Shown: piece after piece, positions 1 through 37,546 of the stretch
Position numbering within the stretch: the first letter of the stretch is position 1
How the letters are laid out: every line of letters begins with the position of its first letter
From: a virus
DNA length: 37,546 bases
Strand: one strand, 5' to 3'
Virus record (IMG/VR): IMGVR_UViG_3300021425_000082
Coordinates: 1-37,546 of that record
Notes under the pieces: generated by a model
Told to the model about the DNA's origin: nothing
Seen by the model: the letters and a program-made list of their open reading frames with translations, nothing else
Databases searched by the model: none
Made by a program: the position numbers and the translations under genes

Positions 1-71
1 TTTGATCTATATATACTATAACAGATTTAACGCACGATGTCAATAAAAAAATAAATAAAATAAAAAAATAA

Positions 72-190
72 TCTCGTGCCAAGCAAGTCTATGCAATTCT
101 CGTGCCAGAAATACATCGCCTCTCCCCCACACAAACAATCCTAGCAAGTTTCGTGCCAAGAATTATCTCTAGCCTAAGGTAGGTTGGCAC
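72..190. repeat. CGTGCCA direct repeats plus inverted copy
   Basis: CGTGCCA occurs at 75-81, 101-107 and 152-158, each preceded by T or CT and followed by A/G-rich bases. The inverted form TTGGCAC is at 184-190. Spacings are 26 and 51 bases, close to one and two units of about 26. Related GCAAGT / GCAATT words precede copies 2 and 3. The array resembles protein-binding sites, such as a terminase recognition cluster or operator. Confidence 0.6.
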
Positions 191-200
191 AGTTCTTGCA

Positions 201-226
201 TACCCCCCTTAAATTAGTCGGGGGTA
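201..226. repeat. Hairpin TACCCCC / GGGGGTA
   Basis: A perfect 7-bp inverted repeat (201-207 with 220-226) surrounds a 12-base loop. It is G/C-rich in a very A/T-rich setting. No T-tract follows on either strand, so a simple intrinsic terminator is unlikely. Confidence 0.55.
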
Positions 227-395
227 CCTGAGAATAATAAAAAATAAATAATAAAAACAGCCTTCACCCCTATTTTTTGCTACCCCTAGACCTCTAACCC
301 CCCGTAATCACATCTAGCTTAGGCACTACCCTTATCAGGGGTTATTTTACCTGGAATAGGGGTTACACTTCCCCACACAGACGTAAGCGTAGACT

Positions 396-429
396 TTTTT
401 AGATATGAGCGAAGCGAAATATCTAAAAA
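396..429. repeat. Perfect 11-bp A/T inverted repeat before the first gene
   Basis: TTTTTAGATAT (396-406) and ATATCTAAAAA (419-429) flank a 12-base loop containing GCGAAGCGAA. It is 50 bases upstream of the first gene. The symmetric A/T runs could work as a weak terminator in either direction or as a binding site. The loop decamer recurs in opposite orientation at 37522-37531 near the right end. Confidence 0.6.
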
Positions 430-479
430 GCTGCCATCCGAATGTTGACTTCTGCAACATAGTATGCTAAGGTGAGAAA

Positions 480-827
480 ATGCGCAAACCTACTAAATTC
501 AAGTGTGGCTGTTATAACTGGCAAATATACTGGAGTCAGGAGGAAGCAGATGAGATGTATGGTAAGACCGACTCTAGTTCCAAAGTAGTGACAATCTACA
601 AATGTAAGAATGAGGAGATCACCAGGGAAACGCTACTACATGAGCTACTTCACGTGGTAATGGAAGATAAGGCAGAGGCAATATTTAACTTTGACTCTGA
701 CAGTAAAAGTTATGATAAAGAGGAGAATCTTATTAGGTTAATGTCACCAGTACTGATGCAATTAATTATGGATAATCCCGAACTATTCGATTTCCTAAGC
801 AAAAAAAGTAAAACGAGGTCTAAGTGA
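480..827 (+). CDS. HExxH zinc-metallopeptidase-like protein
   Basis: This 115-residue protein carries HELLH at residues 54-58 inside a hydrophobic helix (TLLHELLHVV), the zinc-binding and catalytic signature of small ImmA/IrrE- or SprT-like metallopeptidases. Glu81/Glu82 in the following helix could give the third zinc ligand. The C-terminus (DNPELFDFL) resembles small phage proteins of this type that sit near terminase genes. The ATG at 480 follows an AAGGTG-like ribosome site at 470-474. The stop overlaps the GTG start of the next gene by four bases (GTGA), so the two are probably translationally coupled. The substrate is unknown. A host-factor or repressor-cleaving role would be inference only. 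Confidence 0.75.
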   Translation: MRKPTKFKCGCYNWQIYWSQEEADEMYGKTDSSSKVVTIYKCKNEEITRETLLHELLHVVMEDKAEAIFNFDSDSKSYDKEENLIRLMSPVLMQLIMDNPELFDFLSKKSKTRSK

Positions 828-1357
828 GCGAAATTCAGTCAAAATATGATTTAGAATCAGCTAAAAAGATGTTCATGGACTTCAAACCCCTGAAAGAAAT
901 AGCTAAAGTATTGAATATTAAATACCGGACACTGGTATATCATAAAAATAAGTGGGAAGAGGAGCGCAATCTAGTACGTAAGGAAATTTTGCGAGACTTA
1001 GCTGACAACAAGAGAGCGATTTTAGTAAACCTTACATCAAACTCGCTTGATTGTGTAGATAGGGCTATAGAAGACCTAAAGAAGCGAGACAAACCTCCCA
1101 CAATACACGAGGCTCGACTGCTTACCAACATTGTATCTGAGATTGATCGTATAATCAGGTTAGATGATGGTGAGCCTACCGATATAATAAGCGAACACAA
1201 GCCTTCTACGGTAATAGAGCTGAAGGCAAAATTAAAGAAGGACCCATTTTACATCGAGGATGCGTCTTTTAGGGAGATTACAGATGAAACTACTACTAGC
1301 ACTAATGCTTCTGATTCCGACACTAGCTCTGAGTCAGATAACACTAACAAAGAATAA
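824..1357 (+). CDS. Probable terminase small subunit
   Basis: This 177-residue protein has an N-terminal helix-turn-helix-like segment (about residues 9-40, with MDFKPLKEIAKVLNIKYRTL), a helical middle and an acidic Ser/Thr/Asp-rich tail (from about residue 150). This is the usual plan of a phage small terminase: DNA-binding HTH, oligomerisation helices and a tail that contacts the large subunit. The GTG start at 824 overlaps the upstream stop. The large terminase lies one gene downstream, which supports the call. The last 74 bases overlap the start of the ClpP-like gene in another frame, and the low-complexity tail (repeated T, S and D) may be shaped by that overlap. The call rests on fold pattern and context, not a diagnostic motif. 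Confidence 0.6.
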   Translation: MSEIQSKYDLESAKKMFMDFKPLKEIAKVLNIKYRTLVYHKNKWEEERNLVRKEILRDLADNKRAILVNLTSNSLDCVDRAIEDLKKRDKPPTIHEARLLTNIVSEIDRIIRLDDGEPTDIISEHKPSTVIELKAKLKKDPFYIEDASFREITDETTTSTNASDSDTSSESDNTNKE

Positions 1358-1985
1358 CCATATTGTATTTAAGGGGGTTGTAAATGCTAAAAGCGTTGCT
1401 AAAGCTTCAACAGATTTGCTCAAACTTAGTTTCAGGACTAAGCCAGGGGACACGTTATATATTGTTCTTGATAGTCCTGGTGGCTCTGTCTACGATGGGC
1501 TCAATTTTGTTCAGCTCTTTGCTACGATACCTCGGAATGTTTCGTGCATAGCTAAAAAAGCTCACTCTATGGCACATCACTTTCTACAAGCATGTCCTGG
1601 CAAGAGACACGGCTTATCTAACATGATGTCTATGGCTCACAGAGCTTCCGGAGGTTTTAGAGGTACATTTAATAGTGGTAGAGTAGAGCAACAGTTAGAA
1701 CTATGGACAGGTATTGTGCAAAGCATGGAAAAAGTCAATGCTAAACGCATGGGACTTACTTTAGAAAAGTATCAATCGTATGCAAAAGATGAATATTGGT
1801 GTCATGGGTACGATTGTGTAAAGAAAAATTTTGTAGATCAAATTAGTAAAGTTAGTTGTAGTAAAGAACTAATTAATGAAGAAACTAGTAGAACAGTAAA
1901 CACTTTTTTTGGTAGCTACAAAGTATATGATTCTAAATGTCCTCTTATAGGCATGGTTCGTTACGAAAGGATTTCGAGAAGGTAA
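1284..1985 (+). CDS. Exported ClpP-like serine protease
   Basis: This 233-residue protein begins with a signal peptide (MKLLLALMLLIPTLALSQ, likely cleaved after Ser17). It is followed by a ClpP/crotonase-fold core. LDSPGGSV (residues 63-70) matches the ClpP oxyanion-hole strand, KAHSMAHHF aligns Ser95 with the catalytic Ser, and MSMAHRASGG aligns His119 with the catalytic His. The third residue is unclear (Asp169 or Asp185). Several cysteines (88, 104, 173, 178, 192) would suit an oxidising compartment. I chose the ATG at 1284 because AGGGAGA at 1271-1277 is well spaced. An in-frame ATG at 1260 has GAGG directly against it and would spoil the signal peptide. The stop overlaps the terminase start (TAATG). 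An exported ClpP-like protein is unusual in a packaging operon; the substrate is unknown. Confidence 0.75.
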   Translation: MKLLLALMLLIPTLALSQITLTKNNHIVFKGVVNAKSVAKASTDLLKLSFRTKPGDTLYIVLDSPGGSVYDGLNFVQLFATIPRNVSCIAKKAHSMAHHFLQACPGKRHGLSNMMSMAHRASGGFRGTFNSGRVEQQLELWTGIVQSMEKVNAKRMGLTLEKYQSYAKDEYWCHGYDCVKKNFVDQISKVSCSKELINEETSRTVNTFFGSYKVYDSKCPLIGMVRYERISRR

Positions 1986-3463
1986 TGAGTTTAATAGATT
2001 TAAAGCCTAGCGATGCCCTATACCTGCAAATCATGGAAGATCTGCATAAACACTGGGCTCCGCACTCAGGACAAGTAAAAGTAGGTATGCCTCTTATTAA
2101 AGGAGAGGTATCTACTGTATTTATTCAGTGTGGACGTAAGTGGGGTAAAACGGACTTTGCTGCTTACATGTTATGGAGACATGCTTTACTACATCCAGGC
2201 TCAGTATGTTACTACATAACTCCTGAACTAGCTCACGGTAGAGAAATTATCTGGCACAATGGTCGCCTAAGCCAGTTTGGCAGGGAAAAGGACGAGCAAG
2301 GCAGATTTGTTCCAGGGGGAGAGGAGCCTTTAAAGAAATATATTAAACATATAGCCAATACTGACTCACGTATTACATTTAAGAATAATAGTAGTATAAA
2401 AATTGTAGGTTCTGAGAACTGGGCTGCTGCTAACGGTCTAACACCCGACTTTGTAGTGTATGACGAGTTTAAAGTATTTCATCCTATGTTCCATACCGAA
2501 ATGAATCCTAACCGTATTGTACGTAAAGCACCTCTTGTAATAATTGGAACACCGCCTAAGCCAGGCGACAGGAATCAAGAGCAATACATGGAGTTTGCCG
2601 ATGAATGTCTTAAAAGAAAAGACTGCGCACATATTATCGCCTCATCTTATGATAATCCACACATGCCTAAGGAGGAAATCGACAAAGAGATCGAAAAGCT
2701 CAGGGTACGTGGTGAAGATGATGTTATCAAACGAGAGTATTTTGGAGAAATCAGTCTGGGAGGAAGGAACGCTATTTTCCCCATGTTTGATGCCAAAAGT
2801 CTCAGACCCTTTGGAGAAGTAACAAATGCTATTAGAAAAGATCTTAAAAAACTTGATTGGTACTGTATTACTGATCCTGGCTCCACTACTTGTTTTGCCG
2901 TTCTTTTTGCTGCTATTAATCCTTACACTAAACAGGTGTATCTTCTTGATGAGTTTTACGAAACATCCCAAGCTGATACCACGATCAAACAAATATACCC
3001 GAAAATAAAAGCTAAAATGAAAGAGTTGAATCCTTATATAGAAGTAGACGATTGGTATAAAGTATATGACGAAGCCGCAGCCTGGTTTGCTACAGAATTA
3101 ATGGGTCAATTTGGAGACTACTTTATGCCAACAGCAAAACACCTACACAAAAAGGAAAATGGCTTGTCACTATGTAAAGATCAAATAATATATGGAACTC
3201 TTGTTATGACAGATCGTATGCAGAAATTAAAGTGGGAAGTACAGCAGTATGTACGAACAGATAAGGGAGATATTCCTAAAAAGAATGACCATTTAATAGA
3301 TTGCTGGAGATATTTAAATGCAGCAGCAAATTATGATATGAATCAGCTAATAGAAAAGAAAAAGAAAGAAGATCCCAGACGAGGATATTCATTAAAAGAA
3401 GATGTAAATAATATAAAAAACGAAATGGATTGGACCCATTCAATAATGCCGTGGGAGGACTAA
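1985..3463 (+). CDS. Terminase large subunit (packaging ATPase/nuclease)
   Basis: This is the motor that pumps DNA into the prohead and cuts it. From the ATG at 1985 the protein has 492 residues. Walker A is GRKWGKT (50-56), Walker B is FVVYDE (156-161) and the coupling motif is VIIGTPP (185-191). The RNase H-like nuclease domain has Asp297 in ITDPG, LDEFYE near 321-326, and a late Asp in KKNDHLIDCWRY. The start at 1985 overlaps the previous stop as TAATG, with GAGAAGG just upstream. An ATG at 1937 would add 16 residues overlapping the protease gene and looks less likely. All catalytic motifs are intact. Confidence 0.95.
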   Translation: MSLIDLKPSDALYLQIMEDLHKHWAPHSGQVKVGMPLIKGEVSTVFIQCGRKWGKTDFAAYMLWRHALLHPGSVCYYITPELAHGREIIWHNGRLSQFGREKDEQGRFVPGGEEPLKKYIKHIANTDSRITFKNNSSIKIVGSENWAAANGLTPDFVVYDEFKVFHPMFHTEMNPNRIVRKAPLVIIGTPPKPGDRNQEQYMEFADECLKRKDCAHIIASSYDNPHMPKEEIDKEIEKLRVRGEDDVIKREYFGEISLGGRNAIFPMFDAKSLRPFGEVTNAIRKDLKKLDWYCITDPGSTTCFAVLFAAINPYTKQVYLLDEFYETSQADTTIKQIYPKIKAKMKELNPYIEVDDWYKVYDEAAAWFATELMGQFGDYFMPTAKHLHKKENGLSLCKDQIIYGTLVMTDRMQKLKWEVQQYVRTDKGDIPKKNDHLIDCWRYLNAAANYDMNQLIEKKKKEDPRRGYSLKEDVNNIKNEMDWTHSIMPWED

Positions 3464-3466
3464 CGT

Positions 3467-3712
3467 ATGGATATTACACAAATATCAATTATTTTATCAA
3501 TTATTGCTTGCATTTTAAGCGCAATTCTGCTACCTTTTACGCTGTATGCTCTGATTTTGGTGAAAAGTTTAGAAAAACAAACACACACCGTACAATTTAT
3601 GCCAGCCGAGGAAGCTCTCAGTAAAGAGAAGTTTGCTGATCCTGACAACGTATTTGAAGAAATAAATCAAGAGCAACAAGACGAGAATGAAGAAATTTAT
3701 AGAATGGTATAG
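3467..3712 (+). CDS. Small single-TM membrane protein with duplicated tail
   Basis: This 81-residue protein has one strong transmembrane segment at about residues 6-32 (ISIILSIIACILSAILL onward), then an acidic cytoplasmic-type tail ending KFADPDNVFEEINQEQQ and DENEEIYRMV. The ATG at 3467 follows GGGAGG in the end of the terminase gene. The C-terminal 27 residues, and the AGGAG ribosome site after the stop, are repeated almost exactly 254 bases downstream in the 30-residue gene at 3878. Function is unknown. Confidence 0.7.
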   Translation: MDITQISIILSIIACILSAILLPFTLYALILVKSLEKQTHTVQFMPAEEALSKEKFADPDNVFEEINQEQQDENEEIYRMV

Positions 3713-3719
3713 GAGATTA
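3627..3719 (+). repeat. Copy 1 of a ~95-bp imperfect direct repeat
   Basis: This segment encodes the acidic tail of the 81-residue protein and runs through its stop into the AGGAG ribosome site of the next gene. It matches 3881-3978 with scattered, mostly conservative differences. The longest shared block spans the EINQEQQDENEEIY codons. Confidence 0.8.
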
Positions 3720-3720
3720 G

Positions 3721-3885
3721 ATGGATTTATTTGAGGACATTAAAGAATATCAAGAAATGAAGTCTTTGGTTCTCAGCAGAAGTGACTTTGATAAGGTTTC
3801 AAATGAAATCGCCAATCCCTCTGAGCCTAGCGAAAAACTCGTAAATGCATTCAGGACTAATAAGAGCGTAATCGAGGATGAGTGA
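3721..3885 (+). CDS. Small acidic protein, 54 residues
   Basis: A short gene, MDLFEDIKEYQEMKSLVLSR to IEDE, opens at an ATG with AGGAG nine bases upstream and ends in a TGA overlapping the next ATG. It lies exactly between the two copies of the duplicated tail segment. Its middle (SDFDKVSNEI) weakly resembles the repeat (SDKVFDEI), so it might be a third, diverged copy. No known family was recognised. Evidence is the ribosome site, coupling and gene-dense context. Confidence 0.55.
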   Translation: MDLFEDIKEYQEMKSLVLSRSDFDKVSNEIANPSEPSEKLVNAFRTNKSVIEDE

Positions 3886-3970
3886 AAAGTTTGCAGATTC
3901 AGACAAAGTATTTGATGAAATAAATCAAGAGCAACAAGATGAAAATGAAGAAATCTACCAAATGGTATAG
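3878..3970 (+). CDS. 30-residue peptide duplicating the upstream tail
   Basis: MSEKFADSDKVFDEINQEQQ followed by DENEEIYQMV is an almost perfect copy of the tail of the 81-residue membrane protein, without the membrane segment. Its ATG overlaps the previous stop by eight bases, and its own stop is followed by AGGAG and the portal ATG. Whether the free peptide is stable is unknown. The intact frame and near-synonymous DNA differences favour expression over decay. Confidence 0.55.
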   Translation: MSEKFADSDKVFDEINQEQQDENEEIYQMV

Positions 3971-3978
3971 GAGCATAA
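3881..3978 (+). repeat. Copy 2 of the ~95-bp imperfect direct repeat
   Basis: This is the second copy of the segment at 3627-3719. It includes the stop codon and the AGGAG ribosome site, here serving the portal gene. Because coding tail and ribosome site were copied together, the duplication probably happened at DNA level within the phage. Confidence 0.8.
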
Positions 3979-6105
3979 ATGAGTTATTTTGATGAGTTAG
4001 GTGACGATAGACCCGATAAAGTCAATATCAAGCCGTATCATTCGATAGATAAAAAAGATGAAAAAGAAGTATTAAAGTGGTGTAATAAAGTAGTAAAAAC
4101 CCTAGAAAAACAAGCCGTTGCCAGAAACGCAAAAGCCAGAAAAAATTTAGAGACATACAGAGGGGCAGTTACTACTACAAGCCGTACCGATATTAGACGT
4201 TCTGACCGTCAATTTGTAAATAGAGTAAACAAGTTTGTTGTTAATCATTTACATGATATGACAGAGACTCGTATATCCCAATTATCTAGGTTAAAGCCAG
4301 CCGTAAACGTATTGCCTACAAATGATGAATATGAGGATAGAAATGCCTCTAAAGCTGTAAAGTTCCTCATTGACCATCTATGGTACATAAACAATGTAGA
4401 TGAGATAAGACAAAAGATGCTTCGTAACGCTTTTGTTTTTGGCGAATCTTACTGTTTTGTAACATGGGATAAAGAGAAAGGTGATCTACATCCAATGTAT
4501 GTAAAAGCTAGGGATATGGGCATTAGTCTTGACTTTGTAGATGAACAAGGAAATCCTGTACTAGATGAAGAAGGTAAAGCTGTAAAAATAGATCCTAAAA
4601 CACCAATTAAAACAGGAGATGTAAAGTACGAGGTAGAAGTACCTTGGCGAGTCTACATGCAAAGACAAAAACAATTGAATCAAGTAGAGTATGCATTTAG
4701 AGTACGTGTAGAAGCTACAGAAACTCTTAAAAAAGAATATCCTAATAAAGCTAAAGAGATTAAAGAATCTACAGATGTAAAATCTTTTGATGCCGATGAT
4801 TTAGCAGAGCATTTCCTAGAAGAAGATACTGTATATTATGAATTTTATCATAAAAAGACAAAACATTGTCCAGAGGGAGCATACGTTAAATTTACAGATG
4901 ATGTAATACTAGAAATGAGTGGAGCCCCATTTTCACACGGTAATTTACCTTTTGTACGTATTACTGACATGGATATACCAGAACAACTTAATGGTGTTTC
5001 TCAATATGAGCTAGTAAGACCGATTCAGAACATGCATGACAATCTTTCTACATTACTAGCTAAAAATATTTACATGATGGGACACGCTAAGTGGGTTATG
5101 CCTAGAGGCGCTTGTAAAATAGAATCTCTGGGTAACGATAATACTATTGTACAGTACCAGGGTCCGGTAGCACCTCAAATGCTACAGACAATGCCTAACC
5201 CTCCTGAGGCGTATAGTTTTAGAGATTCTTTACGCAATGAAATGGGGCAAATATATGGTGTACAAGGAGTATCTAGAGGACAACCACCTAAAGGTATTAC
5301 AGCAGCCGTAGCTTTACAATTTTTAAACGAGCAAGAACAAGAACGTAATAGTACAACAGTTATTAAACACAATGATATGATTAAGTCATTAGCTAAAATG
5401 ACTATTGCAGTATGTGGAGATAAGTATGACCCTGAAGATGGTCGTATGTTACGTATTGTAGGTAAAAATAATAGATATAGTATAAGACATTTTGATACAG
5501 CTAATTTACACAAAAATTATGATGTTAGATTAGAATTAGGATCAGGATTACCAGAAAGTAAAGCTGGTAAAGTACAGCGTATTATTGAAGTAATGCAAAT
5601 GAAGCCTGACTTATTATCTGACGAAAGATGGATTGATTTACTAGATCTAGGTAACTCTGACAAAATGAATAGTCTAATGACTGTATCTGTAAGAGCTGCT
5701 GAGTCTGAAAATGAAGATATTATGGCAGGACGGTTTGTAGGAGATCCTGAAGAATTTGAAGATCACATTATACACTGGAAAACTCACACTAAAGCAATGC
5801 AAGAGCGTACATTCAAAGAAGAGTGTCCAGTAGAGTATAGAGAAGAAATGATGGAGCATATCGCTATACATGAATTTCTTATGGTAGAAAAAGCTAAAAA
5901 TAGTCCTGCTTTTGAAGCGAAACTAGCTGAACTACCAAACTTTCCAGTATTTCCAAATGGATTTGTTCCAAGATCTACAGAACACCAGAGAGCTATTGTT
6001 CAAGGACAATCTAATGCTGGAATGCCTGTAGAAGGAGTAATTCCAGGAGAAGATAAATCAGAAATAGAAAGTAAAAACGAATTAATTAAAGGGAGTAAAA
6101 AATGA
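3979..6105 (+). CDS. Portal (head-tail connector) protein
   Basis: This 708-residue protein would form the dodecameric ring through which DNA enters and leaves the head. It is placed directly after the terminase module and before scaffold and coat. Its length is close to that of P22-type portals. The most recognisable stretch is VSRGQPPKGITAAVALQFLN with EQEQERNSTT, in the stem/clip-helix region of podovirus portals. The C-terminal helices are charged. The ATG at 3979 has GGAG eight bases upstream. The stop overlaps the next start (ATGA). Confidence 0.85.
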   Translation: MSYFDELGDDRPDKVNIKPYHSIDKKDEKEVLKWCNKVVKTLEKQAVARNAKARKNLETYRGAVTTTSRTDIRRSDRQFVNRVNKFVVNHLHDMTETRISQLSRLKPAVNVLPTNDEYEDRNASKAVKFLIDHLWYINNVDEIRQKMLRNAFVFGESYCFVTWDKEKGDLHPMYVKARDMGISLDFVDEQGNPVLDEEGKAVKIDPKTPIKTGDVKYEVEVPWRVYMQRQKQLNQVEYAFRVRVEATETLKKEYPNKAKEIKESTDVKSFDADDLAEHFLEEDTVYYEFYHKKTKHCPEGAYVKFTDDVILEMSGAPFSHGNLPFVRITDMDIPEQLNGVSQYELVRPIQNMHDNLSTLLAKNIYMMGHAKWVMPRGACKIESLGNDNTIVQYQGPVAPQMLQTMPNPPEAYSFRDSLRNEMGQIYGVQGVSRGQPPKGITAAVALQFLNEQEQERNSTTVIKHNDMIKSLAKMTIAVCGDKYDPEDGRMLRIVGKNNRYSIRHFDTANLHKNYDVRLELGSGLPESKAGKVQRIIEVMQMKPDLLSDERWIDLLDLGNSDKMNSLMTVSVRAAESENEDIMAGRFVGDPEEFEDHIIHWKTHTKAMQERTFKEECPVEYREEMMEHIAIHEFLMVEKAKNSPAFEAKLAELPNFPVFPNGFVPRSTEHQRAIVQGQSNAGMPVEGVIPGEDKSEIESKNELIKGSKK

Positions 6106-7268
6106 GTGAAGAAGTAGTAGAATCTATCCAAGAAGTAAATCAAGAAGTAGATCTAGCCCCAGAGGCGCATGAAGATGCTGGAGCATTATCTTTTGATGAG
6201 CTTGATTCTTTAACAGATGGCAGAAGTGAGGAAAAAGTATTAAATGATGCTAAAAAAGAAGTTAAGGCGGAGACAAAAAAGAACGAACCAAAAGCTAAAA
6301 GAGAGGACCACGATGAAGAGGCTGACGCTGGAGCAGAAGCGGAAGAAGGTGAAGCTGAGGCGTATGAAGAGGAAATTAAAAAAATCCTCGCCAGACAAGG
6401 TGAAGCAGACATGGAACTGTATGCAAACACCTTATTTAAACAAAAAGTAGATGGAGAAGAAGTAGACGTAGAACTACAAGAATTACTAAATAATTATAGT
6501 GGTAAAATGTCTTATGACAAAAAATTTCAAGAATTTTCTTCTACTAAAAAAGAATTTGATGATTATAAAAATAAATATGATACTGAAATAAATCAAATAA
6601 ATAGTTATATAAACGATTTTGCCCAAAAATTTAGGCAAAATGATGCTCTGGGAGCGTTAGAATATTTTGCGGAATTTGCTGGAATGAAGCCGTACGAGTT
6701 TAGACGGGAACTTCTAAACCAGTTAGTCCCTGAAATGGAAAGACGTTCTATTATGACAGAGGATCAAATAAAAGCAGAAGAACTCGCTTTTCAAAACGAG
6801 TATCTGATGCGACAACATGAATCTGCACAAAAACAAAGTCAGGAACAGCAAGCCTTAACGGAACTGGAAAATGAAATTGTTCAAGTACAGGAAGCTCATG
6901 GTATCTCAGACGAAGATTTTGAGAACGCTTACAATGAACTTATGGAGATCGATTACGATGGAGAAATCAACCCTGCTACTGTAGCTGAGTATTACATGCA
7001 CAGCACAGCTTACTCCAAAGCAGATCAGATTTTAAGTGGTATAGATCCCGTGTTAGCAGAACAAGATCCGGTGGTTGAAAGCCTTCAAAAAGTGATTGTG
7101 GAGAATCCAGATTTTGATGACAACGACTTGATCGAAATTGTGCAAACGGTTTATAGTGACTTCAAAAAAGATGCGTCTAAAACTGTTTCTAAAAAGGCTA
7201 GTCCTCCAAAGAAACAGGAAACTAAAACCCCCAAGAAACAAGATTTTGTAGATTGGGATGAAATTTAA
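6102..7268 (+). CDS. Capsid scaffolding protein
   Basis: This 388-residue, highly charged, helical protein sits between portal and major capsid genes, the standard position for a scaffold. Residues about 45-95 are rich in Glu, Asp, Ala and Lys. Residues about 130-180 and 215-270 have coiled-coil character (Gln/Glu/Leu rich). The end is basic and Pro/Lys-rich (SKKASPPKKQETKTPKKQD), which would suit a coat-binding tail. It lacks enzyme motifs. The ATG at 6102 follows GGGAG and overlaps the portal stop. Confidence 0.8.
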   Translation: MSEEVVESIQEVNQEVDLAPEAHEDAGALSFDELDSLTDGRSEEKVLNDAKKEVKAETKKNEPKAKREDHDEEADAGAEAEEGEAEAYEEEIKKILARQGEADMELYANTLFKQKVDGEEVDVELQELLNNYSGKMSYDKKFQEFSSTKKEFDDYKNKYDTEINQINSYINDFAQKFRQNDALGALEYFAEFAGMKPYEFRRELLNQLVPEMERRSIMTEDQIKAEELAFQNEYLMRQHESAQKQSQEQQALTELENEIVQVQEAHGISDEDFENAYNELMEIDYDGEINPATVAEYYMHSTAYSKADQILSGIDPVLAEQDPVVESLQKVIVENPDFDDNDLIEIVQTVYSDFKKDASKTVSKKASPPKKQETKTPKKQDFVDWDEI

Positions 7269-7289
7269 TTTTAACGAAAGGAGTTAAAA

Positions 7290-8564
7290 ATGTCTGCTAA
7301 TCATGAAAGACTATTTAGTTTAGACGAAGCGAACAAACTCTTTAAGATTAAGTATGAGAAGCTTTCTGAGAATGTATATAACTCTGCTAACGTCTTATTG
7401 GGTCGAGTAAAAAAATCCTATGATTTCGTAGGTGAAAAAATTCAAATTACTATTCCATCATCTTTTAGTGGTGGTGTTGGTTCAGGTTCTTTACCAAAAG
7501 CTAACACAGCTCTATACCAAAGAGCAGAGCTACAAGCTAAAAAGATGTATGCAGTAGTTGAAATTGATAGAGAGACAATTAAAGCTGCTCTAAAAGACGA
7601 AGGATCTTTCGTAAGAGCTACTAAAGAAGTAGTTAAGAAAGGTGTTGAATCTTTTATGAGAAATATGTCTCGTACATTGTTTAATGATGGATCTGGTAAA
7701 CTAGGTGATATTGACGCTGCTGATCCTCTAACAGCTACATCAGTTTTAAAAATTGATGGTATGAAAGAAGCAAACTTTGAAGAAAGAGATCTTGTAGATA
7801 TTTACGCTACAGACGGATCTTTAATTGCTGGTAAAAAAGAGATTCTAGAAGTAGATCCTGAAGCTGAAACCATTAAGTTAGCTGAGACTGTGAATGAGGT
7901 TACTGGGGTAGCATTTGACGTATCTGCTGCGGCTACTGCGTTAGGTAAAACACTAGGATCAGTAGTAATGCAAGGTTCTAAGGATAATGATCCTCAAGGT
8001 CTTAAAGGTGTAATTAAGAGTGAAGCTGAGCTAGCTGCTGACAGCGTTACTGATCTTTATACTGTTCCAGTAGGAAGACGATGGAGTGCTGGGCATTCTG
8101 AAAATGCTGCATCTGCTGCGATTTCTACAGATATGTTGAACAAAGTAATGTTGAACATTAAGAAGAAATGTGGTAAGTCACCTAACCTTATTGTTTGTTC
8201 ATTTAAGCAATATGAAAAAATTCTTAATCTTTTAGAAGATCAAAAGAGATATAGTGTTAATACTAGAGCTGGCTTAAAGTCAAAATCTGGTGCTGACATC
8301 TCTTTTAGCGGTGTAGAATTTATGTCGATTGATGGACCTATTGGGATTTTTCCTGAGAGATTTATCGAAGACGACAGAATCTACCTTCTAAATGATTCAC
8401 ACATCCACATCAAGCACAGACCAGACTTCGGTTGGTTTGATGATGACGGAACTGTTTTCCTACGTAAGCCAAGTGCTGATGCGTATGAAGCACGTTACGG
8501 TGGATACTTACAAACGTATATTAACCCATGTTTTCATGGTGTAATTCACAGCTTGTCAGTATAA
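7290..8564 (+). CDS. Major capsid protein
   Basis: This 424-residue protein follows the scaffold gene after a strong AAAGGAG ribosome site. Its size and pattern (helical N-terminus, a basic KKSYDFVGEKIQITIP strand, then mixed alpha/beta) fit an HK97-fold coat protein such as those of P22-like phages. It is followed by an unusually strong terminator/attenuator, typical for the most highly expressed head gene. Codons look more uniform than in its neighbours. There is no N-terminal delta domain fused to it, in keeping with a separate scaffold. Confidence 0.85.
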   Translation: MSANHERLFSLDEANKLFKIKYEKLSENVYNSANVLLGRVKKSYDFVGEKIQITIPSSFSGGVGSGSLPKANTALYQRAELQAKKMYAVVEIDRETIKAALKDEGSFVRATKEVVKKGVESFMRNMSRTLFNDGSGKLGDIDAADPLTATSVLKIDGMKEANFEERDLVDIYATDGSLIAGKKEILEVDPEAETIKLAETVNEVTGVAFDVSAAATALGKTLGSVVMQGSKDNDPQGLKGVIKSEAELAADSVTDLYTVPVGRRWSAGHSENAASAAISTDMLNKVMLNIKKKCGKSPNLIVCSFKQYEKILNLLEDQKRYSVNTRAGLKSKSGADISFSGVEFMSIDGPIGIFPERFIEDDRIYLLNDSHIHIKHRPDFGWFDDDGTVFLRKPSADAYEARYGGYLQTYINPCFHGVIHSLSV

Positions 8565-8570
8565 TCTAAA

Positions 8571-8633
8571 AGAGGGCGCTCCTCCCTAGCCCTCTCCCCC
8601 AGTTTTTAAAACCGGCTGGGGGTTTTTAGGGAG
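8571..8633 (+). terminator. Double-hairpin terminator/attenuator after the capsid gene
   Basis: Hairpin 1 pairs AGAGGGC (8571-8577) with GCCCTCT (8589-8595). Hairpin 2 pairs CCCCCAG (8596-8602) with CTGGGGG (8616-8622) and is followed by TTTTT, a standard intrinsic terminator. The loop of hairpin 1 holds CTCCCTA (8582-8588), the exact complement of TAGGGAG (8627-8633) just after the T-tract. A pseudoknot or a competing outer stem is thus possible, as in attenuators. The surface-protein genes start only 14 bases later. Confidence 0.85.
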
Positions 8634-8646
8634 TTTTAGGAAAATT

Positions 8647-8952
8647 ATGGTTTCATGTGATTTTATAGATTTAACAGATGGGCAATGGAAGACAATGCCT
8701 CAAAATGCTGTAAATATCATGATAGAAGCCCATGGAACATTCGGAGTTGTACATATAGAAACGAGTCATTCTCAAGACCTTCTACATGATATAGCTAATT
8801 TACATCCAGGAGGAAGTGGTAATAAAGACCATGTAGTATTACAACCTGGAGTTAATTTTATAATGAATTGCGTAAGAATACAGCCAGCTACGTTGCCAGT
8901 ATTTTTACCGGGAGAATATATAAGAATTTATTTTAATAGAGTTAAATTATAG
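8647..8952 (+). CDS. Small beta-sandwich head/surface protein (paralogue 1)
   Basis: This 101-residue beta-rich protein is the first gene after the capsid attenuator. FIDLTDGQWKTMPQNAVNIM followed by IETSHSQDL aligns with KDLTDGSEITLPSNARSLVL and MQTSHDGVLW of the 114-residue protein at 13706, so they are paralogues. Position after the coat gene suggests a capsid decoration or fibre-base protein. AGGA at 8639-8642 precedes the ATG. No enzyme motif is seen. Confidence 0.6.
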   Translation: MVSCDFIDLTDGQWKTMPQNAVNIMIEAHGTFGVVHIETSHSQDLLHDIANLHPGGSGNKDHVVLQPGVNFIMNCVRIQPATLPVFLPGEYIRIYFNRVKL

Positions 8953-8961
8953 GAATAATAT

Positions 8962-11900
8962 ATGTCATCAAACGACCATAAAAAATTTAAAACGGAGGCT
9001 ACTCAAAAGACGAGTACCGACACTGAAGTTATATCTGATACAGTATTATTACCTCCGTACTCTACTGACCACGTACTAACTGTTACGGCTCCTAGTTCTA
9101 CAGCAGGACTAACGGGACAAGTAGACGTTGAGTTAGAAATGAGTCCAGACGGAGAAAACTGGTGTCCGGCTCAAACTGAAACAATAACAGCAGGTTCAGG
9201 AGGAACAGCTACAGGCGGAGTTAGTGCTGAAGATGCTAATTTAAACGCAGTATCTACTCTCCCAGATCCAAATAGTGCAACCCCTACATACACATATACA
9301 GGTAACAAGTTTGCCTTAGGATCTAAGTCTTATGACGACTCTGGAAACGAACTTGACATAAATACTCCTAACGATGGTACTAAAGACTTTATGCATCAAT
9401 TGATGTCTAAAGATAAACCATTCAATTACTCATTATGGTTAAAAACAAAGACAGATACACAGACGTTTGCGGATGATTATACACCCGTAATTTTTAGACA
9501 TGGTGGAAAAGATAAATTTACAAATTTAAAGACTATTGAATTAACAGATAGTGGAACGCAAAATTTGTGTAGTATTCTATCTACTGACGAAGCTGTTATG
9601 TTAAATAATCAAAATACAGAACCTAATTTAAAAGTAGGTTCTTCAGTAACTCATTTTAATCCTTTTAGATTATCCACAGAATCAAGTTCAGATACTATGA
9701 CTAATATGAACTGGGATGGCGGTATTGGAGGCGCCGGTGTTGTTGTAAGTACAAACATGAGAGTTACTTCTGGAAATAATGTAGATCCAGTAGGACTGAG
9801 TAGTACTAATGTTACCAGATATAGAAGACAATTAATGAGAATAGACGTAGGAACTACATCTTCTAATATTACAGGATCTATAGTATGGTTCCTGTGGAGA
9901 AGTACCTCTTCTGGTTTTTTTATGTCTGTTAATTATTTAGACAGTAATGAAAATATAATTTTATATAATGATGCAAGAGTGGGAGGTTCGTATCAGATAG
10001 ATCAACTGGCAAATTGGTTTCACATTAGTCAGTATTTTGTAACAAGAACAGACAGCCATCAACACCAGTACTATTCGAGAACATCTTATAATGGCGGTAG
10101 TCCAGAAGTCGGTTTCGGTGCTTCAAATGTAGGAATGGCAGATATTTTTTCAGGAGCTACTATTCAAAATATTACTTTTGGAGGACCTTACAGAGTTTGG
10201 GACTCAGCTTTAGGGGCAAACAATTTTGCCGACGCTGGAGGATATTGGGAAGCAGATGTAGAATTTAATAAACTTTGTTTTTATACAGGGTTTTTAAATA
10301 TGAATAATAACTGGCAAACTATATATAATAATAGAAAAAATCCTACAGCTTTTACTTCTAGTAACATGACGTTAAAAGCAGTATATGATATGGTAGGTCC
10401 TTCGGATGATACTACTAATAAAATATTTAAAGATATTGTAGAACCTAGTTCAGGCAGACAACTTATATTAAATAGCTCTAATGCCGATGTAACTATATCG
10501 GATATATCTAATGAACCTTTTGTATATGAGCAAACAGTAAATCAGTTTGAAAGTATATTTGACACAACTAAATCTTCTTCAATATCAGGCTGGTTTAAAA
10601 CTACTATCGGTGCTACAGGAACCCTATTTAGTAATACAGGCGGAGCCGCAGCTACAGGATTAAAAGTAGATGTATCAGGTTCAGGTATAACTGCTTCCTA
10701 TTTAAGTTCTTCTCAAACGACGTTTGTATCAGGTAACTTTAATGATGGAGAATGGCATCACATAGTTATGGCTCTATCCCCAGGAAGTCAGCTAATAGTG
10801 GTAGATAATACTTTTTCTCAAGCAAGTAACCACAACACATTAGTAAATGATGATTTAAGAGGAGATAACGGATTTACCTTATTAGGGGATGGACAGAGTA
10901 ATGCTAACGCTACGAGTCCTTCTCTTACAGATGCATCTAAATTACAAGCATATTTATCTAACTGGAGCTTACACTCAGAAGAGTTAAATGTAGCGGCTAT
11001 TTCTCAATTATACAGTAACGGACATGTTCGTAATATAAAGAATCTACCTGCTATAGATAGTAATGAAATTAAAGCTTGGTGGAAGTTATCAGACACTACT
11101 ACGCCTGAGGAAGATTCAGCAGGATCTAATGATTTAACATATAATGAACCTGTTATTGAGGGTGCAAACACTTCTTATATATCTAGTCCTTCATCTACAG
11201 CAACAGGAGTACCTTACGCAGTAGAACTAGTAGGAGAGCAATCATGGTTTCCTAGCTTAAATACAGGCGGAGCAAATACAATGCCTGGACTTCACGATGA
11301 TTGGACCATTTCTTTTTGGTGGCGACCGCAGTTTGCGAGTGCTACTAGCACCATCTGGGATCTTACATGTGATTTACCTAATTTTGCTGGAGCAGGATTC
11401 TCTCTCAGACAGGTATCAAATGGCAGCAGATACATTATGGCAAGGTATCCAGATCCTAATTCCACATCAATTCCGCGAGCTACACGCTGGAGGCAAGCTT
11501 CAATTAATAATCTTACTAATGGAGTGTGGTATTATACAACTATTGTAAAAGTAGCTGGCTTTAGCTCATCTTCTTCTGCTTTTCCTTTTCAGGTATATAT
11601 TAATGGCAATGGAGCTAATATAGGTATAGATACGAGTAATCAGAACACTGCTAATCCTCCTTCTACACTATTTGATAATGTAGCGGTTGGGAGTTCAGGA
11701 TTATTTAAAGCTAATCACAGTTTGCAGCGACTAGGAGATATTATTACGTTTAATAGAGCTTTAACAGCAACAGAAGTAAATGATTTATATGCCAATCATA
11801 ATAATCCTAATCAAGTAACAGCTATAGCAAATAATATAGATGCTCATTTTAGAATGGGAGATGGACCAGATGATATTTTAGGTACTAATTATAGAGTCTA

Positions 11901-13263
11901 TGATGTTACAGACACAACACCTACTACATATCTTCAAAATAGTGATACGACATTGTACCCTAGTCCTTTAACTAGTTATGCTACATCAGATACTCCTTAC
12001 GAGTCAGGTACAGCAAGTAGTACAATCGCTTTAAGCACCTACGTATCCGATGCAGACGGAGCTACTAAGATCGTAGAAGAAGATCAATACGGTTCTGGTA
12101 TCACCATGTCTTTAACAAAAAGATTTAACACTACAAATAATGAGTGGACAAATGTACATACTAATGAAACATGTGTATGTCTATCTTTTAATGGTTTTGA
12201 GGATCAGGCAGAACACTTTGCAATATATACTCATGATACAATAGATGTAGCAGATAACGCTTGGCACAACCTAGCACTGTCTTTTTCCGGTAGAGAGGGA
12301 GGAGCTACAACTAGTACAACAAACTTTTCTTTTGACACTACTTCACATAATTTTGTATTAAGTATTGACGGCTCTCCTATTACAGGAGCGCACTTCGTAG
12401 GCGGATTAGCTGGGATTCCTACAGGTAAATCATTTACTGCTCAAGAAAGATACTTAAAGTGGGACAACAATAGTGAAGAAGACTATATACCACATGCGCA
12501 ATTAAATTCAAATATTTTTGAATCTATTAACCAAACTAATCAATTACATGAGCCTGTAAAGGATAGAGATTATAAGACAGGTTTTGTAGGATATGCTGAT
12601 GAGTCTTCTTTTCATAGCGAATCTTGGTTTACAGACTCCTCGTTTAATCCTCAAGTAGGTTTTAACGATCAAAAAGTCAAAACCTTATATGGAAGCACAG
12701 GTACTACATTGTCAAATAGAGGTGCTGGATCAAGTTTTCCAGCAGGAACTCCTTATCCATTAAGAAGACCTTCTGTTATAGGTTCTTCTACATCTACAGG
12801 TAATCAGTACATAGATCCCGATAGATACAATGCGTCTACAAATGCTGATGGGGGATTAGAGGCATGGTGGAGATGGGGAGATACTACAGGAGATTGTTCT
12901 ATAAATATTAATGACGCAATTGGATATGAAAGCGGAAGCACAGACACTAGAAGATCCTTAAAGTTAAATGGTACATATAATTCTGAAGAAAATTCAGTAA
13001 CAGGCTTACTTGAAGATTTATTTCCTTTAACCTCTAGCGATAGCATATACGTTCCTGAGGCGGCTGCTTCTAGTGGAGGAGGAGGCATCTCTTTAGTAAA
13101 TGTAATAATTGAAAATGTACAAGCAGGTGTATGTAATTTAAAAAACTTGACATCTCCTATTTTACAGTATATAAGAGTAAAGTTCACAAATTCAGGAGAA
13201 GCGCAGCTAGGAGAAGGTAAGCTAGAGGCTACTGTGCATTACAGAAAAAGGAGAGAAAGATAA
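8962..13263 (+). CDS. Giant surface protein: beta-sandwich with LamG-repeat insertion
   Basis: At 1,433 residues this is the largest protein in the window. Residues 1-80 (with ELEMSPDGENW at 58-67) and residues 1375-1433 (with SPILQYIRVKF) together match the two halves of the 144-residue protein encoded next. About 1,290 residues are inserted between them, bounded by Gly-rich linkers (GSGGTATGG and SSGGGG). The insert contains repeated concanavalin/laminin-G-like units (ISGWFKTT, DGEWHHIVMALS, WTISFWWRP, DNAWHNLALSFS) separated by recurring AWWKLSD, AHFRMGD and AWWRWGD motifs at about 705, 961 and 1301. LamG folds usually bind glycans or proteins, so receptor binding or capsid display is likely. 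The stop overlaps the next ATG (TAATG). Confidence 0.75.
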   Translation: MSSNDHKKFKTEATQKTSTDTEVISDTVLLPPYSTDHVLTVTAPSSTAGLTGQVDVELEMSPDGENWCPAQTETITAGSGGTATGGVSAEDANLNAVSTLPDPNSATPTYTYTGNKFALGSKSYDDSGNELDINTPNDGTKDFMHQLMSKDKPFNYSLWLKTKTDTQTFADDYTPVIFRHGGKDKFTNLKTIELTDSGTQNLCSILSTDEAVMLNNQNTEPNLKVGSSVTHFNPFRLSTESSSDTMTNMNWDGGIGGAGVVVSTNMRVTSGNNVDPVGLSSTNVTRYRRQLMRIDVGTTSSNITGSIVWFLWRSTSSGFFMSVNYLDSNENIILYNDARVGGSYQIDQLANWFHISQYFVTRTDSHQHQYYSRTSYNGGSPEVGFGASNVGMADIFSGATIQNITFGGPYRVWDSALGANNFADAGGYWEADVEFNKLCFYTGFLNMNNNWQTIYNNRKNPTAFTSSNMTLKAVYDMVGPSDDTTNKIFKDIVEPSSGRQLILNSSNADVTISDISNEPFVYEQTVNQFESIFDTTKSSSISGWFKTTIGATGTLFSNTGGAAATGLKVDVSGSGITASYLSSSQTTFVSGNFNDGEWHHIVMALSPGSQLIVVDNTFSQASNHNTLVNDDLRGDNGFTLLGDGQSNANATSPSLTDASKLQAYLSNWSLHSEELNVAAISQLYSNGHVRNIKNLPAIDSNEIKAWWKLSDTTTPEEDSAGSNDLTYNEPVIEGANTSYISSPSSTATGVPYAVELVGEQSWFPSLNTGGANTMPGLHDDWTISFWWRPQFASATSTIWDLTCDLPNFAGAGFSLRQVSNGSRYIMARYPDPNSTSIPRATRWRQASINNLTNGVWYYTTIVKVAGFSSSSSAFPFQVYINGNGANIGIDTSNQNTANPPSTLFDNVAVGSSGLFKANHSLQRLGDIITFNRALTATEVNDLYANHNNPNQVTAIANNIDAHFRMGDGPDDILGTNYRVYDVTDTTPTTYLQNSDTTLYPSPLTSYATSDTPYESGTASSTIALSTYVSDADGATKIVEEDQYGSGITMSLTKRFNTTNNEWTNVHTNETCVCLSFNGFEDQAEHFAIYTHDTIDVADNAWHNLALSFSGREGGATTSTTNFSFDTTSHNFVLSIDGSPITGAHFVGGLAGIPTGKSFTAQERYLKWDNNSEEDYIPHAQLNSNIFESINQTNQLHEPVKDRDYKTGFVGYADESSFHSESWFTDSSFNPQVGFNDQKVKTLYGSTGTTLSNRGAGSSFPAGTPYPLRRPSVIGSSTSTGNQYIDPDRYNASTNADGGLEAWWRWGDTTGDCSININDAIGYESGSTDTRRSLKLNGTYNSEENSVTGLLEDLFPLTSSDSIYVPEAAASSGGGGISLVNVIIENVQAGVCNLKNLTSPILQYIRVKFTNSGEAQLGEGKLEATVHYRKRRER

Positions 13264-13697
13264 TGGCATCTGCTCATCACATATCATTTTTAAACAGTGT
13301 ACAGCTAACAAATGAAAATTTAAGAGAATTACTATTTGATGCAGCTACAGGGGATCCTGTCGCATCTAATTTTGACGCAGTTAATCCAGGAAATGTAGTA
13401 GCCGTAACTGCTACTCAAACACTTTCTAGTAAGTCTATAGATCACATACTTGTAGGAAATTGTGTAGGATGTACACTAAATGTAACTTTACAGATAAGCC
13501 CTGACGGAGTAAATTGGACAGATTGTACCTTAGCTAATGGAGATACTTGCCAAGTTGACTGTAGCCTTACAGCCGGAGATTGTCAGGCTAGTATAATAGA
13601 TGTTCCATTACTGCAATACGTTAGAATAAAAGTATTACCTAGTGCTACAGGGACAGATAAAATTTGTACTGTAAATTTACACTTTACACTTAATTAG
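13263..13697 (+). CDS. Small beta-sandwich surface protein (paralogue without insertion)
   Basis: This 144-residue beta-rich protein contains SIDHILVG, TLQISPDGVNW and PLLQYVRIKV. These correspond to STDHVLTV, ELEMSPDGENW and PILQYIRVKF in the giant preceding protein. It therefore shows what the host domain looks like without the LamG insert. It is Cys-rich in the middle (GNCVGC, CTLANGDTCQVDC, DCQ). Start and previous stop share TAATG. A virion decoration or adaptor role is inferred from position. No enzyme motifs are visible. Confidence 0.65.
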   Translation: MASAHHISFLNSVQLTNENLRELLFDAATGDPVASNFDAVNPGNVVAVTATQTLSSKSIDHILVGNCVGCTLNVTLQISPDGVNWTDCTLANGDTCQVDCSLTAGDCQASIIDVPLLQYVRIKVLPSATGTDKICTVNLHFTLN

Positions 13698-13705
13698 GAG
13701 ATATA

Positions 13706-14050
13706 ATGATAGCAACAGAGATTAAAGATTTAACAGACGGTAGTGAAATAACGCTACCCAGTAATGCTAGAAGCCTAGTTTTAGAGGTACAAGTTCACGC
13801 AAATCCTCTTGCTACAATCAAAATGCAGACTAGTCATGATGGAGTTTTATGGCACAATGCTATGACTGCTTTAGTAGGCGACGCGGCTGTACCTAATAAG
13901 ATACTATCTTTTGATGATTCATCAGAAAATTTATTACAAAAAGTTAGGATCTTAATAGAATTAGATGACGGACAGGGCAATATTTCTTCTGTTACCGCTG
14001 TACAAGCCGGTATAGCCAGTATTAAACTATTTTTTGGAAGGAGTAAGTAA
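13706..14050 (+). CDS. Small beta-sandwich surface protein (paralogue 3)
   Basis: This 114-residue protein has the DLTDG...LPSNA and QTSHDGVLWH signatures shared with the 101-residue protein at 8647, and a more distant SxDGxxW match to the giant protein and its neighbour. It is likely another copy of a small fibre-base or head-decoration domain. GGAG seven bases before the ATG is the ribosome site. The stop overlaps the fibre gene start as TAATG. Confidence 0.6.
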   Translation: MIATEIKDLTDGSEITLPSNARSLVLEVQVHANPLATIKMQTSHDGVLWHNAMTALVGDAAVPNKILSFDDSSENLLQKVRILIELDDGQGNISSVTAVQAGIASIKLFFGRSK

Positions 14051-15696
14051 TGCCTTTAATTACGTTAGGTGATGACACCAAATTAAAACTAAAGATTCCT
14101 TCTAAAGGGGACGTTGATTGGTCTGACGACTTTAAAACACAATTTGCTCAAAAAATTGTTGATCACGATCACACAGGCTTAGACGGAAAAGGAGCCAAAC
14201 TTACAGGAGACTCCTTAGCTGACGGAGCTATTAATAGATCTTCTCTACTAGGAATTAATTTAGAAGATCTTCCAAATGTCACTGATGCCCCTAGTAATGG
14301 TCATACATTAGTATATAACGAAGGTCAGGGAAGATGGAACTCTCAACCACCTACATCGGATATTGAGATAGCAGATACTACAGTCTCTATTCCTAATGGT
14401 GGATATGCGTCTGGTATTGTTGTACTTACATCTGATATAGATAATGGAACAAGCGTACCTACGAATGAAAGATACGTTTTAAATTTTATTAATAACGGTA
14501 GTGTGAATATAACTGATTACTCAGGTGTCACATTTATTATTGAAGATACAGCTCCAGCAGGTAAAACAATAAAGTTTCCTGCTTTAATTAGCTGTACAAT
14601 CGTATCTAACGTAGATGTTGAATTTCATGGTACTGTAGAAAATTGTAAAGTGCTAGTAAGAAGACCTAATGGTACAGCAAAAACAAGTTTACTAAGTAAT
14701 GGTAAGTTTGAAGGAAGTGTTTGTGATTTAGATGAGCTAGTATCGGCTGGTCACGCTAGTTCGCTTACTAGGTTTGTACAAAGTAGTATTACAGCAGATA
14801 TTCTAGAAACTCAAATGACAGGAACAGATGTTGAAAATATTGAAAAAACTAATTTAAAAGTAGGCAGCTTATTAAATAATAGTGCCTTGTCTACAGGAGC
14901 TTTAAGATTAAACTTAACAGATAAATCATCATTAGATGTAAAATTAATTGCAAGCAGTATGGTTATTGACGGAACAACGGTTAATTTATCTGTGGATTCT
15001 AAGTTGACCACGTTATCTGAAATAGGTAGCACTAATAGTCAAATTGTAAAATCTTGGGATGACACAGCTAACAGATGGCAATACCTAGTTTCGCCATCAG
15101 GAATAAATAAAGTAATTACAGCAGACACTAATGGTGAACCTGTTGAGTTAAGCGTATCAGACGGACATGTTATAAAAGGTAGTTCTTCAGGACTTGTATC
15201 TCAAGCTAATACTCTTTTAAATTTGAATGATGTGAATAGTGGTGCTCCTAGTACAAATCAATTTTTATACTATACAGGATCTCAATGGGATGGAACTACT
15301 ATACTACAAGTACCAAGTGGAGGATCTACAGGACAAATATTAACTAAAACCAGCTCAGGCTATGCCTGGCAAACTAAAACGGAGAAATCATTCGTGAAAA
15401 TAAAACAAACAGTAGCATGGAATAATGACAGCACTCAAAATATTACAATAGGTACTAATGAGTACGCAGAAGTAACTATTACAAAACTTAGTGGAGTAAC
15501 GGGATCTCTTACTACGGATAATGGAGGAGAAGGTCCTGTACACGCAAAATTTGGACCAGGGACATTAAGTATAAATCGCATTAATGCTATCGTAACCCTA
15601 AGTCACACACAAGGAGGAACGTATGATCTTTTTGGTTCTACAAGCGCTTCCGCTGCGGATGTTAGTTTCCACATAGTAGTATTCCAAAACTCATAG
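14050..15696 (+). CDS. Fibre protein (tail or head fibre)
   Basis: This 548-residue protein is rich in Ser, Thr, Asn, Gly and short beta strands. An N-terminal DHDHTGLDGKGAKLTGDSL then DGAIN resembles the attachment part of many phage fibres. Repeated modules (NGHTLVYNEGQGRWNSQ, NQFLYYTGSQWDG, GQILTKTSSGYAWQ) are typical fibre shaft repeats. The last ~110 residues (from about KSFVKIKQTVAW) form a separate beta-rich tip that may bind the receptor. It ends the surface-protein block. Whether it sits on tail or capsid cannot be told. Confidence 0.7.
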   Translation: MPLITLGDDTKLKLKIPSKGDVDWSDDFKTQFAQKIVDHDHTGLDGKGAKLTGDSLADGAINRSSLLGINLEDLPNVTDAPSNGHTLVYNEGQGRWNSQPPTSDIEIADTTVSIPNGGYASGIVVLTSDIDNGTSVPTNERYVLNFINNGSVNITDYSGVTFIIEDTAPAGKTIKFPALISCTIVSNVDVEFHGTVENCKVLVRRPNGTAKTSLLSNGKFEGSVCDLDELVSAGHASSLTRFVQSSITADILETQMTGTDVENIEKTNLKVGSLLNNSALSTGALRLNLTDKSSLDVKLIASSMVIDGTTVNLSVDSKLTTLSEIGSTNSQIVKSWDDTANRWQYLVSPSGINKVITADTNGEPVELSVSDGHVIKGSSSGLVSQANTLLNLNDVNSGAPSTNQFLYYTGSQWDGTTILQVPSGGSTGQILTKTSSGYAWQTKTEKSFVKIKQTVAWNNDSTQNITIGTNEYAEVTITKLSGVTGSLTTDNGGEGPVHAKFGPGTLSINRINAIVTLSHTQGGTYDLFGSTSASAADVSFHIVVFQNS

Positions 15697-15706
15697 TAGG
15701 TAAATT

Positions 15707-15865
15707 ATGAACGTAAATAAAAAAATTAAAAAATTAATAGGGGAAGGTAGAAAAAAGACTCAAGCTGTCGCTATTGCATTACAGATGAAAGAGGCGGCTA
15801 AGAAGAAAAAAGAAAGTAAAAAATTAAAAGTCAGAAAAATGGCTAGTTTAGGAGTGAGAGGTTAA
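15707..15865 (+). CDS. 52-residue basic protein (DUF6496-like)
   Basis: MNVNKKIKKLIGEGRKKTQA then VAIALQMKEAAKKKKE is a very basic short protein. The GRKKTQAVAIAL motif recalls small phage proteins with a KxxQAxAIAL core (DUF6496-like). The ATG at 15707 follows TAGG and the stop is two bases before the next ATG. With over one third Lys/Arg it may bind DNA or be packaged. The assignment is tentative. Confidence 0.55.
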   Translation: MNVNKKIKKLIGEGRKKTQAVAIALQMKEAAKKKKESKKLKVRKMASLGVRG

Positions 15866-15867
15866 TT

Positions 15868-16350
15868 ATGGCATTAAGTGAATTTGGTGCTGCGTTTGCA
15901 GCCGCTAGAAAAAAACATGGTGGAGGCGGAGGTATCTTCGATTTTAAAGGTAAGAAGTACACTACCGACATAAAAGGAGAAAAACCTGGTGGAGACGCTC
16001 CTAGTGGAGAAGGCATGTTTGGAGCAGGTAATTTAAAAAGTGCTGCTATGCAATTAGGCACAGGATTAGCTCAAGGCATGGCTGAGAAAGTAGGTGGAAA
16101 AGCTATGGGAGACGCTGTAGCAGCCGGTATGAAATCTAAATTTAATCCTTACGTAATGGCAGGAGCCGTAGCCTTAGGTGCGCTTAAATCTCGCCAAGAG
16201 CGAAAGAAGCAGGAAGCCATAGCTGAAGGTACTCGTATGAAAGAGATGTCAAAAGCTGAAACCAAGAAAGGTGAAATATATGGCAAAATGGCTAAATCTA
16301 TTGAAAATACATTGGGAGCTGGCACACGTAAAAAAGATGTAAAATTATAA
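15868..16350 (+). CDS. Small Gly/Ala-rich virion protein
   Basis: This 160-residue protein begins MALSEFGAAFAAARKKHGGG and continues GIFDFKGKKYTTD, an arrangement seen at the start of small podovirus virion proteins. Residues 50-110 are Gly/Ala/Met-rich and could form amphipathic helices or insert into membrane. The tail is Lys/Glu-rich and helical. It lies just before the adaptor gene, so it may be a minor internal virion protein. The function is not known. Confidence 0.5.
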   Translation: MALSEFGAAFAAARKKHGGGGGIFDFKGKKYTTDIKGEKPGGDAPSGEGMFGAGNLKSAAMQLGTGLAQGMAEKVGGKAMGDAVAAGMKSKFNPYVMAGAVALGALKSRQERKKQEAIAEGTRMKEMSKAETKKGEIYGKMAKSIENTLGAGTRKKDVKL

Positions 16351-16359
16351 GGAACATAA

Positions 16360-17307
16360 ATGAGATCAGTAACTCGCTTAATAGAGCAAATACGAAGACA
16401 GACTGAGAATGATGAAGTATCAGATTTTGTAGGTATTCAGGATGAGGAATTTATCCAGTACCTAAACGATGCTCAGTATAATCTTCAAGCACAAATAGTG
16501 CATCAACATCCTCGTGTATTTATTGAGGAAGCAATTATACAAACTGTCTCGGGACAAGAGCGGTATGATCTACCTAGTAATTGTTTCTTAGGTAATAAGG
16601 TCCATAACGTAGAATACTCTGCCTCAGGTAATGATGATGATTACTACACGCTTAGTCAGACAACTATGAAAAGTAGGGCATCAGGAGTAGATGCGGATCC
16701 TTCTCAATATATTAGAGTAGCTGGTCAGATACTTCTAACACCTCAGCCAACTTCAGGCGGAAAGATTCGGATAAACTATGTAAAAAGATTGCGTGAGTTA
16801 GATAAGAGAAAAGCCAAAGTATTAACAGCATTAAGTGAGACTGACATATCTTCTGATTTTACCATAACTTTAGACAATGCTAACTTTGGCACTAATGCTG
16901 ATGATATTGCTTTACACGACTACATCTGCATTGTAGATAAAGAAGGTAGAAACGTAGTAAAAAATATTGAAATAGATGTAGATGCTGCTGATAGTATATT
17001 GTCTAGTCAAATAAAATGTAAAGCACATACCTTAGATGCTGAGGATATGTCGAGTATTCCAGCAGGGTCTTATATTGTTGGAGGTAAAGATACTACTAGT
17101 CATAGTGAGCTAGGTATTGAGGTAGAGCGTTATCTTATAGCTTATTGTGCATGGAAAATACTAAAGAGAGATTCTAGTGTAGATAGTAATGAAGCCTTGC
17201 AAGAGCTTACTCTTATGGCTCAAGAGATTGTAAAATCTTACGCTCTAATTACTGATGATATACAACTTATTCCCGATATTAATAGTCGAGATGATTGGAG
17301 TATTTAA
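16360..17307 (+). CDS. Head-tail adaptor protein (gp4-like)
   Basis: This 315-residue protein starts with a helical bundle (SVTRLIEQIRRQTEND, EEFIQYLNDAQYNLQ) and then beta segments including SGQERYDLPSNCF and QILLTPQPTSGGKIRINYVK. This is the pattern of podovirus adaptor proteins that bind under the portal (P22 gp4 / T7 gp11 class). Next comes the beta-propeller tail hub, as in those phages. AAGGA precedes the ATG and the stop overlaps the next start (TAATG). A long helical C-terminal part (from about residue 245) may contact the portal. Confidence 0.7.
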   Translation: MRSVTRLIEQIRRQTENDEVSDFVGIQDEEFIQYLNDAQYNLQAQIVHQHPRVFIEEAIIQTVSGQERYDLPSNCFLGNKVHNVEYSASGNDDDYYTLSQTTMKSRASGVDADPSQYIRVAGQILLTPQPTSGGKIRINYVKRLRELDKRKAKVLTALSETDISSDFTITLDNANFGTNADDIALHDYICIVDKEGRNVVKNIEIDVDAADSILSSQIKCKAHTLDAEDMSSIPAGSYIVGGKDTTSHSELGIEVERYLIAYCAWKILKRDSSVDSNEALQELTLMAQEIVKSYALITDDIQLIPDINSRDDWSI

Positions 17308-20300
17308 TGGGTGTAGACCATAGACTGATTAGAAATACTGAAAATTTTAAAGGAATAGATAAGCGTTCCTCCGATCTTGCTCGTACTAGAGAGTTTGCTA
17401 CGGATATAGATAATGCTATATATAGAAAGACGGGAGCGATAAGTAAAAGAAAAGGATTTAAAGTAAACCTAAATCAGTTTGACAATCACTTTGGAGGGTT
17501 TACATTTAGAAAAACTAATCCTTTAAATGGCAGTACAACAGATGAATTTTTAGCTGTTTCTACCAAGTTACAACGTCTAGTAGATGAAGATTTTAAAATA
17601 TCTTATGAAGGATCTTCTGACATATTTGTATCCATATTTGCCGAAAGTTCTAGTAATTTTAAATTTCAAATAAAAGATCAAGATGTACTAATAATGGATC
17701 AAAACTTAGGTACAGGATTTAGCTCATCGGATTTAAGTTTAAGTAGTTTAAGAACACTTATAAATGATGTAAAAATACCTGTAGCTACTATAGATGCTGT
17801 AGTAACTCCTGTAAGCCCTACTCAATTTGATTACACTATTCCAGTAGAAAACGTAAGTAAAGTACAATCTTTATACGTAGGTTCTTTACTTAAAATTTCA
17901 GGAGAAACTACTCAATTAGAGGTAACTTCTTATACTGAAATAACAGCTCCTAATAATGATGCTCTAGTTGTTTCCTATAGAATAACTTTAGAAGGAGCTT
18001 CTTCTGCATTAAATAATACTGTAGGATCTGTTGAGTTAGTGGATTATCATGATCTAACTGCATCTTTTACTAATACAGAATTAGATGGATATAGAGCAGC
18101 TTTATTGACTGCTGTTAAAGATGTTAAAATAAATAATTTACTATCAGGTGGAACAAATCTAAAAGCTAAGGATTGGGAAGATATAGATAACGGAGACACT
18201 AGCACTATTAATACATTTGATTGGAAAGTAAACTCTAGTGATACAGATAGAGTATTTTCTTCTCAAGATGTAGAAAATGCTACATTTGCACAACTAAATA
18301 ATGTTTTATATATAAGTAATGGGTATGATTACATAATGAAATATGATGGACAAAGAGTGTATAGAGCAGGTTTACCAGCTTTAGATAATGATACAGCTAC
18401 AGAGTATTTTGAATGTAATCCTCAGTCAAGCAATAACCCTATTCATAGTAACCAAAACTCAGAAGATAAAACTTTTGAGTATCGTTTTGTATTAGAATAT
18501 ACAGATGCTATAGGTAACATAATTAGTAGTCAGCCTTCTAAACCAATAATAAAAAGAGTACCCTCAGGCAACAATGTTGCTATTACATGGGATTCTCAGG
18601 TAGATTTATTAAATCCTTTTTTAGCTGGAAGAGATCTTACAGGAGTATTTGATAGCACACATCCTTTACATGGAAATTTAGAAGATTTAAATTCAGGAAA
18701 TAGACCTACTGCTACATCTTTAGCAGATAATTTAAAAAAGTATAGAGAAGAAAAAAGATTGAGGGTTAAGATATATAGATCTTTAGGGTATAATCAAGGT
18801 AGTATTGATGATCAAGTTGTAGGGCAATACTATCAGATAGCAGACGTGCCTTATGATGAAGATTCTTTTACAGATCGTTCAGTAGATCCAGAGGACACAG
18901 TCGTAACTGATTTTGATATAAATACTTTACTAGCTTATGCAGAACCAGTAAAAAGACAAGACCCTCCACCGAAGGGAAGGTACATAACAGGATTTAAAAA
19001 CTGTTTAGTATCTGCTGGAAACATAGCTAATGTAAACAATGTGCAATATTCGCTACCTAAGAATACCTCTACAGGTGAAATAGGTTCTGAATATTTTCCA
19101 GAAGATGACAATGCCATTGTAGTAGATTCTTTATTTGGAGATAGGGTAAACGCCATAGCTCCTCTAAGAGATCTACTATATATTTTCCACAAAAATAGTA
19201 TTCACGTTTTAGGTGGTAACATAAACCTACTAGAGTTACCCGTAGTAGACTTACTAACTAAAGAAGGTGGTGTAGGATGCCTAAGCCAGGGCTCTATACA
19301 AGAATTTAGAAATCAGTTAATATTCTTATCTGAAGAAGGTGTATATACTATTGATTCCTCAAATGCTATTAGTGAGCTGTCTGCTCCTATAAAACCATTC
19401 TTTGACGATCTAGATTTAAAAGTTAAAAGATCAGTATCCTATAACTGGGTACGAGAAAATTTAATGATAATAAATATACCTAAAGAAAAAACTAGTGTTA
19501 CTTTAGATACTATTCAGAATATATCTATACTGCAAAATAGTACCCAAACTGATGTACCTACTTTATTAACTAGATCAAATAAAACATTTAAAATATTTGC
19601 TACTGATTTTCTTGCCTCTGCTAACGGTAAAGATGCTTCGTTTGAAATAACTACAGATGCTAATGGAGATATATTATTAGAGAATATATCAGTAGAGTTT
19701 CCAGGAGAAGCTTTTACTGCTAATGAAACTATTTATATAGATGATGACTTTTTAGGAGGATTTGCAGGGGCGGGTATTACATTAAATGTAGATTCTGTAA
19801 TTAATAGAGATAGCTCTGTATATACTTCAGGAGAAGAAGAATCATTAATTATAGTATATGATTACTTTAAAAATGCATGGTTAAAATGGACTAATGTGGA
19901 CATAACTGGGGGAGTAGCTCTATATGACGAGAAAGTTACTTTTCTAAGTAGAACTAGAAACGGTAGTTATTTAAAAATTATGTCTGAGTCTGATACTACC
20001 TATGATTACGCAGACCACAATGATGCTATTGATTTTAGATACGAAACTAACTGGGAATCTCTTAATGAGCCTACTATACCTAAAAAGTTTCTACGTTTAA
20101 AACTGTATAGCTTTGATACTGACGGATCATTTGAAAGTCCTGGTTTCTCTGTTAATGTATTTGTACAGAAAAATTACGTACCTTTTGACTTAGGCAGTTT
20201 TATAATGGACTTTGGGCAGACTTTAGGGTGGGCAGAAGAACCTTGGGGGGAGTTTAAATGGGGTTCTAGTGCATTGAATTTCCTAAAAAGTAAATTAGCT

Positions 20301-20420
20301 CCGGGTAAAACAAAGTCATTAAAGTTAAGTTTTCAAAACAATACTTTAAATGAGAATGTATTAATAACTAATTATGAGATGGAGATTGCATCTCCGTATG
20401 GAATGGAGATTAAAGATTAA
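17307..20420 (+). CDS. Tail hub/nozzle beta-propeller protein
   Basis: This 1,037-residue protein resembles T7 gp12 / P22 gp10-type tail hub proteins. The N-terminus (FKGIDKRSSDLARTREFATD, then DNAIYRKTGAISKRKGFK) matches the usual opening of that class. The centre (AQLNNVLYISNGYDYIMKYD, RDLLYIFHKNSIHVLGG, GCLSQGSIQEFRNQLIFLSE) shows propeller blade strands. I chose ATG 17307 because it forms TAATG with the preceding stop. A TTG at 17295 adds only four residues and lacks a ribosome site. It probably caps the adaptor and forms the channel for DNA ejection. It is longer than the T7 protein. Confidence 0.75.
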   Translation: MGVDHRLIRNTENFKGIDKRSSDLARTREFATDIDNAIYRKTGAISKRKGFKVNLNQFDNHFGGFTFRKTNPLNGSTTDEFLAVSTKLQRLVDEDFKISYEGSSDIFVSIFAESSSNFKFQIKDQDVLIMDQNLGTGFSSSDLSLSSLRTLINDVKIPVATIDAVVTPVSPTQFDYTIPVENVSKVQSLYVGSLLKISGETTQLEVTSYTEITAPNNDALVVSYRITLEGASSALNNTVGSVELVDYHDLTASFTNTELDGYRAALLTAVKDVKINNLLSGGTNLKAKDWEDIDNGDTSTINTFDWKVNSSDTDRVFSSQDVENATFAQLNNVLYISNGYDYIMKYDGQRVYRAGLPALDNDTATEYFECNPQSSNNPIHSNQNSEDKTFEYRFVLEYTDAIGNIISSQPSKPIIKRVPSGNNVAITWDSQVDLLNPFLAGRDLTGVFDSTHPLHGNLEDLNSGNRPTATSLADNLKKYREEKRLRVKIYRSLGYNQGSIDDQVVGQYYQIADVPYDEDSFTDRSVDPEDTVVTDFDINTLLAYAEPVKRQDPPPKGRYITGFKNCLVSAGNIANVNNVQYSLPKNTSTGEIGSEYFPEDDNAIVVDSLFGDRVNAIAPLRDLLYIFHKNSIHVLGGNINLLELPVVDLLTKEGGVGCLSQGSIQEFRNQLIFLSEEGVYTIDSSNAISELSAPIKPFFDDLDLKVKRSVSYNWVRENLMIINIPKEKTSVTLDTIQNISILQNSTQTDVPTLLTRSNKTFKIFATDFLASANGKDASFEITTDANGDILLENISVEFPGEAFTANETIYIDDDFLGGFAGAGITLNVDSVINRDSSVYTSGEEESLIIVYDYFKNAWLKWTNVDITGGVALYDEKVTFLSRTRNGSYLKIMSESDTTYDYADHNDAIDFRYETNWESLNEPTIPKKFLRLKLYSFDTDGSFESPGFSVNVFVQKNYVPFDLGSFIMDFGQTLGWAEEPWGEFKWGSSALNFLKSKLAPGKTKSLKLSFQNNTLNENVLITNYEMEIASPYGMEIKD

Positions 20421-20740
20421 TGAAGTTTGGATTTAGTAGTTCCACAGGATTGACAGACTTAGTAAAAAAGCTAATGCATGGCTTAGGTAAGCTAACCTTT
20501 GAAGATAACATGGAATCCTTCAAGGTGCAAGATCTTGAAATTACTAACGGAAGAACTGCAAGTATAAGTAATAAGTTGACTTTTGTTCCTAGTAAGTATA
20601 TAATCGTGTCTCAAGAAGGACATGGTATAGTTACTAAGGCAAAAAATCCTGATACAGCTCGGGATTGGGACAATAAGTCTGTGTTTTTAAAGAACAATGG
20701 ACCGGATACGGTAAAGATAACAGTAATTTTTATGAGGTAA
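20420..20740 (+). CDS. Small beta-rich virion protein, 106 residues
   Basis: This protein of unknown function follows the tail hub with a TAATG overlap. The C-terminal half (ASISNKLTFVPSKYIIVSQE, FLKNNGPDTVKITVIFMR) is a compact beta domain, similar in style to small tail or plug proteins of podoviruses. It lacks cysteines, membrane segments and enzyme motifs. A structural tail role is inferred only from position. Confidence 0.5.
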   Translation: MKFGFSSSTGLTDLVKKLMHGLGKLTFEDNMESFKVQDLEITNGRTASISNKLTFVPSKYIIVSQEGHGIVTKAKNPDTARDWDNKSVFLKNNGPDTVKITVIFMR

Positions 20741-20743
20741 AAT

Positions 20744-21691
20744 ATGGCAAACGATGCATACAGTAAAGGTGTAAAGAAAGCAGAAGAAATTATAGGACCA
20801 GATGGATTACCTAGATTAGGCACAGATAAGGATGTTCAAGAAGCCTTAGAAATGAAGAAATCAGGTATAGGTAAGCAAGAAGAAGTTACTTCCAGGTTTA
20901 AAAAAATGGCTGATGAAGGTATGAGTTCTGCTGCTAGAGAAGCTCAGAGAACACGCATGGCACAACAGATGTCTCAGGCTAGTCAGATGCAAGGACTAAA
21001 GATGGGCGGAATGATGGGAGGTGCTCAGGGTGCTTCCGCTGGTGCTCAACAGCGTAGTATGATGGCACAGGGAATGATGGGCAGAGCTAACATTGAAAGA
21101 GACATCTTCTTAGCAAATGAGCAAGCTAAAGCTCAGGGTGTAAGAGATATGTCACAATCGCTATCCCAAGAAAGAGCTGCTACAGATGCCTACACATCCT
21201 CATTAGGAGAGGTTAAGACATTTGACATTGGACAAGCTGCTGCTGAGACACAGCTAAAATCATCAATGGGTATGCAGTATGAGTCTATGGCTAGTGCTGA
21301 TAGAGCTGCTAAGTTAGCTGCCGATGCTCAGGTTAAAATAGCTAAAGCTGGTACAGGAAGTATTACTGTAGTGTGTACAGAGTTACATAGACAGGGACAG
21401 ATTCCTACAGACGTATGGGAAATAAATCAAGAGTTTGGTAAACATTTATATAGAGTAGATCCTTACGGGTACTATGGATATTTATCCTGGGGGCTACCAC
21501 TCGCTAAAGCAATGAGTAAAAGTAAAGTAGCTACAGCTATAGCTGCTCCATTTATGAAGGGCTGGATAAACTATATTGCCGGTAAAGAAACATTCTTTAA
21601 TAGAGCAATGTATAAAACAGTACGTGTATTTGGTAACGCTTTAATTCAAATGAAAAAATTATACGGACAAGCATCAATTAGAGGTTACTAA
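20744..21691 (+). CDS. DNA-ejection (internal virion) protein A
   Basis: This 315-residue protein has a helical, Met/Gly/Ala/Gln-rich first part (residues about 60-130, with MGGMMGGAQGASAGAQQRSM) and a conserved-looking C-terminal domain starting near residue 205: TVVCTELHRQGQIPTDVWEI, then FGKHLYRVDPYGYYGYLSWG. Many phages carry this type of domain at the end of internal virion proteins. It is the first of three coupled genes likely making the ejection apparatus. The stop overlaps the next ATG (TAATG). Confidence 0.6.
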   Translation: MANDAYSKGVKKAEEIIGPDGLPRLGTDKDVQEALEMKKSGIGKQEEVTSRFKKMADEGMSSAAREAQRTRMAQQMSQASQMQGLKMGGMMGGAQGASAGAQQRSMMAQGMMGRANIERDIFLANEQAKAQGVRDMSQSLSQERAATDAYTSSLGEVKTFDIGQAAAETQLKSSMGMQYESMASADRAAKLAADAQVKIAKAGTGSITVVCTELHRQGQIPTDVWEINQEFGKHLYRVDPYGYYGYLSWGLPLAKAMSKSKVATAIAAPFMKGWINYIAGKETFFNRAMYKTVRVFGNALIQMKKLYGQASIRGY

Positions 21692-22944
21692 TGGCTAGAG
21701 TAAAAGTAGGCGACAAATACGGCAACGCTAAGAAGAAAGAACAGAAGGAAAAGGTAGATGTATCTAAATTAGATCCTTCGTTCTTAGATAGACTTTCTAA
21801 CTTTGACAAGGCTAGGGAAGAGGCAAAGCAAGATCCTAAAGAAGATCCTAAGCAAGTTGAGACTGAGCAAGTAGCTGCTATGCCAGATGAAGAAAAGCAA
21901 GGATTAAGAGAAAAGTTAGTATCTAAGAAGTCAGGTGCAAACGCTGCTCCAGTAGAAGATAAGCAAGAACAAGATCCTGCTAATAGAGAAGAAAAGCCGC
22001 AAGAGAAACCTCCTGGAGATGACCCTGGAGATGAAGAAGATAAACCATCAATGTTTGGCATGGATAATTTTAAATCAGCATTTTCATACTTTGGACCTCG
22101 GTTAGCTTCTATGTTAATAGGTGGAAGTACAGCGATGGAGACTACTGATACAGCTCTTGATGAATTATATGATAGAGAAACTGCTGAAAGAAAAGAATTA
22201 AGAGAGGCAGAAGAAGCTAAAGCTAAAGCTGAAAGAGGTGAAGAACTAACTCCATATCAAAAGCTAAGATTAGATCAAGCTGAAAGAAGACTGCAAATGG
22301 GAGAAGGGCAGGAAGAAGGTAAGCAAGCTAGGTTTGATAGGAGTATGGGATATAAAGAGAGAATGGCTGAGCGTCCAGGTCCTAAGGTTATGCTAGAGCA
22401 AGCTGCTCAAAAAACATTATTAAATCATTTAGATGCTCTTGAGGGATTAGCTGCTTCTGTAGATCAGTCTTATAGAGGTCCTATCTCTGGCATTGCTAAA
22501 GATGTAGCTGTTAAGTATGGTGTGGATAATGATGCTAAGTGGGCTCAGTTTTCTGCTAGATCTAACATGGTTCTTAATTCCTATATTAAAAGTATTACGG
22601 GTGCTCAGTCCGGTGCTGAAGAACAGAAGCGTCTAGGTAAAGATGTACCTTCTCCTAGAGATACTGCTACAGTATTTGCAGCTAAAACTAAAATGATGAG
22701 AGAGGCTGCTCAAGGTAGATTATCTGCTGTGGATGAAGCCTTAGCAAATTATGGATTTAAAGGATCTAACCTAACTAAAGAACAGAAGCAAGCTAACGCT
22801 AACATTGTAGCCGGTGTATTAGCCGATAAACTAGCAGAGTTATCTGCTCAAAATAAAGAATCAAAACCTGCTTCAGGTCTAAGTGCTCAAGAACAAGCTG
22901 AGTTAGAACAACTTAGAAAAGAAGCATCAGAAGGACAATTTTAA
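21691..22944 (+). CDS. DNA-ejection (internal virion) protein B
   Basis: This 417-residue, Lys/Glu/Gln/Asp-rich protein has a probably disordered first third (many KQE, DPKEDPK runs), a short hydrophobic stretch (FSYFGPRLASMLIGGSTAM at about 131-149) and long helices after residue 170 (charged AEEAKAKAERGEE and later KTKMMREAAQGRLSAVDEAL). It is coupled to both neighbours by TAATG overlaps. Position and composition fit an internal virion protein extruded with the DNA. No catalytic motif is seen. Confidence 0.55.
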   Translation: MARVKVGDKYGNAKKKEQKEKVDVSKLDPSFLDRLSNFDKAREEAKQDPKEDPKQVETEQVAAMPDEEKQGLREKLVSKKSGANAAPVEDKQEQDPANREEKPQEKPPGDDPGDEEDKPSMFGMDNFKSAFSYFGPRLASMLIGGSTAMETTDTALDELYDRETAERKELREAEEAKAKAERGEELTPYQKLRLDQAERRLQMGEGQEEGKQARFDRSMGYKERMAERPGPKVMLEQAAQKTLLNHLDALEGLAASVDQSYRGPISGIAKDVAVKYGVDNDAKWAQFSARSNMVLNSYIKSITGAQSGAEEQKRLGKDVPSPRDTATVFAAKTKMMREAAQGRLSAVDEALANYGFKGSNLTKEQKQANANIVAGVLADKLAELSAQNKESKPASGLSAQEQAELEQLRKEASEGQF

Positions 22945-25130
22945 TGAGTAGAGAAGAATTAGAAAAACTTAGAAAGAGAAAAAGATTAGCGGAGCTAGAG
23001 AAAAAAGCATCTGGTCAAGCTGTATCTACAGAAAAGGAGTCTTTTGTAGAAACAGGCAAGAAAGCTATGACAGGTCCAGGTATGCCTGAAGCTCCTTCAG
23101 AAATGTTTGGTACTCCAGATGCAGATAACCCTGATGTAGAGATAACTAGATCTATGGCAGCAAAGTTTGGGGCTCAGAACGGATTGACAGGAGGATGGGA
23201 TGAAAATATTAGAGCTGCTGGAGATACTGTTAATGATGTACTAGAAGCTGCTGCAACAGGGCTAATGAAAAAGGGTATTCAGGGAACAGTAGACTCTTTA
23301 CCAGATATTAAAGATACATTCGATGCAAACCTGGCTGCTGAAAAACAAATAGAAGCAAAAGCTAGAGAAAAATATCCTCATACATATAACATGACAGATT
23401 TAGCTGGCACAATAACTGGTGAGGTAGCTACATTCGGTTTAGCAAAAGCTTTAAAAGGAGGAAAGGCGTTAGGAGGTTTTGATGCTCTCATGACTCAAAC
23501 TGGGTTCGGTCTAGTACATGGTCTAGGTAGAACTGAAGAAGATACTATTGAAGGCATAGCTAAGGATACTGCTATAGAAGTTGGGTTAGCTACTGTACCA
23601 GTGGCAGGTCAAATGGTAGGCAAAACTAGGTTAGGTACTAAAGCAGTACAAGCTGTAGGACAAGCTGCTGAGAAAACTATGGTGCCATCTTTCCTAAGGT
23701 TCCTTGGAGCTAAGGTAGATACTTTTGAAGCTAGTGTAAGAGAATTTGGTAAAGACGCTGTGGATGTAGCAGAACGTGTACTAGGGATGACTAATTCAAA
23801 AGGTGAAAAAATAATTAATGTAAGGGCTCCTAGAAAACAAATATTAGCTGATGTACAAAAAGAGGCTGATTCTGCTGGTAGAGAAATGAAAATGCTTTTG
23901 ACGGAAGCTGATCAGATTAATCAGAAAGGCGAGCCTATGGGAGTCAGACATTTATATGCTAAATTAAAAGCAGAACTATTTCATGATCAAGATGGAGGGG
24001 TATATAAATCTCTAGATCAAAAGAAGATAGGGGCTTTTAAAAATCTTGAAGAAGAAATATATGCTAACTTATTTGATGTGTCCCAAGATGAAGTTGAAAA
24101 AGTAACAGGTAGACTACTTAAAAAAAATATACCTAATGATATGTTACAATTTACAACTATGCATGACTATATATCTGATCAATTCAAATATTCCAGAGGT
24201 GCTATACACATGCCTGATAGTATAGGTAAAGATGTTATGATGGCTAGGAAAAAAGTAGCTCAGATAACTCATGAGCATTTAGATAATCAAATAGTTACTC
24301 TAGCTGATGCTAATTTATTAACTAGATATAAAGATGCTAGAACAAAGTTTGGAGATTTAAAAACTATAGAGGATGCTCTTGATGTTTCTATGGGTAAAAA
24401 CAAAGCAAAAGAAATATTAAGGTCTATGTTTAGAGATAAATTATTTGTAGTTGGTTCAATGGCTGGTGCTGCTGGACTATCTCTACAAGACCCTGCTGTA
24501 GGAGGCGCTTTAGGTGTCGCTTCTGCTATGGGCATGATCGCAACATCTAGAAGAGTAAATGGTATAGTAGCTCAGTCAGCTAGTAGAGTAGCTAAAGCAT
24601 TTAAAATGAATCCTGATAGATACGGTAATATAGCTGCAAAATTAGCAGCCGCATCTGCTGTCTCTAGTGAAGCATTTATGGATCAAATGTATTTAACATC
24701 TTCTACAGTAGATCTTATGGAGAAGCCTTTAGCAAGAACTACAGAAGATGTATTTAAAAGACGCTCCCAAATTTTAACAATTGTGAGCGACATAGATGAA
24801 GAGATGGGTAATAACCTAAGGAAGGCTATTGATGAAAGCAATACTACTGAGATAGGTAGTATCATGACCCAGTTATCTATGAAGGCACAACCTGGACTTA
24901 TTGAAGATGGAGTAGGCTGGGATGGAGTAGCTTGGGATCCAGGTACACAGGAAGCTGTAGAAAAGAGTTTAAGAAAACATCTAACCCCAAGAGAACAAAC
25001 ATTATTAATACCTAGATTCAGAGAAGATAAAAAGATACCGCCTGAATACTATGGAAAGGCATCGCCTAATCCAATAAATAGATTAGCGTATGTTAAACGT
25101 AGAAATAAAATAGACAAGCCGGTGTTGTAA
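22944..25130 (+). CDS. DNA-ejection (internal virion) protein C, large
   Basis: This 728-residue, mostly helical protein is the last and largest of the ejection block. It starts with charged helices, has a Gly/Ala-rich region at about 150-230 (TGEVATFGLAKALKGGKALG) and a clear hydrophobic Gly/Ala segment at about 497-535 (LFVVGSMAGAAGL and GGALGVASAMGMIA) that could insert in a membrane. Such traits suit proteins that form the trans-envelope conduit. I found no lysozyme or transglycosylase catalytic motif, unlike T7 gp16. Starts and stops are TAATG-coupled. Confidence 0.6.
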   Translation: MSREELEKLRKRKRLAELEKKASGQAVSTEKESFVETGKKAMTGPGMPEAPSEMFGTPDADNPDVEITRSMAAKFGAQNGLTGGWDENIRAAGDTVNDVLEAAATGLMKKGIQGTVDSLPDIKDTFDANLAAEKQIEAKAREKYPHTYNMTDLAGTITGEVATFGLAKALKGGKALGGFDALMTQTGFGLVHGLGRTEEDTIEGIAKDTAIEVGLATVPVAGQMVGKTRLGTKAVQAVGQAAEKTMVPSFLRFLGAKVDTFEASVREFGKDAVDVAERVLGMTNSKGEKIINVRAPRKQILADVQKEADSAGREMKMLLTEADQINQKGEPMGVRHLYAKLKAELFHDQDGGVYKSLDQKKIGAFKNLEEEIYANLFDVSQDEVEKVTGRLLKKNIPNDMLQFTTMHDYISDQFKYSRGAIHMPDSIGKDVMMARKKVAQITHEHLDNQIVTLADANLLTRYKDARTKFGDLKTIEDALDVSMGKNKAKEILRSMFRDKLFVVGSMAGAAGLSLQDPAVGGALGVASAMGMIATSRRVNGIVAQSASRVAKAFKMNPDRYGNIAAKLAAASAVSSEAFMDQMYLTSSTVDLMEKPLARTTEDVFKRRSQILTIVSDIDEEMGNNLRKAIDESNTTEIGSIMTQLSMKAQPGLIEDGVGWDGVAWDPGTQEAVEKSLRKHLTPREQTLLIPRFREDKKIPPEYYGKASPNPINRLAYVKRRNKIDKPVL

Positions 25131-25429
25131 TGAGTAGTATAAAGAAAGCAGCAAAGTCAGCAGCGTGGCAACGTAAAGAGGGTAAAAGTAAAAGCGGAGG
25201 GTTAAATGCTAAGGGCGTAGCTTCATATAGAGCAGCTAACCCAGGTAGCAAATTAAAGATGGCAGTAACTACTAAGCCTAGTAAGTTAAAGAAGGGTAGT
25301 AAGGCTGCTAATAGACGTAAATCATTTTGTGCAAGAATGACAGGTATGAAAAAAAGATTAACCTCAGCAAAGACAGCAAGAGATCCTAATAGTAGAATCA
25401 ATAAGTCTTTACGTAAATGGAATTGTTAA
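25130..25429 (+). CDS. DUF6321-like basic protein
   Basis: This 99-residue protein is extremely basic. Its ordered motifs (AAWQRKEGKSKSGGLNAKGV, NPGSKLKMAVTTKPSK, KAANRRKSFCARMTGMKKRL, DPNSRINKSLRKWNC) match the small phage/viral family DUF6321. Its molecular function is not established. The strong basic charge and the conserved RRKSFCARMxGM segment suggest nucleic-acid binding, perhaps inside the virion. It is TAATG-coupled to the ejection gene. Confidence 0.75.
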   Translation: MSSIKKAAKSAAWQRKEGKSKSGGLNAKGVASYRAANPGSKLKMAVTTKPSKLKKGSKAANRRKSFCARMTGMKKRLTSAKTARDPNSRINKSLRKWNC

Positions 25430-25438
25430 GGAGTTACT

Positions 25439-25687
25439 ATGCCAGCTAGTAAAAAGAATAAAGAGAATCTAAAAAAGGCAGTAGGCGAAGCATTTAAAAG
25501 TTGGAAATCTAAGAACCCTGACAGACTAAAAAAACTAGCTGACAGTATTAAAAAAACTAAGAGAGTAGAGCCGGTTAAAGAAGAGCCTAAGCAATCTGTT
25601 AAACCTGTTAAAAAATCTAGAGAATATAACAGGGAAATAGCAAAGAAAAATTTAGAGTTACTTAGGAAGCAGAAGAGTAAAAAATGA
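25439..25687 (+). CDS. Lys-rich small protein, 82 residues
   Basis: An unrecognised protein, over 30% Lys, with helical segments (ENLKKAVGEAFKSWKSKN) and a Pro/Lys/Glu linker (VEPVKEEPKQSVKPVKKS). AAGGAG precedes the ATG and the stop overlaps the next start (ATGA). It is one of several basic mini-proteins in this stretch. DNA binding or virion packaging is possible, but nothing in the sequence proves it. Confidence 0.55.
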   Translation: MPASKKNKENLKKAVGEAFKSWKSKNPDRLKKLADSIKKTKRVEPVKEEPKQSVKPVKKSREYNREIAKKNLELLRKQKSKK

Positions 25688-25917
25688 AAGAAATAGAACA
25701 GGACATTAAAGTTATTCGTGAGTCTCAGATTAGAATGGAGCAAGATATAAAGTATCATATCAAGAGAACTGACCTGTTAGAAGAACGAGTAGACAAGAAC
25801 GAAGAATTATTGCAACCTTTAGTGGTTTGGAAATGGATGCGTGAAAACCTTCGTTTCATTTTGGTTCTGCTAGGATGCATTGCATCAATTGTTATATGGA
25901 GTATAAAATATGCCTAA
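25684..25917 (+). CDS. Coiled-coil protein with C-terminal TM (XhlA-like)
   Basis: This 77-residue protein has an N-terminal heptad-rich helix (IEQDIKVIRESQIRMEQDIK, LLEERVDKNEELLQPL) and a single C-terminal membrane segment at about 56-75 (LRFILVLLGCIASIVIWSI). That layout matches XhlA-type haemolysin/lysis accessory proteins and some spanins or holin partners. The holin candidate is about 2 kb downstream. It overlaps both neighbours by 4-8 bases. Confidence 0.6.
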   Translation: MKEIEQDIKVIRESQIRMEQDIKYHIKRTDLLEERVDKNEELLQPLVVWKWMRENLRFILVLLGCIASIVIWSIKYA

Positions 25918-26440
25918 ATTAATGAATCAATTAGTCACAACAAGTTTGAGCGAGATAACAGCATCTACTGGAGCTGTGTCTGGAGGAGGAGGTATTACGT
26001 TTGACGTGGCGGTTAGAGCTGAGGAACAGTCTACTACTAGTGGTTATAGTAATTTATCTTACTCTAATGTAAGTGCTACTCAATATGGTACATTTACTCA
26101 AGGAATAAATACCCTTATTACAGATGATGGAGGTCCTGACCCAGCAACCGCCAGTAACACTGTACAATGGGAATTTGATACCGATGGTATTTACTATATT
26201 GAATTTGTTAGTTTTGCTCAATATAATTCTGGAGGGTTTCAATTCGCATCAGTTCATAAAGGAGGTGCTTCTAATGTTCATGAAGAACTAATATGTTGGG
26301 TAGGTATTTATGCAAACTATAATAGAAAAACAGCAGCAGTAATAAGAAAATTTGAAGCTGGGGATGTTATTAAATTTTTTACGTATCTGTCAAGTGACTA
26401 CGGTAAAACAAGTAGAATACTAATTAGTAAGGTAGGTTAA
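25910..26440 (+). CDS. C1q/TNF-like jelly-roll surface protein
   Basis: After a short N-terminal anchor and GGGG hinge (residues 25-28), the rest of this 176-residue protein follows the C1q-like jelly-roll pattern: ITFDVAVRAE, DGIYYIEFVSFAQY, then AGDVIKFFTYLSSD and ILISKVG. C1q-like domains are often trimeric binding tips in phages and bacteria. Its position among lysis-region genes is odd for a fibre tip. It may be an exchangeable receptor-binding or decoration module. It overlaps the upstream gene by eight bases. Confidence 0.65.
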   Translation: MPKLMNQLVTTSLSEITASTGAVSGGGGITFDVAVRAEEQSTTSGYSNLSYSNVSATQYGTFTQGINTLITDDGGPDPATASNTVQWEFDTDGIYYIEFVSFAQYNSGGFQFASVHKGGASNVHEELICWVGIYANYNRKTAAVIRKFEAGDVIKFFTYLSSDYGKTSRILISKVG

Positions 26441-26442
26441 TA

Positions 26443-26772
26443 ATGAGAAAACCAGGACAAGGAGATACATTAGTTAAGATTGCAAGCTTAGGAGGAGGGG
26501 CTGCTGGAATAGGTGGTGTCCTAAGCAAGGATGCCGAGCGTGAAAAAAAGATCAGGGAAGAGATGGAGAAAGCTAAGGCTGAAGATTCTGCTTACCAGGC
26601 AAAAATAGCTGGTATCAAGGCTAAACAAGATCATGAGAAAGAAATGAGAAAGAAAGCGGCTAAAAAGAAAAAGCAATCACTCTTTAAAAAGATGATGGAA
26701 AATGAAGGCTTCAAAAAGAAGTTTGATGAGGAAAAGCTAAGGCTGAAGATTCTGCTTACCAGGCAAAAATAG
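26443..26772 (+). CDS. Lys/Glu-rich helical protein, probably frameshifted
   Basis: The zero frame gives 109 residues. It starts with a Gly-rich hydrophobic patch (LGGGAAGIGGVLS) and then a highly charged helix with EKAKAEDSAYQAKIAGIKAK. A second copy of this coding segment begins at 26733, but the frame reads it out of phase (EEKLRLKILLTRQK) and stops at 26770-26772. In the -1 frame the second copy reads EKAKAEDSAYQAKIAGMKAK onward and stops at 26856-26858, just before the next ATG. One extra A at 26732-26735 would restore a continuous 138-residue protein. Mutation, sequencing error or programmed -1 frameshifting could explain it. Confidence 0.6.
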   Translation: MRKPGQGDTLVKIASLGGGAAGIGGVLSKDAEREKKIREEMEKAKAEDSAYQAKIAGIKAKQDHEKEMRKKAAKKKKQSLFKKMMENEGFKKKFDEEKLRLKILLTRQK

Positions 26773-26773
26773 C
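26569..26773 (+). repeat. Two direct copies of a 41-base exact repeat
   Basis: An exact 41-base match joins 26569-26609 and 26733-26773, with weaker similarity for about 70 further bases. The two copies are 164 bases apart, which is not a multiple of three, so they are read in different frames of the same gene. Confidence 0.85.
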
Positions 26774-26858
26774 CGGTATGAAAGCTAAGCAAGAGCATGA
26801 GAAAGAGATGCGTAAAAAAGTAGCGACTAAAAAACTGAGTAAGAAAAAGGGAAAATAG
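26733..26858 (+). other. -1-frame extension carrying the second repeat copy
   Basis: This segment reads KAKAEDSAYQAKIAGMKAKQ, then EHEKEMRKKV and ATKKLSKKKGK, ending in TAG. It is open in the -1 frame only from 26730, because TGA lies at 26727-26729. It can be translated only by a shift between 26730 and 26772. Conservative differences from the first copy (IAGI/IAGM, QDH/QEH) suggest it was, or still is, under protein-level selection. Confidence 0.5.
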
Positions 26859-26859
26859 T

Positions 26860-27657
26860 ATGAGTGATAAACATGATCATGATCTTGAAGTAAAATATAC
26901 TGAAGAAGGAAAGTTATCCTATAGTAAAGATAAAGAAATATTAGATAACTTTGCTACTTTTATACAAGCTGCTGAAGAAATGCTTGGAAGAAAATTAAGT
27001 ATTACTACAGGAGGATCTAGTAAAAATCATTTAGAGTGGAATAGTTTTTTAGAAGAAGCTAAACAATACTACGAAGTTACTCAAGAACAAGTTAGAAAAG
27101 GATCTAAAAAAAGTAAATCCGGTAATATAATTAATCAAGCATTAATTAATAGAGCAGCTAAAATGATGTCTAAAGCAGCTCAAAGAGAATACACTAGAGG
27201 AGCTTTAGATATTGGTATGACGGATAATAGTTTAACTGATGAGGAGTCACTTAAATTAGGTAAGCTTGCTTTAAAACATGGTCTTAGAGTAGGTGAAGAA
27301 GATAATCACTTACATTTTGACTCTAGACAAAATACTGCTCCAAAAGCTGAAAGAGTTTTCCACCATGATAGACCTTCATCTTCTACGCAACGGTCGCAGT
27401 CTATAGCTAGAGAAAAAGCTTTAAAACAATTTTTAAAAGATGAAGAGCAAGCTAATATAGATTTTAATCTCGATGCTAACATAGCTACAGAAAAAGAACA
27501 ATATGAACAAAAAAGAAAACAAGAGGAATGGAATAGACCTGCAAGTCCTATGTCTACACTAAGACAAAGCCAGCAGCCTAAGGAAGAGGAAGCAAAAAGA
27601 GAATCAATAAAGAAAATGAGCATAGCCAGAGATGCAGACTTTGGCATTTATAAATAG
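26860..27657 (+). CDS. Possible M15-type peptidase with charged tail
   Basis: Within this 265-residue protein, residues 43-57 (GRKLSITTGGSSKNH), 110-119 (EYTRGALDIG) and 140-154 (HGLRVGEEDNHLHFD) follow the order and spacing of M15 D-Ala-D-Ala peptidases/endolysins. Asp117 and His152 would be zinc ligands. The usual first His of SxHxxGxAxD is Glu110 here, so activity is uncertain. Residues 155-265 form a charged, coiled-coil-like tail unlike simple endolysins, which could anchor it in the virion. If functional it would cut host peptidoglycan at entry or lysis. Confidence in the domain is moderate. Confidence 0.5.
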   Translation: MSDKHDHDLEVKYTEEGKLSYSKDKEILDNFATFIQAAEEMLGRKLSITTGGSSKNHLEWNSFLEEAKQYYEVTQEQVRKGSKKSKSGNIINQALINRAAKMMSKAAQREYTRGALDIGMTDNSLTDEESLKLGKLALKHGLRVGEEDNHLHFDSRQNTAPKAERVFHHDRPSSSTQRSQSIAREKALKQFLKDEEQANIDFNLDANIATEKEQYEQKRKQEEWNRPASPMSTLRQSQQPKEEEAKRESIKKMSIARDADFGIYK

Positions 27658-27665
27658 GAGTAAAT

Positions 27666-27806
27666 ATGGATAATAAAAAGAAAGACAAAAAAGGTTTAAT
27701 GGACATCTTATTCAAAAAAGCAGGACGAACAAAGCAGAAAGGTAAATCTATTGCAGAAAAAATTAATTGGGCAGGTAAGAACAAGAAAAAGAAATCAGGA
27801 TATTAA
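27666..27806 (+). CDS. 46-residue Lys-rich peptide
   Basis: MDNKKKDKKGLMDILFKKAG then RTKQKGKSIAEKINWAGKNK is a basic peptide preceded by AGGAG and ending TAATG on the holin start. It fits the pattern of tiny basic genes in this block. A coupling peptide for holin timing or a DNA-binding peptide are both possible. No homologue was recognised. Confidence 0.5.
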   Translation: MDNKKKDKKGLMDILFKKAGRTKQKGKSIAEKINWAGKNKKKKSGY

Positions 27807-28195
27807 TGGGATTATTTGATTTCATAGGCTCTATATTTAAACCGGCTACTAAATTAGTTGATGATCTTCACACCTCTACTGAGGAGAAGATGCAATTAAA
27901 GAATGAGCTGGCTAATATACAGTCACAAGCACAAGACAGGATACTCGACTACGAAAGTAAGCTGGCAGAATATCGACACAAATTGCTTATCGCAGAGGCT
28001 AACTCGCCTCATCCATTCGTTGCCATGTGGCGACCCATCTGTTCTACCGCTCTGGTAACAATTATTGTGTTAGCTTCTTTTGGTCTTTGCTCCCCTGGTC
28101 CTGAGCTATACAAGCTTGCTGAGATATTCTTAGGTGCCTATGTCGGAGGACGAACCATAGAAAAGATTGTAGCTGCAAGTAAGCTAGGAAAGTAA
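27806..28195 (+). CDS. Holin, GTA/3TM type
   Basis: This 129-residue protein resembles the phage/GTA holin family with an N-terminal amphipathic region, a charged helix (EEKMQLKNELANIQSQAQDR) and then AEANSPHPFVAMWRPICSTA followed by a membrane segment (LVTIIVLASFGL), with a second hydrophobic stretch (LAEIFLGAYVGGRTIEKIV). The WRP preceding the first membrane helix is characteristic of that family. It would permeabilise the inner membrane and trigger lysis. It is the last rightward gene before the convergent replication block. Confidence 0.7.
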   Translation: MGLFDFIGSIFKPATKLVDDLHTSTEEKMQLKNELANIQSQAQDRILDYESKLAEYRHKLLIAEANSPHPFVAMWRPICSTALVTIIVLASFGLCSPGPELYKLAEIFLGAYVGGRTIEKIVAASKLGK

Positions 28196-28201
28196 AGAAG
28201 G

Positions 28202-28477
28202 TCATTCCAATTTATCATGACAATATAAGAACATTGCGTTGGCTAAGGCATGAGCCATGTGATGTAAGCCTGTCTCTGGATCTTCTTTCTCTCCCATACG
28301 CCAGGCTTGTATGTGCCTAAGCAAGGCTGCCTCATATCTATGAGTCTCTACCTGCTTCCAATTATATCTATCATATTTCTGTGCGCCAATAGTTAGTACC
28401 TTAGCTAGGTCCTCTAGGGCATGCGCATCTATTAGGTCATATTGTGGTTTATCTGTATCGAATTTTTTACCTTCCAA
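28202..28477 (-). CDS. dATP/dGTP pyrophosphohydrolase-like protein (DUF5664/MazZ-type)
   Basis: This 91-residue all-alpha protein has DTDKPQYDLIDAHALEDLAK, VLTIGAQKYDRYNW, then RHIQAWRMGEKEDPETGLHH and MAHALANAMFL. These are the ordered motifs of DUF5664 (dATP/dGTP diphosphohydrolase N-terminal). Relatives called MazZ deplete dATP/dGTP in phages with 2-aminoadenine DNA; most other members are uncharacterised. The TTG start at 28477 has a strong GGGAG site six to seven bases upstream. It sits at the far end of the replication block, consistent with nucleotide-pool control. No PurZ is seen in the window. Confidence 0.8.
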   Translation of the reverse strand: MEGKKFDTDKPQYDLIDAHALEDLAKVLTIGAQKYDRYNWKQVETHRYEAALLRHIQAWRMGEKEDPETGLHHMAHALANAMFLYCHDKLE

Positions 28478-28496
28478 GCTTTCTCCCTTAAATGGA

Positions 28497-28535
28497 TCGG
28501 GACGGATATTAAGCTATAAGCACCGACCCTACAAA
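28497..28535 (-). repeat. Imperfect hairpin between two leftward genes
   Basis: GGGACGG and CCGACCC arms (about 28499-28533, one mismatch) enclose a palindrome-like TATTAAGCTATA core. It lies in the 69-base gap upstream of the DUF5664 gene. There is no T-tract, so processing or regulation is more likely than termination. Confidence 0.4.
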
Positions 28536-28546
28536 GACCCATACTG

Positions 28547-29161
28547 TTATTCTATCATACTTTGTCGTTTAAGTCTACCCCATCTTTCATACCAAGATAA
28601 GGTAAATAGATCTTCTAGATATATAGCTCTTTTACTATACTCTAGCCATTTTACTCTAGGCATCTTTATCAAATCTTTCTTCATTATTGTTTCTATCTTT
28701 ATACATCCAAATATTATGACTTCCATGTTCTCGGTATCGACAAGACAAGGAACAAGAAAATCACGATTAGTAACATTTCGGAATAGTTTATCAACATGTC
28801 CCACACCGTTACCACCATACTGTAGTATATAGGACTTACCATATTTATTAGCCGAGTCAATACATTGTGATTTACAATGAAATCTATTACCAGAATCATC
28901 GTTAAGGTCAGCGTCATAGCTCTTTTTCTTAGTTTCATAAACATTAAAATCCGGTTTACTAGTCTTGATACCTAGTCGTTTAAAAGCTCTGTGGATACCT
29001 ATCTCTCCTAAAGCTCCTGTAGTAATATCGTGGGTAATCTTGTCTAAGCTACCCTGCCCTCTTTTCTTATAATGATCTATAGAAAGTTCTACTCTATCAT
29101 TGGCGAACTGTTTCGCTATCTCTAGATCCTTCTTCTTTAGTTCTACCGTCAATGATTTCAT
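28547..29161 (-). CDS. Possible PD-(D/E)XK-fold nuclease
   Basis: This 204-residue protein has GALGEIGIHRAF (Glu53), SYDADL (Asp83/Asp85) and RFHCKSQ (Lys97, Gln99), in the order Glu-Asp-(x)K expected of the restriction-endonuclease fold. The usual acidic residue before the catalytic Lys is replaced (HCK). After this the chain holds mixed alpha/beta segments and a WYERWGR tail. It lies among replication genes. Host-DNA degradation or DNA repair are plausible but unproved. Its ATG overlaps the upstream coiled-coil gene by 65 bases. Confidence 0.5.
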   Translation of the reverse strand: MKSLTVELKKKDLEIAKQFANDRVELSIDHYKKRGQGSLDKITHDITTGALGEIGIHRAFKRLGIKTSKPDFNVYETKKKSYDADLNDDSGNRFHCKSQCIDSANKYGKSYILQYGGNGVGHVDKLFRNVTNRDFLVPCLVDTENMEVIIFGCIKIETIMKKDLIKMPRVKWLEYSKRAIYLEDLFTLSWYERWGRLKRQSMIE

Positions 29162-29345
29162 CAGATAATTCCTTCATCTTTTTCTCAGCATGTTTTAATC
29201 TTTCCTTAACATACTTTAACTGAGATCTTAGTACAGCGTTCTCTCGCTGCTCCTTTTTTAGTTTAGTGTAAATCCTGTTTTTGTCATCAATCAATTGATC
29301 GATGATCTTGTCTCTGCTGTCTCGCATCTTCATAATCTTGCTCAT
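29097..29345 (-). CDS. Small coiled-coil protein
   Basis: This 82-residue protein is almost wholly charged helix with heptads (IIDQLIDDKNRIYTKLKKEQ, ENAVLRSQLKYVKERLKHAE), followed by an acidic/Arg tail. It begins two bases after the stop of the gene at 29348-29620 and overlaps the nuclease-like gene by 65 bases in another frame. The coil suggests oligomerisation or partner binding. No known family was recognised. Confidence 0.55.
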   Translation of the reverse strand: MSKIMKMRDSRDKIIDQLIDDKNRIYTKLKKEQRENAVLRSQLKYVKERLKHAEKKMKELSDEIIDGRTKEEGSRDSETVRQ

Positions 29346-29347
29346 GA

Positions 29348-29620
29348 CTAGCCCTTAGGACACCAATCGTAATGATGTGGTACTTCCAGTTTATCGCCTC
29401 CACACTCGCAAATAGACGGCAAATTTTTTCTTTTAATACTATCTGTCCAGCGCTCTAAATCTTTCTCTCTACAAGTGATTTCAATTTCTGGATTTTCTAG
29501 TAGGATCACTCTATAAATCATGTCGCCTTTATATAGCTCTCTGCCTACTACGGCTCCTAAGCTATCGTGACTCATACCCTCCCTCGTAATTCTTACCCAA
29601 TCTCCTTCATCAAATATCAT
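29348..29620 (-). CDS. SH3-like fold protein with Cys/His-rich tail
   Basis: The first 55 residues (DEGDWVRITREGMSHDSLGA, then VVGRELYKGDMIYRVIL) have the short strands and Gly turns of a KOW/SH3-like barrel. The end (CECGG, HHYDWC) could bind zinc with three Cys and two His. It is ATGA-coupled to DNA polymerase, so a small replication accessory or RNA/DNA-binding role fits. The total of 90 residues makes homology hard to judge by eye. Confidence 0.5.
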   Translation of the reverse strand: MIFDEGDWVRITREGMSHDSLGAVVGRELYKGDMIYRVILLENPEIEITCREKDLERWTDSIKRKNLPSICECGGDKLEVPHHYDWCPKG

Positions 29621-31320
29621 TTACAATACCTTGGTGAGATAGTCGATTCTACACTGATTTTAACGTCAGGTACTACGAGTGACATTGAGTTTACCATAAT
29701 TTCCTCCTGGCAGCAACGCATTTCTTCTGCTGTATTTTCAGGTACTTCCGTGATTATTTCATCATGTACAAACCCTACAATCTTAAACCCTGCATCCATG
29801 AGGTTGTATAAGGCTATTTTAGCCCCGTCTGCGGCTAGTCCTTGGAAGGCTGTATTCTTCTCCGCACAGTAGGTTGTATCGGCTCTAAGCCTACCTGTAA
29901 GCGTCCATACATGCCCTTCCTCTCCTTGCATATATTGTTTCATCTCAGGGAAGGCATCAAACCATGTATTCTTCATGTGCTGTGCTTCGTCTGTTGTAAG
30001 GGTAATGTCATACCCCTTAGCAAACTCGATAAAGGTTTCTATACCTAAGCCTCCTGGGAAACCGAAGTTTGCAGCCTTAGCAGCCTGTCGTTGCCACTTC
30101 TCTACCTTATTTTCATCTACACCGAATAGGACAGATGCATAGTATATATGCAAATCTGCCCCTTCATTGATCTTGTCTCGCATAACCGAGCTTCCTTGCG
30201 TGGTATATACGTGTTGAGCCAGTGTCGCAAGCTCTATCGCACTATAGTCCGTTATTAGTAATGTGTTGCCATCTTCTGCTTTGAACATTGATCGTATATG
30301 TCCGTCACGAGGTAGCTGTTGTATGTTAGGTGAGGAACATCCGGTCCTGCCTGTATTTTTTAGCAAGTCATATCTAGGGTGTACTCTACTGCCTGTTAAT
30401 TTTCTTATAAAGAATGTTGTCTTTTCAGTTTTCTTATACTCTAGAAATGAAGCTATGAAGTGATTATCTTTGTACTTTTCCAGATCACTCTCCTTCATAG
30501 AATAATCACCTTCTGCTGTTTTTGGTAGTTTAATACCTAAGTATTCTATTACATAGTTGTAAGCTTTTTGATTTCCCTTGATGCCTTTTACAAATCCGTA
30601 ACAAGCCATCTTAGCATGTTGTACCTCCATGGTAGCATTAAGTTCTCTTAGTAATTCTTGTGCTTTGTTTTCATCAAATCCAATACCATTTTTGTACATC
30701 CGGTTAAGAGCCAGTGCTCCGAGTAATTGTATATGATGCGACAAGTTGGTATTACTTCCTAATCTAGCGATCTCCATGCGGAGTCGGGTAAAGCAATGAA
30801 AGGTTGCGATAACGTCTGCGGCTCCGTATTCAAGGAAGGCTTTGGGTATTTCTTGTAAGGGTGTGTTGATGTATTCTTCAAAGTTACATCTGATCTCGTC
30901 TCCTTTATCAAGTTCAATCCCAAAGAACTCTCGTACGATATAGCCGAGGCTGTACCTACGAGGAACATTGCCCAAAGTAGCCAAGCCGACAAGCCTATAC
31001 ATAATATTAATATCGAAAATCCTATCATTCTCTATCTGCTCCTTCAAGAGGTATTTATCTTCCGTGAATTTACGCAATACATCTATATCAAAAGGAGCGT
31101 TAGCAAAGACGAGTGTTCGAGTCACATGCTTTTTTAAAAAGTCGCCTACTAAGCTCCTATCGACATAGTACAGATTCTCCCCATCAAAGACTTGGAAGGT
31201 TACGAGATCAGGAGTTTCTGTAAAAGGTTTAACAGTAGTTTCAGTATCAATGGCTAGAGTTCTACCTAACTCTTGTCCCTGCCAGAACTGTATTGTGTAC
31301 TCTACACCATTGAATAACAT
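29617..31320 (-). CDS. polA: DNA polymerase, family A (PolA-type with proofreading domain)
   Basis: This 567-residue replicative polymerase lacks a 5'-3' exonuclease domain. The 3'-5' exonuclease motifs are present: DTE (25-27), NAPFDIDVL (Asp78) and YGAAD (165-169). Polymerase motif A is DYSAIE (358-363), motif B is RQAAKAANFGFPGG (411-424) and motif C is HDE (519-521). In motif B the Tyr corresponding to Tyr766 of E. coli Pol I is Gly423, with Pro before it; Lys415 and Phe419 are kept. The ATG has AGGAAG upstream. It copies the phage genome using the adjacent primase/helicase and binding protein. Confidence 0.95.
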   Translation of the reverse strand: MLFNGVEYTIQFWQGQELGRTLAIDTETTVKPFTETPDLVTFQVFDGENLYYVDRSLVGDFLKKHVTRTLVFANAPFDIDVLRKFTEDKYLLKEQIENDRIFDINIMYRLVGLATLGNVPRRYSLGYIVREFFGIELDKGDEIRCNFEEYINTPLQEIPKAFLEYGAADVIATFHCFTRLRMEIARLGSNTNLSHHIQLLGALALNRMYKNGIGFDENKAQELLRELNATMEVQHAKMACYGFVKGIKGNQKAYNYVIEYLGIKLPKTAEGDYSMKESDLEKYKDNHFIASFLEYKKTEKTTFFIRKLTGSRVHPRYDLLKNTGRTGCSSPNIQQLPRDGHIRSMFKAEDGNTLLITDYSAIELATLAQHVYTTQGSSVMRDKINEGADLHIYYASVLFGVDENKVEKWQRQAAKAANFGFPGGLGIETFIEFAKGYDITLTTDEAQHMKNTWFDAFPEMKQYMQGEEGHVWTLTGRLRADTTYCAEKNTAFQGLAADGAKIALYNLMDAGFKIVGFVHDEIITEVPENTAEEMRCCQEEIMVNSMSLVVPDVKISVESTISPRYCK

Positions 31321-31322
31321 AC

Positions 31323-31730
31323 TTACTTCCTACTGTATTTCTTAATTACATTTCGTGGTTTATATCCTGGGTTACTCTCAACCGAAGTTTCTACCACTAA
31401 TTCCTTACCAATGAATTGCTCCAATTGGCTACTATCATTACCTAAAGCGTCAAAGCCTCCATGTACACCGATAGACTTCAACATCCTGTCTAGACGCTGG
31501 AGCCCAATACCGGCTGCCTTAGGGTTAGGGTGACTAATTAAAAACGAGTCCCAAATCAAGCGATTCTTAAACTCTCCATCTGAAACCTGAAACGACACAT
31601 CAATTAGTGTACCATTTCCGGCTTTTGTAGATTTCTCACCTACTCTATTAAACGTAACAGTATAGCTATCGTCTGCTAGAGGTTCGTAAGATTTCTTTTC
31701 ATTTGACTGTGTTTGTACATTTTGTATCAT
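31323..31730 (-). CDS. DUF669-like ssDNA-binding candidate
   Basis: This 135-residue OB-fold-like protein has YTVTFNRVGEKSTKAGNGTL, IDVSFQVSDGEFKNRLIWD then LISHPNPKAAGIG and a beta-strand rich end (GKELVVETSVESNPGYKPRN). This is the pattern of DUF669 proteins, found beside phage polymerases and recombination nucleases and thought to bind single-stranded DNA. It is directly upstream of the polymerase in the leftward operon. AAGGAG precedes the ATG. Confidence 0.7.
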   Translation of the reverse strand: MIQNVQTQSNEKKSYEPLADDSYTVTFNRVGEKSTKAGNGTLIDVSFQVSDGEFKNRLIWDSFLISHPNPKAAGIGLQRLDRMLKSIGVHGGFDALGNDSSQLEQFIGKELVVETSVESNPGYKPRNVIKKYSRK

Positions 31731-31753
31731 GTATTCTCCTTGTGTGTGGCAGG

Positions 31754-31960
31754 TTACAAGTCAGATAAATTTTTTCTATAGTGTGTATCCATCTCTTCTA
31801 TAAACTTGGAAGTTTCCTTTCCTTTATATCTTCGTATGGAATCAGCTACTAAGTCAATGACCATCATTTGATCTTCTATAGATAGATGATCTATCGTCTC
31901 AGTTCTCATAATCTCGTCTATTACTTCCATCAATGTTACTTCGTTAAAAGCTTCTACCAT
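31754..31960 (-). CDS. Small helical protein, 68 residues
   Basis: An acidic, helical protein with no recognised family. Segments such as LMEVIDEIMRTETIDHLSIE and MVIDLVADSIRRYKG suggest two or three helices. It has AAGGAG-like bases before the ATG and overlaps the gene upstream by 17 bases. Confidence 0.55.
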   Translation of the reverse strand: MVEAFNEVTLMEVIDEIMRTETIDHLSIEDQMMVIDLVADSIRRYKGKETSKFIEEMDTHYRKNLSDL

Positions 31961-32171
31961 ACCATTGCTCCTTCATGTATTTATATATAGCTCTAGTTGT
32001 CTCAGCTTCCCCATCTTTAGTTACTTCCACAACAGTCCCAGGACCCTTCTCAAATCTCCCATTGTCACCAATGATGTAATTGTGAGAATTATTAAACTGA
32101 TGATAATGCCTTTCTGCGTTAGGTTTAAATTCACTCAGCTTTCTTAGCTTTCTTGCGTTTCTTTGGTTCAC
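31944..32171 (-). CDS. Small basic protein with GTG start
   Basis: This 75-residue protein opens with GTG after a perfect GGAGG six bases upstream (rc of 32172-32186), which decides the start. It is basic at the N-terminus (NQRNARKLRKLSEFKPNAER) and neutral later. It overlaps the 56-residue gene by 41 bases. Its function is unknown. Confidence 0.55.
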   Translation of the reverse strand: MNQRNARKLRKLSEFKPNAERHYHQFNNSHNYIIGDNGRFEKGPGTVVEVTKDGEAETTRAIYKYMKEQWYGRSF

Positions 32172-32301
32172 TTTTTACCTCCGATACTTCACTGTCACCT
32201 TGTATAGTAGCCTGACTTAGTAATTGAAATATAAAATCAATCTTACCTGCCATATCAAGTAATAAGGCTTGTCTCTCTAATTCTAATTCTTTCTTATTCA
32301 T
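32131..32301 (-). CDS. 56-residue protein with Lys-rich tail
   Basis: MNKKELELERQALLLDMAGK continues as IDFIFQLLSQ and ends KSEPKKRKKAKKAE. The ATG follows GGAGGAGA, a strong ribosome site. It is read through the start of the GTG gene in another frame for 41 bases. A hydrophobic helix plus a basic tail might bind nucleic acid or a partner. No family was recognised. Confidence 0.5.
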   Translation of the reverse strand: MNKKELELERQALLLDMAGKIDFIFQLLSQATIQGDSEVSEVKSEPKKRKKAKKAE

Positions 32302-32419
32302 CTTTATCTCCTCCTGGTAATGCTCCTATAACTAGACGCAATGTTAAATTTACAAATATTTTAAATAGATCATATAATATTAATCCTTCAATTATTCTTA
32401 ATGTCATCTCACTCATCAT
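32294..32419 (-). CDS. 41-residue amphipathic/hydrophobic peptide
   Basis: This peptide (ATG at 32419 or 32416) runs MTLRIIEGLILYDLFKIFVN then LTLRLVIGALPGGDKDE. TTAGGAG is well spaced upstream. Stop and start overlap both neighbours by a few bases. The middle is hydrophobic enough to associate with a membrane. Only the ribosome site, coupling and packing support it. Confidence 0.45.
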   Translation of the reverse strand: MMSEMTLRIIEGLILYDLFKIFVNLTLRLVIGALPGGDKDE

Positions 32420-32594
32420 ATTCTCCTAAATCTAAACACTCTTCTAATTCTGTCAATCGACTCTTTAAACGATGCAATGCGTTAGTCCACATAGGTATAT
32501 CAGAGCTTGTAGGGTTCTCTTTTATGTGATGACTTACGTATGTTATAGCATCTTCATAATCACGCATCATGTATATTAGCTCCCCTTTTTTCAT
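32409..32594 (-). CDS. Small acidic protein, 61 residues
   Basis: An unrecognised protein with two helical stretches (LIYMMRDYEDAITYVSHHIK, NALHRLKSRLTELEECLDLG). The ATG overlaps the exonuclease stop as ATGA, so it is likely translated through coupling. It is in the middle of the replication operon. No enzyme motif can be seen. Confidence 0.55.
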   Translation of the reverse strand: MKKGELIYMMRDYEDAITYVSHHIKENPTSSDIPMWTNALHRLKSRLTELEECLDLGEYDE

Positions 32595-33382
32595 TCTTCA
32601 AATTTAGCCCAGGATGGAAGATCCACTTCCTGTATCCCTTCCTTATAGTATATACCTGTCTTTTCCGCTTCCGCAAGTCCTTTTATAGCTGCTTTATATT
32701 TTTTTCTACCGTTTTCTAGTAAAGCTTCACTTGCTTTTAATACACCTATCTCACCAGATTGCTTATTAAGAAAAGCAAAGATAAAATCATGAGGTTTCCC
32801 AGTGTACTTTGTAAATGCATCCACGTATAGAGCCGCAGATAAATCATAATCGAATCTGATAATTGTCTTAGCTGCGCTAAAACGATCAACAGGATCACTA
32901 GTTGTTTTAAGATCGACAATTTCTCCTTCCTTTACGTAGTCGGCTCTAACTTTAATAGGCATACCGTCTAGTTCTACGCATACGGTGTGTTCGGCTAATC
33001 CGGATTGAATGAGTCCGGCAGCGTCCACATCTTCATTAAAGAGGTGCATAAGGTCGAGAGCTTGTTGCGCTTGAGACGCTGTAATAATTGTTTTACCTTC
33101 GTGATTGGATTTAAACTCTTCATAAGCTTTACCTCTCCTAGTAGCGCCTTCAAATACTGCAAATTCTGAATCCGTTTTATCCGGCTCTAGTATTATACTA
33201 TGCATGTAAGACCCGAAATCATAGGCGCTTTTGTAAGTGTCCTCTCTCGGCTCTCCTTTAACATATCTTTTGTAGTATTCTCTTGGGTCTTTTAAAAATA
33301 ATTTTAGTGTTGAGCTAGACTTAAACTTCCTATCGCTGTGGTAGCTCTCATTGTCGCAATAATTTACTCCTAATTTTAACAT
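32591..33382 (-). CDS. RecE/Cas4-like PD-(D/E)XK exonuclease (DUF3799 type)
   Basis: This 263-residue exonuclease has GSYMHSIILEP (His61), VRADYV (Asp148), EIVDLKTTSD (Asp157, Lys159) and YDLSAALYVDAF, the ordered catalytic core of phage RecE-like exonucleases. Such enzymes resect double-stranded DNA ends for single-strand-annealing recombination. AGGAGGG precedes the ATG, and the gene overlaps the primase gene by seven bases. No RecT/Beta-like annealing protein is seen nearby, only the DUF669-like candidate. Confidence 0.85.
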   Translation of the reverse strand: MLKLGVNYCDNESYHSDRKFKSSSTLKLFLKDPREYYKRYVKGEPREDTYKSAYDFGSYMHSIILEPDKTDSEFAVFEGATRRGKAYEEFKSNHEGKTIITASQAQQALDLMHLFNEDVDAAGLIQSGLAEHTVCVELDGMPIKVRADYVKEGEIVDLKTTSDPVDRFSAAKTIIRFDYDLSAALYVDAFTKYTGKPHDFIFAFLNKQSGEIGVLKASEALLENGRKKYKAAIKGLAEAEKTGIYYKEGIQEVDLPSWAKFEE

Positions 33383-35478
33383 TGTACCCTCCTGTACACA
33401 TACGTTACCTTACCATCCTGTTTAAGGGACACGTATTCTATTTGACCTGCCTCTAGCAAGTCTTCTAATATTTCATTTCTTTCTTTCTTTTTTAAGAATC
33501 TAGTTTTATTTGATAAAGATTTTTTATTTAAACCATTCTCATACCTACCTATTACACTTAATACTTTCTGTAAATGCTGCTCGTTTTTACTACTAAATAC
33601 ACAAGTGTTAATAATATTTTTCATGTGGTGATAAAAATATTCTACTGTCTGATACCCAAACGTAACATCCCCATGGTCTACAATAGGTACAGGTTTATAT
33701 ATTTGTCGTGATATAGCATGTATCATTGTTACCTTTAACATTTGTTGATACAAACGTGAAATAATTGGAAGCATTACATCGTCACCTTCCGCATCAATAC
33801 GTAATCTATCGAAATGTTCAAACGCTTGTTGCAGCATCTGGTTTGCACTATCAGTTTTTTCCAGGAAGGTTATATCCTGGGCGTGTCCTGCAATTACTTT
33901 ATCAGATTTTTCAGGTTGGTATGCGGCTAAGGTTTGTAATTTACCTATAGTAGCATGGTCTAGTCTAGTGGGATTTTCTACTCGCCTAGCTTTTTTATCT
34001 CCTTGACCTATAAAAATAAGGAAACGACCCATAAGACCCTTCTCAATCGCACTAACGGTAACTCCTTCGGAAAGACCGGTAGGCGTAGTGGAACATAGGA
34101 GGTTGACGTTAGGTCTTAAAGCTCGCCCCTTATTTCCCTCAGCAGTTTGTCTGCCAAGGAATATTGATGTTGATGTAGTGTATAGCTCGGCTAGAATGTC
34201 TGCCATCTTGGCGTTATATGTGGCTCCTCCACGATTTACACTCTTTAACATGCCTCCTGCCTCGTCAATAATATCTAACCGTACAGGGGACTCAGGTAGT
34301 CCATCCATTAACGATGCATCCGATACGTAATCTCCACTTCCCAATAGATAATCGCATTTTGCATCAATTAGAACTTCCTTGATTTTCTCTTGAGGTGCGT
34401 TCTTACCTGAGCCTGACGGTGCTACGTTTAATAAATATAAGTTTGGAGCTACTCCCTCAAACTCAAACTTACGTCCTGATAACGTAGCTATTAAGGATAA
34501 AGCTGCCGAGAAGGCAAAAGCTTGTTGTTCAATATAACTATTCTTTAGTATGTAGGTCATGATTGCAGCGAGAACACCTTCCGGTTTCGGTAACTCTGGG
34601 TTGTTTGAGTTTTCTGATGCCTCGCTTTTTGACTTTCCCTCGCTACCCTCCGTTGGTAGAATAATGTCTTCATAACTTTGATTGTTGTTATAGCGTTTGC
34701 TGTTAAATGATGTTAGGTGTGAAGAGAAAAAGGCTAACGCATTTGTTGGAGCATTATCATTGCCAAACTCAGTAACGTCTTTAAATAAAGGAGAGTCATG
34801 CTTTTCTTCATCAAATTTAATTAAGCTATTTAATATTATACCTAAATCATTTTCTTCCTTGACTAATCTAGCACACTCTTTAGATAAAGCATCATTCCTT
34901 CCTTGAATGACTTTTTTTATTGGGTCGCTAGAACTTCTATTAGTTCCTATCTTAGTATTTAGAACGTGAATCAGGAATACCGGAAAGACATCCAAGTCTT
35001 CAGGCTTTATGTTAGAAAGGGACTCACCTCTCCATACATAACTACTGCCTGAAGGATGGACGCTTGGAGGTATTGTCGTCTTTTTTCCTGTACTCAGAAG
35101 CTCCAAAACTATATTACCGTAGTCATCTTTTATATTAGTTGTCTCAAGACCTGGAGCCCACCTAAAGAAGCGAGTCCAGCCTTTACTTCCTACTTTCTCA
35201 ACTTTGGAGGGAGGTACTATTTCCTCAATGATTTTAACTACTTGAGGGTCTACGCAGTCTAAATCTACTGCTACTATGCCAGATGCTTCTCCTAAACATA
35301 CTGCTACGTTAGACTTTTCAAAACTATTAGACCAGTTTTCTATTTCACTATCTGTAGGTTTTATATTACAGTAGTTAGTCCACCCTTTAATAGCAGGTTG
35401 TTTAGACATAAATTTATCAGGAATAACAGAGTAACCTGCGTCTGTAAACTCACGTGCGTATTGTTTATATAAATTCAT
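33376..35478 (-). CDS. Primase-polymerase/helicase (Prim-Pol plus DUF3987)
   Basis: This 700-residue replication initiator has an N-terminal archaeo-eukaryotic primase-polymerase domain: AGYSVIP, VAVDLDCVDP (Asp72, Asp74), GSKGWTRFF, LELL (Glu126) and IPPSVHPSG (His141). The C-terminal part is a DUF3987-type ATPase with Walker A APSGSGKN (353-360), Walker B LDIIDE (401-406) and the sensor-like LLCSTTP. The Walker A ends in Asn instead of Ser/Thr. A disordered Ser/Asn/Glu linker (about 270-300) joins the halves. It should prime and unwind for the family A polymerase. AGAGGA precedes the ATG. Confidence 0.85.
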   Translation of the reverse strand: MNLYKQYAREFTDAGYSVIPDKFMSKQPAIKGWTNYCNIKPTDSEIENWSNSFEKSNVAVCLGEASGIVAVDLDCVDPQVVKIIEEIVPPSKVEKVGSKGWTRFFRWAPGLETTNIKDDYGNIVLELLSTGKKTTIPPSVHPSGSSYVWRGESLSNIKPEDLDVFPVFLIHVLNTKIGTNRSSSDPIKKVIQGRNDALSKECARLVKEENDLGIILNSLIKFDEEKHDSPLFKDVTEFGNDNAPTNALAFFSSHLTSFNSKRYNNNQSYEDIILPTEGSEGKSKSEASENSNNPELPKPEGVLAAIMTYILKNSYIEQQAFAFSAALSLIATLSGRKFEFEGVAPNLYLLNVAPSGSGKNAPQEKIKEVLIDAKCDYLLGSGDYVSDASLMDGLPESPVRLDIIDEAGGMLKSVNRGGATYNAKMADILAELYTTSTSIFLGRQTAEGNKGRALRPNVNLLCSTTPTGLSEGVTVSAIEKGLMGRFLIFIGQGDKKARRVENPTRLDHATIGKLQTLAAYQPEKSDKVIAGHAQDITFLEKTDSANQMLQQAFEHFDRLRIDAEGDDVMLPIISRLYQQMLKVTMIHAISRQIYKPVPIVDHGDVTFGYQTVEYFYHHMKNIINTCVFSSKNEQHLQKVLSVIGRYENGLNKKSLSNKTRFLKKKERNEILEDLLEAGQIEYVSLKQDGKVTYVYRRVQC

Positions 35479-35630
35479 TCTCTATCCTCTACGGTGTAGC
35501 CTATAGCTTTTAAAAATTTTACAAACGCTTCATCAATATCAGATAACTCTAATCCTTCTGTACTTATTTCTATTGTACAATTATCTGACATGTGGTCAAA
35601 GTGGTTTGCTGTTTTAGTAAATTTAATCAT
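35475..35630 (-). CDS. 51-residue acidic protein before primase
   Basis: MIKFTKTANHFDHMSDNCTI continues EISTEGLELSDIDEAFVKFL and KAIGYTVEDRE. The ATG is one base after the upstream stop and the TGA overlaps the primase ATG (ATGA). The gene fits the tight operon and closes the gap. It has no recognised motif, but its acidic, mixed alpha/beta composition is typical of small phage regulators. Confidence 0.55.
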   Translation of the reverse strand: MIKFTKTANHFDHMSDNCTIEISTEGLELSDIDEAFVKFLKAIGYTVEDRE

Positions 35631-35631
35631 A

Positions 35632-36018
35632 TTAAAACCTAAAAGTTATACCACTAAAAGTCATAAGTGGGGTTAGTGTAGTTGTTAGTGCAAAATTATC
35701 TGTTACTGGAAAATCAATCTCGAATCCCATGATAGGTTGAAAATCATTGAAAGCTAATTTAATTCCCCTATCTTTAAAAGGTTTATCGTCCTGTAAATAA
35801 GCTCCTAATTTAAAATCTATAATTGCTGTTGAGTGAGTAACAATATTAAAATCATAACCGTAGCCAACAATAGGTTTCCTAACACTGTTTTCTCCTAGTA
35901 AAATATTGTGTTCTTTAATTTTAACAATGGCATTAGGAGCAAACATAACGTCTGGTATTGCCGGTTCTAACGACATAGTATGAAATATTATGCCTCCTAA
36001 CGTAAGTTCTGTTATCAT
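35632..36018 (-). CDS. Beta-rich protein, possible outer-membrane barrel
   Basis: This 128-residue protein has alternating hydrophobic residues, many Gly/Phe/Thr, and a last strand ending in Phe (TPLMTFSGITFRF), as in outer-membrane beta-barrels. Other candidate strands are VGYGYDFNIVTHSTAIIDFK and PIMGFEIDFPVTDNFALTTT. No signal peptide is seen, which counts against export by the usual path. It could instead be a soluble or structural beta protein. Its strong GGAGG site lies in the end of the PQ-loop gene, so the two are co-expressed. Confidence 0.45.
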   Translation of the reverse strand: MITELTLGGIIFHTMSLEPAIPDVMFAPNAIVKIKEHNILLGENSVRKPIVGYGYDFNIVTHSTAIIDFKLGAYLQDDKPFKDRGIKLAFNDFQPIMGFEIDFPVTDNFALTTTLTPLMTFSGITFRF

Positions 36019-36022
36019 GATT

Positions 36023-36268
36023 TTACCTCCCTTCCTTTAGTTTACACCATATTAAATAACTAAGACAACAAATATTTATCACATAATTAAATAAACGAGG
36101 CATGTAAAGATCTTGTAATTCTACAAGTAACAAACATACCTCACCTATTGACCATAAGATCAACAAGCCCCATGAACATCCTGTCCTACCCTTCCTTAGG
36201 CACTCCACAACTTCTGGAATAGCGCATAGCGCCATACATATTCCACCTAACCACCCGATTTCATTCAT
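36023..36268 (-). CDS. SemiSWEET/PQ-loop-like membrane protein
   Basis: This 81-residue protein has three membrane helices: IGWLGGICMALCAIPEVVEC, WGLLILWSIGEVCLLLVEL and FNYVINICCLSYLIWCKL. Helix 1 ends with the IPxxxxxxxxG pattern of SemiSWEET/PQ-loop proteins, here PE in place of PQ. Three-helix SemiSWEETs dimerise to carry small solutes. A phage copy might alter host metabolism or exclude other phages; both are inference. The ATG at 36268 sits directly behind an array of six AAAGGTG-type repeats, the last of which can serve as ribosome site. Confidence 0.6.
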   Translation of the reverse strand: MNEIGWLGGICMALCAIPEVVECLRKGRTGCSWGLLILWSIGEVCLLLVELQDLYMPRLFNYVINICCLSYLIWCKLKEGR

Positions 36269-36271
36269 GCC

Positions 36272-36331
36272 TACACCTTTCTACACGTTTCAACACCTTT
36301 TTACACCTTTTTACACCTTTTCTACACCTTT
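36272..36331 (-). repeat. Six decamer repeats (TACACCTTT) in the leader of the PQ-loop gene
   Basis: On the plus strand, TACACCTTT starts at 36272, 36302, 36312 and 36323, with one-base variants at 36282 (TACACGTTT) and 36292 (AACACCTTT). Spacings are 10, 10, 10, 10 and 11 bases. On the coding strand each unit reads AAAGGTGTA, so every unit holds a Shine-Dalgarno-like AAGGTG. One helical turn per repeat would place bound protein on a single face of DNA. Options are iteron origin, operator, or RNA-level ribosome-site array. Confidence 0.85.
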
Positions 36332-36334
36332 TAT

Positions 36335-36370
36335 AAAAAATGGCGCGCCCCCTTATATATTAATCCAGTA
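36335..36370 (-). promoter_or_regulatory. Possible leftward promoter with GC-rich discriminator and GGCGCGCC palindrome
   Basis: On the minus strand, TATATA is followed at once by AGGGGGCGCGCC. The palindrome GGCGCGCC (36342-36349) is the most GC-rich spot in an A/T-rich gap. No clear -35 box is placed at the normal distance. If it is a promoter, it would transcribe the decamer array and the leftward replication operon. Confidence 0.35.
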
Positions 36371-36409
36371 GTTAAATCCTCATAATTATTCACTTTTTAC
36401 ATTTTTTAC

Positions 36410-36437
36410 TTGACTTACTTATATTTTAATATAGAAT
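36410..36437 (+). promoter_or_regulatory. Sigma70-like rightward promoter
   Basis: TTGACT (36410-36415) and TAGAAT (36432-36437) are separated by 16 bases, each matching the consensus at five of six positions. It points right, toward RusA, across two small leftward genes. Transcription would start near 36444, directly before the inverted repeat at 36449-36486. Confidence 0.5.
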
Positions 36438-36448
36438 AGTCTAGAGAC

Positions 36449-36486
36449 TTTTAACCCTATCGGGAGATTAGTCTATCCCGTTAAAA
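36449..36486. repeat. Inverted repeat TTTTAAC / GTTAAAA with inner CGGGA / TCCCG
   Basis: Outer arms are 36449-36455 and 36480-36486; inner arms are 36461-36465 and 36476-36480. The stop codon of the leftward gene lies inside. No clean T-tract follows, so it may be an operator or RNA structure rather than a standard terminator. Confidence 0.5.
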
Positions 36487-36710
36487 TACCCATCCAAATC
36501 AGTAACAATATCCCCGAATCTAGACTCCTCTTCGTCTCCAAAACTACAGTCAAACATAAACCTCAGGTTATTCAACGCTAGGGCGTAAAGCGTTTCTTGC
36601 ACGTCTGCCTCTTCATTTTGTATTGTCGCTCCTGCGGTTTCCACCTTCGTCAAAGACCTTTTGCACCTTGCTAAAATCTTCTCGTACTGCTCTTTCGTAG
36701 CTTTTTCCAT
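36468..36710 (-). CDS. Small protein, 80 residues
   Basis: An unrecognised helical protein with a charged N-terminus (MEKATKEQYEKILARCKRSL) and an acidic end (CSFGDEEESRFGDIVTDLDG). GAGGAC precedes the ATG. Its first 98 bases are shared, in another frame, with the end of the gene upstream. Both frames look plausible by composition, so this may be a real long overlap. Confidence 0.5.
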   Translation of the reverse strand: MEKATKEQYEKILARCKRSLTKVETAGATIQNEEADVQETLYALALNNLRFMFDCSFGDEEESRFGDIVTDLDGYFNGID

Positions 36711-36843
36711 ATAAGTCCTCCAAATGATTTAAAAATTCTACAAAGTTATAAAACTTCGATTGTCTAAATACCTTAAATAACTTTTGTCTTTCCATTGTAG
36801 TCAATTTATGGTATGATTCTTGCATGATAGTTTCTTTTTCCAT
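36613..36843 (-). CDS. Small basic protein, 76 residues
   Basis: This protein (METKETIM-like start region, then KLTTMERQKLFKVFRQSKFY, EFLNHLEDLYGKSYERA) is helical with no known family. I chose the ATG at 36843 because AAAGGG lies ten bases upstream. An ATG at 36825 is also possible; a TTG at 36852 is less likely. The start region lies back-to-back with the RusA start on the other strand. It also overlaps the following leftward gene by 98 bases. Confidence 0.45.
   Translation of the reverse strand: MEKETIMQESYHKLTTMERQKLFKVFRQSKFYNFVEFLNHLEDLYGKSYERAVREDFSKVQKVFDEGGNRRSDNTK
36784..36812 (+). promoter_or_regulatory. Weak candidate promoter for RusA
   Basis: TTGTCT (36784-36789) and TATGGT (36807-36812) lie 17 bases apart. 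Transcription would begin near 36820, giving an almost leaderless message for the ATG at 36824, which has no ribosome site. The match to consensus is modest and the site lies inside a leftward gene. Confidence 0.3.
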
Positions 36844-37297
36844 ACGTGCCAAACCCTTTAGCGTAAATAAAGCGTACTATAAGAACCGACAACTAACGCA
36901 AGAAGCACGAACGTGGCGCTCGGATTTTCTAGTTCAATTGCAGCAACCAGAGGTACTCCAACAAATACGATCGTTAAAGCAAGCATGGCGCTCAACAGAA
37001 CATGCGTTATCCGTTTCTTATGATTTTTTCTATCCATCTAATATCCTCCTAACTAAAAAAGGTGAAGTCTCAAAGAGGTCAATGGACCTCACCAATATTG
37101 AAAAATTAATACAAGATAACCTTTTCGAGTCTCGCTACAATGGCAGAGAGATCGACGGTATAGTTATCGAAAACTTTGACATTGACGACAAGTTCATTGT
37201 TTCCCTCCGTTCTCGTAAATTGGCACATAACCAAGAGTATCACGAAGTTCTGATAACCGTTGAACTTTTGCCTCTAGAACCTTTACTTCTAAAGTAA
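36824..37297 (+). CDS. rusA: RusA-like Holliday junction resolvase
   Basis: This 157-residue enzyme would cut four-way junctions or branched DNA before packaging. The N-terminal FSIRAKPFSVNKAYYKNRQL and the core KRSMDLTNIEKLIQDNLF followed by IDDKFIV match RusA. Asp88, Asn91 and Lys94 correspond to the DxDNxxxK motif, with Thr90 at the place of the second Asp; the late acidic residues are Asp119/121/122. It is the only rightward gene in this part. There is no ribosome site before its ATG, which overlaps a leftward start in a CATG palindrome. Confidence 0.8.
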   Translation: MIVSFSIRAKPFSVNKAYYKNRQLTQEARTWRSDFLVQLQQPEVLQQIRSLKQAWRSTEHALSVSYDFFYPSNILLTKKGEVSKRSMDLTNIEKLIQDNLFESRYNGREIDGIVIENFDIDDKFIVSLRSRKLAHNQEYHEVLITVELLPLEPLLLK

Positions 37298-37367
37298 GGT
37301 CGGCTAAGGCGTCGGCAATATCCTCTAAACTAATATCATTCTCCACTATTTCCTCCCCATCTGACAT
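37194..37367 (-). CDS. Small acidic coiled-coil protein, overlaps RusA end
   Basis: From the ATG at 37367 this is 57 residues: MSDGEEIVENDISLEDIADA, then LADLTLEVKVLEAKVQRLSE with Leu/Val heptads, ending YENGGKQ. An upstream ATG at 37385 gives 63 residues, and 37478 would give 94, with a hydrophobic start but no ribosome site. The last 104 bases are antisense to the end of RusA. The coil suggests a dimeric or partner-binding regulator. Start choice is uncertain. Confidence 0.45.
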   Translation of the reverse strand: MSDGEEIVENDISLEDIADALADLTLEVKVLEAKVQRLSELRDTLGYVPIYENGGKQ

Positions 37368-37521
37368 AGCAATCTCGAAGTTCATCTTGAAAAGAGTCCG
37401 TATCTTTTGATTGATACTCGAAAGACTCTCCGTTATCAATTTCGTAATCGCTAAACATAGTTTTGTTATAGTATGCATCCCTTAACTCCGTGTCTCCGGT
37501 CCAGTTTTTGACGCTACACAC
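37336..37521 (-). CDS. Acidic small protein, possibly cut by the window edge
   Basis: From a GTG at 37521 the frame gives 61 residues: CSVKNWTGDTELRDAYYNKT, SDYEIDNGESFEYQSKD and DCYVRWGGNSGE. The frame stays open to the last bases of the window (37545), and the GTG lacks a ribosome site, so the gene may really start outside. It overlaps the coiled-coil gene by 32 bases. It is acidic and Tyr-rich, with no recognised family. Confidence 0.4.
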   Translation of the reverse strand: MCSVKNWTGDTELRDAYYNKTMFSDYEIDNGESFEYQSKDTDSFQDELRDCYVRWGGNSGE

Positions 37522-37546
37522 TTCGCTTCGCCATGGAACAAGTGGA

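Follow-up and report, generated by a model that had tools for sequence, protein, structure and literature searches.

The 1,433-aa protein encoded downstream of the major capsid gene in the window, by which we mean the whole 37,546-nucleotide stretch of viral DNA analyzed, is likely a Bbp16-family jelly-roll cement protein in which a loop was opened once to take up a laminin-G/ConA-like array, displayed on the capsid and probably binding glycans. The phage head is usually regarded as a container, recognition being assigned to the tail. In the present case, an entire clade of phages appears to have made a capsid cement protein the holder of a very large, fast-changing module.

Gene Order and Features of the Window

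The window is a contig of an uncultured virus belonging to a short-tailed and apparently marine phage group, the marine origin being judged from the kinds of loci recovered. Its virion block is of the podovirus type, with a protease, a large terminase, and the portal, major capsid, and adaptor proteins of the SU10 type. Six genes, encoding 101, 1,433, 144, 114, 548, and 160 aa in this order, lie between the capsid and adaptor genes. The small beta-sandwich domain that carries the insert is called the socket hereafter, and loci are termed filled or empty according to the presence of an insert. The features are as follows.

7290..8564, +, major capsid protein (SU10-type, HK97-like), the anchor of the slot; Pfam SU10_MCP E 1.7e-7, PHROG major head protein 5e-29
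8647..8952, +, 101-aa small protein, probably also related to the small beta-sandwich genes (slot-4 type); below the socket-profile threshold
8962..9219, +, N-terminal half of the socket, residues 1-86, with a Gly-rich linker at its end; insert-free HMM 21-80 matches residues 25-87, iE 2e-4, 25.0 bits
9220..13083, +, insert, residues 87-1374, about 1,287-1,290 aa; 0.6 bits against the socket profile, LamG matches, missing in distant orthologues
10558..10905, +, laminin-G domain inside the insert; PF13385 E 9.4e-7 (genome search), PF02210 E 1.9e-7
11293..11778, +, second laminin-G/ConA-like domain inside the insert; PF13385 E 1.9e-7 (genome search), E 1.4e-5 (piece alone)
13084..13263, +, C-terminal half of the socket, residues 1375-1433, plus stop; insert-free HMM 80-118 matches residues 1391-1431, 13.9 bits, above all 1,632 insert windows
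13263..13697, +, 144-aa insert-free tandem paralog of the socket; HMM E 8e-6, family hhalign against the spliced ends 99.6%, AF2 beta-sandwich with pLDDT 78
13706..14050, +, 114-aa further insert-free paralog; socket-profile match E<1e-3
14050..15696, +, 548-aa separate fibre-like protein, candidate tail fibre, with a conserved N-terminus and a variable remainder; N-terminal profile common to relatives
16360..17307, +, SU10-type adaptor protein; Pfam SU10_adaptor E 1.7e-12

The 548-aa fibre gene was considered as a homologue of SU10 gp12 and rejected, the match not being significant. A virion-type protein of 1,041 aa is encoded at 17295-20420 of the window; its C-terminal part has an amidase-like match (phrog_5107, E 1.7e-9), and it may be a tail protein that bears a cell-wall enzyme domain. 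Host assignment by means of bacterial and archaeal genomes was abandoned, as it yielded no more than two MAG contigs that carried capsid relatives (45-52%), and their binning was not trustworthy.

Two Socket Halves around a Large Insert

The ORF at 8962-13263 starts with ATG and encodes 1,433 aa with no internal stop, and the ORF at 13263-13697, which overlaps it by 1 nt, also starts with ATG and encodes 144 aa. Both ORFs lie where the earlier note had placed them, and all four motifs that it quoted were found: SPDGENW (residue 61) and PILQYIRVKF in the 1,433-aa protein, and SPDGVNW (residue 79) and PLLQYVRIKV in the 144-aa protein. The borders of the insert are Gly-rich, as had been noticed, with GSGGTATGG at about residues 78-86 and SSGGGG at about residues 1370-1375.

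With the window capsid protein as query, 80 related loci were gathered; a search with the N-terminal half of filled sockets gave almost no loci beyond these. In a group of distant relatives, with capsid identity of about 53%, the slot that follows the capsid gene and a small MLRS-type gene encodes a 110-121-aa protein, whereas in near relatives the same region encodes about 870-1,710 aa where complete, with inserts of about 720-1,570 aa. The insert is up to ten times the size of the cement protein that it splits. The comparison of related phages proposed in the earlier note accordingly gave empty sockets in distant relatives, filled ones in near relatives, and close pairs differing only in the insert. 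No cultured relative of either the 1,433-aa or the 144-aa protein was found among 50,697 phage records.

An insert-free profile built from 14 small proteins of distant relatives in the same gene slot, with no filled ones included, matched the 1,433-aa protein in two colinear pieces meeting at profile position 80, and L032 was split much alike (profile 5-72 and 84-118). The spliced ends scored 36.4 bits against this profile, with 25.0 bits for the N-terminal half alone and 13.9 bits for the C-terminal half alone, compared with 8.4 for the best of 1,632 same-length insert windows and 6.2 for the best of 2,200 shuffled C-terminal ends. In hhalign, the profile of the spliced ends aligned end to end with that of the 144-aa-type proteins at a probability of 99.6%, and with the small insert-free proteins at 98.7%. 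The ends of the 1,433-aa protein are thus the two halves of a beta-sandwich of about 120 residues, of which the 144-aa gene is an insert-free copy, as the earlier note had read from the motifs. At the level of sequence, these data confirm the nested insertion of a large module in a small beta-sandwich domain.

A structure model of the 144-aa protein by AF2 was a beta-sandwich with the expected strand order (pLDDT 78), in which the insertion point corresponds to the turn near residues 90-94. By strand order, the window insert would sit between strands F and G. Foldseek related the 144-aa model to generic CBM, discoidin, and XepA-like jelly rolls, none of them at E<1e-3 in PDB. The only relative folded, of 1,074 aa, gave a model that was poor overall (pLDDT 52, pTM 0.38), with pLDDT of 64-86 and 68-80 at its ends, and its terminal strands follow the order of the 144-aa protein.

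The small MLRS-type gene in the interval between capsid and socket was tried as a member of the socket family and rejected (hhalign 0.1% against the small-protein and cement profiles). Most loci have this gene between the capsid and cement genes (e.g., L082:3229-3558), and the window and L004 lack it; its product weakly matches a lectin PHROG (phrog_1910, E 0.0035).

Insert-Free Paralogs

At least three proteins of the window (1,433, 144, and 114 aa) belong to the small beta-sandwich family postulated in the earlier note; the 101-aa product of the gene at 8647 scored below the socket-profile threshold. The adjoining unfilled copy that had been pointed out is the 144-aa protein, an insert-free paralog of the socket (HMM E 8e-6). 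Such a paralog occurs directly downstream in all 12 filled loci of sufficient length (11 with a single ORF, and L029), while 18 empty-socket loci have only one member at E<1e-3 and the deep-branching L079 has more than one. Since the filled loci form one clade, the link between insert and paralog represents one evolutionary association and not 12 independent ones.

Similarity of the Socket to Capsid Cement Proteins

The earlier note had suggested a head or fibre-base domain. Because the socket is related to the cement protein of BPP-1 and epsilon15, the head half of this suggestion is favored. Among PDB sequences, the socket profile matched the BPP-1 cementing protein best (E 0.0088); a further capsid decoration protein was matched at E 0.099. 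Against 44 proteins of SU10 and BPP-1, the insert-free HMM matched Bbp16 with E 2.4e-8, the next best being 0.7. In the reverse search, with an HMM of 12 Bbp16 homologues from cultured phages, the 15 best of 1,307 ORFs were insert-free slot-2 proteins. The 1,433-aa protein itself matched the Bbp16-family HMM weakly (composite 6.0 bits), and its link to Bbp16 is indirect, running through the insert-free orthologues (hhalign 98.7%). In BPP-1 (Bbp16) and epsilon15 (gp8), the capsid gene is followed immediately by the cement gene, and the socket is among the first three genes downstream of the capsid gene in the window and its relatives. Among the matches listed of 85 phage records with a Bbp16 relative, all aligned as one piece and no filled version appeared.

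Cement proteins of the Bbp16 type are eight-strand jelly rolls that form dimers at the two-fold positions of the capsid. In BPP-1, the cement jelly roll lies and dimerizes on the capsid surface, and it contacts the capsid through its N-terminus, its C-terminus, and one loop between early strands, for which the paper uses the name B-C once and C-D elsewhere (PMC3863775).

Content of the Insert

A LamG-repeat array across the insert had been claimed in the earlier note, and this held in part. Two Pfam laminin-G domains are clear, at residues ~533-648 and ~778-939, and a third at ~1059-1157 is weak; Pfam gave no domain in residues ~88-530 or ~1190-1374 of the window protein. The PF02210 match (E 1.9e-7) exceeds its cut-off, and the two PF13385 matches, at E ~1e-6 to 1e-7, are below the curated cut-off. 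In L013, PF13385 (LamG_3) matched the insert at E 2e-28 in three strong stretches. Foldseek of the L042 model, which is of low overall confidence, matched neurexin and laminin LG tandems; given the weakness of the model, this fold match is no more than supportive. Judged from these domain matches, the insert is a predicted array of carbohydrate-binding modules, and a receptor-binding role is suggested by the LamG fold together with the pattern of exchange described below.

Single Origin, Exchange of Inserts, and a Second Loop

In the capsid-protein tree, all 35 filled-socket loci formed one clade (100/98), and one origin of the filling therefore suffices. The insert differs between close relatives that keep one socket, in agreement with the exchangeable inserts foreseen in the earlier note. 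L008 and L012 have 96.8% identity over 4.4 kb, and their slot-2 regions have 92.7% identity in the initial 578 nt (residues 1-187); beyond residue 187, no similarity was found between them, even at the protein level. Between the window and L004, identity is 83-89% across the capsid genes, and the two long genes share only two matching stretches of about 60-70 nt, one of which is the socket core. In L036 and L039, both ends are common and the middle is different. Taken together, these alignments indicate that inserts are exchanged between related phages.

A second, different piece of about 320 aa was found in L009 and L010, which have one capsid type, in an earlier loop upstream of the SPDGENW strand and of the usual insert; L011, as far as it was read, has the same kind of piece. 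Its positions are as follows.

L009:9217-11448, L010:5534-8740, L011:5240-5758, second-loop module, ~320 aa, unrelated to the usual insert and with no Pfam match

By strand order, this second insertion loop would be D-E. The D-E and F-G loops lie at the same end of a standard jelly roll, and by analogy they would do so in these proteins.

Proposed Mechanism and Alternative Explanations

We propose that the ancestor of the clade underwent a single opening of an inter-strand loop (F-G, by strand order), which came to hold a large array. The two terminal pieces would fold jointly into one jelly roll docking on the major capsid protein, so that the array would project from the surface of the head. 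In this position, the array probably binds glycans of host cells or particles, and it would make contact more likely before the separate tail fibres come into play. The plain cementing role may be retained by the tandem 144-aa copy, in which case only part of the sites would need the bulky version and occupancy of the shell would be mixed. Recombination would swap the array, with the socket and the first ~190 residues staying intact. A cement protein split by a swappable lectin-like insert implies that the head probably carries an exchangeable sticky surface. Whether lectin arrays borne on the capsid determine adsorption or niche in the sea thereby becomes a testable question. Evolution has also shown that a loop in a structurally solved cement family can carry more than 1,000 residues, which is useful for the design of capsid display.

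More tentatively, and with confidence falling slightly short of an even balance, the system may be a naturally evolved platform for capsid display, in which two loops at the same end (D-E and F-G) take very large modules, a duplicated plain copy shares the shell, and modules swap between near-identical phages.

It is also conceivable, though unlikely, that the array is displayed on the capsid as a spacer, a shield, a decoy, or a binder of other virions or minerals instead of as an adhesin. LamG folds also mediate protein-protein contacts, and large size with rapid replacement would fit surface variation from any cause; however, adhesion and carbohydrate-binding modules dominate this fold class, and replacement of the outer part on a conserved base is typical of host-recognition modules.

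A location in the tail or neck is the main rival to capsid placement, because the PHROG family common to Bbp16 and the empty sockets, phrog_9522, is labeled major tail protein. The socket would then serve as the base of a fibre or decorate the tail, and the LamG array would be a tail adhesin resembling evolved Dit or major tail proteins. The genes lie between capsid and adaptor and adjoin a fibre-like gene, and tails carry adhesins more commonly. On the other hand, the specific solved relative is a capsid cement protein, the slot is that of the cement gene in BPP-1 and epsilon15, and the fibre-like gene that follows is a separate one; the socket core matched cement proteins and no Dit family. 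We therefore regard the tail reading as rather improbable. That the ends resemble the small proteins by chance, or as two separate domains with common beta-sandwich motifs, is highly improbable, since the split is colinear at one profile position, the C-terminal end surpasses 1,632 windows, hhalign runs end to end, and the same slot is empty in relatives, even though the S-x-D-G-x-x-W motif occurs widely (in DUF6385, CBM, and discoidin-type proteins) and the C-terminal match by itself was weak and not distinctive against the controls in L013, L014, and L025.

Comparison with Known Systems

The closest parallel to the cement protein proposed here is given by BPP-1 Bbp16 and epsilon15 gp8 (PDB 3j4u), with which it shares the slot directly after the capsid gene and mutual profile matches. 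Proteins of the Bbp16/gp8 family are similar in length to the empty sockets (126-157 aa compared with 110-121 aa), and the cultured homologues examined are in one piece and insert-free, whereas here the protein is split by about 720-1,570 aa and has an insert-free paralog beside it.

In lactococcal siphophages, evolved Dit, major tail, and neck-passage proteins have carbohydrate-binding modules inside or on structural proteins (PMC6669499). They resemble the present case in bearing a module of carbohydrate-binding type in a conserved virion protein, with extended and plain versions among related phages. They differ in being siphophage tail or neck proteins with BppA-type modules, whereas ours is a cement-type protein of a short-tailed phage, of about 95-185 kDa with the insert, with two loops used and an empty copy retained.

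Several capsid decoration proteins, namely T4 Hoc, T5 pb10, SPP1 gp12, and phi29 gp8.5, contribute to cell binding (review PMC7602432). Like the protein described here, they are capsid-surface proteins proposed as cell or glycan binders, but their adhesion is ascribed to their own domains, several of them Ig-like, and not to a module nested in the loop of a jelly-roll cement protein. No density for a decoration protein is visible in SU10, which is the nearest among phages with a solved virion (PMC9509320). The Ig-like gp10 of SU10 is likewise encoded after an SU10-type capsid gene, but it was rejected as a socket homologue, as it did not match the socket profiles, and it is absent from the SU10 head map (PMC9509320). 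A limited search of the open-licence literature found no precedent for a lectin nested in a cement protein.

Variant Loci

In L029 (L029:11282-13458), the socket is distributed over separate genes that are tightly packed or overlapping, with ORFs of 568 aa (N-terminal half and LamG), 97 aa (12990-13283), and 61 aa (C-terminal half of the socket). This split suggests either a two-chain assembly or a recently interrupted gene. An intron or known RNA element was considered as its cause and rejected, as there was no Rfam match in the window, L029, L042, or L010.

Within the empty-socket group, an unrelated protein of 579-594 aa (MTIQQNFQQRPK...) replaces the cement protein in L063:3712-5457, L064:11682-13466, L065:5073-6002, and L078:11734-13473, the copy in L065 being cut off. 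In L055:13185-14822 and L056:9948-11585, a cement-like domain is located C-terminally in a 545-aa protein, which represents a fusion and not nesting. Finally, L104:11693-13553, on a contig assigned by binning to an archaeal MAG, encodes an empty cement protein and, two genes further on, a separate FN3 and LamG protein (LamG_3 E 2e-18), so that the same kind of module lies near the socket, outside rather than inside it.
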